Positions 1 through 60,275 of a stretch of 60,275 nt of DNA are shown here, in pieces. Under the pieces are notes generated by a model, which saw nothing but the letters and a program-made list of their open reading frames with translations, was not told the origin of the DNA and made no database searches. The DNA lies in the NCBI GenBank assembly GCA_024278275.1, contig JAJRTN010000094.1, positions 1-60,275 on the forward strand. The letters are read 5' to 3'. Origin of the DNA: Candidatus Hydrogenedentota bacterium (lineage in GTDB: Bacteria > Hydrogenedentota > Hydrogenedentia > Hydrogenedentales > JAJRTN01). The position numbers and the translations under genes were made by a program. Each line of letters starts with the position of its first letter. Positions within the stretch are counted from its first letter, which is position 1.

Positions 1-28
1 GTGCTTCCAATTGTTGGAGCCGGGTCAT
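1..28 (-). CDS. 5' end of an unknown gene, cut by window edge
   Basis: Only the first nine codons are inside the window (M-T-R-L-Q-Q-L-E-A). The start is convincing: on the minus strand an AGGAGG Shine-Dalgarno sequence lies seven bases before the ATG at 28. A perfect palindrome lies about 30 bases further upstream and overlaps a possible -10 box, so an autoregulated transcription factor is a reasonable guess. Nothing more can be said about the product. Confidence 0.6.
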
Positions 29-59
29 ACTCAATCCTCCTGTGGTTGTAATCAACGAC

Positions 60-81
60 CATGTAGTATATATACTACATG
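60..81. promoter_or_regulatory. 22-bp perfect palindrome, operator-like
   Basis: The half-site CATGTAGTATA is followed directly by its exact reverse complement, with no spacer. It lies between the divergent partial minus-strand gene (start at 28) and prepilin-like gene 1. A TATACT hexamer inside it can act as -10 for the minus-strand gene, with TTGGGC 16 bases upstream. A site of this size and symmetry over a promoter usually binds a dimeric repressor; GntR-type sites look similar. The regulator is unknown. Confidence 0.6.
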
Positions 82-152
82 CTACTGCCCAAAAACAAAA
101 GAAAAATCGAAAAACTCACTTTGGTGACGCAGGCCCTGAGTAATATGACCGT

Positions 153-181
153 TTGACAAGGGGAAGGGATTACTTTATTAT
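153..181 (+). promoter_or_regulatory. Sigma-70-type promoter for prepilin-like gene 1
   Basis: TTGACA (153-158), a 17-base spacer and TATTAT (176-181). The predicted transcript starts near 188, giving a leader of about 118 bases before the ATG at 306. The same TTGACA-N17-TATTAT arrangement precedes prepilin-like gene 3 at 50160. Confidence 0.65.
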
Positions 182-305
182 GGATTGCACGCTGGTGCAT
201 GCTTTGGGGCGTGTCAATTCAGCGTGATGACATCATGGCATGGTGTCCTTAGCCGGACGCCGCAATGGCCCCGGAGTACCGTGGTCAAAGGAGGAATAAC
301 GTCTT

Positions 306-1361
306 ATGCGAAAACGAGGATTCACCCTGATCGAGCTGTTGGTGGTGATCGCCATCATCGGCATCCTGGCGGCGATCCTGCTGCCCGCGCTGGCCCGGGC
401 ACGCGAAGCCGCGCGTCGCGCGAGTTGCGCGAACAACCTCAAGCAATGGGGCATTATTTTCAAGATGTACGCGGGCGAAGACCGGGCCGGTGCCTTCCCC
501 CCCGGCAACACCCATTTTCCGCACAACGGGTCGTGGGTGTTGAGCTGGATGCAGGGCATTGCCGGTGAAACGCTTTATCCGGATTACTGGACCGACCCGA
601 ATATCTATATTTGCCCTTCCGACGCGCGGACGGATTATGATCCCACGGGTGTGCTGGGGGGATTTGGTATCGAGCAGGATTACGCGGCGCAGATTGCGCG
701 GCTGGGTCAGCTTTCCACCCAGGAAGGGACGGACGCCTGTCTGAACGCGAAGCTCTCCATTCCCGTTTCATACGTTTTCACCCCCTATGCCTTGCGCACG
801 GGCGGACAATTGCTCGACACCATTTTCATCAAGGCGTCGTGGTGGACCACCGAGCAGGCCAAGCAGGTGTACGGCGTGGGCGCTTTGTCCGCCGCTGGGT
901 GCGATTTCGGTGTTTGGATCAGCCAGACGGTGAATATCACCGACATCCCGTCCGACAAAGTGGCCGCTTTCAGTCCGCGTAACAGTGGGTGGCTGGATGA
1001 CGGCGGCGAGCCGCTGCCTACCTCCTACAACCGGTTGAAGGAAGGCATCGAGCGTTTCTTCATCACCGACATCAACAATCCGGCCGCGGGAAATCTTGCC
1101 CAGAGTCAGCTTTACATCATGTTTGATGCGTGGGCCGATGGCAACAACACCTCCACCGCCGTGGGTCTGCCGCCGGCGCCGGGTGCGACGACCTTTTACA
1201 ATCATGTGCCGGGCGGCTCCAATGTGCTTTATCTCGACGGGCACGTGGAGTTTGTGAAGTACAACACCAAGCCCCCGTGTATCTCCAAAGGTTCAGGCGT
1301 CAGCATGGAGCTCGTGACCCAGCTTGGCCCCTGGATGTACCTGGTCGGCGGCTACGGCTGA
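306..1361 (+). CDS. DUF1559-type prepilin-like secreted protein (copy 1)
   Basis: 351 aa. The N-terminus [12 protein letters not shown] is a type IV prepilin/pseudopilin leader: a short basic stretch, cleavage after Gly5, Phe at +1 and Glu at +5, then a hydrophobic helix to about residue 28. Residues 30-53 ([20 protein letters not shown]) match the other two copies almost exactly. The C-terminal part has the block [12 protein letters not shown] and the motif [18 protein letters not shown], a variant of the H-x9-DG motif of this family with ten residues between His and Asp. The start has an AAAGGAGG ribosome site. The role is unproven; these proteins are thought to be exported through a type II secretion/type IV pilus-like machine. 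Followed by a hairpin terminator. Confidence 0.9.
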
Positions 1362-1397
1362 TCGGTCCCGCTTGACCTGTTGTTCCTTTTTTACAAA

Positions 1398-1433
1398 CGC
1401 TCCCCCGTTCCGCTTTCCGGGCACGGGGGAGCG
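1398..1433 (+). terminator. Hairpin terminator after prepilin-like gene 1
   Basis: Perfect 11-bp stem, CGCTCCCCCGT pairing with ACGGGGGAGCG, and a 14-base loop, 37 bases after the stop codon. There is no strong T-tract. The rest of the gap to 1774 holds no gene I can support; it contains a solitary GTAACCGTTCAT motif at 1442 and the repeat at 1651. Confidence 0.6.
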
Positions 1434-1650
1434 CTGTTGTGGTAACCGTTCATGCCCCATGCACGAAGCGGCGGCATTGCCCGCACGGGAGGTGTACCGG
1501 AAGGTTCTTGAAGGGTAACTCCAAAAACCACCCAACTACCTGGTCCGCGGCTCAGCCGGGACCAGGAATCGCGACCACCGTCCGTGCCACGCCCCACCGT
1601 CATCTCCGTGAAGGAGGGGTTCCATGATACGGGGCGGTCCCTTGGCCCTG

Positions 1651-1740
1651 CCCGTGGATTGCCGCGTTCGCGGGAATGACGGAAGGGAGGGGCAAATACG
1701 TTTTTTGTGAGTACTTGTACAGAACTTCACGGTAAGGGAG
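1651..1740. repeat. Intergenic repeat, TTCGCGGGAATGAC family, copy A
   Basis: Ninety bases from CCCGTGG to AAGGGAG that align over their whole length with 29666-29755 (copy B), with only scattered differences and small indels. Both contain GCGTTCGCGGGAATGACGGAA, a small hairpin resembling short dispersed repeats such as the Neisseria dRS3 type. A degenerate copy is at 24165. Non-coding. Confidence 0.65.
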
Positions 1741-1774
1741 TGACGGAGCTCCCGTTGCCGGTTGAAGACCGGAC

Positions 1775-2953
1775 TCAGGAGGCGGCCGAGTAGCCAACAC
1801 CTTGTTCGCCGTTTTTTTGTGCCGCGCGTACGAGTTGCGCGAGGGGTGCCAAACCGCCCTTGCCCTGGTACTCATCACGAATGGCGATGAATTCCTGCTC
1901 ACGCGCCAGGAAGGCATCTACGACCACCGGGTCGAAGTGCGTGCCCCGTCCCTCAAGGATGATCCCCCTTGACTTCTCGTGGGGAAAAGGTTTCTTGTAG
2001 GGTCGCCTGGAGGACAGGGCATCATAGACATCGGCCAAGGCGGTGATTCGCGCTGACAGGGGGATGGCCTCTCCCGCGGTACCCCGAGGATAGCCGGAGC
2101 CGTCGAACTTCTCGTGGTGTCCATAGGCAATATCGCGGCCCATGTCGAGGAAAGAACTGTCACCCACTTCTTTGTCGGCGGCGCTGAGTGTGTCGCCACC
2201 AATGGTGGAATGGGCCTTCATGATTTCGAACTCCGCCGGCGTCAACTTACCGGGTTTGAGCAAGATCATGTCGGGGATCCCCACCTTGCCGATGTCGTGC
2301 AAGGGGCAGGAATGGTAGATCTCGTCCACGAACCCGGCATTCACCTGGTCCGGATAGGCGCCGCCAAAGAGTAACTCTTCCGCCAACACGCGGCAATAGG
2401 CCCGTATGCGCTCCAGATGATCTCCCGTCTCGTTGTCGCGGGACTCCGACAGCTTCGCCAGACTGAACACGGTGACCCGTTGTGCCCGAATCAACTGACG
2501 GGTTCGCTCCTCGACCCGGGCTTCCAACGCGCGCTGGTGCGCCACCAATTCATCATGAAGCCGCTTGGTTTTGAGACTGCTTCGTAGCCGTGCCTCCAGG
2601 AGCACGCGATCAAAAGGCTTCAGCAAAAAATCGTCCGCCCCCGCCGCCGTCGCCTTTATGTTGGCGTCGCTGTCGGCAAGCCCCGTGATGATGATAACGG
2701 GAACATGGCACGTTGCGGGGTTCTGCTTGAGTTCCCGGCAAACCTCGAAACCGCTCATGCCCGGCATCATCAGATCAAGCAGCACGAGATCGGGCGGATT
2801 CGCCATGGCCAGGCGTAATGCGTCTTCCCCGCAGCTCGCCGAGGTAACGCGATATCCCATGGGCGTAAGGAAGCGCGAGAGAATATTAATGTTCTCCCGG
2901 AGGTCGTCCACGATAAGTATTTCATACTCCCGGTCCGTACTCTCAGCAGGCAT
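1775..2953 (-). CDS. Response regulator with HD-GYP output domain
   Basis: 392 aa. Residues 10-125 are a receiver domain: acidic pair DD16-17, phosphoacceptor Asp60 in LVLLDLMMPGMSGFE and the conserved Lys112 in LLKPF. A coiled linker (about 125-160) leads to an HD-GYP domain with HDIGK (219-223), the double His at 279-280 and GYP at 287-289, so the c-di-GMP phosphodiesterase residues look complete. It probably degrades c-di-GMP in response to a sensor kinase, but none is encoded nearby. It stands alone, transcribed divergently from the Bat operon. A 139-bp repeat element lies directly upstream of its start. Confidence 0.92.
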   Translation of the reverse strand: MPAESTDREYEILIVDDLRENINILSRFLTPMGYRVTSASCGEDALRLAMANPPDLVLLDLMMPGMSGFEVCRELKQNPATCHVPVIIITGLADSDANIKATAAGADDFLLKPFDRVLLEARLRSSLKTKRLHDELVAHQRALEARVEERTRQLIRAQRVTVFSLAKLSESRDNETGDHLERIRAYCRVLAEELLFGGAYPDQVNAGFVDEIYHSCPLHDIGKVGIPDMILLKPGKLTPAEFEIMKAHSTIGGDTLSAADKEVGDSSFLDMGRDIAYGHHEKFDGSGYPRGTAGEAIPLSARITALADVYDALSSRRPYKKPFPHEKSRGIILEGRGTHFDPVVVDAFLAREQEFIAIRDEYQGKGGLAPLAQLVRAAQKNGEQGVGYSAAS

Positions 2954-2981
2954 GTTCCCGGCGCTCCAATCATAAATGTGC

Positions 2982-3120
2982 CATTTACGGAAAGAGGATC
3001 GTCAGCGAAACGGCCATATGATTCTGCCTGCTGTGGTTCGCTGAACCGGAACAGGCGAAGCACCGGGACCAGGCACGGCCATGCAGATGGCACGCGAGAA
3101 GATCCCCAGTTTCGCGAAAG
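2982..3120. repeat. CATTT-CGAAA inverted-repeat element, copy 1
   Basis: Starts TGTGCCATTTACGGAAA and ends GATCCCCAGTTTCGCGAAAG. It shares both ends and several internal blocks (TCAGC, CCATATGAT-like, GGCACG, AGATCCCCA) with the element at 55792-55903. Both sit just upstream of a gene start. Non-coding, 139 bp. Confidence 0.55.
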
Positions 3121-3333
3121 CCTCATTTACCCAAAGGGGCTTATTTACACCTGATATTCGGACTATAATTTAACGGATACCCTGAATACCCATCATATCC
3201 ACTTATCAAGCGTACCACAGAATCATCATTTCCTCAAGGATTCAGACCGCATCTTGCCCTGTCATTTCGAATGTTGGCGGGAAACATGTCCGTATCCGGG
3301 CGGGGTGTCGACAGGGGTGGGGAGGGGATCCGC

Positions 3334-3365
3334 TTTTGAGGGGGCTCCATGGAGGCCCCTCAAAA
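3334..3365. terminator. 32-bp near-perfect palindrome, terminator-like
   Basis: TTTTGAGGGG pairs with CCCCTCAAAA; one G-G mismatch separates this from an inner CTCCA/TGGAG stem centred on CCATGG. With T-runs and A-runs at both ends it could terminate transcription in either direction. It lies in a 700-base gap between divergent genes, so what it would terminate is unclear. I see no gene in 2954-3651. Confidence 0.4.
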
Positions 3366-3651
3366 AACGGGGCGAAGCATGTCCGCCGTGTTCCTTTTCC
3401 GTATCCATGGCAACCGAAGCAACCCCGTCAACGTCCGGGATGACAATGTGGCGGGACGGTTTTTGTTGAAAACCGTTATTTCGCATATGACAAGATGGGG
3501 GAGTGGTGACAGGGGAAAGAAAGCGTGAACCCCGGATAAGGCAACACCCGGCTGGAATATGCCTGAAATGGGGTCTCGCGTGATCGCGAATGGTTATTTA
3601 AGTATTTTGAAATGAATGACTTACGCGGATCCTGGGAAATGGGTACGGTAA

Positions 3652-4461
3652 ATGCTTTGTCAAGCCATGCACAGAGTAATCATTGCATACCTGATGATCC
3701 TTGTTTGTTTCGTGGGTTTTCGGGCGCACGGAGAGGGTATTGAACTTGAATCACCACGGGGCCCGGCCCAAGTGGTGGCCGGGGCGCCGTTTTTACTCAC
3801 CTACACGGTGCAGTGGGAAGGCGACGCGGATGATTTCTTCGTCGCGCCGGCGGAAACGGACCCTTTCGAAGGTGGCACCTGTTCGGTACGGTCCGTGGAA
3901 GCCTACAGCCGGGAAGGTCGCCAGGTGGTGGAACAGCACATTGAGGTTGTGGCGAATAGGCCGGGCACCTTGACCTTGCCCGAGGTGCGCGTACCCTACC
4001 GGGAAGCGGGCAAGGATGATGCCAAAGCCCCCGTGACCTACCTGGTCGCCCCGGACTTGTCGGTGGAGGTCCGGGAAGAGCATGACCGGCCGGCCTGGAT
4101 CGTCCCGGCATCCGTCGTGCTGGTGATGGTGGTCGCGGCCGGCCTGGTTGGCTTGGTCCGTCGGAAGAAGCACGTGGATAAGGGTCCCGTTCAATCCCCG
4201 GCGGAGCGCGTGCAATCCCAGTTGCATGAAGCGCAACGGCACCGGCTGGATGGCGATTATTATGCCTTCTACCAGACATTGGACCGGATCATGGGCCAAT
4301 GTGGAATGGACGAAGAGGCCAAGGCCTTGAAGGAAAAACTTGACCGGCGGGTGCGCGAAGTAGGCTACCAGGGCGCCCGGCCTCATGACGACGAACTGAC
4401 GGGTGATTATCGAGATGTGGAGCGTGCTGTGGCGCGCTGGAAGGAGGAATCGGGCCAATGA
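3652..4461 (+). CDS. Membrane-anchored protein, first gene of the Bat operon
   Basis: 269 aa. A signal peptide (hydrophobic 8-22) is followed by a beta-rich extracytoplasmic part (about 28-150) of the kind seen in BatD/DUF4381-type proteins (vaGAPFLLTYTV, LTLPEVRVPY). A single membrane helix follows (about 150-170, IVPASVVLVMVVAAGLVGLV), then a basic, helical cytoplasmic tail. Its last codons overlap the moxR start (ATGA), indicating translational coupling. A start nine residues later at MHR is possible. I know no specific function; context suggests an assembly or partner protein of the Bat complex. Confidence 0.75.
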   Translation: MLCQAMHRVIIAYLMILVCFVGFRAHGEGIELESPRGPAQVVAGAPFLLTYTVQWEGDADDFFVAPAETDPFEGGTCSVRSVEAYSREGRQVVEQHIEVVANRPGTLTLPEVRVPYREAGKDDAKAPVTYLVAPDLSVEVREEHDRPAWIVPASVVLVMVVAAGLVGLVRRKKHVDKGPVQSPAERVQSQLHEAQRHRLDGDYYAFYQTLDRIMGQCGMDEEAKALKEKLDRRVREVGYQGARPHDDELTGDYRDVERAVARWKEESGQ

Positions 4462-5444
4462 TAACCGATGTGGAAGCCGTACGCCGGAACGTGGAGCGCC
4501 AGGCGCAGTTTGTAAGCCGTCTCCGGCAGGAGATTGCCAAGGTGATCGTGGGCCAGCAATACATGACCGACCGCATGCTGGTGGCCTTGCTGGCCAATGG
4601 GCACGTCCTGATTGAAGGTGTGCCCGGGTTGGCCAAGACCACGGCGGTGCACACGCTGGCCACGGCGATGAAATGTGATTTCCATCGCATTCAGTTCACG
4701 CCGGACTTGTTGCCCGCGGATCTTATCGGCACCCTGGTGTACAGTCCCAAGAGCGGTGATTTTACCACCAAGAAAGGCCCTGTCTTCGGCAACATCATCC
4801 TGGCCGACGAAATCAACCGGGCCCCGGCCAAGGTGCAGAGCGCCCTGCTGGAGAGCATGCAGGAACGGCAGGTCACCATCGGCGACCAGACCTTCCCCCT
4901 TCCCGATCCGTTCATGGTGCTGGCCACGCAGAACCCCATCGAGCAGGAGGGTACCTACCCGCTGCCCGAGGCGCAGGTGGACCGCTTCATGCTCAAGCTG
5001 AACGTGACCTATCCCAGCAAGGCCGAGGAGCGTCAGATCATGGACCGGGTGGACCTGCTCCACGTGCCGACGGTGTCGCCCGTGGTGACGCGTGAGGAGA
5101 TTCTTGAAGCGCGGGAGGTGGTCAACCAGGTCTACGTGGACGATAAGGCCAAGAATTACATTGTCGACCTGGTGCAGGCTACGCGCAATCCCGAGGCCTA
5201 TGGTCTCAAAATGGCGCAACTCATCGAATACGGCGCGTCACCCCGCGCCACCATCTACTTGCAGCAGGCGGCGCGTGCCCTGGCCTTCCTCCAGGGCGAA
5301 GGCAATGTTTTCCCCAACGACGTGAAACAGGTGGCCATGGACATTCTGCGTCACCGCGTCAAGGTGACCTATGAAGCCGAAGCGGAGAACCTCACCAGCG
5401 AGGATATCATCCGCAAAATTCTCGACACCGTTCCGGTGCCGTAG
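4458..5444 (+). CDS. MoxR-family AAA+ ATPase
   Basis: 328 aa, usual family length. Walker A GVPGLAKT at 54-61, Walker B ILADEINRAPAKVQ with DE at 117-118, and the MoxR stretch SALLESMQERQVTIGD. Sensor 1 lies in ATQNPIEQEGTYPLPEAQVDRF. MoxR ATPases act as chaperones with VWA proteins, and two VWA proteins are encoded downstream. It overlaps the preceding gene by 4 bases and ends in TAG, after which the next gene starts 17 bases on. This is a clear use of TAG as a normal terminator in this genome. Confidence 0.95.
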   Translation: MITDVEAVRRNVERQAQFVSRLRQEIAKVIVGQQYMTDRMLVALLANGHVLIEGVPGLAKTTAVHTLATAMKCDFHRIQFTPDLLPADLIGTLVYSPKSGDFTTKKGPVFGNIILADEINRAPAKVQSALLESMQERQVTIGDQTFPLPDPFMVLATQNPIEQEGTYPLPEAQVDRFMLKLNVTYPSKAEERQIMDRVDLLHVPTVSPVVTREEILEAREVVNQVYVDDKAKNYIVDLVQATRNPEAYGLKMAQLIEYGASPRATIYLQQAARALAFLQGEGNVFPNDVKQVAMDILRHRVKVTYEAEAENLTSEDIIRKILDTVPVP

Positions 5445-5460
5445 AGGCAGGAGCGTCAAG

Positions 5461-5844
5461 ATGAAGCTGTTGATTGCGATAGAGCATGCGGTCCATGAGG
5501 CGGCGAAAAACCATGGCAAGGGGGGAAACACGGCGCCCTTCCAGAACCTCTTGGCCTCGGCGCTGGCGAAACGCGAACTGGCCTTCCGGCGGCAGGTATG
5601 GCGGCCGGACCATTTCGCGGGCATGGAGTTGAACTGCGGCGATTTTTTCGATTTTGAGGTGGAAGGCAAGGTGGCGGTGGTGTTGGCCGGGACGGCACGG
5701 GAGTTGCTCGACCGTGAGAAACGGCTGCCCGAAGCACTCGAACGCGCCGGACTGGAAGCCGGACTCGTGGTTTGGACCGAGACGAAGCGCAAGGATGACC
5801 GCTGCCGCCGGGTCGTGCCGGCCGAATGCGGCGCGAGGGCATAG
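5461..5844 (+). CDS. Small GxxExxY-like protein within the Bat operon
   Basis: 127 aa from ATG 5461, with GGCAGGAG just upstream. The layout resembles the GxxExxY family (PD-(D/E)XK-like fold). A Leu/Ala-rich helix LASALAKREL is followed by FRRQVW, then a DFEVEGKVAVVLAG strand where the family has VD-L-V-V-ELKA. The end is LERAGLEAGLVVW, where the family has GL-GLL-NF. The namesake G-E-Y residues and the ELK catalytic pair are absent, so if related it has probably lost catalysis. It is unusual inside a Bat operon; the downstream DUF58 gene begins 6 bases after its stop. The family call is from memory and tentative. Confidence 0.6.
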   Translation: MKLLIAIEHAVHEAAKNHGKGGNTAPFQNLLASALAKRELAFRRQVWRPDHFAGMELNCGDFFDFEVEGKVAVVLAGTARELLDREKRLPEALERAGLEAGLVVWTETKRKDDRCRRVVPAECGARA

Positions 5845-5849
5845 GAAAC

Positions 5850-6728
5850 ATGATTCCTTCGGAGGTAATGGCCCAAATACAGCGGATCCAGATTCGTACG
5901 CGGCGCGTGGTGAACGAGATCCTCGCGGGACAGTACGAGAGTGTTTTCAAGGGCCAGGGCATGGAGTTCAAGGAGGTGCGTGAGTACGTGCCCGGTGACG
6001 ACGTGCGCCTCATCGACTGGAACGTCACGGCACGCACCGGCCATCCCCAGGTGAAGGTGATGGCGGAAGAACGCGAGATGACCGTCATGCTCATGGTGGA
6101 CGCCAGCGGTTCGGGACGTTTCGGCAGCGTGTCGCGCTTCAAGAACGAACTGGCCGCCGAACTCTGCGCCGTGCTGGCTTTTTCGGCCATCAAGAACAAC
6201 GACAAGGTGGGGCTCATTATCTTCACCGATTCGGTGGAGTTGTATATCCCGCCCCAGAAAGGGCGGAAACACGTGCTGCGCGTTATTCGCGAGGTGCTCT
6301 ACTTCGAGCCCAAAGGGCGCAAGACCGATATCCCCGCGGCGCTGCACTATCTCAATAACGTTATCCGCCGGAAGGCGGTGGTCTTTCTCGTGTCCGATTT
6401 CATGGCGGAGGATTACGAGACGGCCCTCCGCATAGCCAACCGGCGCCACGACCTGATTGCCGTGAACGTTGCGGACCCGCGCGAGGAGACCCTGCCGAAC
6501 GTGGGGCTCGTGGCGGTGCGCGATGCGGAAACGGGCCGCGAAGCCCTGGTGGATACGGGTGTTGCCAAGGTGCGCGACGCCTACGAGGCGGCGGCGCGGG
6601 AACGTGCGGAACGGCGAAAGGACATTTTCAAACGCACCAAGGTGGATGCCATGCACGTGCGGACCGATGAATCCTATATCGATGAGTTGTACCGGTTCTT
6701 CCGGATGCGTGAACGGCGGATGGCCTGA
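5850..6728 (+). CDS. DUF58 domain protein (VWA-like)
   Basis: 292 aa from ATG 5850. It has the DUF58 signature REYVPGDDVRLIDWNVTART, then VKVMAEEREMTVMLMVDAS where the VWA-like beta strand carries a DASGSG metal-site motif. DUF58 proteins sit next to MoxR in nearly all Bat operons and are thought to be part of the membrane-associated complex. An in-frame ATG at 5826 would overlap the previous gene; 5850 fits the usual N-terminus better. Confidence 0.92.
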   Translation: MIPSEVMAQIQRIQIRTRRVVNEILAGQYESVFKGQGMEFKEVREYVPGDDVRLIDWNVTARTGHPQVKVMAEEREMTVMLMVDASGSGRFGSVSRFKNELAAELCAVLAFSAIKNNDKVGLIIFTDSVELYIPPQKGRKHVLRVIREVLYFEPKGRKTDIPAALHYLNNVIRRKAVVFLVSDFMAEDYETALRIANRRHDLIAVNVADPREETLPNVGLVAVRDAETGREALVDTGVAKVRDAYEAAARERAERRKDIFKRTKVDAMHVRTDESYIDELYRFFRMRERRMA

Positions 6729-6729
6729 C

Positions 6730-7650
6730 ATGACACGGTATGTGCTGATAGTTTTGTCCCTGGCCGGCGGATTCGCCGCGGCGGCGGCGCCCCTGGAGGC
6801 GCGGTCGGTGTTGACCCCGCCGGTGACCCCGTTCCATCGTCCGGCAGAATACACGTTTGTGCTGGAAGGCGCGGCCGAGGCCCTTCCCGAGGTGCCCGAA
6901 TGGCGGCCCGACATCAAGGGTGTTGAAATCCATGAGGGCGGGGTCCGGCGGGAAGCGCTGGAGGATGGGCGTACGCGGGCCACGTTCACCTATATCATCG
7001 ACCCCGTCCAAGTCGGCGACTACACGCTGCCCCCCATTTCCGTGCGTGACGGCGAGGAGACGAAAACACTGACCCCGGCCCTGGTGTTGCGGGTCCGCGA
7101 TCTCACCGACTCGGAACGGGAAATGGCTTCCCGCTTTGCCGGCATTGTCCGGCCGGAAGAGGTCGCCCCGGACGGCATGGGTGCTCCGGCCTGGACGGGC
7201 ATAATCCTGGCCGTCGTCGCCGTGGTCTGCGGGGCCTACTATTTCCTGCGCCAGGGCAAGAAAGAGGCGGTCGCCCCGCCGCCCGCGCCCTGGGAACTGG
7301 CCATGCGCCGCATGACGGAGCTGCTGCGGCGCCATCCGCCCGAGTCCGGCCGCTATGAGGCCTACTACGTGGATCTTTCATCCATCCTTCGCTACTACAT
7401 CGAGGATCGTTTCGACGCGCGTGCGCCGGAGCTGACCACGCCCGAATTGCTCAACGCCATCAATGAGGCCAATCTGCTGAACGAAGAACAACAGGCGTTC
7501 TTATCCCGCTTTCTTTTCCACTGCGACCGCGTGAAGTTTGCCCGGTACCGCCCGAGCCCCGAAGAAATGAAATCCGGATACACCTCGGTCGAAAACTTCA
7601 TCAGGGAGACCACACCGCCCGCCCCGGCGCAAGAGGAGGAAGCGGCATGA
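6730..7650 (+). CDS. DUF4381-like membrane protein of the Bat operon
   Basis: 306 aa from ATG 6730, one base after the previous stop. Signal peptide (1-22), BatD-like beta domain (about 25-135, with FTYIIDPVQVGDYTLPPISV) and a single membrane helix at about 155-175. The cytoplasmic region (about 185-300) contains YVDLSSILRYYIEDRF and ELLNAI, like the C-terminal part of BatD and DUF4381 proteins. It overlaps the following VWA gene by 4 bases. Probably an inner-membrane partner of the two VWA proteins. Confidence 0.8.
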   Translation: MTRYVLIVLSLAGGFAAAAAPLEARSVLTPPVTPFHRPAEYTFVLEGAAEALPEVPEWRPDIKGVEIHEGGVRREALEDGRTRATFTYIIDPVQVGDYTLPPISVRDGEETKTLTPALVLRVRDLTDSEREMASRFAGIVRPEEVAPDGMGAPAWTGIILAVVAVVCGAYYFLRQGKKEAVAPPPAPWELAMRRMTELLRRHPPESGRYEAYYVDLSSILRYYIEDRFDARAPELTTPELLNAINEANLLNEEQQAFLSRFLFHCDRVKFARYRPSPEEMKSGYTSVENFIRETTPPAPAQEEEAA

Positions 7651-8690
7651 TGCGCCTTTTCGCTCCTTTCCGCTTTGACATGCTGTCGTCCCCCTGGGCG
7701 CTTTCCCTGCTGGCGGCCGTGGCGCTCCTGTTTCTTGCGGAACTCTTTGCCCGTGCGCCGGGGGCCATGACCATATCCACCGGCGAAGCGCTGGCGGATT
7801 TGCGCGGGTATACCCGCGACGCGTTCCGGCGGCTGCCGGTCCTGTTGCGCGTGGCCGGGCTGGCCCTGCTCGTGATCGCCCTCGCGGGCCCGAAGAATGG
7901 TTTCCAGGTGCGCAAGGACCGGGCCGACGTCATCGACATTATGCTCTGCGTGGACCTCTCGGGCAGTATGCGCCAGGCCGACTTCCGAGCGGGAGGGCAA
8001 CTGGTGGACCGGCTTTTCGTGACCAAGGAGGCGGTCCGTGATTTTATCGAGAGCCGCAAGGAACGGGCTCATGACCGTTTCGGCCTGGACCGGGTCGGCC
8101 TGGTGCTTTACGCGGCCTTCGCCTGGACGGGCTGTCCCCTCACCCTGGATTACGGCATCCTGGAACACGAACTGGATGCCGCCGACATCGACCCCAACGA
8201 CCCCCGCTCCAACAGCACGGCCATCGGATCGGCCATCGGCCTTGCCGTGCGTCGCCTGAGCCAGAGCGAGGCGCGATCCAAGGTGATTATCCTCCTCACC
8301 GACGGACTGAACAACGCGGGCGAGCTTTCGCCCATGACCGCGGCAAAACTGGCCAGGGAATACGGGATCCGGGTCTACACCATCGGCGCGGGATCGACCG
8401 AACCCGCCCACGCCGGGGGATTCGGCATCTTCTCCCGGCGCACCCAGCCCATCGACGAGAAGGCGCTGAAAGCCATCGCGGAGGAGACGGGCGGTAAGTA
8501 CTACCGTGCCACCGACCTGGACACCCTCCAGGGGGCCTATGCCGAGATCAACGAATTGGAGCGAACGGAAATAGAAGGTAATGACTACTACGAATACAAG
8601 GAAGCCTTTGTCCCCTATGCTCTGCTGGGCGGCCTGCTGTTGCTGGCATCCATTCTGAGCCGGCGCATATGGTTTGAACCGATTCCGTGA
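7647..8690 (+). CDS. VWA-domain membrane protein, BatA-like
   Basis: 347 aa. Two N-terminal membrane helices (about 14-34 and 63-82), a VWA domain with the MIDAS motif D103-L-S105-G-S107 and the later Thr/Asp elements (ILLTDGLNN). A C-terminal helix (YALLGGLLLLASIL) is followed by a short basic tail. This topology is that of BatA. MIDAS residues are complete, so metal-dependent binding is likely. Translationally coupled to the gene before it. Confidence 0.92.
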   Translation: MMRLFAPFRFDMLSSPWALSLLAAVALLFLAELFARAPGAMTISTGEALADLRGYTRDAFRRLPVLLRVAGLALLVIALAGPKNGFQVRKDRADVIDIMLCVDLSGSMRQADFRAGGQLVDRLFVTKEAVRDFIESRKERAHDRFGLDRVGLVLYAAFAWTGCPLTLDYGILEHELDAADIDPNDPRSNSTAIGSAIGLAVRRLSQSEARSKVIILLTDGLNNAGELSPMTAAKLAREYGIRVYTIGAGSTEPAHAGGFGIFSRRTQPIDEKALKAIAEETGGKYYRATDLDTLQGAYAEINELERTEIEGNDYYEYKEAFVPYALLGGLLLLASILSRRIWFEPIP

Positions 8691-8697
8691 GGAACCC

Positions 8698-9798
8698 ATG
8701 GATCTTCGCTTTGCATTTCCCCTGTCGCAATTGCCCCTCTGGCTGGGCCTTGGCCTGGCCGGTACGGGCATGCTCTTCGCCGTGCTGCGCGCCCTGGAAG
8801 AGCGGCGGCGGCGGCGGATGGAGCGCTTCGTGGACGCGGCGCTGGCGCCCCGGCTGCTGGCGGGATACGATGCCCGGGTGCGGCGTCCCCCTTTCTGGCT
8901 GACCCTCCTGGGTTTCGCTTTCCTCGCCTTGACCTTCGCCCAACCCCGTTGGGGCCAAGCCTGGATGGACATCGACCGGGGCAGCCGGGATGTGCTGCTC
9001 CTCTTGGACACCTCGGAGAGTATGAACGCCGTGAACCCCCTGCCCAACCGTCTTGAGCGGGCGCGGCAGAAAGTCGAGGCGCTTCTCGAGTTGTGCCCCA
9101 GCGACCGGTTTGGCCTTATCCCCTTCTCGGGGAACGCCACGGTGCAGTGTCCCCTCACCCTCGACCACGCCTACCTGCGTTCGGTTTTGAAAGGCATCAA
9201 CACGGATATGCTGAGTGAAGAGGGCACGGATATCGCCGCGGCCCTGCGCCTCGCGGCGGATACCTTCGAGGCGGACGCCAAGCAGTCGGGCGGTGGCGAA
9301 GCCTACAACCGCGCCATCATCCTTATCTCGGACGGCGAGCAGGTCTCCGGCGATGCCGTCGAAATGGCGCGCAAGATATCCGAATACGCCACCATCTATG
9401 TTATCGGTATCGGCGACCCGAAGGGTGCCGAGGTGACCTTCCCCGAGTGGATGCGCAACCAGGTCCGCGTGCCCGGCGGTGACAAACCCCACCTCTCGAA
9501 GCTCGACGAAGACACCCTTTCGAAGGTGGCCGTTCAGGGGGGCGGCATCTACGTGCGGTCCACGCCCGACATGCGCGATGTGCAGGCCTTGACCGCGTCG
9601 ATGGAGAACCTGCGCACCCGTGCGGTGGAGGGTGAACTGCGCTTCCGCCAGGTCAACCGGTATCGCTGGCCCTTGGCGGCGGCCTTCCTTTGCTTCATGG
9701 CCGAGGGCCTGTGGGTGGTGATTATGCCGGTCATCCGGCGTTGGAAAATGGAACGCCGTTCTGCCGGCAAACCGGCGGAGGAGACGAACCATGGATAA
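8698..9798 (+). CDS. VWA-domain membrane protein, BatB-like
   Basis: 366 aa from ATG 8698, preceded by GAGGA; an in-frame TTG at 8674 overlaps the previous gene and is less likely. Helices at about 12-30 and 66-82, VWA domain with MIDAS D104-T-S106-E-S108 and LISDGEQVSGDA, and a C-terminal helix (WPLAAAFLCFMAEGLWVVIM). Together with the preceding gene this is the usual BatA/BatB pair. Ends in TAA overlapping the start of the TPR gene. Confidence 0.92.
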   Translation: MDLRFAFPLSQLPLWLGLGLAGTGMLFAVLRALEERRRRRMERFVDAALAPRLLAGYDARVRRPPFWLTLLGFAFLALTFAQPRWGQAWMDIDRGSRDVLLLLDTSESMNAVNPLPNRLERARQKVEALLELCPSDRFGLIPFSGNATVQCPLTLDHAYLRSVLKGINTDMLSEEGTDIAAALRLAADTFEADAKQSGGGEAYNRAIILISDGEQVSGDAVEMARKISEYATIYVIGIGDPKGAEVTFPEWMRNQVRVPGGDKPHLSKLDEDTLSKVAVQGGGIYVRSTPDMRDVQALTASMENLRTRAVEGELRFRQVNRYRWPLAAAFLCFMAEGLWVVIMPVIRRWKMERRSAGKPAEETNHG

Positions 9799-10549
9799 GG
9801 TGAAAGGAGATCAACCGTATACCGGAAAGGGACCGGCGGCGGGAAGACGTTCCGGGGGGCGGGCCTTGGCGCTTCTCCTGCTTGTCCTGGCTTGCCCCGC
9901 CCTGGCGGAATCCTACGAGGACCGGCTGGAACAGGCCAACAGTCACCTGCGCAGCGGCGACGCCACGGGAGCGTTGGATCTGTATCGCGAATTGCAGGTG
10001 GACTATCCCGACGAGGACCGCGTGATTTTCGGTATCGGTTGCGCTCAATATGACCAGGCCGCGCCACTTTCGGCCCGGACCACCGCGTCCATGCCGGGCG
10101 CCCAGGACGAAAAGGAGGCGCCCACCGCGGCCTCCCTGTATGATGAAGCGGCGGCGACTTTTGACCGGCTGGCGGTGAGCCGCGACCCGAAGCTGCGGGT
10201 GGATGCCGCGTTCAACCGGGGCAACTGCGCCGTGAGCAAGGCCAAGTTCTTCGCGGATCAAGGTCAGCGGGACGAGGCCGTCGGGGCATACCGCCAGGCC
10301 ATTACCATTTATGAACAACTCCTGAAGGATTCACCGGAACACGCGGGTGCGCTCCAAAACCTGGACCACGCCCGGTACGAACTGAAGCTGCTGTTGCAGC
10401 AACCACCGGAAAAACCGCCGGAACAACCCAAGCCGGTGAGCATGTTTATCAAGCCCAGTACGGATATTCCCGGAGCCAAGGTCATCGTGCCGGAAGACGG
10501 CCCCAGCGAGCTTCAATTGGTGACGGGTGCGGGAGAATCGGCATCATGA
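9791..10549 (+). CDS. TPR-repeat lipid- or periplasm-facing protein, BatC-like N-part
   Basis: 252 aa. A basic N-terminus is followed by a hydrophobic helix at 24-36 (ALALLLLVLACPALA), a likely signal peptide whose Cys in LACPA is not a clean lipobox. Residues 38-190 hold about three TPR-like helices (ANSHLRSGDATGALDLYRELQ, VDAAFNRGNCAVSKA, AYRQAITIYEQLL). The tail is Pro-rich (QQPPEKPPEQPKP). TPR proteins at this operon position are BatC. It overlaps BatB by 8 bases and the next gene by 4. Confidence 0.8.
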   Translation: MDKVKGDQPYTGKGPAAGRRSGGRALALLLLVLACPALAESYEDRLEQANSHLRSGDATGALDLYRELQVDYPDEDRVIFGIGCAQYDQAAPLSARTTASMPGAQDEKEAPTAASLYDEAAATFDRLAVSRDPKLRVDAAFNRGNCAVSKAKFFADQGQRDEAVGAYRQAITIYEQLLKDSPEHAGALQNLDHARYELKLLLQQPPEKPPEQPKPVSMFIKPSTDIPGAKVIVPEDGPSELQLVTGAGESAS

Positions 10550-11382
10550 ACGCCATGGCCATAGGCCTTTTGTTGACCCTGTTGGCGGGGCAGGCGCCCG
10601 GTGCGTCTCACGGCCCCGGCATGCCCGGGGTGGCGGGCGCACCCGCCGTGCCCGGCGGACAAGTGCCGGGACAGGAACAGGCACCCGCCGTTCCCAGGCT
10701 CCATGCCGTCGCGGCGCACGCCTTCAATGAGGGCAACAGCCCCGTCAAGGTGGATGAAGCCCTGGAGGGGGTGAAAAAAACCTTGCTGAGCCTGCCCTTC
10801 GACACCTTCGAGCCCGTGGCCGACCAGGAGGTCGAAACACCCCTGGGAGAGGAAACGCTCATACCGCTGAACGGCATCTATAGTCTATACGTTGCCCCCA
10901 GGGGGCAGGACGAAAAGGGGGCGCTCGATCTCACGGCACGCATTTCCATGCTGGCCGAGGGTTCCGGATCGGAACAATACATTGATGCCATCCATACGGA
11001 GGCGAAGCTGGCTTCGGGCATGCCCCTGGTGTTTCGCGGTCTCGATCTGAACGTGGGTGAATTGGTCGTTGTGTTGAGTCTGTCCGGCGATGACAAGCAG
11101 CAGGGCCAATCACAAAGCAACGACGCGAAGGAGCAGGAAAAGAGCCAGGACGACAAGCAGGAGGACAAACAGGCGTCCAACGAGAATAAAAACCAAAACC
11201 AGGAGCGACAAGAGCAGCAGGAACAGCAGGACAATCCGTCTTCGGCGCAGGATCAGAAGGATACGCCGGACCTGCGAAACATCGAGGCCCTGTTGCAGTC
11301 GCTCGAGGAAATGGATCGCAAGGAACAGGAAGACCAACAGCACATACGCACGGGCATTCGGGTTCGGGGGGATTGGTGGTAG
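10546..11382 (+). CDS. Secreted Gln/Lys/Glu-rich protein, BatC C-part-like
   Basis: 278 aa. Signal peptide (1-18), Pro/Gly-rich stretch (20-50) and a folded segment (about 55-185). A very low-complexity region follows at about 186-245, made almost only of Q, K, E, D, N and S. The end, LLQSLEEMDRKEQEDQ...GDWW, resembles the conserved BatC C-terminus, which commonly ends in K-D-W. Here the functions of BatC seem split over this gene and the TPR gene before it. The following gene starts directly at the base after the TAG stop. Confidence 0.7.
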   Translation: MNAMAIGLLLTLLAGQAPGASHGPGMPGVAGAPAVPGGQVPGQEQAPAVPRLHAVAAHAFNEGNSPVKVDEALEGVKKTLLSLPFDTFEPVADQEVETPLGEETLIPLNGIYSLYVAPRGQDEKGALDLTARISMLAEGSGSEQYIDAIHTEAKLASGMPLVFRGLDLNVGELVVVLSLSGDDKQQGQSQSNDAKEQEKSQDDKQEDKQASNENKNQNQERQEQQEQQDNPSSAQDQKDTPDLRNIEALLQSLEEMDRKEQEDQQHIRTGIRVRGDWW

Positions 11383-13182
11383 ATGATACGGTCATTTCAC
11401 ATAGGGCCACTCGTGGTGCTCCTCGCGGGCGTGGCGGCGGCCGGGCAGTTAAACGTTTCCGTCAGCAAGAGCGTGGTGGGCGTGGACGAAGTATTCTTCA
11501 TCCAGGTTACCGCCCAGGGCGGCGGTGTTTCGGACCCCAAGGTCCCGGACAGCGATGATTTTGATATCGACGTCCAGTCCCCATCGCTTTCAACGAGCCG
11601 AAGCGTGCAGATTATCAATGGACATGTGAGCAGCACCTTGAAATCCACCTGGCGGTATCGCGCCTCGGCCAAACGGAAAGGCAAATTCACGCTGCCGCCC
11701 ATCACGGTCAGGATTGACGGCAAGGTCGAGACCAGCCGCGACATTGTCATCACGGTAAAGGACACCGCTCCCCTCCAGCCCAGGGCCGCGGGGCGGCGAT
11801 CCGCCCCTGGCGCCTCCCGCCGGCACGACAACCCGCGGGAACGAAAGCAGCTTACGGTGGACGACATCGTGATGATTGAGAGTTTCGTGGACAAGAACGA
11901 AGTCTACCAGGGCGAACGGCTGCTCCTTACGTGGCGATTCTGGTTGCTGGACGCGCGGCGCTTTGGCGCCAGCCGTCCTGACGGACGCCCTTCCGTGGAG
12001 GGCTTCTACGAGGGGCCTGTTGAAAACACCCAATACGCCCAGTCTCGGGACGGTTATGATTACCGGGTCTATGAATGGCGCCAGGCCCTCTATGCCACCG
12101 GTTCGGGGGACTACGCCATCGGGCCCTGGCAATGGAATGGTGTGGTGGAATATCCCGACCCGCAGACGGGCTTCCTCGCCTCGGTCAGACGGTCTTACCG
12201 CACCCCGCACATCGAAGTTAAAGTGCGGCCCTTGCCCAAGCGGCCCGAAGACTTCACCGGCGCGGTGGGAACCTTTACGCTGCGCAGCAGCCTGTTGGAC
12301 AACGTGGTGACGCAGGGGGTACCCACGACGCTAATTGTGCGCGTGGTGGGCGAAGGCAACCCCGATGCCATCGGCGCGCCCGTCATGCCGGCGCTGCCAT
12401 GGGGCCATGTAAGCGACGCGGAAACGGAATACAAAAGTTCCGACGAGGAAAGCGAATGGTCCGTTGAAAAGGCTTTTATCTACCGCATTACCCCGCGGGA
12501 GGCGGGCGCGCTTACCATTCCCCCCATCCGCTTCGTCTACTTTTCGCCCGAAAAAGAGGCTTACATCACCCTGGAGACGGAGGCGCGCGAGGTCTTTGTC
12601 GAGCCTTCGGACGAAAATGCCGACCTGGTGATCGTCGGTGACAGCGCACCCCGGGAAGAACATTCGGTGCATATTCTGGGTCAGGACGTTTTGGCCATTG
12701 TGAAGGAAAGCGGCGATCTTAGCGCCCGTGGCTCGGAGGTCCCGTTGAACACGGCGCTCGTCTTGCTGCCGCCCGTGTTTTTCGCGGGTCTCTACACCTG
12801 GCGCCGCAAACGCAAACGCCTGGCGGAAGACTCCGTGTACGCGCGGCGCCACTTTGCCAGGGCGGTGGCCACGAAGTGCCTGCACAACATGGACAAGGCC
12901 GAGGAACCGGTCGCGGAGATGCACCGTGCCGTGAGGCAGTACCTGGCCGATGTCTTGGGCGCCGCGCGGGCGGGCCTCAGTTCGCAGGACGCCGACCGGC
13001 TCCTGGCCGACCAGGGTATTCCCGACGAATTGCGCGCAACCTTTGTGAAGGTGCTCAGGGCCTGTGAACGGGGGCGCTACGGGGGCGCCGCCCTGAGCGA
13101 AGTCGAGGTGGAAGCCCTGCGCAACGCCGTGCTGACCGCCATTGACGGCGTGGAACGGATCGTGCCGAAGGAGGGCCGCTGA
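11383..13182 (+). CDS. BatD-like oxygen-tolerance family protein
   Basis: 599 aa. Signal peptide (about 1-20) and repeated Ig-like BatD beta domains (LNVSVSKSVVGVDEVFFIQV, then YRASAKRKGKFTLPPITVRI, and IYRITPREAGALTIPPIRF). A membrane helix follows at about 446-462 and then a cytoplasmic helical tail (LHNMDKAEEPVAEMHRAVRQ and on) like the DUF4381 tail. BatD is the largest extracytoplasmic member of the Bat system, and length and domain order fit the family. Start ATG is immediately adjacent to the preceding stop. Confidence 0.92.
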   Translation: MIRSFHIGPLVVLLAGVAAAGQLNVSVSKSVVGVDEVFFIQVTAQGGGVSDPKVPDSDDFDIDVQSPSLSTSRSVQIINGHVSSTLKSTWRYRASAKRKGKFTLPPITVRIDGKVETSRDIVITVKDTAPLQPRAAGRRSAPGASRRHDNPRERKQLTVDDIVMIESFVDKNEVYQGERLLLTWRFWLLDARRFGASRPDGRPSVEGFYEGPVENTQYAQSRDGYDYRVYEWRQALYATGSGDYAIGPWQWNGVVEYPDPQTGFLASVRRSYRTPHIEVKVRPLPKRPEDFTGAVGTFTLRSSLLDNVVTQGVPTTLIVRVVGEGNPDAIGAPVMPALPWGHVSDAETEYKSSDEESEWSVEKAFIYRITPREAGALTIPPIRFVYFSPEKEAYITLETEAREVFVEPSDENADLVIVGDSAPREEHSVHILGQDVLAIVKESGDLSARGSEVPLNTALVLLPPVFFAGLYTWRRKRKRLAEDSVYARRHFARAVATKCLHNMDKAEEPVAEMHRAVRQYLADVLGAARAGLSSQDADRLLADQGIPDELRATFVKVLRACERGRYGGAALSEVEVEALRNAVLTAIDGVERIVPKEGR

Positions 13183-13183
13183 C

Positions 13184-13960
13184 ATGACACCCATTCTGCT
13201 TGCCGCCCTGCTGCTGGGGGCCAACGCCTTTGACGATGTGTTCCTCAAGGCCAACGAGGCCTACGAGGCGGGCCGCTACGCGGAAGCCGCCACCGATTAC
13301 GAACGGATTGTCGCGGGCGACGTGGCCAATCCCGTTGTTTTCTATAACCTGGGCAACGCCTACTACCGGCAGGGCCGGCTGGGGGAGGCCGTCGCCAACT
13401 ATGAGCGCGCGCTGCGCCTGCGTCCCGGCTTTACTGCCGCGCGGGACAACCTCGAGCAGGCCCTCCGTGCCTCGAAGCGCGCGCTGCCACGCCCCTTGCC
13501 ACCGGCCTGGGAGCGCAGTCTCCTCGCCTGGCACTACGGACTTTCCTATCGTCTTGCCTGGACCCTCGGCGTTCTCTCGTGGCTGCTCATGTGGGGGTTG
13601 CTTGCCGTGCGGTTGTGGTGGCCGCTGCGTTTCCTGCGCCGGGGGGCCGCGGTGATGGCCGTGCTCGCCGTCGCCTTTTCCTCCTCCGCCTGGATCAAGG
13701 CCCACCCCCCCATGTTGGCCGTGGTGGTGGACGAAACGGTTCCGGTACGCTTTGGCAAGAGTGACGCGGAGAAGGTGCGTTTCGAATTGTACGCGGGCGA
13801 CCGTGTTTCGGTGGATCAACGCGACGCCCAATGGTCCCGCGTATCCACGGTGAGCGGGGAGCGGGGATGGGCACGCAACGACCAGCTTATCCTGGTCGGA
13901 CCACCCTACGAACTGCCCGCCCTGAACGGCGTCCAGGCGGGAGGAGAACCTTCCGCATGA
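13184..13960 (+). CDS. TPR and SH3-like membrane protein, BatE-like
   Basis: 258 aa from ATG 13184. Signal-like N-terminus, then two to three TPR units (ANEAYEAGRYAEAATDYERI; VFYNLGNAYYRQGRLGEAVA). Two membrane helices follow at about 122-145 and 153-172, and a C-terminal SH3b-like domain (ELYAGDRVSVDQRDAQWSRV, then GWARNDQLILV). This TPR-TM-SH3 layout is that of BatE. Its stop overlaps the glnD start (ATGA), so glnD is translationally coupled to the Bat operon. Confidence 0.88.
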   Translation: MTPILLAALLLGANAFDDVFLKANEAYEAGRYAEAATDYERIVAGDVANPVVFYNLGNAYYRQGRLGEAVANYERALRLRPGFTAARDNLEQALRASKRALPRPLPPAWERSLLAWHYGLSYRLAWTLGVLSWLLMWGLLAVRLWWPLRFLRRGAAVMAVLAVAFSSSAWIKAHPPMLAVVVDETVPVRFGKSDAEKVRFELYAGDRVSVDQRDAQWSRVSTVSGERGWARNDQLILVGPPYELPALNGVQAGGEPSA

Positions 13961-16644
13961 CGGTCACCCTGGAAGAACTGGCTCACATGGCGCGTACCGG
14001 CGCCGCGGCTTTCAAGGCGGTACCCCATGAAACCCGCGTGGAAGCGGTGCGTCTCCATGCCCGGGCGCGGTGGGCCGACATTCGCCGTCGTCACGATGAA
14101 GGCGAGTCCGGCCGGAACGTGCTGTCCCTGCTTACCGACACGGCCGACGAGATTGTGCGCGCCGTGACGGACTTCGGTCTTTATGGCGTGCGCAACCGGC
14201 AGGCGCTCCTCTCGCGGGTGGCGCTTTGTGCCCTGGGCGGCTATGGCCGCCGCGAGCTCAGCCCCCATTCCGACCTGGATATCTGTCTTTTGTACGACCA
14301 CCACCTCGATGATGACGTACAGACACTCAACCGCTTCCTCCTGCCCTTTCTATGGGACATCGGGTATACGGTCGGCTACGCGTTGCACAGTGTCCAGGAA
14401 GCCGTGGCGCTCACCAGCGAAGATCCCCGCGTGCTCACCACCTATGCCCAGGCACGGCTCCTCGTGGGGGACAGCACGACCTTCGCCCGGCTGAGGCTCA
14501 TGTTGGCCGAGGAACGGGCGCGGGACACTTCCAGGGCGGTTGCCTATGTTCGCGAACGTGAGCACGCGGAGAATCTCACCGAGATCCATCGGGATCTTTT
14601 CAGTGCCGAACCCAATATCAAGGAAAGCGTCGGGGGATTGCGCGACTACCACGCCGCGCAATGGCTCATCCTATTGACCCATGGCCCCATGTCGCTGGAA
14701 GACATGGTTCGGCTTGGACATATTACCGTGGATGAGCACCTGGACATGGCCGAGGGTTTGGACTTCCTCTGGCGTATCCGGAACGAGATGCACTTTCATG
14801 CCGGTAAGGAAGAGGACCACCTCACCTACGCCATGCAAAGCCATGTGGCCCGAACCTTTGACTACGGGTACCCCGAGCGGAAAGCCCTCGAACGGTTCAT
14901 GCAGGATTACTACGCCGCAGCGCGACAGACCCACCGTTTTCTGCAAATGGCCGCCCGGGTTTGCGATCACCAGATGGAAATGGCCTTTGATACGGACGAA
15001 AACGAAGCCCGAAAGGGCATTACGACCGTGGAGGGCCGTATTGCCGCGGGGATGACCGACCCCCACTGGTTCGAGGAAAACCCGCCCCGGCTCATGGAGG
15101 TGTTCTGGGAAAGCGCCCGGCGCCATACTCCCCTGAGCGAGCGCACGAAGGCCCTGGTTGCCGCCAACCTCGGCCTGGTGGGTTCGTCTTTTCAGACCAA
15201 CGACGTGGTGCGGCGCTTCTTCATGGCCATCTGCGGCCGTCCGCTGCAAGCCGGGTTGGCCCTGCGCCAGGCGGCGCAGACCGGTCTGCTGGCCGCGTAC
15301 CTGCCCGAATTCGCCGCGATCCAGGGCATCGTGCGCTACGAGGACTTCCACAGTTTCCCCGTGGATGAACACACTATTCGCTGCATTGAGGCCCTCGCGC
15401 ATATTCCCAATATGGAAGGCCCTGTTGGCCGGAGCCTGCAGCGTCACCTCGAACACCTGCGGGATCCCCATCTCCTGGTCTTCTCCATCCTGCTTCACGA
15501 CCTGGGCAAGGTGTCGGGCGAAGCGCACACGGAAAAGGGCGTGAGACTGGCCCTCCAAATCTGCCGGCGCATCGGTTTGTCCAATGACGATACGGAGCGG
15601 GTGTGCTTCCTGGTAAAGCACCACATGCTTATGAGCAACATCGGGTTCTATCGCGATACGGACGACCCGGAGGTTGTGAAAGGATTCGCCGCGACCATGC
15701 GTAGCGATAACCGGTTGCGCGCACTGCTGCTGCTGTCGTACGCCGACCTGAGCGGCGTCGGTCCGGCGGTGTGGACCGAATGGAAAGGCGCGTTGCTGCT
15801 CAAGCTCTACCTGAAGACCGAACGCATGTTGTCGGGGCGTGCCGTCGTTGGCGGGGAGGCCTATTGGAACTCCCCCAAGGCCGAGGATGTTCACCGGCAC
15901 GCCGGGGCCTATTCCCGGGCGCAGGTCAATGACTACCTTCGGGGTATGGGCGAACACTATTTCCTGTCCTTTCACCACGAGCACATCGCGCGGGACATGG
16001 CGTGCGTGGAGGAAGCCCGAAAAAGGGGACTGGCCCTGCGCCATGTTCGGCTGGAAGACACGGGTGTAAGCGAAGTGGTGGTTTGTACCCGCGACCGGCA
16101 CGGCCTCTTCACGCAACTCGCGGGGAGCTTCACGTCCCAACTGGCGGATGTGCAGGGGGCGGCCCTCTTTACCACGCCCGACGGCCTGACACTGGACTGT
16201 TTCACGGTGACGGACGCCGCCAATCGGCGCCCCTTGACCGAAGCGCAATTCCACAGCATGGAAGAAGTACTGAAGGACGTATTGCTGAACGGCGGAAACA
16301 TCCAGGAACACGTTGACCGGTCCAGGCGTCGCCTCTTCGCGCTGCTGCAGCCCAGGGTGCCGATTCGGCCCGGGCTGACCTTCGACAACCACTCGTCCCG
16401 CACCCATACGGTCATCGACATGGAGGCGGGCGACCGGACAGGACTGCTGTATGACGTGGCGCGTGTTCTCACCGACATGGGTGTGGACTTTCACTCGGCC
16501 CGCATCATAACGGACGCGACACAGGTACATGATGCCTTTTACGTGCAGATGCACGGGAAAAAAATTGAAGACGAAGCCACACAGGCCGCCATCGAGGCAC
16601 GCGCGATTCGCGTGCTTGATCCCCAGGTGGCGGTGGAAAACTAA
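13957..16644 (+). CDS. glnD: [Protein-PII] uridylyltransferase GlnD
   Basis: 895 aa from ATG 13957, full family length. Nucleotidyltransferase motif GGYGRRELSPHSDLDI at 94-109, GlnE/GlnD-type middle domain (FSAEPNIKESVGGLRDYHAAQW), HD domain with HD514-515 in LLHDLGKVSG and a second KHHMLM site. Two C-terminal ACT domains follow, at about 706-790 and 815-890, the second with DRTGLLYDVARVLTDMGVDF. GlnD uridylylates and deuridylylates PII according to glutamine level, so it is the nitrogen sensor. No PII or glutamine synthetase gene is in the window. The 4-base overlap with the Bat operon suggests co-expression. Confidence 0.95.
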   Translation: MTVTLEELAHMARTGAAAFKAVPHETRVEAVRLHARARWADIRRRHDEGESGRNVLSLLTDTADEIVRAVTDFGLYGVRNRQALLSRVALCALGGYGRRELSPHSDLDICLLYDHHLDDDVQTLNRFLLPFLWDIGYTVGYALHSVQEAVALTSEDPRVLTTYAQARLLVGDSTTFARLRLMLAEERARDTSRAVAYVREREHAENLTEIHRDLFSAEPNIKESVGGLRDYHAAQWLILLTHGPMSLEDMVRLGHITVDEHLDMAEGLDFLWRIRNEMHFHAGKEEDHLTYAMQSHVARTFDYGYPERKALERFMQDYYAAARQTHRFLQMAARVCDHQMEMAFDTDENEARKGITTVEGRIAAGMTDPHWFEENPPRLMEVFWESARRHTPLSERTKALVAANLGLVGSSFQTNDVVRRFFMAICGRPLQAGLALRQAAQTGLLAAYLPEFAAIQGIVRYEDFHSFPVDEHTIRCIEALAHIPNMEGPVGRSLQRHLEHLRDPHLLVFSILLHDLGKVSGEAHTEKGVRLALQICRRIGLSNDDTERVCFLVKHHMLMSNIGFYRDTDDPEVVKGFAATMRSDNRLRALLLLSYADLSGVGPAVWTEWKGALLLKLYLKTERMLSGRAVVGGEAYWNSPKAEDVHRHAGAYSRAQVNDYLRGMGEHYFLSFHHEHIARDMACVEEARKRGLALRHVRLEDTGVSEVVVCTRDRHGLFTQLAGSFTSQLADVQGAALFTTPDGLTLDCFTVTDAANRRPLTEAQFHSMEEVLKDVLLNGGNIQEHVDRSRRRLFALLQPRVPIRPGLTFDNHSSRTHTVIDMEAGDRTGLLYDVARVLTDMGVDFHSARIITDATQVHDAFYVQMHGKKIEDEATQAAIEARAIRVLDPQVAVEN

Positions 16645-16656
16645 AGGAGAAGAGTC

Positions 16657-18102
16657 ATGAGAAGAATGAAGTACATGGCACTGTTCATGGCATTGGCCGT
16701 GGTGTTGAGCGCGGGCGCCGCCCGGGCCATGAGCCCCGTGCTCAGAGAGATGGAAGAAGGGTTCGTGCGTCTCAACGAGGAGGTTCGACCCTGCGTGGTG
16801 AATATCCAGACAACCGGACCCGCCGTGAAAATGGACGGACGCATGGAGGACCTGTTCCGCTTTTTTGGCATCCCTGAAGGGCAGGGAATGCCCGGCATTC
16901 CCGGTCCCAACGGACGCCGCGCACCGCGCATGCCGCGACCCCGTGCCACGGGATCCGGCTTTATCTACAGTGCCGACGGGTACATCGTCACGAACAACCA
17001 CGTGGTGGAAGACGCCGAAAGCATCAAAGTGCGCCTTTACAATGAAAACGAGTATGACGCCAAGGTTGTCGGTCGCGACCCCGACACCGACCTGGCCGTC
17101 ATCAAGATTGAGCCCCACGAAAAACTGCCCGTGGCCCGCCTGGGTGATTCAGAGAAGCTGAAGGTCGGGCAATTCGCCATTGCCATGGGCAGTCCCCGGG
17201 GCTTTGAAGGATCCCTGTCCTTCGGGCACATCAGTGCCCTGGGGCGGGACAATCTCATGGGGCTGGCCCAACAGGGGTTGCGTTTCCAGAATCTCATTCA
17301 GACCGATGCCGCCATTAATTTCGGCAACAGCGGCGGGCCGCTCTGCAACATTAACGGCGAAGTGATCGGCATTAACGTGGCCATCCTCTATGGCGCCAAT
17401 TCCATCGGTTTCGCCATTCCAGTGAACAAGGCCCGCCAGGTGGTCCCCGAACTGATTAAGAATGGCAAGATAACCCGCGGCTACCTGGGCGTGGGGGTGC
17501 GCGACGCCGGCGGCGATCTGGCCGAAGGCGTGGACTTGCCCGACGACAACGGTGCCTTTGTCGATGTGGTCAAGGAGGGCACCCCGGCCGAGCGGGCCGG
17601 CATCCGCTACTACGATGTCATCCGCAAAGTGAATGGTGAGACCGTGGAAGACGCAAACGGGCTCATCAAGTTGATCTCGGGTTACGCGCCCGGCACCATC
17701 GTTGTCCTGGAGATCTGGCGCGACGGTAAGGCCATCAATGTTGAGGTGAAACTCGATGAGTGGAACCCGGAATTCGCCGTCGCCGCCGCCGAACCCAAGT
17801 CGGATGAACTGGGGCTTCAGGTTCGCGACATCAGCCCTGATCTGCGTAAGCGCCTTGGCCTGGACGCCGACGTCGAGGGGGTGCTGATCACGGACGTGGA
17901 ACCCGACAGCGCGGCCGAGGAGGCCAATCTGCTGCACGGGGATATCATCATGGAGGTGGGTCGTGAGCCCGTCGCCAATACGAACGAGTTCCAGGCCGCG
18001 GTTCGCGAGAAGGCCCAGCCCGGGAAATCGCTTCTGATCCGGTACAAGCGCGGCAACAATGAGCCCAGTATCACCGTGGTAAAAGTTCCCGAAGATAAAT
18101 AA
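16657..18102 (+). CDS. DegP/HtrA-family periplasmic serine protease with two PDZ domains
   Basis: 481 aa. Signal peptide (1-24, cleavage near ARA|M). Trypsin-like domain with catalytic triad His115 (VTNNHVVEDA), Asp145 (DPDTDLAVIKI) and Ser225 (NFGNSGGPLC). Two PDZ domains are at about 270-365 (GYLGVGVRD, then GIRYYDVIRKVNGETVED) and 380-475. The GMPGIPGPNGRRAP stretch at 78-91 is a Gly/Pro-rich insertion in the usual LA-loop position. It degrades or refolds misfolded envelope proteins. AAGGAG precedes the ATG, and it follows glnD by 12 bases in the same run. A strong hairpin follows the stop. Confidence 0.95.
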   Translation: MRRMKYMALFMALAVVLSAGAARAMSPVLREMEEGFVRLNEEVRPCVVNIQTTGPAVKMDGRMEDLFRFFGIPEGQGMPGIPGPNGRRAPRMPRPRATGSGFIYSADGYIVTNNHVVEDAESIKVRLYNENEYDAKVVGRDPDTDLAVIKIEPHEKLPVARLGDSEKLKVGQFAIAMGSPRGFEGSLSFGHISALGRDNLMGLAQQGLRFQNLIQTDAAINFGNSGGPLCNINGEVIGINVAILYGANSIGFAIPVNKARQVVPELIKNGKITRGYLGVGVRDAGGDLAEGVDLPDDNGAFVDVVKEGTPAERAGIRYYDVIRKVNGETVEDANGLIKLISGYAPGTIVVLEIWRDGKAINVEVKLDEWNPEFAVAAAEPKSDELGLQVRDISPDLRKRLGLDADVEGVLITDVEPDSAAEEANLLHGDIIMEVGREPVANTNEFQAAVREKAQPGKSLLIRYKRGNNEPSITVVKVPEDK

Positions 18103-18125
18103 CGAACCGCGCCTTTCCAATCCGC

Positions 18126-18150
18126 GGGCGGGAGGCTCCGCCTCCCGCCC
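18126..18150 (+). terminator. Hairpin terminator after the protease gene
   Basis: Perfect 11-bp stem GGGCGGGAGGC / GCCTCCCGCCC with a three-base loop TCC, 24 bases after the stop. No clear U-tract follows. It probably marks the end of the Bat-glnD-degP transcript. Confidence 0.7.
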
Positions 18151-18245
18151 CTTCGCATCCGCGCACCCCGGCGGCGGGCGTCCGTCCATGCCACGGGATG
18201 ACTTCGACCAGGGCAACGGAAGGATAATCGCGGCGGGACGGTTTC

Positions 18246-19169
18246 ATGATTATGAGGGTATTACGATTGCTCTTTTTCGCTTTCGCGGGTACGGGCTGCA
18301 CGGTTTTCGGCATCGTGTTATTGTTGGTCCTGCTCAATGCCCGTACCCCTGCCCGGACCGATCCGGACCGCAGTCCGCAACGGGCCTCTCCGCCCGCGTC
18401 GCTCTCCGCGCCTGTTTCCCTCAAGGTGGTTACCTTCAATATCTGTGACCTCTATTGGCAGAGTCAAGAGCATGCCGCGCGGTCGTTCGCCATCGCCGAG
18501 CGCCTTGCCGCGCTCAACGCGGATGTCATCGGTCTGCAGGAATCCTTCATTCGCAAGGACCGGGAACACATCTTCCGTGTCCTGGCAGCGGCGGGACTGC
18601 CCTACCACCACTATTTCCGGAGCGGCCTGGTGGGCAGTGGTTTGAGCGTCATCAGCCGTTTTCCCATCGAGGAAGCCCACTTCTTCCGCTATTCCCAGGG
18701 CGGAAAGGCCTACAAGCCCTACCACGGCGATTGGTGGGCGGGTAAGGGGGTGTGCCTGACGCGCCTGCGCCTGCCCGGCGACGACGCGGGATATATCGAC
18801 TTTTTCAATACCCACGCCCACGCCCGCTACAATAACGACTCCTATGAAGAGGTGCGCATGAGCCAGGCCGGGGAACTGGCCGACTACATCAGGCGGGCCG
18901 CCACGGGAACATCGCCCGCCCTGGTCGTGGGAGATTTCAACACCTCCGCCGGCCAGCCCCAGTACCAAACCCTGGTCGAGCGTGCCGGGCTGGACCGCCT
19001 CATGCTCTTGGATTCCCGCATCGATCACATCTTTGCCGTGCGCAACCCACGCTATACCTTCGAGACCCTCGCCACCATTCCCATCGAGGCGGAGGGAAGA
19101 AGCAAGCGCCTAAGCGACCACACCGGCTACATGAGTACCCTCCGCATCACGCCTGTCGAGATGCCGTGA
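18246..19169 (+). CDS. Endonuclease/exonuclease/phosphatase-family protein, membrane-anchored
   Basis: 307 aa. An N-terminal hydrophobic helix (about 5-30) acts as signal anchor. EEP fold motifs follow in order: VVTFNICDLYW, DVIGLQESF (metal-binding Glu), DFFNTHAHARY, VVGDFNTSAGQP (Asp/Asn pair) and LSDHTGYMS (catalytic Asp-His). All catalytic positions look intact. Such exported EEP proteins are nucleases or phosphodiesterases/sphingomyelinase-like; the substrate cannot be told. Starts at ATG 18246; a second ATG two codons later is possible. Convergent with the UroD-like gene, with only 4 bases between stops. Confidence 0.88.
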   Translation: MIMRVLRLLFFAFAGTGCTVFGIVLLLVLLNARTPARTDPDRSPQRASPPASLSAPVSLKVVTFNICDLYWQSQEHAARSFAIAERLAALNADVIGLQESFIRKDREHIFRVLAAAGLPYHHYFRSGLVGSGLSVISRFPIEEAHFFRYSQGGKAYKPYHGDWWAGKGVCLTRLRLPGDDAGYIDFFNTHAHARYNNDSYEEVRMSQAGELADYIRRAATGTSPALVVGDFNTSAGQPQYQTLVERAGLDRLMLLDSRIDHIFAVRNPRYTFETLATIPIEAEGRSKRLSDHTGYMSTLRITPVEMP

Positions 19170-19173
19170 ACGC

Positions 19174-20316
19174 TCAGCGCATTGCCTCCACGCACCCCAC
19201 CATGGTCTCGTAGTTGCACAAGGTCAAGTCCGTGATGTTCCGGCCGTAGGGGCTGGCGCTGGGCATCAGGACGAAACCCCGCCCTTCACCGGCCGTCCCT
19301 TCCCGGACCGCACGCTGGACCTTTACGGCAAACTGGTCGGCCGGCAGGAATTCGATGTCGCTCTGTTCGATGTTGCCGAAGAGTACGAACTGCCTGCCAT
19401 GGCGCTCCCGCACGTACCCGAGTTCCACGTCGCCCTGGATCGGCGGCGGCTCGATGGGGTCCAGCCCCATGGCGCCCGTTCTGGCGATATGGTCCAGAAT
19501 GTCCTTGAGGTGGCCATGGGAATGGATTCGCGCAAAGCCGCCATGGCGGTGAATCGCGTCCACCATGGGCGTCACGTAACGCACCACGTACTCGTCGAAA
19601 AGGTTTGGCGGCAGATAGGGGGGCGAAGCGTATTCGGGGCCGTATATCCGCCATGCACGTCCCGGGCAGGCCCGCGCCACGGCCTCTACCTGGGGCAAGA
19701 GCCACCGCGCCACCTTTTCCAGTGCGCGGTGCATGAGTTTCGGCTCGGTCATGGCGATAATCGTATAGGTGCCCATCTCGAAAAGCGGTGCGACACAACA
19801 CAACGGGTCGGCCGTGTCAATGAGGGCGATGCCGGAATCCCCCAGGCGAGCTTCCACGTCCAGCACCGGCGTCGGGTCCACCGTGCCCTTGAATTCCTGT
19901 TCCGGCAACGCCAGCCAAGCTTCGAAATCCTCCACATCCTTGAGCAAATGCTCCAGCGTCCAGACCGTCATGACATCACGGGTCTGTTTCGAGCGTTGCG
20001 TGAGCGCCCGGTTTCCGGCACGAATCGTGGTGGTCGAAAAACGGCTACCCTCCTCGTCGGTCCACGTCTCGGTGGTAGTCAACTCGGTCCAGGGCCCCGG
20101 CCCGGCGTTTCGAATCGCGTGATGACACGAGACGATGCGGTCCGTCCGCTCGTGGGTCAACGCATAGAGCGGCGCCCAGGACGGATCGTTCGTCACGTTA
20201 AACGGGTCCGGGTCGTCCGGATCGGGAAAAAGTCCGTTGAGATCATAGAAGCTGACGGCGGGCCGGTCCACGGGTTCGCCGCGCAAAGTAGCCATCAGTC
20301 GTTCTCGCCGATTCAT
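19174..20316 (-). CDS. Uroporphyrinogen decarboxylase (UroD)-like protein
   Basis: 380 aa from the ATG at 20316 (MNRRERLMATLRGEPVDRPAV), the usual start of this family; upstream in-frame codons are not conserved-looking. It has GEPVDRPAVSFYDLNG, a TIM-barrel-like body, IHSHGHLKDILDHIARTGA and LFGNIEQSDIEFLPAD. These match the distant UroD/MtaA-type family, members of which act on cobamide- or methyl-linked substrates rather than on heme precursors. One of three such genes here (also 39105 and 42366). It is not heme-cluster associated, so true HemE function is unlikely. Confidence 0.85.
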   Translation of the reverse strand: MNRRERLMATLRGEPVDRPAVSFYDLNGLFPDPDDPDPFNVTNDPSWAPLYALTHERTDRIVSCHHAIRNAGPGPWTELTTTETWTDEEGSRFSTTTIRAGNRALTQRSKQTRDVMTVWTLEHLLKDVEDFEAWLALPEQEFKGTVDPTPVLDVEARLGDSGIALIDTADPLCCVAPLFEMGTYTIIAMTEPKLMHRALEKVARWLLPQVEAVARACPGRAWRIYGPEYASPPYLPPNLFDEYVVRYVTPMVDAIHRHGGFARIHSHGHLKDILDHIARTGAMGLDPIEPPPIQGDVELGYVRERHGRQFVLFGNIEQSDIEFLPADQFAVKVQRAVREGTAGEGRGFVLMPSASPYGRNITDLTLCNYETMVGCVEAMR

Positions 20317-20444
20317 GCGGATTCTCCCGCTGTTTCTCCGCCTTATCCAGGTGGAACTCGTGCCCACATCGGCCGCGAAGCAGGAAACACCACTTCAGTT
20401 TTCGGTAGCGTTCACAAGATGCACGCCCAATATAGAAGGGTAGG

Positions 20445-20517
20445 CCTTGGCCCACCATGGTCCTTTTCCCAAGGGAGGCTGTTTCGTCGTCAAGGTTTCA
20501 GTCTTGGTGGGCCAAGG
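20445..20517. repeat. Inverted repeat CCTTGGCCCACCA, 13 bp
   Basis: CCTTGGCCCACCA (20445-20457) and its exact reverse complement (20505-20517) with 47 bases between. The gap 20317-20766 also has a GC hairpin CCCCGC-CTTC-GCGGGG at 20608 and the motif ATCTGCGTTCATCTGCGCAA near 20566. No gene is supported here. Confidence 0.5.
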
Positions 20518-20766
20518 TCCACCCTGCGTACTACCCGCCCCACGCCCTGCGTGGGAACGGAAGAATCTGCGTTCATCTGCGCAATCTGCGGATACATTAT
20601 CATGGAGCCCCGCCTTCGCGGGGATGACGATACTGTAGAAGCGGCGTCCAGTCACTTTGAAAAGGCTGGAAGCCTCTTCTACTTTCCCGCGCAAACAGGG
20701 CGCTCCATAGTGAAGTAGGCTCTCTCGCAATGACGGGTTATGAAAAGCGCTCAATGGGCGTGGCCC

Positions 20767-21819
20767 TCAACGCAGTTCCGGCGGCGGCGGACCGATCTCG
20801 CCGGGCAGGCCCAAGGGCGCGGCTTCACCAAGAATAGCGGCGCCGATTTCTTGGTGGACCTTCTCGATCTCCGGGTGTTGACCCGGCACCAGCCCGTCCA
20901 AATCTTCACTCTCGATCCGCTTGCGTCCGTAGTAGCACCAGGCGATACCGATGCACTTGGGCTGGGTCAGGGCGATCTGGTAATACCACAATGACGCCCC
21001 CGGCGAGGGTAGGCGCTTACCCCCTTCCGAGGATCGGTACAGACAATCGGCGGCGAGAAACCATGGCTTTTCCCACTGGTGTACCCAACTCAAGGCCAAG
21101 GCAAAACGCTGGCGGTAGATCTTCTTGAAGTCGGTCGCCGTGTTTTCCTCGCCATCCATATACGGGTCCACGCTGAGCAGGTCAAGGTTTTTCGGCGGGA
21201 CCACCCTGAGAAACTTTGGCTGCACGATGGCGTAGCAAATCGTGGTCTTCACGCCCGGGAAAACCGCTTTCAATTCGTCGATATAGAACTCCAGGTCCCC
21301 GGTGCTCGGCAAACCGTGGAGGTCCGGTTCGTCGAAGACATAGACGTAATCGACCAGGGCCATCTCCGGCAGGTATTGCTTGATTACCCGAAGCTGCGTC
21401 TTATACTCCTCGAACCGGCCCTCGCGCATGAGTTCATAGAGCGGCAGGTTCCACATGATCGTGTAGCCCAGCGAATCGAGGAAGGCGATGCGCTCCCCCT
21501 CCTTGGCCAGGAAATCGCGGATGATTTGGTCCCGGTGCTCCACTTCGCCCAGCAAAGAGACAGGGTACCGGCCGCGAAGGCAATGTTCCGCCGCCCACGG
21601 CATGACCCAATTGGAATAGGCACGTAGCGCGCGCAATTCCTCCTTGTGTTCCAGCACGTCATCAAAATAGGCGAAGCCGTGATAGCGCAACCGTTCACCG
21701 TCCATGTATCCGTCCATGTATCTATCTCCCCTTTTCATGTCCTCCGAGAACCCATACGAACACCACGAGATGCACAGGGCGGCTACGGTCAAGCCTGAAA
21801 TCCACTGCCTGCTACCCAT
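20767..21819 (-). CDS. Secreted glycoside-hydrolase-like (TIM barrel) protein
   Basis: 350 aa from ATG 21819, chosen because AGGAGA lies eight bases upstream and the first residues MGSRQWISGLTVAALCISWC form a signal peptide; the open frame extends further upstream without support. The body looks like a (beta/alpha)8 barrel: RYHGFAYFDDVLEHKE, MWNLPLYELM, DYVYVFDEPDLHG with a candidate acidic pair, LLSVDPYMDGEE and PWFLAADCLY. This is typical of uncharacterised secreted glycosidase-like proteins in saccharolytic bacteria. Exact family and substrate unknown. Confidence 0.7.
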   Translation of the reverse strand: MGSRQWISGLTVAALCISWCSYGFSEDMKRGDRYMDGYMDGERLRYHGFAYFDDVLEHKEELRALRAYSNWVMPWAAEHCLRGRYPVSLLGEVEHRDQIIRDFLAKEGERIAFLDSLGYTIMWNLPLYELMREGRFEEYKTQLRVIKQYLPEMALVDYVYVFDEPDLHGLPSTGDLEFYIDELKAVFPGVKTTICYAIVQPKFLRVVPPKNLDLLSVDPYMDGEENTATDFKKIYRQRFALALSWVHQWEKPWFLAADCLYRSSEGGKRLPSPGASLWYYQIALTQPKCIGIAWCYYGRKRIESEDLDGLVPGQHPEIEKVHQEIGAAILGEAAPLGLPGEIGPPPPELR

Positions 21820-21840
21820 TGCCACACGTCTCCTTATTCT

Positions 21841-22024
21841 GTAACCGTTCACGGCCCTGAACGCCAAGAGAATAGGAGTTCCTCTCGCCAAGAACCCAAC
21901 AAAGTCCGTCATTGCGAGGAGCGTAGCGACACGGCAATCTGAATACACGTAGAGACCGTGGTTGCACCAGATGGCGGAGTCGTTCCTCCTCGCAATGACG
22001 GTTTAAGTGGGTGTGAACGGCTAC
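21841..22024. repeat. GTAACCGTTCAC-ended element 1 (MITE-like)
   Basis: Begins GTAACCGTTCACGG and ends GTGAACGGCTAC, i.e. imperfect terminal inverted repeats, 184 bp. A possible target duplication TATTCT lies at 21835-21840 and again at 22027-22032. It contains the smaller inverted-repeat unit 21906-22001. Similar ends bracket 24244-24370 and 38971-39082. Non-coding. Confidence 0.55.
21906..22001. repeat. REP-like unit, CCGTCATTGCGAGGA ends
   Basis: A perfect 15-bp inverted repeat, CCGTCATTGCGAGGA and TCCTCGCAATGACGG, 96 bp overall, with GAGCGTAGCGACACGGCAATC inside the left arm. Sequences like this are common intergenic repeats in many unrelated bacterial genomes. A related stretch (GTCATGGCGAGGAAGC) is at 29787. 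Confidence 0.75.
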
Positions 22025-22179
22025 CATATTCTTAACAAGCAAAGGTCGTCCGGTTTGTGAGCGAGCTTCCTTCGGGCCATGGGAAATTATCGGTACGGGG
22101 GGATTTACTGCTACAGTACCGAACTTCAATGCGGATTATCCAGAACCGGAGACCCTGAGGAAACACGAAAGGAAACGAC

Positions 22180-24102
22180 ATGACCAGTTGGACCATGGGC
22201 GTGTGGACCGTTATGATCCTCGCGCTGTGCGGAGCGGCGTTGGCGGAAGAGTGGCCCGTACGGGTGGATGGATTCAAACAGGAGGTGGCCTCCCTGGTTT
22301 CAAGCGAGGTGGTCGCCGACCGGCCCGTGGCGAAGGTTCAACTTCCCTCGGGCCTGGTCGTCAGGGACGGCGAAGGCCGCACCTGGGGCGCCGACGGCGT
22401 GCCGACCCTGGCCTATGACAACGAGGGCAAACTCTGGTTCGCCGTGCCCGCCGGCGTGGCGCGGCAGACCGATGATGGCTGGCGTTTTTATACCGGGAAG
22501 GACGGCCTGCCTTACAACGATTTCACCTGCATGGCCGCGGGGCCGGACGGGGTCATGTGGTTCGGCACCACGAAGGGCGTGGTTCGCTTCGACGGCAAAC
22601 GCTGGGCCTACCGCCAGGGCCGTCGCTGGCTGCCCGATGACAAGGTGCTGGCCATCACGGTGGAGCCCGATGGGGCCGCGCTCATCACCACCCCGAAAGG
22701 CGTGGGCCGCATCGGCTGGAAGACCATGACCCTCGCGGAGAAGGCGGACTTCTACGAGGAGGAAATGGAGAAATACATCCGCCGCACGCCCTTCGGCTAC
22801 GTCAGCGAGGTAAGCCTCGAAAAACCCGGTGACAAATCGAAGATCATCTATCACGACAGCGATAACGACGGGCTGTGGACCAGCATGTATGGTGCGGGCG
22901 AGTGTTTCGCCTACGCCGCAACGAAAGATCCCAGGGCGAAAGACCGGGCGAAACGGGCCTTTGAAGCGCTGCGCTTTCTCCAGAAGGTGACGCAAGGGTG
23001 CGATTACGCGCCTCCCAAGGGCTACGTGGCCCGCACCATCCTCCCCACCAGCGGTCCCGACCCGAACGTGGGCCGCATCGAGAGAGACCGAAAAGAGCAG
23101 GCCACCGGTGACTACCTGTGGAAGGTCTATGAACCCCGCTGGCCCAAGAGCGCCGACGGTAAGTGGTATTGGAAAAGTGATACCAGTTCGGACGAGTTGG
23201 ACGGGCACTACTTCTTCTACCCCCTGTATTACGACCTGGTTGCCGACACGGATGGGGAGAAGGAGCGAGTTCGGGAAGTGGTGCGCGACCTGACCGACCA
23301 TCTCCTCAATCACAACTACGCCCTCGTAGATCACGACGGAACCCCTACGCGCTGGGCCGTTTACAGTCCTGAAGCGCTCAACGGCAATCCTGACTGGTGG
23401 AATGAACGCGGTCTCAAGTCGCTCAGTATGTTGGCCTATCTTGCCGTGGCCGAGCACATGACGGGCGACCCGAAATACGCCGCCGCGTCACGCGAGTTGA
23501 TTGACAAGCACCACTACGACACCAACGCCATGGTCTCGAAGATCCAGCAGGGCTTCGGCTCCGGAAACCAGTCCGACGACGAAATGGCCTTCATGTCCTT
23601 CTACAGCCTGTTGCGTTACTCGAAGGACGAGGCCCTCAAGGAACGCATTCGCTTCAGTTTCTACATGGCCTGGATGCTTGAAGAGAAGGAGATGAATCCC
23701 TTCTTCAATTTCGCCTACGCGGTCCACGGCCTGGGCGCCACCACCACGAACCCGTGGGGCACGTTCCCCCTGGATCCCTGGGATGGCTGGCTGGAGGACG
23801 CGCTGGCCACCCTCAAGGGCTTCCCCCTGGACCGTTGCAACTGGGCGCTGCAAAACAGTCATCGCATCGACATCCTTCCTCTCTCCCGCGCCCAATCGAA
23901 AGATCCCTACGAACCCGGTCTGCCCGGCCGCGGTTACCGGGTGAACGGCAAGGTGCTGCCCGTGGAGGAACGCCACTTTAATCACTGGAACACCGATCCC
24001 TGGGCCCTCGATTACGGCGGCGACGGCCGCCAGCTCGCCAGCGGTACGGTTTTCTTACTGCCCTATTACATGGGTCTTTACCATGGTTTTATCGAAGAGT
24101 GA
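22180..24102 (+). CDS. Secreted protein with short propeller part and alpha-barrel domain
   Basis: 640 aa. Signal peptide (1-22). Residues 70-175 carry two beta-propeller-type repeats (GKLWFAVPAGVARQTDDGWR; GVMWFGTTKGVVRFDGKRWA), like the repeats of hybrid two-component sensors but too few for a complete propeller. Residues 190-630 are helical with Trp/Tyr/Asp-rich loops (DSDNDGLWTSMYGAGECFAY, DELDGHYFFYPLYYDLVAD), resembling an (alpha/alpha)-barrel of polysaccharide-acting enzymes. A Gly/Asn/Asp loop GFGSGNQSDDEMAF follows. No enzyme class can be assigned. Followed by a terminator. Confidence 0.72.
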   Translation: MTSWTMGVWTVMILALCGAALAEEWPVRVDGFKQEVASLVSSEVVADRPVAKVQLPSGLVVRDGEGRTWGADGVPTLAYDNEGKLWFAVPAGVARQTDDGWRFYTGKDGLPYNDFTCMAAGPDGVMWFGTTKGVVRFDGKRWAYRQGRRWLPDDKVLAITVEPDGAALITTPKGVGRIGWKTMTLAEKADFYEEEMEKYIRRTPFGYVSEVSLEKPGDKSKIIYHDSDNDGLWTSMYGAGECFAYAATKDPRAKDRAKRAFEALRFLQKVTQGCDYAPPKGYVARTILPTSGPDPNVGRIERDRKEQATGDYLWKVYEPRWPKSADGKWYWKSDTSSDELDGHYFFYPLYYDLVADTDGEKERVREVVRDLTDHLLNHNYALVDHDGTPTRWAVYSPEALNGNPDWWNERGLKSLSMLAYLAVAEHMTGDPKYAAASRELIDKHHYDTNAMVSKIQQGFGSGNQSDDEMAFMSFYSLLRYSKDEALKERIRFSFYMAWMLEEKEMNPFFNFAYAVHGLGATTTNPWGTFPLDPWDGWLEDALATLKGFPLDRCNWALQNSHRIDILPLSRAQSKDPYEPGLPGRGYRVNGKVLPVEERHFNHWNTDPWALDYGGDGRQLASGTVFLLPYYMGLYHGFIEE

Positions 24103-24115
24103 TTGATCCATGATT

Positions 24116-24134
24116 CCCCCCTGTACCAGGGGGG
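24116..24134 (+). terminator. Rho-independent-type terminator
   Basis: CCCCCCTG / CAGGGGGG stem, three-base loop TAC, followed by CTCTTTTG, 13 bases after the stop of the secreted protein gene. Confidence 0.75.
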
Positions 24135-24164
24135 CTCTTTTGCAATGGCGGGAAGCATGACGCC

Positions 24165-24229
24165 TTCGCGGGAATGACAGGTGGGGCAAAACGTGTTTCG
24201 TGACCATTTGTACAAACACCACAGGCAGG
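24165..24229. repeat. Intergenic repeat, TTCGCGGGAATGAC family, degenerate copy C
   Basis: TTCGCGGGAATGACAGGTGG followed by GGCAAAACGTGTTTCGTGACC and CATTTGTACA, matching copies A (1651) and B (29666) in the same order but with more differences. Confidence 0.5.
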
Positions 24230-24243
24230 TGGCAACGGTGCCG

Positions 24244-24370
24244 GGAACCATTCACGGCCCCTTCCAGGTGTGTTTCGATGGGCCATTTCTTATGGGACAC
24301 AGCCGCCCTCTGTGGGCCGTACTCGGCCCGAACCGGGGCTGTGGGGCCCCAATTGGATTTGAACGGTTAC
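24244..24370. repeat. GTAACCGTTCAC-ended element 2 (MITE-like)
   Basis: Left end GGAACCATTCACGG, right end GAACGGTTAC (reverse complement GTAACCGTTC), 127 bp. The interior differs from elements 1 and 3. The gap 24103-24543 contains no supported gene. Confidence 0.45.
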
Positions 24371-24543
24371 ACACGGACCTTATGCAGCCGGGGGAGCACA
24401 TGCCGGGCAGCGTGAAGGTTTATTCCTTGTCCAGGCCTCCGTGAAATCCGTGGCCGATGACCATGTCTCCACCCGGCGAAATGGGAGCGCATGGTTCGGT
24501 GTTGTAGACTACGGCCCATGTTGCGGCCCGAGGAGCCATGCCC

Positions 24544-25914
24544 ATGAGCGATCACCCCATTCCCGCGGATTCCTCCGAAGCAAAGCGCGACTGGTTCGTG
24601 CTTGCCGTGCGGGCCGTGGTGGTTCTTGTCGTCGTGACGGGCTGGGGAGCCTACCTCCTGACACGAAACGGGTGGCAACTGCCTTTCCCCCTGGAAGGCG
24701 GGAAAAGGTTCCGCGCACCCGCCCTGGCGGGGGCACCCGCGAAAAACGCCATCGCCTTTATCACTCCGAACGGCGAGATCCGGGTGATGGACGCCAGGGG
24801 CGGGCGGATGCGGCGCGTGGGAAACACCCGGTCCGCCTACCCCGCTCTCACCTGGTCGCACGACGGGCGCTACCTGGCCTACCTCGACCACGGCCGGCGC
24901 GGCTCGGAGTCCCTCATGGTGGGACCGACGGACCGCGAGGCGCCCGTCACGTTCTACCACGACCCGGACTTGAGCCTTGTTTATTTCGCATGGTCCCCGG
25001 ATGATGCGGACTTGGCCCTCCTCGGCCGTGATGTACGCGCCATCGGTCTTTACGTCGTGCCCATGAACGAACCGGCCCGGGCCCGGCGCCTCGCGGGCGC
25101 GGATTCGTGCTATTTCAACTGGCGGCCCGGGGGCGGAAAAATCCTGGCCAACCTGGGGAGTGCGCGCTTATCGGTCCTCGATGCGACAACCGGCGCGGAG
25201 CGCGAGGTGGCGCGGGAAATGACCATGTTCCAGACACCCTCGTGGCCAGGGAATGACAGGTTCTACTACCTTGCGCGAAACGTGGGCGCGGGCGAGTTCC
25301 AGCGGGTTGATGCAAAGTCCCTCGAAACGGAGCGCGTGTCCACCGGCCCGTGGTCCTGCAAGTTCGTCGCTTCCCCGGACGGCCGGTACCTGGGCTATCT
25401 CGACTCGCCCCTCTCCAGTTTCATGCCCTTGAATTCGCGCCGGCCCGGCCGTACCTATGTTGTGGATATTGCCCGGGGAGAACGCTATCGCGTGCCTTGC
25501 GACCCTGCGTTTGCCTTTTTCTGGTCGCCCGACGGCACGAAGCTGATGCTCCTGGGCCAGGTGGGCGGGCTTGAGTCGTTACCCGCTGCCAAGGTGGAGG
25601 ACCGTTTCCCTTTCATCGGCCGCCCCGGGGAATTCGGAGCGCCCTCGCACCGGTGGTGGGTTTACGATCTCGCCACGGGGGAATGCACCGCCCTGGTGCA
25701 GTGCCGCATGAGCCGGGGCTTTCTGCGCATGCTTCCCTTCTTCGACCAGTACGCGCACAGCCACCGCTATTGGTCGCCCGATAGCCGGTACTTTGTGATT
25801 ACCGTCCGGCCATATGAGCAAGCTCCCGGGGAGGTGTGGGTATTGGACACCACCGGCGAGCAACCGCCGCGCCGACTGGCGGAAGGCGGTACGGCCGTGT
25901 GGTCCTGGCAATGA
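24544..25914 (+). CDS. Membrane-anchored WD40/TolB-like beta-propeller protein
   Basis: 456 aa from ATG 24544, eight bases after GAGGAG; an ATG two codons earlier sits too close to that site. N-terminal signal anchor (about 14-37, VLAVRAVVVLVVVTGWGAYL). The rest forms propeller blades with the PD40/TolB pattern: LTWSHDGRYLAYLD, FAWSPDDADLALLG, FVASPDGRYLGYLD, FFWSPDGTKLMLLG, YWSPDSRYFVITV. Five or six blades are visible. Probably a periplasmic binding or scaffold protein; partner unknown. Confidence 0.82.
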   Translation: MSDHPIPADSSEAKRDWFVLAVRAVVVLVVVTGWGAYLLTRNGWQLPFPLEGGKRFRAPALAGAPAKNAIAFITPNGEIRVMDARGGRMRRVGNTRSAYPALTWSHDGRYLAYLDHGRRGSESLMVGPTDREAPVTFYHDPDLSLVYFAWSPDDADLALLGRDVRAIGLYVVPMNEPARARRLAGADSCYFNWRPGGGKILANLGSARLSVLDATTGAEREVAREMTMFQTPSWPGNDRFYYLARNVGAGEFQRVDAKSLETERVSTGPWSCKFVASPDGRYLGYLDSPLSSFMPLNSRRPGRTYVVDIARGERYRVPCDPAFAFFWSPDGTKLMLLGQVGGLESLPAAKVEDRFPFIGRPGEFGAPSHRWWVYDLATGECTALVQCRMSRGFLRMLPFFDQYAHSHRYWSPDSRYFVITVRPYEQAPGEVWVLDTTGEQPPRRLAEGGTAVWSWQ

Positions 25915-25930
25915 CCGGGATGGAGGAATC

Positions 25931-27052
25931 CTATTCCCGCGTGATCCGGCGTTTTTCTTCGTGGTGACGGCCATTCGCCGTGCCCCGCATGCCATGCCGG
26001 TGTTCCGCCGCCACCATGAGGATAACCACGATGGTCACGGTCGCCAATCCCTGGAGCAAAGCCAGGGCCGCGTCAACCATGCTGTGACTGTTACGCAGAA
26101 GGACACCGCTGATCCCGAGCGCAAGGCAGACAAGGTAGATGAGGAGCACGGCCTGGCGCTGCGAGAAACCGATCCACAGCAGCCGGTGGGAAAGATGGTC
26201 CATGGCGCAGTGGTCGATGATCTCCCGAACCGTGCGCGTTTCGCCGCGCCAGATGCGGGTGATGATTATGTAGGCGAAATCGAAAAGGGGCACGCCGAGG
26301 ATAATGATGGGGATAATGCAGGAAATGATCTTTATATCCGACCATTCCCCCAGGACCCCCAGGGCCGCGAGGGTGAAGCCAAGAAAAAAACTGCCCGAAT
26401 CACCCATGAAAACCCGGGCCGGGTGAACGTTGTATATCAGGAACCCCAGGTTCGCGCCCACGAGGCCGATGGAGAGCATGCCGAACCAGGAGAGGCTGGT
26501 CTCCGTGCCGGTGACCAGGTAGGCCTGGAGGGCAATGGTGAAGAACATGCCCGCCACGATAACCGCGATTCCCGAGGCCAGACCGTCCATGTTGTCCGTG
26601 CCGTTGAAGGCGCTGGTGACCCCCACGATCCACAGCATGGTGAGTGGTACGTCCAGGAAGGCATTCTCGAAAACGTTCAGGCACACGCCGAACTCACTGA
26701 GTACGAGGGTGAGCGCAAGAAGGGTAAGCAGCTTCCACACGCCCGCGATGCCGCCGGATAGGTCATCCAATAACCCCACCACGAGGCAAATGGAGGCGCC
26801 CACCAGGATGCCGTTCATTTCGTCGCTGCGGTACCCCGGCACAAGCACGGACACCATGAAAGCGCCAAAAATTACGACGCCCCCCCCGCGGGGCACGGGC
26901 CGGGTGTGGATCTTGTTGGCCGCCAACCGGTCCACCACCCCGAAACGACGCAACACGTAAATGGCGACCGGCATGGCAAGGGCCGCTATGAGAAAGGAAC
27001 TGACGCCCACCAGGAGGTAGGTCTTCGGCCAGTAATCGGGCTGTCGAAACAT
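25931..27052 (-). CDS. WecA/MraY-family undecaprenyl-phosphate sugar-1-phosphate transferase
   Basis: 373 aa from ATG 27052, the first Met next to the first membrane helix; the open frame upstream overlaps the neighbouring gene. About eleven membrane helices. Family motifs in order: HTRPVPRGGG, LVVGLLDDLSGG (Asp pair), AFNGTDNMDGLASG (catalytic Asn/Asp) and PARVFMGDSGSFFLGF. After these comes a basic loop TRIWRGETRTVREIIDHCAM. It transfers a UDP-sugar phosphate to undecaprenyl phosphate, the first membrane step of surface polysaccharide synthesis. The DegT aminotransferase gene upstream on the same strand fits a nucleotide-sugar pathway. Confidence 0.9.
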   Translation of the reverse strand: MFRQPDYWPKTYLLVGVSSFLIAALAMPVAIYVLRRFGVVDRLAANKIHTRPVPRGGGVVIFGAFMVSVLVPGYRSDEMNGILVGASICLVVGLLDDLSGGIAGVWKLLTLLALTLVLSEFGVCLNVFENAFLDVPLTMLWIVGVTSAFNGTDNMDGLASGIAVIVAGMFFTIALQAYLVTGTETSLSWFGMLSIGLVGANLGFLIYNVHPARVFMGDSGSFFLGFTLAALGVLGEWSDIKIISCIIPIIILGVPLFDFAYIIITRIWRGETRTVREIIDHCAMDHLSHRLLWIGFSQRQAVLLIYLVCLALGISGVLLRNSHSMVDAALALLQGLATVTIVVILMVAAEHRHGMRGTANGRHHEEKRRITRE

Positions 27053-27162
27053 TCGGGTTCGTCCTTGACCCCCAAGAATCCGCCGCTGTAAGCATGGTCT
27101 TCCCTGGCCACGCGCCATTTGTAGTATGTTTTCGTATGGCCTGGACGAAAAAATAAGCCGGA

Positions 27163-28176
27163 TCAAACCGGGGCAAGCGCCACGCCACAGGCTTTGAGTA
27201 CGCATTCTATCACATACTCGACTTCCTTGTCCTGCATTGCCGGATATATGGGGATCGACAAGCATTCCTGGTGGGCGCGCTCCGAGGCCGGGTAGTGGCC
27301 CCCCAGGTAGTGGTGCGCGGGGCGATGGACGGGGCGCTTGGCCTCCACGCCCAGTTCGTTGAGCCGGGCTTCCAGCGAATCCCGCTTGGAGGTGGCTACC
27401 ACGTAACGGAAGTACACGTGCCCCTCCCCGGCGGGCAAACGCATGGGGAGTTCCATGAACGCCTCGTCATAACGCCGGGCGATGTCCCGGCGTCGCGCCA
27501 CGAAACCGGGCAGTTTCTTCAGTTGTTCCCGTCCCATGGCCGCCGCAAAATCCGTCATTTTATAAGAGTAGCGAATCGAGAAATCATCCCGGTTGTCGTA
27601 ATCCCGCAAATCCCGCGCGTGCTCCGCGATGCCGGCATCATCGGTGAGAAGCATCCCCCCCTCGCCGGTGGCGAGCATCTTGGTGGCGTAGAAAGAGGTG
27701 ATGACCACCGGCGTGGCCCGTCCCACGGGTCCCCCCATGGCCTGGGCAATATCCTCGATAATATGGTCTTCCCGCGGCAGTTCGAGGGGCGCGCCGAAAA
27801 TATGCGGCATGATGACCGCCCGGCTGTTGCGGGGCACGTCTTCGGGATTGAGGTTGTAGTCCCCGCCAATATCGCAAAGCACCGGATCGGCCCGCTGCCA
27901 GATGACGGGATAGAGCAAGGCGGCACAGGCGTAGGACGGCACGGCCACGGGATCGCCCCTGCACACGCCCAGGGTGATGAGGGCGAGATGAAGGGCGGCG
28001 GTGCCGCTGCTGACCGCCACGGCGTGTCGTCGCCCGAAGGCCGCGGCGCACTCCTCCTCGAAAGCCGCGACCTCCCGTCCCTGGACGATGCTCCCGGAGC
28101 GCAACACGCGTGTCACGGCGGCAATTTCTTCCTCGCCAATGGCGGGCTTACTGTGGTGAATGATATGTTCAGGCAT
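27163..28176 (-). CDS. DegT/DnrJ/EryC1/StrS-family PLP aminotransferase
   Basis: 337 aa. N-terminal HSKPAIGEEEIAAVTRVLRS and VQGREVAAFEEE, PLP-pocket AVSSGTAALHLAL, EDIAQAMGG (Asp for the pyridine N), Lys166 in SFYATKMLATGEGG as Schiff-base lysine, and YRYVVA-like YFRYVVAT near the end. It probably aminates a keto-sugar nucleotide used for surface polysaccharide. Slightly shorter than usual (360-380 aa) but all active-site blocks are present. Followed on the same strand, after about 110 bases, by the WecA/MraY-like gene. Confidence 0.92.
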   Translation of the reverse strand: MPEHIIHHSKPAIGEEEIAAVTRVLRSGSIVQGREVAAFEEECAAAFGRRHAVAVSSGTAALHLALITLGVCRGDPVAVPSYACAALLYPVIWQRADPVLCDIGGDYNLNPEDVPRNSRAVIMPHIFGAPLELPREDHIIEDIAQAMGGPVGRATPVVITSFYATKMLATGEGGMLLTDDAGIAEHARDLRDYDNRDDFSIRYSYKMTDFAAAMGREQLKKLPGFVARRRDIARRYDEAFMELPMRLPAGEGHVYFRYVVATSKRDSLEARLNELGVEAKRPVHRPAHHYLGGHYPASERAHQECLSIPIYPAMQDKEVEYVIECVLKACGVALAPV

Positions 28177-28206
28177 CGATGACGGGGTCCAATGGAAAAT
28201 CTCCTC

Positions 28207-29541
28207 CTACAGCCCCCGAATATCCCAGCCCTCACGATAGTCCCGCTTGATGAATTGGTTCGCCTCGCGGTGGTTTTTGAAGCGGCCCCACCGGGCGTTC
28301 CACGCCAGGGTTTCGCCCGGGAAACGGTTGGCCACGTTGGTGAGCAACACGGCTTCGGTCAAGGGACCGGCAAAATCGAAATTCGCGCCCGCCGTTCCGT
28401 TGCCCAGGGCCGCCTCGACAAACTGATGGTAGTGGTTCAGGGGTTCCAGGTCGGGCTTGGGGTAGTTCTTGAACTTCTCCACGGGATAGAGGCGCGGCGC
28501 GGCCACATGGGGGATGACCATGGTGCCCTCTTCGCCTATCAACATGGAGCCGCTGCTGGGGAACTCATAGCCCTCGGGGAAGTCGGGCGATAGCGATTTC
28601 GGCGGTTGCTTGCCGCCGTCCCGCCAGGTCGCTTTAATCACCCGGTCCGCCGTCAGGGGCGTGCCCTCGAAGACATACTCCGACACCACCCACGCGGGCC
28701 ATACCTCGTCACTTACGCACTCGGGCTCCACGCGAACCGTCAAGGGCTTGCGCACGCCGAGGGCGGTAAAGACGGGGTCAAAGATGTGGCAACCGAAGTC
28801 GCCCGTGGCGCCGCCGCCGAAATCACGCCAACACCGCCACTTAAAGGGGTGGTACAGCTTCTCCTTGTAGGGTCTGGCGGGCGCAACGCCCAGCCAGAGA
28901 TCCCAATCCACGTAATCCGGGATTGGGTCCGACCCTTTCGGCCGCCCTTTGTCCGCCATGCTGTAGCTGGCCGAACACCAGGAATGCCATTCCTTCACCT
29001 TACCGATGGCTCCGTCTTGCAACCACCGAACCGCCGTGCGGTAGACATCATGCGAGTGAATTTGAATACCCATTTGCGTGGCCACGTCATAGCGGCGGGC
29101 CGCCCTGGTGAGGCGGCGGGCCTCGTATATCTCATGGGTCAACGGCTTCTCGCAAAAGACATGCTTTCGTTTCCGAATGGCGGTCATCGCCGCCGGGGCA
29201 TGGGTGTGGTCCGGCGTGCTCACGTTCACCGAGTCGATATTTCTCTCCTCGGCTTCAAGCATTTCGCGCCAATCGCGGTAGAGCCGCGCGCCCGGGTACT
29301 CCTTGGACCCCTTTTCAAGGGTTTGGGCATCAATATCACACAACGCCACCACGTCCACTTTTCCGCTGCTGAAGATCTGGCGCAAGTCATGACGGCCCTG
29401 CCCGCCCACGCCAATGGCCGCGTGCTGCAGTTTACCCGACGGCGCGGCCGCGAAACTGAGGCGTGGCACGATAAGCGGCGTGGCCATGGCTGCCACGGTC
29501 GCCTGCTTCATGAATGTTCTGCGTGAGACCTTTTTGTTCAT
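28207..29541 (-). CDS. Gfo/Idh/MocA-family oxidoreductase, Tat-exported
   Basis: 444 aa. N-terminus KVSRRTFMKQATVAAMATPL is a twin-arginine signal. A Rossmann part follows (HAAIGVGGQGRHDLRQIF, VVALCDID), then VNVSTPDHTHAPAAMTAI, FCEKPLTHE with the family Lys, and a C-terminal Gfo/Idh/MocA beta-sheet domain (GGGATGDFGCHIFDPVFTAL). Exported NAD-dependent sugar oxidoreductases with this layout are abundant in polysaccharide-degrading Planctomycetes-like bacteria. Substrate unknown. The same strand continues into the DegT gene 31 bases on. Confidence 0.92.
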   Translation of the reverse strand: MNKKVSRRTFMKQATVAAMATPLIVPRLSFAAAPSGKLQHAAIGVGGQGRHDLRQIFSSGKVDVVALCDIDAQTLEKGSKEYPGARLYRDWREMLEAEERNIDSVNVSTPDHTHAPAAMTAIRKRKHVFCEKPLTHEIYEARRLTRAARRYDVATQMGIQIHSHDVYRTAVRWLQDGAIGKVKEWHSWCSASYSMADKGRPKGSDPIPDYVDWDLWLGVAPARPYKEKLYHPFKWRCWRDFGGGATGDFGCHIFDPVFTALGVRKPLTVRVEPECVSDEVWPAWVVSEYVFEGTPLTADRVIKATWRDGGKQPPKSLSPDFPEGYEFPSSGSMLIGEEGTMVIPHVAAPRLYPVEKFKNYPKPDLEPLNHYHQFVEAALGNGTAGANFDFAGPLTEAVLLTNVANRFPGETLAWNARWGRFKNHREANQFIKRDYREGWDIRGL

Positions 29542-29665
29542 TGATTCATTCCCATGTTGGACAAGCCCGTTTCAACGGGTCGAGTATAGGCCCATGCGTG
29601 GCGTTGTTCAAGGGACGTCCCGCGAAAGCAGGGATCCATAAACAGGGGACGACACCTTGACCTTT

Positions 29666-29755
29666 CCCGTGGGTTCCCGCGTTCGCGGGAATGACGGAAA
29701 GAAGGGGCAAACACTTTTTTGTGGCCATTTTTACAGCACTTCACGGGTGAGGGAG
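29666..29755. repeat. Intergenic repeat, TTCGCGGGAATGAC family, copy B
   Basis: Ninety bases collinear with 1651-1740. TTCCCGCG-TT-CGCGGGAA forms a perfect hairpin here. A REP-like GTCATGGCGAGGAAGC follows at 29787. The gap 29542-29936 holds no supported gene. Confidence 0.65.
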
Positions 29756-29936
29756 GAACCCGGCGTAGCCGGAGCCAAGAGGCCGTCATGGCGAGGAAGC
29801 CTCGGACGGCTGTGGCAATTCGACTCATGAAAGGGCGCCATGATTACACCCGGTTGTCGCGTCGCTCTCCGCCATAACGGCCTGTGAAAGGCGTGAACGC
29901 TTATGAACAAGATATTGATTCACGCGGCGGGAAGGC

Positions 29937-30815
29937 TTACTTGGTGGATGAAGCTCCAGCGGCGCCGGCCATCGGCTTATCTCCGGGTACGGTGGTGTCG
30001 TAGTTGGGGGCGGCGTCGAGTTGGCCTTTCCCGGTCGTCCAAGTAATGGCATCCGCCACAACCTGCTGGAAATCCCCGTTGCTCCAGACGTCCTCGAAAT
30101 GGCCCATGCCGTTGAAGTAAACACGTCCCTTGCCGTAGGACATGCACCACACGATGGGATAGGCGGGAATATCGTATTTTGTGTCCACCGAACCGTGGTC
30201 CCCCGGATTCAGGAGCGCGAGCACGTGCATGTTTTCCCTGTTCATGTTCTTGAACAAGTACCACTCGTCGCGAATCTTCCAGCCGTCCTTGAAGTGGGCC
30301 ATGGCGGGGTGCGCGGTGTCCACCACATCCAGGATTCCCTCGAAAGCGGCGCCGTGGGTACGGAACTCCGCGCCAATCATCCGTATGTAAGGCGTGGGTT
30401 GACCGGGCCGGGTTTCATGGAAGGTGTCGGTGGCCGCGTGGAAACCCATGAAACCACCGCCCTGCTTGAGCCAGGTCAAGAGGTCGGAGACGCCGTCGCC
30501 GGCCATGACGGTGCCTTGGTCCTGGTTGCCCGGCCGGGTAAGATCACCGGTGGTATAGAAGATGACCAGATCATAGTTCTTGAGATTTTCGGCGTTAACC
30601 AGGCCGGCATCCTTGGTGCAGGTGATGGTGGCGCCCATGCGCCGGGCCACTTCGGTGAGCACCTTGTCGGAGTGGCTGGGTTGACCCTTTTGCGTGGCCA
30701 CCACGGAATGCTGGAACCCGGAGGATTTGCTGAGGTAGAGAATGCGCAGACCGTCGGCATGGGCGACCGTAACGGCGAGGGCCATGGTGGCGAGGAAGGT
30801 AACCATTGTTTTCAA
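29937..30815 (-). CDS. Secreted ThuA-domain protein
   Basis: 292 aa. I use the TTG at 30815 as start because GAGGAGA lies six bases upstream and it adds the Lys expected before the hydrophobic signal core; the ATG three codons later is an alternative. Signal peptide 1-21. ThuA (glutamine-amidotransferase-like) fold: ILYLSKSSGFQHSVVATQKG, YDLVIFYTTGDLT, GGGFMGFHAATDTFHE, YPIVWCMSYGKGRVYFNGMG. Such proteins often accompany Gfo/Idh/MocA enzymes, one of which is encoded on the same strand downstream. Role in sugar metabolism is inferred from family association. Confidence 0.9.
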   Translation of the reverse strand: MKTMVTFLATMALAVTVAHADGLRILYLSKSSGFQHSVVATQKGQPSHSDKVLTEVARRMGATITCTKDAGLVNAENLKNYDLVIFYTTGDLTRPGNQDQGTVMAGDGVSDLLTWLKQGGGFMGFHAATDTFHETRPGQPTPYIRMIGAEFRTHGAAFEGILDVVDTAHPAMAHFKDGWKIRDEWYLFKNMNRENMHVLALLNPGDHGSVDTKYDIPAYPIVWCMSYGKGRVYFNGMGHFEDVWSNGDFQQVVADAITWTTGKGQLDAAPNYDTTVPGDKPMAGAAGASSTK

Positions 30816-30848
30816 GACACTTCTCCTCTCGTTGACACGGGGTTTTGC

Positions 30849-32228
30849 CTACTCGGACGCGGCTTGCTCCACGGCCTCGCACGCGCGCGGCAACATGTTC
30901 AGGAGTTGAGACTCGCTCAGCCCCAGGATCCGAAGCGCTTCATGACAGGAAGCGGCATAGGCTTGCGCGTCCAGATTACCGCGACTCAGTTGGGCATGGA
31001 CATCCACCGTATTCGCCGCAAGGACCACCATGGCCACACGTTCGGGAGCCACCCTGGCCTGGTCGAGATTGTGGTGCAGACGGATGGTTTCGCATATTTC
31101 GGGCGGCAGTTCCCAACTCTCGGCGAGAACGAATCCCACTTCGGGGTGGGCCACGCCAAAAACACGGGTTTCTTCGTCGATGAGCGTCTGATCGGTCAGG
31201 GTTTGATCCACCTCCGCATAGCCGTCGGGCAGGACATGGGCCAACACGGCCCGGCCGATATCGTGGAGCAGCCCGGAGGCGAAGGCCCCGCCCCGCTCTT
31301 CATGGCCCGATTCCTTCGCGACGAGATGGGCGACGTTGGCACAGGCCCGGGAACGCTTCCAGAAAGCCCGGAAGTCGAACGCGCCCTTCTGATCAAAGTA
31401 GTCGATCACCGCCGTGGAAAGGACCAGGCCGTAGATTTCGCGCATACCAAGGAGCGACACGGCCCGATCGATGGATTCGACCCGGTGCACAAATCCAAAG
31501 GCGGGTGAATTCGCCAGGCTGATACACTTGGCGGCCAGGCCGGGATCAACACTGATGATCTCCGCCACCTCGGCCACGGTACTGTCGGGATCCTCGACAG
31601 CGGCCCGCACGCGGCCCACCGTTTCGGGCAACGCGGGAAGCGAAGTGACCCTGCGAACCAGGTGAAGCACCTGCTCGAAGGCGAGGGCACTCTCCACCCG
31701 GGCCACCTGCGCGGGCGCCACGTGCCGCGCACCGGGCACATCGTCCATGGTCATGGCGAAGGGATCTTTGTCGGGAGCCTTGTAGTAGTTCTTCAGTGCC
31801 ACCTGCAAATCGTGCATGGAAACAAGAAGCGGACGCACGCGCAACCCGGTGATCGCCTCCAGTTCAGCGATGGTCTGCTCATCCAGCGGACAGGTCATGC
31901 CCACCGTCAGCCGCGATCCCATTTTGTCTATGGGTAACAACTCATGTTTGATGGCAAACTCGGCGGGAACGAGGTCGATGACCTCTGCGGGGATGGCGTA
32001 ATTAAGCAGCTCGATACTGGCCACCCCGGGCTGATGCGAGATGAACCCCATGAAATCGCTGACCGTCAGATGGTGTAAAGCAATCAGGTTTTCAACCGTT
32101 TTGCCGCCATGCTCCTTCTGCATGCGCAGGGCTTCCGCAAGATTGTCCTCGGTGATAAGTCCTTCCTGTACAAGGAGCTCGCCGATTCGGGGGCGCTCGG
32201 TTTTCAGGGGGGCACTGTTCAAGACCAT
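30849..32228 (-). CDS. MshEN (T2SSE N-terminal)-HDOD domain signalling protein
   Basis: 459 aa from ATG 32228 (AGGGAA about 11 bases upstream; a GTG at 32264 is also possible). Residues about 10-155 match the N-terminal domain of type II secretion ATPases (RIGELLVQEGLITEDNLAEA, VASIELLNYAIPAEVIDLVP, LTVGMTCPLDEQTIAELEAI), which in MshE binds c-di-GMP. Residues about 190-400 are an HDOD domain (LPALPETVGRVRAA, ISVDPGLAAKCISLANSPAF, FASGLLHDIGRAVLAHV). The pairing suggests a c-di-GMP-responsive regulator, perhaps linked to the HD-GYP protein at 1775. The link is inference. Confidence 0.85.
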   Translation of the reverse strand: MVLNSAPLKTERPRIGELLVQEGLITEDNLAEALRMQKEHGGKTVENLIALHHLTVSDFMGFISHQPGVASIELLNYAIPAEVIDLVPAEFAIKHELLPIDKMGSRLTVGMTCPLDEQTIAELEAITGLRVRPLLVSMHDLQVALKNYYKAPDKDPFAMTMDDVPGARHVAPAQVARVESALAFEQVLHLVRRVTSLPALPETVGRVRAAVEDPDSTVAEVAEIISVDPGLAAKCISLANSPAFGFVHRVESIDRAVSLLGMREIYGLVLSTAVIDYFDQKGAFDFRAFWKRSRACANVAHLVAKESGHEERGGAFASGLLHDIGRAVLAHVLPDGYAEVDQTLTDQTLIDEETRVFGVAHPEVGFVLAESWELPPEICETIRLHHNLDQARVAPERVAMVVLAANTVDVHAQLSRGNLDAQAYAASCHEALRILGLSESQLLNMLPRACEAVEQAASE

Positions 32229-32380
32229 GTCGCAACGTTTCCCTGTCCATGCTTTATAGTTCACTGCGCCCGTGTGGGCCGGGGGTGACCGAAAAGATCA
32301 CCATGGACACGGGGGATCCCCTCGTGTCCATGACAAGCCGTAGTGTAGACGCCGAAAGAAGCACAGTCAAGATATGTCAA

Positions 32381-32424
32381 GACTCATTAGAAATGTCACA
32401 TGTCTTGACTCATTAGAAATGTCA
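32381..32424. repeat. Direct repeat GACTCATTAGAAATGTCA, two copies
   Basis: The 18-bp unit is at 32381-32398 and 32407-32424, eight bases apart, flanked by TGTCAA/TCTTGAC in opposing senses. It looks like the end of an insertion sequence left behind after decay. No transposase matching it is present. Confidence 0.5.
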
Positions 32425-32499
32425 TATACCTTGGTCCATGAGAATGTGCTGAGGGAGTTTTCCAAGGCCTGTGGTCAGGTTGGAAAAAGTGGAAAAAGT

Positions 32500-32598
32500 G
32501 GGGACAGTAACCTATTTTTGGCGCAATTCTCGCTTGTCGAGCCATGGCACCAGCCTATCAGGTCACCCAGAATAACACAATAATTGGTTACTGTCCCC
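32500..32598. repeat. Long inverted repeat GGGGACAGTAACC
   Basis: GGGGACAGTAACC (32500-32512) and GGTTACTGTCCCC (32586-32598), spacer 73 bases. The arms extend outward as related iterated units: GGAAAAAGT twice on the left, and CAGTTTCCC three times on the right. Sequences of this type commonly flank REP-associated or IS200-like Y1 transposase genes; here no transposase is left inside. Confidence 0.7.
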
Positions 32599-32631
32599 AG
32601 TTTCCCCCAGTTTCCCCCAGTTTCCCACACC

Positions 32632-32883
32632 TTCTACGACTTCCCCGCCGAGCATTGGGCGCATCTTCGGACGACCAACCCCATTGAATCCACCTTCGCC
32701 ACCGTAAGGCACCGGACCCGCCAGACCAAGGGCTGCGGTTCACGCCTGGCGACCCTGACCATGGTCTACAAACTCGTTCGACAAGCCGAAAAACACTGGC
32801 GAAGACTCAATGGCCACCAACTCATTCCCAAGGTTATTGAAGGCATTGAATTTGTCGATGGCGTTATGAAAAAAGCGGCTTAG
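32632..32883 (+). pseudogene. IS256-family transposase, C-terminal fragment
   Basis: The final 83 residues of a mutator/IS256-type transposase: WAHLRTTNPIESTFATVRHR is the family's TTN-IES-F--VR block, then LVRQAEKHWRRLNG and the end at MKKAA. The first ~300 residues with the DDE catalytic residues are missing. The frame runs upstream to 32584 through the repeat sequence, which is not transposase. It is a remnant fused by chance to the REP arm, not a working gene. Confidence 0.85.
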
Positions 32884-32948
32884 GAAAGGCAAAAGAGGAT
32901 GCGCGCACTCAGAAGCCCATACACAACATTTGACAATATCTCTTTTCC

Positions 32949-32977
32949 TTGACAAGCTCGCTCAAACGAACTATACT
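32949..32977 (+). promoter_or_regulatory. Consensus-like promoter for the amidohydrolase gene
   Basis: TTGACA (32949-32954), 17-base spacer, TATACT (32972-32977). The predicted start is near 32984 and the leader of about 50 bases is AT-rich, unlike its surroundings. Confidence 0.7.
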
Positions 32978-33035
32978 TTCGAATATAACATATAAATGAT
33001 ATAAATCAGCTTTATTCTAACAGAAAGATGTTGTA

Positions 33036-34190
33036 TTGAAAAAAGATCTCCTATTTCATGTTTTCGACTACTCCGATGTGGACCGGGCTTTCTGGCAGGA
33101 GCATCTGGAGAACTGGCTGCCGCGCCGGATCATTGACGGTCACGTTCACTTCGTCGACTCGCGCTATCGGATCGAGACCGTCACCGAAGAGTTGCGCCGC
33201 CAATACTGGGTCTGGGAGGTAAACGAGATGCCCACGGCCCAAACGGCGGAATGGTGCGTTCGGACGACCTTCCCCGGGCGCGAGGTGGTTTGTAATGCGT
33301 TTGGCTTCCCCAGCCTGGGTTGGGACATCGAGCTCAGTAACGAGTACGTACGCACGGAGTGCCTCGAACGCAATTGGTATTGTTGCGCAATCATCCGGCC
33401 CACGTGGGCGTCGGAGCAAATCGATGCCTTGCTCTCCCGGCCGGGCGTGATTGGGGTGAAGCCGTTTTACAGCCTGCTGGGCTACACGCCAAACACACGC
33501 GACGGGTTTATCAACGCAAACATCCTTGACTTCTTGCCGCAGGAGCATCTGGAAGTGATCAATCGGCGCCATGCGTGGGTCGTGCTGCATGTTCCGAAAG
33601 AAGAACGGCTCGGGCACCCCGACAACCTGCGGCAGATCCGGCGGATTCGAGAGCAGTATCCCGACGTAAAACTGGTCATCGCCCACTTGGGCCGGAGCTA
33701 TACGGAATACCATGCGCGGCAAGGACTCTTGGCGCTTGCCGATGACCCCGGCATTTTCTTCGACAACTCGGCCGTCTTGAATCCGGAGGTTCACTATCTG
33801 GCCCTGCGGCACATCGGACCGGACCGCATCATTTACGGGACGGACAATCCGCCCATGTATCTTCGGGGGCGGCGGCAGTGGAATGGGCGGCGCTATTTCA
33901 ACCGTACCAGTGTTCCCCTCCACTTCAATACGGAACGCGAGGCGCCGGAGATCGAGGCGGGGTACACCCTGTACATGTACGAGGCGTTGCGGGCAATCAA
34001 GGATGCATGCATTCGCCTCGGTTTCGGCGCGAACGAGACGAACAATCTGTTCCACGGCAATGCGGATCGGTTAATCCAGGACATCTTGAAGCGCAAGCAC
34101 GAGTTGGCCGGCGCGGGGTCGGCCGGTGACAGCCATGACAAGAGCCGTGTCGCTACGCCCCGGTTGCCTCACTCAAAGGTGGTGCCCTGA
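33036..34190 (+). CDS. Amidohydrolase (amidohydro_2-type metal-dependent hydrolase)
   Basis: 384 aa from TTG 33036; the nearby ATG at 33028 runs into a stop, and no ATG lies early in the frame. A weak AGAAAG precedes it. TIM-barrel hydrolase motifs: IIDGHVHFVD (metal-binding HxH), VIGVKPFYSLLGY, WVVLHVPKEE, LVIAHLGRSYTEYH, and RIIYGTDNPP (metal Asp). C-terminal LFHGNADRLI is typical of amidohydrolase family 2. Substrate unknown. Strong promoter upstream, otherwise isolated, next to transposon debris. Confidence 0.88.
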   Translation: MKKDLLFHVFDYSDVDRAFWQEHLENWLPRRIIDGHVHFVDSRYRIETVTEELRRQYWVWEVNEMPTAQTAEWCVRTTFPGREVVCNAFGFPSLGWDIELSNEYVRTECLERNWYCCAIIRPTWASEQIDALLSRPGVIGVKPFYSLLGYTPNTRDGFINANILDFLPQEHLEVINRRHAWVVLHVPKEERLGHPDNLRQIRRIREQYPDVKLVIAHLGRSYTEYHARQGLLALADDPGIFFDNSAVLNPEVHYLALRHIGPDRIIYGTDNPPMYLRGRRQWNGRRYFNRTSVPLHFNTEREAPEIEAGYTLYMYEALRAIKDACIRLGFGANETNNLFHGNADRLIQDILKRKHELAGAGSAGDSHDKSRVATPRLPHSKVVP

Positions 34191-34598
34191 CCCCGCATTG
34201 TCGCATAAGAAACGGTCGAGATGATGGTCGGTCTGAGTGGGATCGCGGACTACCCGGCCGTCAATTGCGCCAGCATAGTGGAAGAAACAACCCCGGCAGG
34301 AGTTTGACGGCCTACGGACAGGTGGCGGCTCATCCACCCAGTGTGGCCGCCCGGGATTGAGAAGCAAGAAGACAACCATGACAGGCAATTCACTCGCATG
34401 CATAGACCACTTTTCCGCTAAGGGCATACGGTCAAAACTGTGGGGCCGTTCCAATAACGTGATAAACGCGTTTCGCTCTTCGGCTTGCGCAAGAAAAGGA
34501 GGTGAGAAACAGACGTACTTACCCAACCCTCAAGGAGTTCTTCTGCAGTTGCAACGAATCGAATAGTTGTCACCCTTGGACAAGCGAATGGTTGTGAG
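34191..34598. other. Gap of about 400 bases without a supported gene
   Basis: Short open frames on both strands here look unlike any protein I recognise and lack good ribosome sites. AAGGAGGTGAG occurs at 34495 but is not followed by a start codon at the right distance. I see no clear promoter for prepilin-like gene 2. Confidence 0.4.
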
Positions 34599-35741
34599 AT
34601 GTTTGAAGTCCACACAAGAGGAGATACAGAAACGTTTACAAAAAAGTGTAAGAGAGGCTTCACCCTGATCGAATTACTGGTGGTCATTGCCATCATTGGC
34701 ATTCTGGCGGCCATTCTGCTTCCCGCACTGGCCAGGGCGCGGGAAGCGGCGAGGCGCGCGAGCTGCGCCAACAACCTCAAGCAATGGGGGATTATTTTCA
34801 AGATGTACTCGGGTGAGAATCGCGGGGCCTTTCCCAGCGGGAATCCGTGGTATGTTGAGGCCGATAACTTCAGCGGCTCGTCTCTTGTGAACATAACCGG
34901 TATAAACGCCGAGGTGCTTTTTCCGGAGTATTGGACGGATCCGGCCATCATGATTTGTCCATCAGATTCCGGCGACGACACCTATTGGAAGGTCGGAGGC
35001 ACAACCCCGGTCTTCAGTTCGGGGGGATGGGGAACAGCCGATATCCTGGACAGGATCGACGCTATCGACGGTTCATCGCCGGCTGCCCAGGCCTGCCGCA
35101 ACACCCTCTTGGGGTATCCTGTGTCTTACATCTACAATCCCATGGCCACCAAAACGCTGGGGCAGTTCTGCAGCTTCACCTGGAGCAAGCTCTTTGGCAT
35201 CACGCCAAACAACGTCGCGATATTCGGATCTCCCGAAATTCAGAACGCGGGATGCCCTTCCCAATGGGCCGCGATCACCAAGATAACGAATTACGACGTT
35301 TCGGCCCCCTCCATTCTGGCGAACTTCCCCGACTTCTGGTTCGACGTCGATGGCGGGCCCTTGCCGGCGACCTTGCAGCCACTCAAAGAGGGCGTGGAGC
35401 GTTTCTTCATCACGGACATCAACAACCCCGCGGCGGGTGCCAAGAGTCAAAGCACGTTGTTCGTGATGTGGGATGCCACCTATGTGCAGCCGTCATCGGA
35501 TTTTCAACTCGTCGGGGCTTGGGCAGGCGGTCAGAATACCGTTTCGCTCGCGAATTTCAACCATGTCCCCGGCGGCGGGAACATTCTTTTCATGGATGGC
35601 CACGTTGAGTTTGCCCGCCTCTGGGAAAAGGAACCCATCGGTTCGCCAGCCATAAACCACACAAGTGCGATAGAGTTCCCATCGTACGCGGGCCACCACT
35701 TCCTTTTTCAGTCGTGGATGTGGGGCGGGTACGGAGGCTAG
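34599..35741 (+). CDS. DUF1559-type prepilin-like secreted protein (copy 2)
   Basis: 380 aa from ATG 34599. The leader before the cleavage site is longer than in the other copies, about 20 residues ending [13 protein letters not shown], and GAGGAGA lies inside this leader. The true start could therefore be a non-ATG codon nearer the cleavage site. After it the first 50 residues match copies 1 and 3. Later blocks [20 protein letters not shown] and [19 protein letters not shown] are family hallmarks. Cys pairs (CPSD, CRNT) are shared. Followed by a hairpin terminator. Confidence 0.9.
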
Positions 35742-35757
35742 TGTCACAAAGCCAAGG

Positions 35758-35776
35758 TTAGTCCCGTAGGGACTAA
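35758..35776 (+). terminator. Hairpin after prepilin-like gene 2
   Basis: TTAGTCCC / GGGACTAA, loop GTA, followed by TAAA, 16 bases after the stop. Short symmetrical hairpins like this are also common dispersed repeats. Confidence 0.55.
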
Positions 35777-35787
35777 TAAAGAGGCAT

Positions 35788-36081
35788 GTGCCAGCAAAGT
35801 CTCGTTTCAACTGGGTTGTGGGCGGAGTCCACGTTAGTGTCTTTGCGATGAAGGACAGGGGCTATCGGCTCAACCATGCCCGTTCCGAAGACGGCATTCA
35901 CTGGGAGCGAGAATTCGGAAAAACGGTACTCCCTCTTTCCGAGGAGGGGTATGACACAAAAAACAATTGGTACCCATGCGTTATCGAAATCGCGGACGAG
36001 CTCTGGATGTTTCATGTGGGCAATGCATTCGGGGCCACTGGAATTGGCCTCGCGACGATGAAGAAATCCGCCCTGAGATAG
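35788..36081 (+). pseudogene. Fragment of a glycosidase-like five-bladed propeller protein
   Basis: About 97 codons. From VFAMKDRGYRL the sequence reads like the last blades of GH43/GH130-type propeller proteins: RLNHARSEDGIHWERE, NNWYPCVIEIADELWMFHVG and TGIGLATMKK. The N-terminal three quarters are missing and no ribosome site precedes it, so it is best seen as a 5'-truncated remnant. It sits directly after the terminator of prepilin-like gene 2. I see no gene in 36082-36294. Confidence 0.65.
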
Positions 36082-36294
36082 TTCCTGGATCAGGTCCGGA
36101 TGGCATGAACAACTGCCCTGCTCGGCTTCGTCGAGCAAGACGGCCGGGCGCGTGCGATGAGAGTTCACGAGATGGTTTCATTTCTTGGCAAGAACTTGGG
36201 TATCCGCATGGCATGCCCCCAAGCGCGTACTGCTTATTGCAGTCAAAGCAACCCGCAAAGCCGCAGACGATTCCGCATGAAGGAGGAAAGAAGA

Positions 36295-38946
36295 ATGCAA
36301 GGGAATAACGTCATTTATTCGCGTTTAACCTGCCGGCCTGTCTTGGCGCGACGAAATGTTGGCGCGCCTTTCTTGTCCCGGTTTTGCCCTGGAGTAATGG
36401 CCGGGGTGTTGTTCCTGGCCTGGGGACACGCCGCCTCGGCGGCGACCACGCAGGAGCGCTACTATGCCCACGACGCGGTCGAGGACAGCCATGGCGTCAT
36501 TGCCCCCTGGTACCAGGGGCAGAACGGCCAAATCGATTTCCGCGTGCGCGTCGCCGCCGAGTTCCTCAAACGCTATCCCTGGGTGGATACCGATACGTCG
36601 GTGATGGCAGGGCCGCACTATATTTTTAACGCGCGGGTGGACCTGGCCCCGGACGGGACCATCTCCGTGCTTCCCGCCGCGAACCAGATGAACGGAAACT
36701 TGGGCCAGCGCTTCAAGTATATTACGGAGTCCCTGCCGCGATACTACCGCTACAGCGGCGACCCAATCGTCTTCTCCCATCTCAAGATTTAGGCCGATTT
36801 CCTCCTGGAAAACTACCTTACCCCGGCCGATCATCCCTGGCCGTCGTTCCCCATCAGCGTTCCGCTGACGGGCAAGCCCTACGGCCCCGCGAAGCCGGGC
36901 GGTTACATCCAACTGGACCTCTCGGCGGGGATCGGCAAGGGGATGCTGCGGGCCTACCAACTGACCGGCGACACCAAGTATTTCGAGGCGGCCAAGCACT
37001 GGGGCGACGCGTTCGCCGAGAAGTGTAACCGCCGACCGGGCGCCCGGCCTTGGGGACGGTATGCCAATCCGCAAGAGGTCCCGTGGGCAAAAGAGGGGAC
37101 CGGCAACATCCAGACGGGCGGCGTGGCCAATATCCTGCTCTTTCTGGATGAGTTGATCGATCTTGGCTACACCGGTCAAGGCGGCGCGATCATGGAGGCA
37201 CGGGATGCGGGAAGGGCCTACATTCGCGACACGCTGCTCCCTGCCTGGTACGTTTGGGACACGTGGGGAAGGCATTATTGGGACTGGGAGCATCCGGTGC
37301 AGGGCATCGTCACCACCAGCTGGATATCGAAATACCTGATGGACCACAAGGACATCTTCCCCAATTGGAGGAACGATGTCCGCAATATCCTAAGCCTCTA
37401 TTTCCTCCACGCCTGCGTCAGTCCCAACTCCAATGGCGATGTCTATAGCGGCGCTTGGGCGTACCCGGAAGGTTCTTCCTGCTGTGGCCGGTCGTTGGAC
37501 TTCTGCCCGGTTTTCCTGAGCCGTTACATGGCCCGCTACGCCGTGGAAGCCGACAGCGCCTGGGCCCGGGAAGTGGCCCGCCGTGAGATCACCCTCGGTT
37601 TCTATCATTTTCGTGAAGGTGGCAAGGTCGAGGACAATATCGACGGCGGCCAGATTACGGCGAAGAACTGGTCCGAACTGATCGGCATGGGCCCCATCAT
37701 GTGCGGACTGGAACTGCTAGAATGGATGCCGGAACTGGGTCCGGCACGGGAAAACCACATCATGCGGAGCCGCGGCGTGGTCACTTCGGTGGTCTACGAA
37801 AAAGGCCGGATCGAATACAGCACCTTTGACGCCCCGGCCGACAGCGTGGATGTGCTGCGGCTGGCATTCCGCCCCCAGTCCGTAACCGCCGATGGTGAGC
37901 CGCTGAAACCAGGGAAGAACCTTGACAGTAACGGCTACACGGTAGAGATTCTCCCGGACGGCGATTTTATCGTCTCGATCCGGCACGACGGCAAGACTTC
38001 GATCACCGTCACCGGGGACGACCCCCAGCAGGTCACCGAGGACGGCGAGCTGAAATATGAAGGGTCGTGGCGCGTGGTCTCGCATGCCAAGGATTCCGGG
38101 GGAGAGGCCCATGTGGCCAACACCAGTGGCGCGACGATGACGCACCGTTTCAACGGCAATCAGGTCCGCTTGATCGGCCGGGCGGATTCGTCGGGTGGCC
38201 TGGCCGACGTCTACCTCGATGGCGTCCGGCAGCGGACGATCATCGACGGCTGGATCTCGTCCGCAGCCAAGCACCGGCAAGTGCTCTACTACCGGAACGG
38301 CCTTTCCGACGGGCCTCATGAATTGAAGATCGCCGTGCGGGGAGAGAAGAATTTGCTCTCCGGCGGGACCAACGTATATGTTGACGCCGTTCAGTCGTCG
38401 GTGGCCACGGCCGCGCCACACTTTGGATCCGGTGGCGGTCCCACGCAGGCCCAGCGGATGATTTTTGGATACACCGGGCGCGAACCTTACGTGGATTTTT
38501 CCGGCAACGCGTGGTTGCCGGCCACGGAGTTCGTGGTTCGTACGGGCCACCACACCGATCCGGTGGCCCAGACCTGGTGGACCCAACCGACCACGGGAGC
38601 CATCAGCAACACGCCGGATGCGGAGCTCTACCGCTACGGCGCACATGCTCCGGAATTCTGGGTCAACGTGACCGTCGCGCCCGGTTCTTACCGCATAGGG
38701 CTGAGATTTGCCGAGCGGCGAGATCCGGCGGACCCCAAGAGAGTACCCATGAGCGTGCGGATTAACGGCCAAGAGGTGGTCCAATCGCTGGATGTGGCTG
38801 ACAAAGCCCGCAGCTTTCACAAAGCGTTCGACTTGGCCTTCGACGGGATCCGGCCGAAGAACGGAATCATCGAGGTCCGGTTCACCGGGACCGGCGACGG
38901 CGAGGCCATCGTCCAGGCGCTCGAGGTGATCCCGGCTGGCGGCTAG
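36295..38946 (+). CDS. Large secreted protein with alpha-barrel and malectin-like domains; in-frame TAG
   Basis: 883 codons from ATG 36295 (AAGGAGG eight bases upstream), interrupted at codon 166 by TAG (36790-36792). The same frame continues as ADFLLENYLTPADHPWPSFP without a break, so this was one protein. Signal peptide about 1-49. Residues about 50-480 form a helical barrel (GTGNIQTGGVANILLFLDEL, YWDWEHPVQGIVTTSWISKY). About 590-690 is a beta domain (THRFNGNQVRLIGRADSSGG) and 720-883 a malectin-like carbohydrate-binding module (YRYGAHAPEFWVNVTVAPGS, YRIGLRFAE). Probably acts on polysaccharide outside the cell. Either a recent nonsense mutation, a consensus error or readthrough. Split gene calls would give 36295-36792 and 36943-38946. 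Confidence 0.8.
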
Positions 38947-38970
38947 CGTCTTTCTGGTGTAAGATTCCAG

Positions 38971-39082
38971 GTGACCGTTCACGACGGTCCGGTAGGCGCG
39001 CTTCAGCGCACCGTTTCGACGGTCCCTTGCACGGCGCTTCAAGACCGGTGCGCCGGGCCGGCACGAAAGCGTGAATCGTTAC
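38971..39082. repeat. GTAACCGTTCAC-ended element 3 (MITE-like)
   Basis: Left end GTGACCGTTCACG, right end CGTGAATCGTTACC, 112 bp. Interior has several short complementary blocks (GACGGTCC, GGCGCGC, GCGCC). It fills most of the gap between the malectin-domain gene and the UroD-like gene. Confidence 0.45.
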
Positions 39083-39104
39083 CATTCAGGGGAGTAAGTC
39101 GATT

Positions 39105-40223
39105 TTGGAGACGATATGGATCCCGGAGAAGCAGCTTTCGAGCCGGCTCGAGCGCAACGAGGCCTTTTGGCGCGGTGAGTTGGAAGACTATCCGCTCATG
39201 TGGGTGTATGCACCAGCGTGTAAACCGGGGCCCGTGCCACGGGAACCGGAGGACGACGAGGCGCTGTGGACGGATGTCGATTATGTGGTGGCGGAGACGG
39301 AAAGCCGGATGGCGCGAACGCACTTCGCCGGTGATTCGCTGCCGGTACACAACCCCTGGCTCGGGCCGGATCAGTTCGCGGCGTGGCTGGGCGCGAAAAT
39401 GACGCTGAAACCGAGGGCGTTCACGTCGTGGGTCGATCCTTTCGTCGATGACTGGGCGGATCACCCGGATTTCACGTGCGCTTCGGACAACCCGTGGTGG
39501 CGGCTCTACCTTCGTTTGCTGCGGGCGTCGGTGGAAGCCGGCCGGGGCAAGTGGGTCACGGCGTATCCGGACCTCCACAGCGGCATTGACGCGTTGAGTG
39601 CCCTTCGAGGGCCCGAGCGCCTGAGTATGGATCTGCTGGTGAATCCGGAGCCGGTCACGCGGGCCATGGGCCGGATGACGGCACTGTTCAAGTTCGTCGT
39701 GGACGAGGCGTCTTCCATCATTCTCCCGGCGGGTCAGGGCACGTCGAATTGGACCATGGGTTGGAGCGAACAACGCTACCTGTGCATCGGACAAAACGAC
39801 TACACCTGCATGATCGGACCGGAAATGTTCGACCGGTTTGTGCTCGGGGATATCCGTGAAACGGTGGCCCATGTGGACATTTCGCTGTACCATCTGGACG
39901 GGCCGGGCGCGCTGCCCCACTTGCCACGGTTGCTGGAGATCGCCGAATTGAACACCATTCAATGGATCCAGGGGGCGGGGGCGCCGCCCCCATCGCGATG
40001 GCTGAATGTTCTACGAAAGATCCAGGACGCCGGCAAATGCGTGCAGGTCTTCTATGGCGGGTCCCACGGTGGCGACGAGGACCTGCGGCATGAGTTGGAC
40101 GTGTTGTGCGCACACCTGGATCCGACACGCCTGTTCTTCTGGGCGGAGACGAAAACGGCCGAGGAGGCGGATGCCCTCGTGGAATACGCCCGCGGAATCT
40201 GCCGAAGTGCAAACACGGCCTGA
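39105..40223 (+). CDS. UroD-like protein
   Basis: 372 aa from TTG 39105; GGGGAG lies ten bases upstream and no in-frame ATG fits. N-terminal RLERNEAFWRGELEDYPLMW, central GKWVTAYPDLHSGIDALSAL, QNDYTCMIGPEMFDRFVLGD, HVDISLYHLDGPGALPHLPR and the late VQVFYGGSHGG. This is the layout of distant UroD/MtaA-type proteins, where the His/Asp loops bind metal or substrate. Heme synthesis is unlikely. It converges on the DeoR gene with 16 bases between stops. Confidence 0.8.
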   Translation: METIWIPEKQLSSRLERNEAFWRGELEDYPLMWVYAPACKPGPVPREPEDDEALWTDVDYVVAETESRMARTHFAGDSLPVHNPWLGPDQFAAWLGAKMTLKPRAFTSWVDPFVDDWADHPDFTCASDNPWWRLYLRLLRASVEAGRGKWVTAYPDLHSGIDALSALRGPERLSMDLLVNPEPVTRAMGRMTALFKFVVDEASSIILPAGQGTSNWTMGWSEQRYLCIGQNDYTCMIGPEMFDRFVLGDIRETVAHVDISLYHLDGPGALPHLPRLLEIAELNTIQWIQGAGAPPPSRWLNVLRKIQDAGKCVQVFYGGSHGGDEDLRHELDVLCAHLDPTRLFFWAETKTAEEADALVEYARGICRSANTA

Positions 40224-40239
40224 GATTCCCGGCGCCGGG

Positions 40240-41052
40240 CTACGGGCCGGCGCCGTCTTCCGGGGGATCCACAATCACAATCTCGGCCGCGCTTTTTTGC
40301 AGGAGCATTCTCTCGTCTTCATGGATTCCGCTGTCGGTAATGAGCGTCATGCCGGGGTGCAGCTTTGCCAGCACAACCGATCCCCGCTTTCTGAACTTGG
40401 TGCTGTCAACCAGAAAAACCTGCCGCGTCGCCTGCATTTCCAGGACACGAAAGATGACCGGTGATTCGGTGGACGTGGCGCGTACCTCGCCCCGGGTGGG
40501 TTCCACCGCGTCGGCGCCGAAAAAAGCCACATCCAACAGAAAATCCTGCATCCGGGGCAGGGCGATTTCGCCGCCGAGATGGGACGAGCCTTTCCGGAGC
40601 CGCCCCCCATAGACGATAACATCGCAGCCGTCGCGGCCGCTCAGTTCACTGACAACCTTGAGATTATTCGTGAAAACACGCAGGTCCAGGTGATCCGGCA
40701 GCACGCGCGCCAGGTGACTGCACGTGGACCCCGTGTCGATATAGATGGCCTGACCGGCGGAGAGGTAGCGGAGTGCCGCTCGGGCGATAGCCGTTTTTTC
40801 TCCCGCCTGTTGCAGTTCCCGGCCGACGGAAGTCAATTGGCGTACCATCGTCGGCAGCACACTGCAACCCCCATACGTTCGGACAAGGAAACCCAGGTCC
40901 TCCAACGCCGCAAGGTCACGCCGAACGGTCATGGTGGTAACACCAAGACGCTCCGACAATTCCTCCACGTGCAGGTTCCCTCGTTCGGCCACAAGACTGC
41001 GAATGGTTTCACGCCGCTCATTTCTGGAAAGCTTCTTCATGGGCAGAGGCAT
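40240..41052 (-). CDS. DeoR-family transcriptional regulator
   Basis: 270 aa from ATG 41052 (MPLPMKKLSRNERRETIRSL); the ATG four codons later is equally possible, and a longer frame to 41127 would overlap ald. N-terminal helix-turn-helix (LHVEELSERLGVTTMTVRRD), then the DeoR sugar-phosphate sensor domain (YIDTGSTCSHLARVLPDHLD; VIVYGGRLRKGSSHLGGEIA; DVAFFGADAVEPTRGE; STKFRKRGSVVLAKL). It ends the minus-strand catabolic block and probably represses it in the absence of a phosphorylated sugar. A second DeoR gene opens the block at 49081. Confidence 0.93.
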   Translation of the reverse strand: MPLPMKKLSRNERRETIRSLVAERGNLHVEELSERLGVTTMTVRRDLAALEDLGFLVRTYGGCSVLPTMVRQLTSVGRELQQAGEKTAIARAALRYLSAGQAIYIDTGSTCSHLARVLPDHLDLRVFTNNLKVVSELSGRDGCDVIVYGGRLRKGSSHLGGEIALPRMQDFLLDVAFFGADAVEPTRGEVRATSTESPVIFRVLEMQATRQVFLVDSTKFRKRGSVVLAKLHPGMTLITDSGIHEDERMLLQKSAAEIVIVDPPEDGAGP

Positions 41053-41107
41053 AGCATAACGTGTTTCCTGAATCAAGGTATCCAGGCTTGGCGCCATTCC
41101 GAAAAGG

Positions 41108-42226
41108 CTATTTTTCGCGAATGGCACTTATGCCGCATGCCTTGAGTCCGAACGCCGCGGCCACGGCCTCGTGCGTCACGGCGCCCGCATGCGTGTTTAC
41201 GCCCCGGCGGAGCGGCTTTGACGCGGCCACGGCCTCTTCCCAGCCTTTATTCGCCAAGGCGAGACCATAGTTCAGGGTCACGTTGGTCAGCGCATAGGTG
41301 GCGGTTCGGGGCACGGCGCCGGGCATGTTGGCCACGCAGTAATGCACCACGTCGTGAACCCGGTAGGTTGGCGCATCGTGCGTCGTTGGGCGGGCCGTCT
41401 CGACGCAGCCGCCTTGGTCGATGGCCACGTCCACAATCGCCGTGTTCGGCCGCATCCGGCCGACCAGATCCTCCGTCACGAGGCGTGGCGCGCGGGCTCC
41501 GGGCACGAGCACCGCGCCGATCACCAAATCGGCCTTCGCCACTTCGTCCGCGATGGTGGCCGGATTCGACATGACGGTCGTCACGCGGCCTCCCATGATG
41601 TCGTGCAGATAGCGCAGCTTTACCGGGTCGATGTCTACCACGGTCACGTGGGCGCCCATGCCCACCGCGATGTGGCACGCGTTCGAGCCCGATACACCGG
41701 CCCCGAGAATGACGACATCCGCCGGCTTCACCCCCGACACCCCGCCCAGCAGGATGCCCTCGCCGCCGGACGGGGCTTCGAGGCATTGAGCGCCCTTTTG
41801 CACGGCGAGACGTCCGGCCACTTCGCTCATGGGGGTAAGCAGGGGCAGCGACCCGTCTTCCATCTGGATGGTCTCGTAGGCCACGCTTGTCACCTGCCGA
41901 TCAAGCAGCGCACGGGTCAGTTGCTCGTTCGAGGCCAGGTGCAGATAGGTGTACAGTACCAGCCCCGGCCGGAGCAAAGGGTACTCGGACTCAATGGGTT
42001 CCTTGACCTTCACCACCAACTCCGCCCGCGACCACACGTTTTCGGCGGAATCCAGGACCTCCGCCCCGGCGCGGGTGTAGTCTTCATCGGGAATGCCGCT
42101 GCCCATGCCGGCGCCCTTTTCGACGAATACCCGGTGTCCGTGCTGCACGAAGGCGGCCACGCCGGACGGCACCATGGACACCCGCGCTTCCGCCGGTTTG
42201 ATCTCCTTGGGGACGCCTATGTTCAT
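41108..42226 (-). CDS. ald: Alanine dehydrogenase
   Basis: 372 aa, usual family length. N-terminal [20 protein letters not shown], Lys in VEKGAG, catalytic His in [23 protein letters not shown]-binding [20 protein letters not shown], then [15 protein letters not shown] and [20 protein letters not shown]. It converts L-alanine to pyruvate and ammonia with NAD. In this cluster, with a class III aminotransferase, it could recycle the amino-group acceptor/donor. AAGGAAG lies four bases before the ATG. The ATG overlaps the stop of a duplicated ald C-terminal fragment just upstream. Confidence 0.95.
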
Positions 42227-42369
42227 GCGACTTCCTTCCCATTGTATTGTGCCGCCCAGCGCTGGCTCCTCGGCCAGGCCCCGGCGGGGGGATACACGAC
42301 TCCAAGTAACTGTGTGTTCACACGCCTTGCCTTGAGGCCGAAGGCCTCCGCCACGGCCTCATGCGTCAC
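42223..42369 (-). pseudogene. C-terminal fragment of an alanine dehydrogenase paralogue
   Basis: Read on the minus strand from 42369 this gives VTHEAVAEAFGLKARRVN and then unrelated residues to a TGA overlapping the ald ATG. The intact ald ends [20 protein letters not shown], so 13 of the first 14 residues agree, and the DNA also agrees closely. It begins within 3 bases of the stop of the UroD-like gene upstream. It has no start. Probably left by recombination or gene replacement involving a second ald copy. Confidence 0.8.
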
Positions 42370-43496
42370 GTGCGTCCATGCAACCGGTAGTGTTTAAAGC
42401 CATCCACGAGCGCCTTGAGATTTGGCCACGGGACCCCGGGAGCAATCGAGCTGCTGCAACCCAGCATGAGGTTCCCCTCGGGGCCGTTGTCCACGAGCCA
42501 GTGTATTTCACGGCGCACATCGTCGGGCGTGCCGAAAGGCAAAGTGGTCGTAACGGATACACCACCTATGATCAGCAGCGGATCGCCTTCCCGCGTCTTC
42601 ATTCTACATATCTTCTCGTAATCCATGCCGTGCTCGTACTCGAAGCCCTGGAAGCCCCTGACGCCGGCGTCAATAAGGCGCGGCACCATATCCATCAGGT
42701 TGCCGTCGCAATGCCAGATAGCGCGGACGCCCGCACGGATGAGTGGCTCGATGGCTCGCGTGAAATGGGGAAACCACAGACGCTCCAGAGAGTCGATGCT
42801 GACGAGGGTACCGCCCGCACTGGCCATGTCGTGGTCGAGCCGGGCGTAGGGCGGCCATGCGGCCTGGCGAAATGCCTTCGCGGCCGCGCGATTCGCCAGC
42901 ACGCAGTAATCGGCGCAGGCCGAGAAATCACGCTCAATGACCTCGGGGTACTGGGCATAGGCGGTGAAGTAATGCTCGTAGCCATAGAGATAGTAGTTCA
43001 GGAATGGGAAGGGGAAGCTGTAAGGGACCTTTAGGATTACGTCCCCCAATTGCTCCTGAACAGCGGCTTCGGCGGCAACGACTTCCCTCACAAAGGCATC
43101 TTCATCGAAAGCATCGGCCTTCGCGCGCCACCTAGGAATGGCAAACCGTTCAATGTGGCAGGCAACGGTTTCCCCGGAATCAATGACTATACCGTCGGCT
43201 TCGACCCGCGCGGCGCCCGTCGTGGCGCCGTGGCCGGCGCCCCCTTCATAGCCTCGTTAAGTGATGCTCAGTGGGTTGTCCGGGATCCATTGGTCGACCA
43301 TGCACACGCCGCTGTTTTCGAGCATCTTGCGATAGGTGGAGACGGGGTCCGCTACGTAGGTCCCCTCGGGCACGCCGGCCAGCCGGTCGATCATCCGCCA
43401 TTCCATGGGGTTAATGATCCAGATGGGAATACCCTCGGTTGGATTGCCCCCGAGCACGTCCATCACCAGTCTTGCCCTGTCTGAATCAATCGGCAT
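42366..43496 (-). CDS. UroD-like protein; in-frame TAA
   Basis: 376 codons from ATG 43496, which has GAGGTGA four bases upstream. A TAA at codon 80 (43257-43259) interrupts an otherwise continuous frame: DQWIPDNPLSIT, stop, RGYEGGAGHG, then AFVREVVAAEAAVQEQLGDV. Family features: EGIPIWIINPMEWRMIDRLA near the start; IWHCDGNLMDMVPRLIDAGV and LLIIGGVSVTTTLPFGTPDD in the C-terminal half, as in distant UroD proteins. Whether it is dead, read through or a consensus error cannot be told. Split calls would give 43257-43496 and 42366-43091. Confidence 0.8.
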
Positions 43497-43617
43497 TGTT
43501 GTCACCTCATTGAAGCCGTTCACGGGGCTGTCTATGACCTGGAAGGGGCTTCCGGCCGCCTTGAAGGCCCTGCCGTTGCAGCCGCGTCCGGGCACGTCGC
43601 CGCCCTCTTCATCCCGA

Positions 43618-45006
43618 TCAAGTGATCAACACGGTCTCCACGCCGAGGTATTGTCCGAAGGCGCGGATCGCTTCGGCCGGTTGCCCCAGGACCAGGGCGC
43701 TGTGGTGCGTGCCGCCGGCCAGGGAATAGCACTCGAGAAACTCCGCCAGGGGAACTCGGGGACGCACCCACGCCCGGATGATCTCGGCCATTTTTGGGCC
43801 GGTCTCGTCGGGCAGCACCGCCACGGGCGCGACAATCAACCGGAAGGTGTCGTCGGGGCCCGGGGCCAGGTTGGCCAACACGGCCGGCCCGGCCTCCGGC
43901 GCTCCCGCGGCGGTCACGGGGTTGTGGGCGTCGGACCACGGGAAGGGCTTCTCGCACAACAGGGGCTTCGAGGAGGCCAACGCCACGTTGAACTCTCCCA
44001 TGTGCGACAGAAAGAGCGTCCCACCCTCCCAGTCCGGACAGAATATCTCGGTGAACGTCGTCCGGCCGAAGGCCGCGTTGAGGACACCCACGAAGGCGGC
44101 GGTCAGGGCGTCGCACTCGCCGGCATAGCCCAGTCCGCGCGCCATGGCCTTCGACGCCTCCAGAAAAGGCACGGTCTCCACCGGAGGGATGCCATCAAAG
44201 CTCTGGAAGTTCATCGTCAGGGCGGTATGGCCGCCTTCCTCAAGGCGCTTGCGCAATCCCAGGCCCACGCGCACCGACCGGGCATGGCTCTCCGCGCTCA
44301 CCTCGCCGGCGAAACGCTCGCGGTCGCGCGCGCACTCGGCCTCCACGGCTTCGTCGCTCACCGCCGCCACGTCGGGCGCGAGATCGCCCGCCGCGATGGC
44401 GTCGATCTGGATGCCGAAGCGATCCTCCAGCAGGTCCGGCGTCACCTGGAAATCCCCCATGCCCGCGAAGGTGCAGCCGATGCGCAGCACCCGCGCCCCG
44501 CGAAAGAGGCGCGCCGCCCGCGCCGCCCGCGCCAGGGCCGCCGCGCGTTCGATCACGTTCGAGGCCCTGAAGTGCCCGGCGACAATGTCGTAGGCGCGGC
44601 CACGCCGCCGCAGCATGGTGGCGAGGTCCTGCACGCCGTGAACGCCGTGGTTGTACATGATTCGATCCGGGTCTACATCTTGACCAAAACGGGTGTCGGG
44701 CGTGGTGTCCAGCATGAGGATGGGGCCGTCCCATTCCTCAAGCGCGCCCACGGCTTCCAGGGAAGGCGAATAGGCGGTGTGGAGCGTAATCAGCAGGTCC
44801 ACGCCTTGCTCGGTGAAACGGGCGGTCGCCGCCCGCACCTCGCTTTCCAGGCGGCACAGGGGCGCCCGGATGACGTCCAGGTCCCGTGCTTCGAGTTCGG
44901 CGGCCACCTCGCGCGCGAACTGCTCGGGTACCGCGCGGGCCTCGGGCATGGCATCGTCATACAGCTTCAGGTAGAGGGGCAATAGCCCCACGCTTACGGA
45001 TGACAT
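43618..45006 (-). CDS. L-fucose/L-arabinose isomerase-like protein
   Basis: 462 aa from ATG 45006 (GGGAG seven bases upstream; GTG at 45012 possible). The N-terminal half has alternating alpha/beta units (VSVGLLPLYLKLYDDAMPEA, DLLITLHTAYSPSL, VHGVQDLATMLRRRGRAYDI). The C-terminal part has the isomerase-type acidic and His positions (YAGECDALTAAFVGVL, TFTEIFCPDWEGGTLFLSHM, CYSLAGGTHHSALVLG). Family members isomerise aldoses to ketoses with a metal ion. Within this DeoR-bounded block it likely acts on the sugar imported by the symporter at 46754. Confidence 0.85.
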   Translation of the reverse strand: MSSVSVGLLPLYLKLYDDAMPEARAVPEQFAREVAAELEARDLDVIRAPLCRLESEVRAATARFTEQGVDLLITLHTAYSPSLEAVGALEEWDGPILMLDTTPDTRFGQDVDPDRIMYNHGVHGVQDLATMLRRRGRAYDIVAGHFRASNVIERAAALARAARAARLFRGARVLRIGCTFAGMGDFQVTPDLLEDRFGIQIDAIAAGDLAPDVAAVSDEAVEAECARDRERFAGEVSAESHARSVRVGLGLRKRLEEGGHTALTMNFQSFDGIPPVETVPFLEASKAMARGLGYAGECDALTAAFVGVLNAAFGRTTFTEIFCPDWEGGTLFLSHMGEFNVALASSKPLLCEKPFPWSDAHNPVTAAGAPEAGPAVLANLAPGPDDTFRLIVAPVAVLPDETGPKMAEIIRAWVRPRVPLAEFLECYSLAGGTHHSALVLGQPAEAIRAFGQYLGVETVLIT

Positions 45007-45071
45007 CTTCACACTCCCTTACCGCCCCCGCGCCAGGCGCATGTTCTTGTTTCTTCACGAAAGCCGGCGCG

Positions 45072-46646
45072 TCAGGTCCGCGCCGTATCCATGTCCCGCA
45101 AGACATCCTCCATTCGTGCCAACACGAAATCAACCACTTTATACCCCGCAATGAGGGGCAGTTTCATCAGGGCCGCAGGCGGACAGCCCGCCTTGTAGGT
45201 CTGTACGCTCACCTCCAGGCCACGCGCGTTCAGGTGCTTCGCGAAATCGGCCGCCGCGCCCACCTCGCCGAAATGCAGTCCCGTCATGTGCCGCCGGCCC
45301 TCCACCGCGCTCACCAGGGCGGAATACGTATGTGACAATTCCCGGATCCGTTCCTCGTAATACTCCCCGACCGCGTTGGTCACCTCGGCGTTCGCTTCCG
45401 CCCACCGCAGCGTGACGAGGCACGCCAGGGATGCAATCTCCTCCTGGCCGTTCGTAACCAGGGCGCCAAACTGTTCCAGGCTGTCCAGGGAGGCGGTAAA
45501 CAACACGCGGGACGCCGCATACTCGCCGCCCGGTATTCCCTTGCCCACCGCCACGCAGTCCGGCGACAATCCGTATTCGCGGTACATAAAGATCTCGGGA
45601 CTCCAGACACAGGACTGGATTTCATCCACCAGCACCGGGACGTCGTGGGCATGGCACAGGGCGTAGGCTTCTTCAAGAAAATCCCGGTGAAGCAACACGG
45701 CCCCATAATTCATCATGATAATCTCGTGGAGAAACCCCGCGATCTTGAAGGGCGGCTGATCATACTCGCGGAAAACCACCCCGAACCCGGTGATGTCGTT
45801 GGGTTTCACCCCCCGCACCCGCATCGCCCCGGCACCGGCGAGGCGCGCCCCAAATGCCCCCCACATACCGCGCATAAGCTGGGTCAACACCGTGGTGCCG
45901 TGGTAATTGGCATCGACGCCTCCCGTTTCATCGCCAAGCACGAGGAACACGGGCGTCCGTCCGGCATAGGCCGGCGCGGGCGCGCCTGCTACCGCCTGCG
46001 AAGTATAGAAACGGGCAAGCATCATCTTCACTGCGGCTTCCGTCGCGAGGCTGCCGGTTTCGAGGTTCAACACCCGGTTCAGCACATGTGGTTCGTCCGA
46101 TCCCAACACACGGTCCAGCGCGCCGCCGCGGTCCAAACCCGCCGCCACGCGGATCAGTTTCTCTTCGAGTGTTCGGGTGATGTGGCCGCGCGTGTTGTTG
46201 TGCGTCGCATTGGGAATACCCAGTGCGCGGGCGTGCCCCAGCAGTTGATACCCCGGGAAGCCGTGCCCCAGGGAAGCGTGGTAGTGCTCGCTTTTTGTCG
46301 TCAGCGCCAAACCGCCGCCCTCCACCAGGCGGTAATACCCCAAGCCGGACAACGGCGCCGACGCGAGGCGCGTGTTTGCCTTGAAAGCATCGCTCGTGGC
46401 CCCGGCCCGCGATGAAGGCAACGGGCTTACGCATGCCTTGCCCACTTTGGGAAGCAGGGAGACGAGGCGCTGCTGGAAGGCCCGCGGGAAAAAGGGCACT
46501 TTTTTTCGTGCCAGTTTTTTGAGAGATTCTTCATCCTCTTCGGTCAGCCAGGCCCTGGCCGCGCAGACGGCATCGGTGTATTCCCGGCCGAGAAGATCGG
46601 CCAGACTGCACTCAACGGTCACAAACGGTGTTCTCACGTCTTCCAC
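45072..46646 (-). CDS. Class III PLP-dependent aminotransferase
   Basis: 524 aa from GTG 46646, chosen because AGAGGA lies six bases upstream; a GTG at 46727 would add 27 residues but has no ribosome site. PLP motifs: LNLETGSLATEAAVKMMLAR, PVLVDEIQSCVWSPEIFMYR (Asp to the ring nitrogen) and VAVGKGIPGGEYAASR with the Schiff-base Lys. It is longer than the usual 430-460 aa because of an N-terminal extension (about 1-120). The substrate could be an amino sugar or omega-amino acid; alanine dehydrogenase in the same cluster could balance the amino groups. Confidence 0.9.
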   Translation of the reverse strand: MEDVRTPFVTVECSLADLLGREYTDAVCAARAWLTEEDEESLKKLARKKVPFFPRAFQQRLVSLLPKVGKACVSPLPSSRAGATSDAFKANTRLASAPLSGLGYYRLVEGGGLALTTKSEHYHASLGHGFPGYQLLGHARALGIPNATHNNTRGHITRTLEEKLIRVAAGLDRGGALDRVLGSDEPHVLNRVLNLETGSLATEAAVKMMLARFYTSQAVAGAPAPAYAGRTPVFLVLGDETGGVDANYHGTTVLTQLMRGMWGAFGARLAGAGAMRVRGVKPNDITGFGVVFREYDQPPFKIAGFLHEIIMMNYGAVLLHRDFLEEAYALCHAHDVPVLVDEIQSCVWSPEIFMYREYGLSPDCVAVGKGIPGGEYAASRVLFTASLDSLEQFGALVTNGQEEIASLACLVTLRWAEANAEVTNAVGEYYEERIRELSHTYSALVSAVEGRRHMTGLHFGEVGAAADFAKHLNARGLEVSVQTYKAGCPPAALMKLPLIAGYKVVDFVLARMEDVLRDMDTART

Positions 46647-46666
46647 GGATAATCCTCTAATGATCG

Positions 46667-46682
46667 ATTTCGCAAATGCCTC
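46667..46682. repeat. Solitary terminal motif ATTTCGCAAATGCCTC
   Basis: Sixteen bases identical to the right end of the element at 55792-55903, lying just upstream of the preferred aminotransferase start. May be a relic end or chance. Confidence 0.35.
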
Positions 46683-46753
46683 ACCGACACTGTTCCTTGC
46701 GTTAGCGAGTAGCTCTGGTTTCCGCACGGGGCGAAACGGCGGACCCGAAGCGC

Positions 46754-48904
46754 TCAGGGCTTCACGGCGTGAAGAATGAACTGGTCCACGCCGATGCGTC
46801 CGCCGTCCAGGGATCGGAAAACAACCCGCGTCACGGGAGCCGTCAGGCGCATTTCGCCCAAGCCAACACGACGCACGATATGTTGCCCCGCAATGCTGTA
46901 TGCGAGGTTGTCGGCGTCGTCCTTGTCGTGGGAGCCCGCATCAAAAATCGCCAAGGTCACATGCTCGACCCGGCATCGTCCTCCGGCGTTTTCAATCGTG
47001 GTCTTTACAAGAGAGATTTCCGTGGGGCGGCCATCAACGCGCACGCTTATTCGGCCATAGTCGGCGCCGGCGGTAAGCATGACCGCCATGCGGTAGACAC
47101 CGGTTTCCGGGATGGGCACCTCGAAGGTCAACGCCTCGCCCGCGGCGGAGGGAGAAAACAGAACCTGTCCGCCGCCGGTCCACAGGTTGAAACGCTCGGC
47201 AACGGCCAATTCCGCGCGGGTTTGAACCAATACCGTCCCCGTGCCGGATGTTTCGTGGGGTACTTCCTCGGCTTCGGCAAGGACGGTACCGCTGCCATAA
47301 TGTTGTGTGACGGCATAGCACGAAACGATAACGATCACCATGAGGGCCCACCAGAAGGTCAGGTTTCGCGGACCCCGGTTCCGTTCTTTCTCGCTTTCGA
47401 GAAATCCGAAGGCGCTCCTGGTCCAGATGACCCCCTTCAGTTCCTCATCGGTCTTGCGCCGGGTGAAAAGGGAAAGCACCAGGAGAAGCACGGTTGACAT
47501 GAGGAAGGTGGCGAAGGTGTGGTGCATGAAGTTGTCATAGGGCCGGAGGACTTCAATCCGGGGAAACAACACGAACTTCGCCAGCGGCAGAAACACGCCA
47601 AATCCGCAGAAAAGGGTCGCCGTGGCCGCCGCGGGCGTTGCCCCGCGCCACAGAATGCCCACCAGGAAGATCGATGCAATGGGCGGCGCCATGTAGAAGA
47701 AGACCTGCTGGATGAGCCCGAAGACACTGGCCCCGGTGTTGAAGACGAGGTACAGCGCAATGGCCGCGCCGATGGCCATGGCGGCCGCGGCGCTGAGGCG
47801 CGCCACGAGATGCAGCTCGTGGTCCGACGCCTTCGGGCGCAGAATCGATTTGTAGAGATCCAGCGTGAAGATGGTGGCCGATGAATTAGTGATGGCGCTC
47901 AACGTGGACATGATGGCGCTGGCCAGTCCGGCCAGCACCAGTCCGGCCAGCCCCGCGGGCAGCCAAAGCTTGACCATGAAGGGCCAGGCCTGGTCCCCGT
48001 CGCTGATGCGGTCTTGAAACAAGTAGAACGCAATGATTCCGGGCACCACCACCAGGAACGGCAGAAGGGCCTTGCTGAACCCGGCCATGACGATGCCCAT
48101 CCGGGCGTCCCACTCGGAACGCGCGCCCAGGCAGCGCTGCACCATGAACTGGTTCGCGCACGAGTACCAAATACCCACCGAAAACACGCCGAAGACCAGT
48201 CCCGTCCAGGGAATCATCTCGTGCGTGGCCGGATAGAATATGATGAAGCGCTCGGGCAACTCGGCCGCAAGCGTTCCCAAGCCCTCACAGTGGTAAAGCC
48301 CGAAAAGGGTTACTACCAGGCCGCCGACCATGAGCAGGCAGTACTGAAGCACGTCGGCCCAGACCGCGGACAAAAGCCCGCCATAGACCGTGTAGGTTCC
48401 CGCGGCGACCGCCAGAATCAGCACGGCCAACGCGGGATGCACGGACGGAAAGAACACGTTCATGGCCTTCGCACCGGCGTACATCACCCCGCCCAGCATG
48501 GCTACCACGAGCCCCACAATCATCACCGCCGCGTAGAAATACCGGCACACCCGGTTATAGCGCCGTTCCAGGAACTCCGGCATGGTGGCCACGTTGCCCC
48601 GCATGTAGAAGGGAAGAAAAACCCAGATGAGCAAGGAGAAGGTAATGAAGTTTCCCCACTCCCACTGGGCCACGGCCATGCCATACAAGAACCCCCACCC
48701 CACCATGCCGATGAAATGTTCCGTCGAGATGTTCGAGGCGATGAAGGACGCACCCACCGCGTACCAGGGGAGCTTGTTGGATGCCAGGAAGAAATCCGAG
48801 GACGACCCCCGGGTCTTGCTGCGCGCGGCTATCGTCACGGCGAAAACCACGACCCCGACGAAATAGGCGACAAAAACCAGAACATCCAGGGGAGAAAGCG
48901 TCAT
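46754..48904 (-). CDS. Sodium:solute symporter (SSS family) with C-terminal beta domain
   Basis: 716 aa from ATG 48904 (GAGGGAT upstream, and MTLSPLDVLVFVAYFVGVVV opens the first helix). Residues 1-550 have about 14 membrane helices with the SSS blocks KTRGSSSDFFLASNKLPWYA, ASNISTEHFIGMVGWGFLYG and ASAIMSTLSAITNSSATIFT (Na+ site region). Beyond the usual end a final helix (WWALMVIVIVSCYAVT) leads to an extra domain of about 155 residues. This has YRMAVMLTAGADYGRISVRV and FRSLDGGRIGVDQFIL, which resemble beta-sandwich carbohydrate-binding modules. It imports a sugar or organic solute with Na+. A consensus-like promoter lies upstream. Confidence 0.92.
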   Translation of the reverse strand: MTLSPLDVLVFVAYFVGVVVFAVTIAARSKTRGSSSDFFLASNKLPWYAVGASFIASNISTEHFIGMVGWGFLYGMAVAQWEWGNFITFSLLIWVFLPFYMRGNVATMPEFLERRYNRVCRYFYAAVMIVGLVVAMLGGVMYAGAKAMNVFFPSVHPALAVLILAVAAGTYTVYGGLLSAVWADVLQYCLLMVGGLVVTLFGLYHCEGLGTLAAELPERFIIFYPATHEMIPWTGLVFGVFSVGIWYSCANQFMVQRCLGARSEWDARMGIVMAGFSKALLPFLVVVPGIIAFYLFQDRISDGDQAWPFMVKLWLPAGLAGLVLAGLASAIMSTLSAITNSSATIFTLDLYKSILRPKASDHELHLVARLSAAAAMAIGAAIALYLVFNTGASVFGLIQQVFFYMAPPIASIFLVGILWRGATPAAATATLFCGFGVFLPLAKFVLFPRIEVLRPYDNFMHHTFATFLMSTVLLLVLSLFTRRKTDEELKGVIWTRSAFGFLESEKERNRGPRNLTFWWALMVIVIVSCYAVTQHYGSGTVLAEAEEVPHETSGTGTVLVQTRAELAVAERFNLWTGGGQVLFSPSAAGEALTFEVPIPETGVYRMAVMLTAGADYGRISVRVDGRPTEISLVKTTIENAGGRCRVEHVTLAIFDAGSHDKDDADNLAYSIAGQHIVRRVGLGEMRLTAPVTRVVFRSLDGGRIGVDQFILHAVKP

Positions 48905-48984
48905 GATCCCTCTACTCCCGTTTTCCCCGGGCCACGCCAAGAAGCACCCGCGCATCGGGGAGGCAAGGACCCAAGTCATGGTGC

Positions 48985-49013
48985 AGTATAGACGACCACG
49001 CCGGGAATGTCAA
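48985..49013 (-). promoter_or_regulatory. Consensus-like promoter for the symporter block
   Basis: On the minus strand TTGACA (49013-49008), a 17-base spacer and TATACT (48990-48985), predicted start near 48978 and a leader of about 75 bases. Same hexamers and spacing as the promoter at 32949. Confidence 0.7.
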
Positions 49014-49016
49014 TAT

Positions 49017-49032
49017 CAAACAGAAGCAAACA
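49017..49032 (-). promoter_or_regulatory. Candidate DeoR operator: TGTTTG repeated with 10-bp period
   Basis: On the minus strand TGTTTG occurs at 49032-49027 and 49022-49017, one helical turn apart, directly upstream of the -35 box of the symporter promoter. Iterated half-sites with 10-11 bp spacing are typical of DeoR-family operators, and a DeoR gene ends 49 bases further upstream. Confidence 0.45.
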
Positions 49033-49080
49033 AAATCGCACATCACCGGCGAGAAACCTCGCACGGATTGAATCCGTGTT

Positions 49081-49845
49081 TCAGGAGGAGCAAGCGGAGA
49101 AAACCACCTTTCCCGCAGCCTTCATCAGCCATTTTCGCGTAGCTTTGCCAACGCCCGAATCCGTCACCACATAGTCGATGAGATCCCATGTGGCAAAGCG
49201 CACGAAGGCCGTGCGGTCAAATTTGGTGTGGTCCGCCACCAACATGGCCTCACCCGCCCCCGCCACCATGGCCTGCGAGACCCGGGCTACATTGGTGTCC
49301 GTGGTGTAGAGCCCCGTGCGGTCTGCCGCGTCCGCCCCCAAAACCGCGAGGTCCACGCGGAACTGCTTCAGGTTCTCCTCCGTCAGCCAGCCCGACAGGT
49401 CGGGGCTTCCCGGCCGAACGGTTCCTCCGAGAAGCACCAGTTGAACGTTGGGATTGGCGTAGAGAATCGAGGCTACCGGCAATGAGCACGTGAGAACCTT
49501 CAGGTTCTTCATCCCGCCAATCGCGCGGGCCACCTCCATGGTGGTCGTTCCCGTATCCAGGCTCACCGTCATGCCCTCGCGCACACGCTCTGCCGCGCGC
49601 GCCGCGATGGCCCGTTTCTCCGCGGCATGCAGCCCCCCCCGTGAGCGAAATGCGAATTCCACCACTCCCGCGCGGGAGAGCACCGCGCCACCGTGTGTCC
49701 GTTGAAGCTCCCCCGCCCCCTCAAGGACAGACAGATCGCGACGGATAGTCATCTCGCTCACGCCAAAGCGCTCCGCCAGCGCCTGAACGGATACCTCGCC
49801 CCGCGCCGCGAGCAGTTCCAAGGTCTCCCGCTGTCTGTGATTCAA
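49081..49845 (-). CDS. DeoR-family transcriptional regulator
   Basis: 254 aa from TTG 49845, with GGAGGTG four bases upstream; the frame extends to 49950 without support. Winged helix-turn-helix (VSVQALAERFGVSEMTIRRD), then the sugar-phosphate domain (TVSLDTGTTTMEVARAIGGM; VLLGGTVRPGSPDLSGWLTE; DLAVLGADAADRTGLY; ADHTKFDRTAFVRF). It probably controls the symporter-to-ald block that follows on the same strand. The gap 49846-50374 upstream holds a promoter for prepilin-like gene 3 and no supported gene. Confidence 0.92.
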   Translation of the reverse strand: MNHRQRETLELLAARGEVSVQALAERFGVSEMTIRRDLSVLEGAGELQRTHGGAVLSRAGVVEFAFRSRGGLHAAEKRAIAARAAERVREGMTVSLDTGTTTMEVARAIGGMKNLKVLTCSLPVASILYANPNVQLVLLGGTVRPGSPDLSGWLTEENLKQFRVDLAVLGADAADRTGLYTTDTNVARVSQAMVAGAGEAMLVADHTKFDRTAFVRFATWDLIDYVVTDSGVGKATRKWLMKAAGKVVFSACSS

Positions 49846-50159
49846 AGCACACCTCCGCTGCCCCGCATGGCCCGCGCTCTCCGTCGCGAAAGCGCCGGCT
49901 CGCTCGCGGAAAGGCCAATGTCTTGGGAAGATAGCAATAGCGCTTCTCAAAACTCAATACGCCAGAGAACTGGGGAAAAACGACATCGGCCTTCTCCATG
50001 CTCTCCCGCCACCGTTTTCTTCGCCCGCTCGGGCCGCCCTGAAATGGGGGCCCGGAATCAATGAAAAACCGGACCGTTCCCAAAGCCGCCGTTTGGGTCG
50101 GCCAAAAGGCCTCTTCCCGGGGCAGGGCAAGATCGGTGGGCGGTCGGTGGGCGGGGGGG

Positions 50160-50188
50160 TTGACACAGGATGCCTTTGCGGGTATTAT
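50160..50188 (+). promoter_or_regulatory. Sigma-70-type promoter for prepilin-like gene 3
   Basis: TTGACA (50160-50165), 17-base spacer, TATTAT (50183-50188). Predicted leader is about 180 bases. Hexamers and spacing are identical to the promoter at 153-181 of prepilin-like gene 1. Confidence 0.65.
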
Positions 50189-50374
50189 ATGCCGTATAAA
50201 TATGGAAAATATATTTTCGATCTGCCGTGTTAACAGCGTTTCCCCGAGCGAAAGGAGGTGCCGGACATCCTTAATCCGTGCGTTGAGGTTCCTGTTTTGA
50301 GTGAAAGCAAGTGTTTAGCTGTTGACGAGGTTTGGTGATGCGAGTTTCTACACATAACGGAGGACATCTAGGTC

Positions 50375-51493
50375 ATGAAGAAGAGACAAGGCTTTACACT
50401 GATTGAATTGCTGGTGGTCATCGCCATCATTGGTATCTTGGCGGCCATCCTTCTTCCGGCGTTGGCCCGGGCACGCGAGGCCGCGCGCCGGGCGAGCTGC
50501 GCCAACAACCTCAAGCAATGGGGTATCATATTCAAGATGTATTCGGGAGAGAGCAAGGGCTTCTTCCCGGCACTCAGCAAATATAAGATGCAGCCCTGGC
50601 ACAATATCTTGGGCATCGATTCGGAGGCAATCTATCCGGACTACTGGACGGATCCGGCGATCGCCATCTGCCCTTCGGATTCACGGGCCGGTTTCTTGGG
50701 TTAGGCCTGGAAAGTGGAAAACGATTTCCCGGGCATGGTGAGTCGAATCGCCAAATCAACCACGGGAACGGCCATGCAACGGAAGGCTTGTCTTCACAGC
50801 AAGCTTTCAATGCCCGTTTCCTACGCTTATGTTCCCTATATTTCGGTTACCCAATCCCAACTCCTGAGTTGGAATATCCGTGTCTTCTTTTTCGGCATAG
50901 GCATTGGACCCGGTGCCGAGCTGGTTGAAGAATACCCCTCGGGCTCCTTGGGGGTCGTCGACAGCGCATGCGATTACCGGAACGAAATATTGGAGCATAC
51001 CGGCCTGACTTCGACCGGAGAAATCAAGATCTTTCATGTTCAGGGCACGCATGCCGGCGCCCAGACTTCCCTTGATGGCTTCCCGCTGTCTGCCTTCGAC
51101 GACGACGGAGTCACGCCGATTCGGGGCACGTATCCGAGGCTCCGCGAAGGCGCTGAGCGTTTCATGATCACCGATATCAATAATCCCGCCGCTGGGGCAA
51201 AAGGGCAAAGCACCATTATGGCCATGTTCGACGCGTGGTCCAATGGTGAGACATACCAGACTTTCCTCTCCGGGGGTTCCTACGTGGGTACCCTCACCTT
51301 CAACCACATACCCGGCGGTTCAAACGTGCTGTACATGGACGGGCACGTGGAGTTCGTCAAACTAGAACAAAAGCCTCCCATGCTCCTGAAGGGGCTTTCC
51401 CCGACCTCGAATGCCGGATTGGAAATCGGCGCGGGCGACTATCGCTGGACCTTCTGGGAACAGAACATCGGCCACATGGCTGGCTGGGGCTGA
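50375..51493 (+). CDS. DUF1559-type prepilin-like secreted protein (copy 3); in-frame TAG
   Basis: 372 codons from ATG 50375 (GGAGG upstream). [13 protein letters not shown] prepilin leader, then the shared 50-residue block. At codon 110 the frame meets TAG (50702-50704) and goes on as [20 protein letters not shown]. Downstream the family features are all present: [20 protein letters not shown] (compare copy 1), [18 protein letters not shown] and [20 protein letters not shown]. So the gene is complete except for one codon. Split calls would be 50375-50704 and 50714-51493. Strong promoter and a strong terminator frame the gene. Confidence 0.85.
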
Positions 51494-51540
51494 CCTGGAA
51501 AACATCTGGCAAAGAGTGACGAGGGAATAATGAAAAGGCA

Positions 51541-51590
51541 AGGAGGCGCGGCGGAACCCTCGGCCGCGAGGGAATGAAGCCGCGCCTCCT
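51541..51590 (+). terminator. Two-tier hairpin terminator after prepilin-like gene 3
   Basis: Outer perfect 12-bp stem AGGAGGCGCGGC / GCCGCGCCTCCT and an inner 6-bp stem CCCTCG / CGAGGG. No T-tract. The rest of 51494-51817 holds nothing I can support. Confidence 0.65.
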
Positions 51591-51817
51591 CTGTGCCAGC
51601 CCACGCAGGGGAAATGGCATATTCAGTGAAGGGATTGATAACATGCTGAGAACAAGATTCAACATGGCGGGTGCCATGATACGGGTGTCGGCAAGCGCGC
51701 GGGCCCGTCTGCGCGGGTGTCCTTGGAAGCAGGGCGTTTGCAGCGGCGGTGGGCGACGCTTCCCCCGTGGGATAGAGAAATCAAGTGGCGCGTGCCGGTA
51801 TGAATAGGGAAGCCTGC

Positions 51818-53932
51818 ATGTTTAATCTGGGTGTCGATGTTGGCGGAACCTTCACGGACTTGGTCCTCATCAATGAGGAGACCCATGAGATTCTGTACAC
51901 CAAGACATCGTCCACGCCGGGAAACCCCGATGAGGGCGTCATCAACGGCGTACGCAAGGTGATGGCCCAATTTCAAGTTGAGCCACGGTCGCTTCACTTC
52001 ATTATCCACGGCACGACGGTGGCCACGAATGCGCTCATAGAGCGGCGGGGGGCGAAAGTGGGGCTTCTGGTTACACGGGGATTTCGCGATGTGCTCCACA
52101 TCGCCCGCCAAACGCGGCCCAAGCTCTATGACTTCTTCGAGCGCCGTCCGGACCCGATCATTCCGCGTCACTTGCGTTACGAGGTGACCGAGCGAACACT
52201 GCACACGGGCGAGATTCGCGAAGAGCTCAACGAGGAGGAGGTGCGGGCCGCCGTGCGGGAACTCTTGGAGCAGGGGGTGAGCGTGGTGGTGGTGTGTCTG
52301 CTCCACTCCTACGCAAACCCCATGCACGAGCAGCGCATCCGCGAGTTGCTGGAAGAGGAAGCGCCGAGTCTGAAGATCTCGCTGTCCTCCGACATCCTTC
52401 CGGAATTCAAAGAGTACGAGCGAATGAGCACCACGGCCATCAATGCCTATGTGATGCCGTCGGTGGAAAAATACCTGCGGCGGATCATCGAATCCCTGGC
52501 GGGGCTCGGCGTGAAGTCGAAACTCCACATCATGCAATCGAACGGCGGACTGATAACGTGGGAGAACGCCAGCCAGAAGAGTGTGCACACGGTCCTTTCG
52601 GGACCTGCCGCGGGCGTCCTTGGCGCCGTAAAGCTCGCCGAAATGGTGGATGAGCCCAACATCATCACCATCGACATGGGGGGGACCAGCTTCGACGTTT
52701 GCCTGTCGCACCACGGAAAGCCGGCCTTCACCACGGAGAATGAGATTGGGGGGCACGTGATTAAGGTACCCATGATCGACATCAAAACGCTCGGCGCGGG
52801 AGGAGGCAGCATCGCCTGGATCGATCCGGGGGGAGCACTTCAGGTGGGCCCCCAGAGCGCGGGAGCCGACCCCGGCCCGGTCTGCTACGGCCGGGGCGGC
52901 ATGGCGCCCACCGTGACCGACGCGAACCTCGTGCTCGGCTATCTCAACCCAGAGTATTTTCTCGGGGGCAAAATGAAGCTCGACGCGCAAAGCGCCCGGG
53001 ACGCCATCGAGAAGAAGATCGCAGGCCCTCTGGGGCTTGGCGTGTAAGAGGCCGCGGAGGGAATTCTCCGCGTTGTGAACGCCGAGATGATTCGCGGCAT
53101 CCGGCTGGTTTCCGTGGAGCGGGGTTTCGATCCGCGGGACTTCGTACTTCAGTGTTTCGGCGGCGCCGGGCCGGTCCACGCCGTGAAACTCGCCCAGGAG
53201 CTCAGCATTCCGAAGATACTCGTGCCCTACGGGCCCGGCGTCACCTGCGCGCTGGGACTGCTGATGGCCGACTTCCGTCACGACTACTCGCACACCTTTC
53301 TGCGCCAGGTGGCCTCGTTGAAGCCGGAGAAACTGTCGCTCGCATTCGAAGAACTCGAGGCCAAGGCCCTCGGCCAAATGCTGAAAGACGGTGTCCCCGA
53401 GGGCGACGTTCGCTACTCCAGGAGCCTGGATATGCGCTACAACGGGCAAGGCTATGAGCTGGAAATTCACTCGCCCCGCAAGAAATACACGCGCAAAGAC
53501 CTCGACACGCTCTGCGCGGAATTCACGCGGGTGCATGTGGAACAGTATGGCTATGGGATGCCGCAGGACACGGTGGAGGCGGTGAGCCTGAGGCTCACCG
53601 TCATGGGCGTGCTGCCCAAGCCCAACATCGCACGTGAGTCACACAGCGAGACAGACCCGGCACCGGCCTTTAAGGGATGCCGAAAGGCCTACTTCGGCGG
53701 CCAGTGGGAAAGCGTGCCCACCTACGAGCGAACGCGGCTGCACTGTGGCAACCGCATCGAAGGTCCCACCATTATCGAGCAGTTGGACTCCACCACCGTG
53801 GTCTGTTCGGGCTACCGCGCGCGCGTGGATGAGTACAGGAACCTCCTCATCACGCAGACCCGCAACGACGCAAGCCCCCGGGAGGCGCAAGGGTGGGACG
53901 CTGTAGAGGAGGCGCAATTCAGTTCACTCTAG
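51818..53932 (+). CDS. Hydantoinase/oxoprolinase subunit A (HyuA-type); in-frame TAA
   Basis: 704 codons from ATG 51818 (AGGGA seven bases upstream). N-terminal ATP-binding fold NLGVDVGGTFTDLVLINEET, IHGTTVATNALIERRGAKVG, and LYDFFERRPDPIIPRHLRYE. The middle hydantoinase_A domain has SNGGLITWENASQKSVHTVL and IDMGGTSFDVCL. Codon 410 is TAA (53045-53047); the same frame continues EAAEGILRVVNAEMIRGIRL, VERGFDPRDFVLQCFGGAGP, exactly the expected continuation where most homologues have Glu or a similar residue. Partner of the B subunit 46 bases downstream. Family enzymes hydrolyse cyclic amides (hydantoins, 5-oxoproline, acetophenone-type carboxylation) with ATP. Confidence 0.88.
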
Positions 53933-53978
53933 CCGTTCCCGCAATTAGGAAACCGCCCCAGCCATAGGAGGCACGACC

Positions 53979-55787
53979 GTGGCAAGTATCAAGATTGACA
54001 TGATAACGCTTCAGGTTCTGATAAGCGCGTTCCAGTCCATCACGGACGAGATGAACATGGCCCTTATCAAGACGGCCTACTCGACCAATATCAAGGATCG
54101 GCGTGATTGCTCCTGCGCGGTCTACAGCCCCGGCGGCGAGTCGGTGGCCCAAACGGAGTTGGGCTCTCCCGTGCACCTAGGCATCATGCCCTCCGCGTTG
54201 GATTCTGTTCTGGAGAAGTTTTCTCTCGACGATCTCGAAGCCGGCGACCACATCGCGGTGAATATTCCCTACCCGAAGGGTCCTGGGCATCTGAACGACA
54301 TCACCCTGGTGTCGCCGGTATTCATCGGGGAAAAGGTGGCCTTCCTCGTTGCCAACATGGCCCACCACGCGGACGTTGGCGGTCACGCACCGGGCAGCAT
54401 GGCCCTCGGGCGTAGCACAATCTACCAGGAGGGGGTCCAGATACCCCCGACGAAGCTCGTGAGCCGCGGGCAAATCAACAGGCCCATTCTGGACTTCCTC
54501 AAACAGAACGTGCGCATGGGCGTCGAACTTGAGGGGGATCTCTGCGCGCAGATGGCCTGCAACAATGTGGGTGTGCGGCGCCTGACGGAGCTGGCGGGCC
54601 GCTATGGCGTCTCCACACTGCAGGACTTCACCCAGTACATCTTCCACTACTCCGAGCGGCGGATGCGCGCGGGCCTTCGCAAGGTGCCCAACGGGATCTA
54701 CACGTTCGAGGACGCCATCGAAGGCACCGCCCTAACCCCGCCCAGCATTCCAGTCAAGGTGCGCGTTACCGTGGAGGACGAGGACATCTACTTCGATTTC
54801 ACCGGCTCCTCGCCCCAGGTACGCGACTCGCTCAACTCGAACCTGGCCTGTGTCAACTCCGCTTGCTACTACGTTGTGAAGGTGCTTGTGGATCCCGGCC
54901 TTCCGCCCAATGTGGGATCATACCGTCCCATTCACATCCACGCGCCCGTGGGCACCGTGGTCAATGCGCGCCCGCCGGCGGCCGTCGCCAATGCGACCAT
55001 CATCACCAGCCCGAAAATAGTGGACGTGCTCCTGGGCGCCCTCGTGCCCGCCGTGCCCGAGCGGGGCGCGGCGGCCTCGAACGGGGCCACGAGCATGTTC
55101 AATATCGGAGGCGTTGATCCGGCCCGGGGGGCAATGTATAGCTACGTGGAAACCTATGCGGGCGGGCAAGGCGCCATGCATTCGCAGGATGGCATGGACG
55201 CCGTTCAGTGCCACATGACCAACACGCGCAACGCACCGGTGGAAGTTATCGAGGCCACCTACCCCCTTTTGGTCCTCGGCTATGGATTGGTTCAGGACAC
55301 CGAGGGCCCGGGCCGCTTCCGGGGAGGTCTGGGTATGGAGCGTGACCTAGAGATCCAAGGCGAAGAGACGGTCTTGTCCGTTTCGACGGACCGCTACACA
55401 AAAGGGCCGTGGGGCCTCTTCGGCGGTCAGCCTGGCGGATGCTCGAATGTCCACACCACTAGCCCGGAGGGGGAACGTCAGCGCCTTCCCTACTCCAAGA
55501 TGACCTTTTCGGCGGAGACAGGCAGCCGCATCTCTCTGCAAACGGCTGGGGCAGGCGGCTGGGGCGACCCCTTCACGCGCGACCCCGAGAAGGTCTTGTG
55601 GGATGTCATTGAAGAATTCATTTCCCCTGGACGGGCCGAGAAGGAGTATGGCGTGGCCGTGCGCCGCACCGGTTCCCGGCACTACAAACTTGACCTTGAA
55701 CGCACCCAAGAACTCCGAGCTTCCCGCGAGAAGGAGGGGGCCGGGTTAGCCGACCGACCGCCCTCGGCGGTTACTCCGAATAGATAG
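53979..55787 (+). CDS. Hydantoinase/oxoprolinase subunit B (HyuB-type)
   Basis: 602 aa from GTG 53979, seven bases after GGAGG. Hydantoinase_B motifs: MNMALIKTAYSTNIKDRRDC, SPVHLGIMPSALDSVL, IPYPKGPGHLNDITLVSPVF, MAHHADVGGHAPGSMA and AGAGGWGDPFTRDPEKVLWD near the end. No interruptions. Forms the enzyme with HyuA upstream. If HyuA is inactive because of its internal TAA, this subunit would lose its partner, so the intact state of hyuB argues for a very recent lesion or for readthrough. Confidence 0.93.
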   Translation: MASIKIDMITLQVLISAFQSITDEMNMALIKTAYSTNIKDRRDCSCAVYSPGGESVAQTELGSPVHLGIMPSALDSVLEKFSLDDLEAGDHIAVNIPYPKGPGHLNDITLVSPVFIGEKVAFLVANMAHHADVGGHAPGSMALGRSTIYQEGVQIPPTKLVSRGQINRPILDFLKQNVRMGVELEGDLCAQMACNNVGVRRLTELAGRYGVSTLQDFTQYIFHYSERRMRAGLRKVPNGIYTFEDAIEGTALTPPSIPVKVRVTVEDEDIYFDFTGSSPQVRDSLNSNLACVNSACYYVVKVLVDPGLPPNVGSYRPIHIHAPVGTVVNARPPAAVANATIITSPKIVDVLLGALVPAVPERGAAASNGATSMFNIGGVDPARGAMYSYVETYAGGQGAMHSQDGMDAVQCHMTNTRNAPVEVIEATYPLLVLGYGLVQDTEGPGRFRGGLGMERDLEIQGEETVLSVSTDRYTKGPWGLFGGQPGGCSNVHTTSPEGERQRLPYSKMTFSAETGSRISLQTAGAGGWGDPFTRDPEKVLWDVIEEFISPGRAEKEYGVAVRRTGSRHYKLDLERTQELRASREKEGAGLADRPPSAVTPNR

Positions 55788-55791
55788 GTGC

Positions 55792-55903
55792 CATTTGCGA
55801 AAAGCCATTTTTCAGCAAGACCGCCACATGATCCCGTATGTTGTGGCTCTCCAAGCCACAACATACGGGATGGCACGTAAAAAGATCCCCAATTTCGCAA
55901 ATG
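55792..55903. repeat. CATTTGCGAAA inverted-repeat element, copy 2, with 18-bp hairpin
   Basis: Ends CATTTGCGAAA and TTTCGCAAATG (perfect 11-bp inverted repeats), 112 bp. Inside, 55831-55848 pairs perfectly with 55854-55871 over 18 bp around the loop CTCCA. It lies between hyuB and the mttB-like gene and ends 25 bases before the latter. Related to 2982-3120. Could attenuate or stabilise the transcript, or be a small mobile element. Confidence 0.65.
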
Positions 55904-55928
55904 CCTCGATAGGGAGAGAACTCGCTTT

Positions 55929-57374
55929 ATGGAAGAGTTTGTTGTACGTCCGCGCCTGGTCGTCCTGACCGATTCGCAAATAGGCACGCTGCTTGACGGG
56001 GCGCTCAAGGTGCTGGACAGCACCGGGATTGAGGTCTTGGACCGGGACGCTTTCGTCACGCTGAAACGCATCGGCGCGCGGGTTTCCGGCGAGACGCGCG
56101 TGTTTCCTTCGCGGGCTCATGTGGAGGCGGCCCTGGCCTCGGCGCCCAAGCAAGTCACGATTTTTGATCGTCTAGGCCGGCCCGTCATGCGGCTCGGCGG
56201 CGAGAACACGGGCGGTCTCAACACCTATTACGGGACCGGCTCGGACCTGCGCCATACCTACGACCTGCAAACAGGCAAGCGGCGGCTGACGGTGTCCGCC
56301 GACATCGCCGCCATGGCGACCGTGGCGGACGCATGTGAGCACATTGATTTCCTAATGTCCTACGGGATTCCTTCCGATGTAGACCTGCGGGAAACCTACC
56401 GCCGCGAATTCCTCGAAATGGTCTCTCACGCCACCAAGCCCATCTGCTTCACTTCGGACGACGGACAAGACAGCCGCCACATTATCGCGATGGCCGCGGT
56501 AGTGGCGGGGGGCGCGGAAGCCCTGCGCGAACGGCCCTTTGTGATGAACTACGCACAGCCGACTTCGCCGCTCCAGCACTCGGCCGACGCCATCGGAAAA
56601 GTGTTGGCCTGCGCCGAGGCGGGTGTGCCGGTTTGTTTTCCGCCCGGCCTCATTCCGGGGGCCACCGCGCCCTGCACGGTCGCGGGAGCCGCGACGCAGT
56701 CTTTGGCGGAGTCGCTGTCGATGCTGGTATTGCACCAGGCCCATTCCCCCGGCGCCCCATTCATCGCGGCGGGGGCCCATGGCTGCTTCGACATGCGCAC
56801 CATGGTCAATGTCTACGCCGCGCCGGAGCGCCTTCTTTCGCAGGCGGTGCTCACGTCATTCTATCAGCACGTTGGACTGCCAACGTGGGGCTTTGGCGGG
56901 TGCTCGGACGCGAAATGTCTCGATGAACAGGCTGCCATGGAGTCCGCCCTCCTTGCCCTTTGGGCAGGCTTGACCGGGGTGAACCTGGCGCACGACACGG
57001 GCTATCTCGCCAGCGGGATGGCGGGGGATCTTCGCGCCCTCGTGCTCAACAACGAGATCAACAGTTACGTGCGCCATGTGCTGCGCACTGGTGCGGCCTT
57101 CAACAGCGCGACACGGGCCCTGGACGCCATCAGTCGCGTCGGGCCGGGGGGCAACTTCCTGGCCGATCAGCACACGCTGGAGCACTTCCTCACCGGGCTG
57201 TGGTCTCCCGCGCTTCTGGACCGCGACGCGCTGAGCACCTGGGAGCAGAAGGACGAACCTTCCTTCATTGACAGGCTCACGGCGCAGACCCGGGATATCT
57301 TGGCCGGGCACACGGCTGACCCGTTGCCCGGCGCGATGGCGAGGCGGCTTCGCGACATGGCGCGCGCTGGATAG
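55929..57374 (+). CDS. MttB-family (trimethylamine methyltransferase-like) protein, non-pyrrolysine
   Basis: 481 aa. Family features: LLDGALKVLDSTGIEVLDRD, YYGTGSDLRHTYDLQTGKRR, FLMSYGIPSDVDLRETYRRE, PICFTSDDGQDSRHI, GATAPCTVAGAATQSLAESL, GLPTWGFGGCSDAKCLDEQA and GPGGNFLADQHTLEHF. It has no in-frame TAG, so it belongs to the larger group without pyrrolysine; characterised members demethylate quaternary amines such as glycine betaine. No corrinoid protein gene is adjacent. Downstream of hyuAB on the same strand, so the three may treat N-methylated cyclic compounds in sequence; that is inference. GGGAGAG lies upstream of the ATG. Confidence 0.88.
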   Translation: MEEFVVRPRLVVLTDSQIGTLLDGALKVLDSTGIEVLDRDAFVTLKRIGARVSGETRVFPSRAHVEAALASAPKQVTIFDRLGRPVMRLGGENTGGLNTYYGTGSDLRHTYDLQTGKRRLTVSADIAAMATVADACEHIDFLMSYGIPSDVDLRETYRREFLEMVSHATKPICFTSDDGQDSRHIIAMAAVVAGGAEALRERPFVMNYAQPTSPLQHSADAIGKVLACAEAGVPVCFPPGLIPGATAPCTVAGAATQSLAESLSMLVLHQAHSPGAPFIAAGAHGCFDMRTMVNVYAAPERLLSQAVLTSFYQHVGLPTWGFGGCSDAKCLDEQAAMESALLALWAGLTGVNLAHDTGYLASGMAGDLRALVLNNEINSYVRHVLRTGAAFNSATRALDAISRVGPGGNFLADQHTLEHFLTGLWSPALLDRDALSTWEQKDEPSFIDRLTAQTRDILAGHTADPLPGAMARRLRDMARAG

Positions 57375-57417
57375 CGCCATCGATGGCCGTTGCGCGGTCA
57401 CGCCGGACCCGTGCCGT

Positions 57418-58839
57418 TCACGCTTCGGCACTTAGTTCTTCGAGGAAAGCCTGCCTGTTCGGGTCGCTTTCGGGTTCAGGATCCACGGCGCGGCGCGGCG
57501 CGGCCATTCGCTCGGCGATATCGATGAGGGAGCCTCCCCCGGACAGGGCGCACGCCAGCATAGCGGCCCCGCGCGCGCTGATTTCCCCTTCGACGGACAC
57601 CACAGGCACTTGAAGCGTCGTGGCGATGACCTGGGGCGTCACACGGCTTGACGCAGCCCCGCCGGTTGCCATGAGCCGCTTGATGGGCGCGCCAGCCTTC
57701 GCAAACCAGTCGGCGCGCAGGGCAAGTGAACGCGCGAGCCCCTCCAGCGACGCACGGAGCAGGTGCGCCTTGCCGTGCTTGAAATGGAGTCCCGTTAACG
57801 TGGCCCCATCAAACGCGGAGGTTTGGTAGTCCTTCTTGCCTGATTCCAGCGACATGCGCAGTCCATCGCAGCCCGAGGGAGCCTGCTCCATCAAGGCGTC
57901 CAACTCGCATCCACTCAGGCCGCGCGTGGCGGTAAGCTCCTGGACAAGCCGGAATATTGAGCCGCCGATGCCCAGCGAGGCCAGTTGCCCCCAGCGCTCC
58001 GGCACGATGTGGTCGCAGACCCACACCGAGGGAGCCGCCGGAGAAGTCAGTGTGTCCGTCGTCACGAGAATGACCCACGCCGTGCCTCCGCCAAACAGCG
58101 TGTCGCCCGGCGCCGCCGCGCCCGATCCCAAGCTCGCCGCATACTGGTCGTGGACCGCTACGGAAACAGGAATCCCGCCCTTGAGCCCAGTCTCCCGGGC
58201 GATGTCCCTGAGAAGGGATCCCGCAGCTTCCCGAGGGTTGATGAGGTCGGGCAGACGATCCTCCTCAAGTTGCAGCATCTGAAGGCACTCGGGATCGGCA
58301 GCCCTCAACGTGGGGTTGTAGAACCCGCAAATGCTCAGGGAAGAGGCGTCATGGGCTGTGCGTCCGCACAGCCTGGCCACAATCTCGTCCCCAACGAAAC
58401 CAACGCGCATGGGTGGCGCGGTAGAACCGTCGCGCACCAAGCGGAGCAGCGACCCAAAACCGCAGCCCCCGTGACCCACGCGTTCCATGAACCACGCATC
58501 ACCAAGGTCCGCGGCCAGTTCACGGTTGATAGAGCCTCCGCGCTGGTCCATCCAGCTGACAACAGGTCCCACGCATGTGCCGTCGGGCCGGCGCAGTTGA
58601 ATGGCGCCTCCCTGGCTCGAGACTCCCACGGCCTGCACCGCGGAAAGGTCGATCTGCTCCCCCACGGCGCGAATCGCCTTCAAGGTAGCGCCCCAGATGT
58701 CCTCCATGTCCTGCTCGACGCCGTCGTCGCCCATGAAATTCACCTGCACCGGTACAGCGCCAAGCCCGAGGACCTTGCCCGCGCCGTCGAGCACGAGTGC
58801 CTTTGCATTGGTGGTGCCCACATCAATTCCGAGATACAT
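57418..58839 (-). CDS. FGGY-family carbohydrate kinase (xylulokinase-like)
   Basis: 473 aa. N-terminal ATPase MYLGIDVGTTNAKALVLDGA, QAVGVSSQGGAIQLRRPDGT, VVSWMDQRGG (substrate-binding Asp), PVSVAVHDQYAASLGSGAAA (catalytic region), and C-terminal MATGGAASSRVTPQVIATTL with SVEGEISARGAAMLA. All hallmark FGGY blocks are present. The substrate is a sugar or sugar-alcohol; xylulose is only the closest guess. Likely co-transcribed behind the Gfo/Idh/MocA gene, which starts upstream on the same strand. It converges with the mttB-like gene. Confidence 0.9.
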   Translation of the reverse strand: MYLGIDVGTTNAKALVLDGAGKVLGLGAVPVQVNFMGDDGVEQDMEDIWGATLKAIRAVGEQIDLSAVQAVGVSSQGGAIQLRRPDGTCVGPVVSWMDQRGGSINRELAADLGDAWFMERVGHGGCGFGSLLRLVRDGSTAPPMRVGFVGDEIVARLCGRTAHDASSLSICGFYNPTLRAADPECLQMLQLEEDRLPDLINPREAAGSLLRDIARETGLKGGIPVSVAVHDQYAASLGSGAAAPGDTLFGGGTAWVILVTTDTLTSPAAPSVWVCDHIVPERWGQLASLGIGGSIFRLVQELTATRGLSGCELDALMEQAPSGCDGLRMSLESGKKDYQTSAFDGATLTGLHFKHGKAHLLRASLEGLARSLALRADWFAKAGAPIKRLMATGGAASSRVTPQVIATTLQVPVVSVEGEISARGAAMLACALSGGGSLIDIAERMAAPRRAVDPEPESDPNRQAFLEELSAEA

Positions 58840-58907
58840 GTGCCTTCACCTCGACATGGTTTTGCGGTTCCAGTGCAGCCCGCCCCTTCGCGGCCCTGCA
58901 CCGTGGT

Positions 58908-60074
58908 TCAGGGCGCGCAGGGCGTGGGTGCGTCCACCTCCACCCAGCGGCCCGTCTCGGCAGACTGGTAGCCCGCCGCCATGACGCGCTGCAGGCGAAT
59001 GCCCTCCTCCAGAGAGGGGCTTGGTGCCTTGTCCAGGGTAATGCATTCCAGGAAGCTGTACATGCAGTGCATGTGAGAACGAATCCACCCGATGCTGAAT
59101 TTCGGGTTGGGGAAGCCGCCAGGCTCTTGGAACTGCTGCACACACTCGATGCGTTTGAAGCCTCGCCTGCCACCATGGGGCTGTTTCTCGTCGCGCACAT
59201 CGTAAATCTCGAGCCAGTTTGGCTCCATTAGGTTGAAACGCAGGGCACCCAACTCGCCGTGGATTTCGAAGCGTAACTCGTCGCAGATGCCTGTGGCAAA
59301 CTTGGTCGCCTCGAGCAGGCCCACGGCCCCGCTCTTGTGCCGCAGCATCATGAGCGCCACATCGTCCGTATCGACGGGCACCACCTCGCCGGTGCCTTTG
59401 TGCTTGCGCTCCTTGATGAAGGTCTCGCACAGGGCGTTGATGGCGGCCACGTCGCCCAGCAGGTGCGTCATCATATCCAGAGTGTGGGCACCCATGTCGA
59501 AGAGCGATCCGCCCCCGCCCTGGCTCTTGTCGGATTTCCAGTTCAACGGCTTGTCCGGGTCGATGTTGCTCGAGTGGAGGTACCCGCCCCGGTAGTGGAA
59601 GACGCGGCCCACGAAGCCTTCTTCCATGAGCTGTTTTGCCCGAAGTGTCGCCGGGAAATGACGGTACTGCAGCACCACCTGGCTTTTGCCTCGGTAGCCA
59701 CTTTCCCGCATGACATGGAAGACCTCGTCCGCGTCTTCGAGCGAAGCCACCACGGGCTTGTCGCAGTAGACGTGCTTACCCGCCTGTATGGCCGCAATGA
59801 GTTGCTCCTTGTGGAAGCGGTTGGGGGAACTCACGGCGATCACCTGGATCTCCGGGTCATCAATGAGTTGGCGATAGTCGTCCACCACCTTGCGGTAATA
59901 GCCCAAGCTCTCGGCGGTATCGCGTTCCGCTGGCACCGGCGTGCACAATGATATATGTTTCACCCGAAACGACGCGGGGCTATAGAATAGTGGGATGTTG
60001 ACCAATCCGTAAGTGTGGGTACGCCCCATGAATCCGAAGCCGATGATCCCCACACCCAACTCAGGCACGTTCAT
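58908..60074 (-). CDS. Gfo/Idh/MocA-family oxidoreductase (cytoplasmic)
   Basis: 388 aa. NAD-binding GVGIIGFGFMGRTHTYGLVN, VIAVSSPNRFHKEQLIAAIQ, HVYCDKPVVASLEDADEVFH (family Lys in the D-K-P motif) and GGGGSLFDMGAHTLDMMTHL. No signal peptide, unlike the exported relative at 28207. It probably oxidises a sugar or inositol-type compound. The FGGY kinase gene follows 68 bases later on the same strand, a common pairing in sugar-acid or polyol catabolism. I see AAACGTTT palindromic sequence and a TTGACA (minus strand, 60169-60164) upstream but no convincing -10. Confidence 0.92.
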   Translation of the reverse strand: MNVPELGVGIIGFGFMGRTHTYGLVNIPLFYSPASFRVKHISLCTPVPAERDTAESLGYYRKVVDDYRQLIDDPEIQVIAVSSPNRFHKEQLIAAIQAGKHVYCDKPVVASLEDADEVFHVMRESGYRGKSQVVLQYRHFPATLRAKQLMEEGFVGRVFHYRGGYLHSSNIDPDKPLNWKSDKSQGGGGSLFDMGAHTLDMMTHLLGDVAAINALCETFIKERKHKGTGEVVPVDTDDVALMMLRHKSGAVGLLEATKFATGICDELRFEIHGELGALRFNLMEPNWLEIYDVRDEKQPHGGRRGFKRIECVQQFQEPGGFPNPKFSIGWIRSHMHCMYSFLECITLDKAPSPSLEEGIRLQRVMAAGYQSAETGRWVEVDAPTPCAP

Positions 60075-60243
60075 GGCGTAGTCTCCTTCCCCGTCTCTCC
60101 GGTGGATTCGTCAACGATGTCGATGTTCGGGCACTTTGGGCGCTTGACTTTTCCCCAATTTAATGTCAAAAACGTTTCCGTCCACATCGCTAGAACTTCC
60201 TCTCGTGTTTTGCCTCCACCGCATGGGACGGTTGCGCAGCCAA

Positions 60244-60275
60244 GGCGATGCGAGAGACAGGCGATGCGAGAGACA
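60244..60275. repeat. Tandem duplicate GGCGATGCGAGAGACA at window end
   Basis: Two perfect, directly adjacent 16-bp units (60244-60259 and 60260-60275). The second ends exactly at the last base of the window, so the array may continue. Confidence 0.7.

Follow-up and report, generated by a model that had tools for sequence, protein, structure and literature searches.

A single in-frame TAA in the hydantoinase A gene of a draft Hydrogenedentota genome is probably an ordinary nonsense change or an assembly error

When a single stop codon lies within an otherwise well-preserved bacterial gene, is the codon recoded or read through, or is the gene simply broken in the organism or in its assembled sequence? 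This question is raised by hyuA, which encodes one of the two parts of an ATP-dependent ring-opening enzyme, on contig JAJRTN010000094.1 of Candidatus Hydrogenedentota bacterium; the window analyzed here is the whole of this contig (60,275 nucleotides; contig 56 of its assembly), and the assembly to which it belongs is a draft of 5.35 Mb in 200 contigs with 96.2% completeness and 1.7% contamination. The frame of hyuA extends over positions 51785–53932 of the plus strand and is interrupted by TAA at 53045–53047, which is codon 421 when counted from GTG at 51785 and hence separates residues 420 and 422. The part before the stop (51785–53044) is an open frame of 420 amino acids from that GTG, while the true start is probably ATG at 51818, given that homologues begin at residue 12–13. 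The part after the stop (53048–53932) contains 294 open codons and ends with a natural TAG.

On both sides of the TAA, the domains of a HyuA-type A subunit are found in the expected order: namely, Hydant_A_N (201 bits) and the first 209 of the 291 positions of Hydantoinase_A (262 bits) before the stop, and Hydantoinase_A from position 212 (81 bits) followed by Hydant_A_C (101 bits) after it. Because the Hydantoinase_A match leaves off at position 209 and resumes at 212, the TAA is accompanied by neither a frame shift nor a larger lesion. The two parts also agree in GC content at third codon positions (0.78 upstream of the stop and 0.80 downstream). The first-pass annotation had named the two genes hydantoinase A and hydantoinase B, placed an in-frame TAA at these positions, and described the flanking sequence and the downstream hyuB as undamaged; translation, the Pfam matches, the continuous profile match, and the unchanged GC content bear out each of these points. 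Indeed, hyuB (53979–55787, plus strand) encodes an intact protein of 602 amino acids with a full-length Hydantoinase_B match, and its GTG start is preceded by its own GGAGG seven bases upstream. With the TAA, hyuA is not a single uninterrupted frame, and no second copy of hyuA that might substitute for it was found in the genome.

To see what homologues carry at the column of the stop, the read-through hyuA frame (with X at the stop) was searched by tblastn against 45 loci with homologues. The closest homologues, from Clostridium sp. and Chloroflexi/SAR202, were 52–58% identical over nearly the full length, and Glu (GAA or GAG) occupied the column in 12 of the 14 closest, with Tyr and Leu in the other two. 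The motif given in the first-pass annotation was found in this alignment, where homologues read LG(L/M/I)-(T/S/G)-V-E-E-A-A-E-G-I, and GAA, one of two codons it had named for this position, is indeed the likeliest original codon. More distant homologues have Asp, Val, Ala, Ile, Leu, Ser, and other residues here, and conservation of the column is moderate, not strong. A stop codon was present at the column in none of the homologues aligned from the 45 loci; those spanning the column are uninterrupted there, and a stop common to related species, as in a conserved readthrough gene, was thus not observed among them. In one of the loci searched, that of Clostridia bacterium UC5.1-1D2, hyuA is split over two frames and hyuB over three, probably by indel errors in that assembly.

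The first-pass annotation had implied that a full-length HyuA might still be made, and the sequence offers two routes to such a product. In one, a real TAA would be read through at a low level, giving a little full-length HyuA, as Belinky et al. 2021 argue in general terms from the finding that in-frame stops of many bacterial genes are under purifying selection (PMC7918605). The undamaged frame downstream and a stretch able to form a hairpin 3' of the TAA are consistent with this, but a recent mutation or an error equally predicts an intact frame, and the RNA downstream folds no better than shuffled sequences (z = −0.99), with 12% of synonymous recodings folding equally well; a programmed readthrough structure was accordingly rejected. 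No Rfam family was matched anywhere in the window. TAA is, moreover, generally a tight stop in bacteria. Together with the lack of the stop in every homologue aligned, these observations make low-level readthrough very improbable. In the other route, translation would restart at GTG 53075 and yield a functional HyuA in two pieces. An SD-like GGAGG at 53056–53060, 14 bases upstream of this GTG, and the open frame of 285 amino acids that follows would suit such a restart, but the GGAGG stands farther from the GTG than usual and is predicted to lie in a stem of the hairpin. The cut also splits Hydantoinase_A itself, 209 positions into the 291 of its profile, and no homologue spanning the column is split there; we hence regard a functional two-piece HyuA as even less probable than readthrough.

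A further possibility is that this organism reads TAA, or TAA together with TAG, as an amino acid. In the 2.75 Mb examined, however, TAA ends 297, TAG 348, and TGA 642 of the 1287 long reading frames, so that TAA is still in use as a terminator. Also, 41 places were found by a covariance search for tRNA, among which ARAGORN called 38 distinct tRNAs, and none of these 38 reads UAA, UAG, or UGA, although an assembly that is 96% complete may lack such a tRNA. On the normal terminator use and this tRNA set, recoding of TAA was rejected. With no suppressor tRNA among those called, a stop retained in no homologue, unremarkable folding downstream, and at least 16 other genes interrupted in a similar way, the implied full-length HyuA is left unsupported.

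Those other genes were sought in 2.75 of the 5.35 Mb as stops flanked by coding sequence on both sides. A first scan by coding score gave 114 candidates, most of which were gene pairs or mimics in other frames, and was replaced with a scan that combined scoring in six frames with Pfam spans and BLAST searches of paralogues; cases were confirmed by a Pfam domain across the stop, by alignments with solved structures, or by uninterrupted paralogues or homologues. At least 17 genes with one in-frame stop and intact flanks were found (7 TAA, 9 TAG, and 1 TGA), and this number is a lower bound because the scan is blind to genes with neither paralogues nor Pfam domains. TAA interrupts hyuA, an M3 peptidase (L120), an AP_endonuc_2 protein (L113), two sulfatases (L097 and L215), a ComB-like phosphatase (L152), and a GFO_IDH_MocA protein (L173); TAG interrupts a tyrosine recombinase (L095), a sulfatase (L149), a carbamoyltransferase (L105), two prepilin-like proteins (at 50702 in the window and L186), a nucleotidyltransferase-like protein (L222), and three others (L221, L210, and L115); and TGA interrupts priA (L116). 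The evidence is weaker or of a single line for L173, L221, L210, L115, and L113. Of the first five genes found with TAA, three had GTG before it, a pattern that was dropped because the later cases L215 and L173 were without it.

In 16 of these at least 17 genes the stop is TAA or TAG, though TGA is the commonest terminator, and several of the stops align with Glu or Gln, which might be taken to favor reassignment. Codons for Glu and Gln, nonetheless, rank among the commonest one-step neighbors of TAA and TAG, and single-base changes at the codon usage of this genome are expected to give 5.0 TAA, 8.7 TAG, and 3.3 TGA, from which the observed 7:9:1 does not differ significantly (p = 0.32, or 0.11 under a transition bias of 3). 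The spectrum of stops thus fits random one-base changes. Most conserved genes, furthermore, have no in-frame stop, and together with the terminator counts and the tRNA set this makes reassignment scarcely credible, the least probable of the readings considered here. A lineage whose termination by release factor 1 is unusually leaky might alternatively tolerate TAA and TAG, with hyuA and other genes giving some full-length protein; we consider this very improbable as well.

The frequency of internal stops was compared with that in related genomes. Here, inner stops occurred in 2 of 64 sulfatase, 1 of 67 GFO_IDH_MocA, and 0 of 65 ABC matches, and four other genomes from this order had none in 134 sulfatases and none in the roughly 150 GFO_IDH_MocA matches listed. 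For sulfatases and GFO_IDH_MocA proteins combined, the 3 of 131 in this genome versus 0 of about 285 in its relatives (Fisher p about 0.03) is no more than suggestive of an excess. As for individual cases, the in-frame TGA of priA (L116:18801, contig 196, minus strand) separates the 3'-DNA-binding domain from the helicase domain, and since priA is hard to lose, this TGA is a candidate assembly error. In the nucleotidyltransferase-like gene (L222:5407, contig 134, minus strand), TAG occupies the Asp position of the conserved NGCFD-LH-GH motif, and an Asp codon is two bases away from TAG.

We therefore favor, with a probability of roughly 0.9, the reading that the TAA of hyuA is a single-base nonsense change, being either real, as a recent mutation that abolishes function or a polymorphism among strains, or else a base-calling or consensus error in a draft metagenome assembly. 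Given that close homologues have Glu (GAA or GAG) in this column, one G-to-T change in an ancestral GAA codon, as we infer it to have been, would suffice to produce TAA, and the lack of a frame shift together with the unchanged GC content past the stop means that the change is either recent or not real. If it is real, translation would end at the TAA with a product of 409–420 amino acids (about 409 from the likely start), which would lack the C-terminal domain and the last part of the ATPase domain and thus presumably be inactive. HyuB, with its own ribosome-binding site, would then be left without a partner. Between the two forms of this reading, the excess of stops over sister genomes and the stop in priA lead us to lean toward assembly error over pseudogenes, and strain mixture is a possible source of the internal stops.

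The genes around hyuAB also merit description. Directly upstream is a prepilin-like gene (50375–51493, plus strand) with an H-X9-DG motif and an in-frame TAG at 50702–50704, which is crossed by alignments of 13 paralogues or homologues in the 2.75 Mb examined. Downstream of hyuB is a gene for an MttB-superfamily methyltransferase (55929–57374), the only one in the genome and without an in-frame TAG. A conserved hyuAB-mttB operon was considered and rejected, as only one homologue locus, a distant one, has an MttB relative nearby. The interval from hyuB to the MttB-family gene holds a dispersed, MITE- or REP-like element of about 128 bases (55785–55912), which contains a perfect 18-bp inverted repeat (55831–55848 and 55854–55871) and has 48 matches at about 40 places in the genome.

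The case of hyuA serves mainly as a warning that one in-frame stop in a draft genome does not amount to evidence for recoding, and the numerous internal stops of this assembly need checking against reads before they are interpreted. Should the TAA of hyuA be real, the one enzyme of the HyuA/HyuB family in this organism has been lost.

In terms of known systems, the best NCBIfam matches of HyuA and HyuB are CapA and CapB (NF050156 and NF050157) of the caprolactamase from Pseudomonas jessenii, a two-subunit ATP-dependent enzyme (PMC8453981). Since both proteins are subunits of that enzyme, HyuB would probably be inactive by itself. The two halves of HyuA score 439 and 188 bits against CapA, and HyuB scores 279 bits against CapB, all far below the curated cut-off of 1000 bits for these equivalogs, and we therefore claim neither the substrate nor membership; CapA is, in addition, uninterrupted, unlike HyuA here. 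Among solved structures, the best relatives of HyuA are N-methylhydantoinase (PDB 7hk5) and 5-oxoprolinase (PDB 6yra), whose alignments run from residue 12–14 to 683–690 straight across the TAA with an amino acid at its column in both, while 7hk5 is a single fused chain of 1288 amino acids, unlike the separate hyuA and hyuB. Like the genes described by Belinky et al. 2021, hyuA has a single stop within an otherwise intact gene, but in the cases trusted there the stop is common to several species (PMC7918605), whereas that of hyuA was present in no other sequence examined. Cooley and Wright 2024 tied excess internal stops to assembly errors (PMC11017572); the putative pseudogenes of that study were verified by reassembling the reads, whereas ours is seen in the assembly sequence, but they share with it single internal stops, intact flanks, and an excess over related genomes. 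The stop in hyuA is nothing special in this genome and is most likely an ordinary one.
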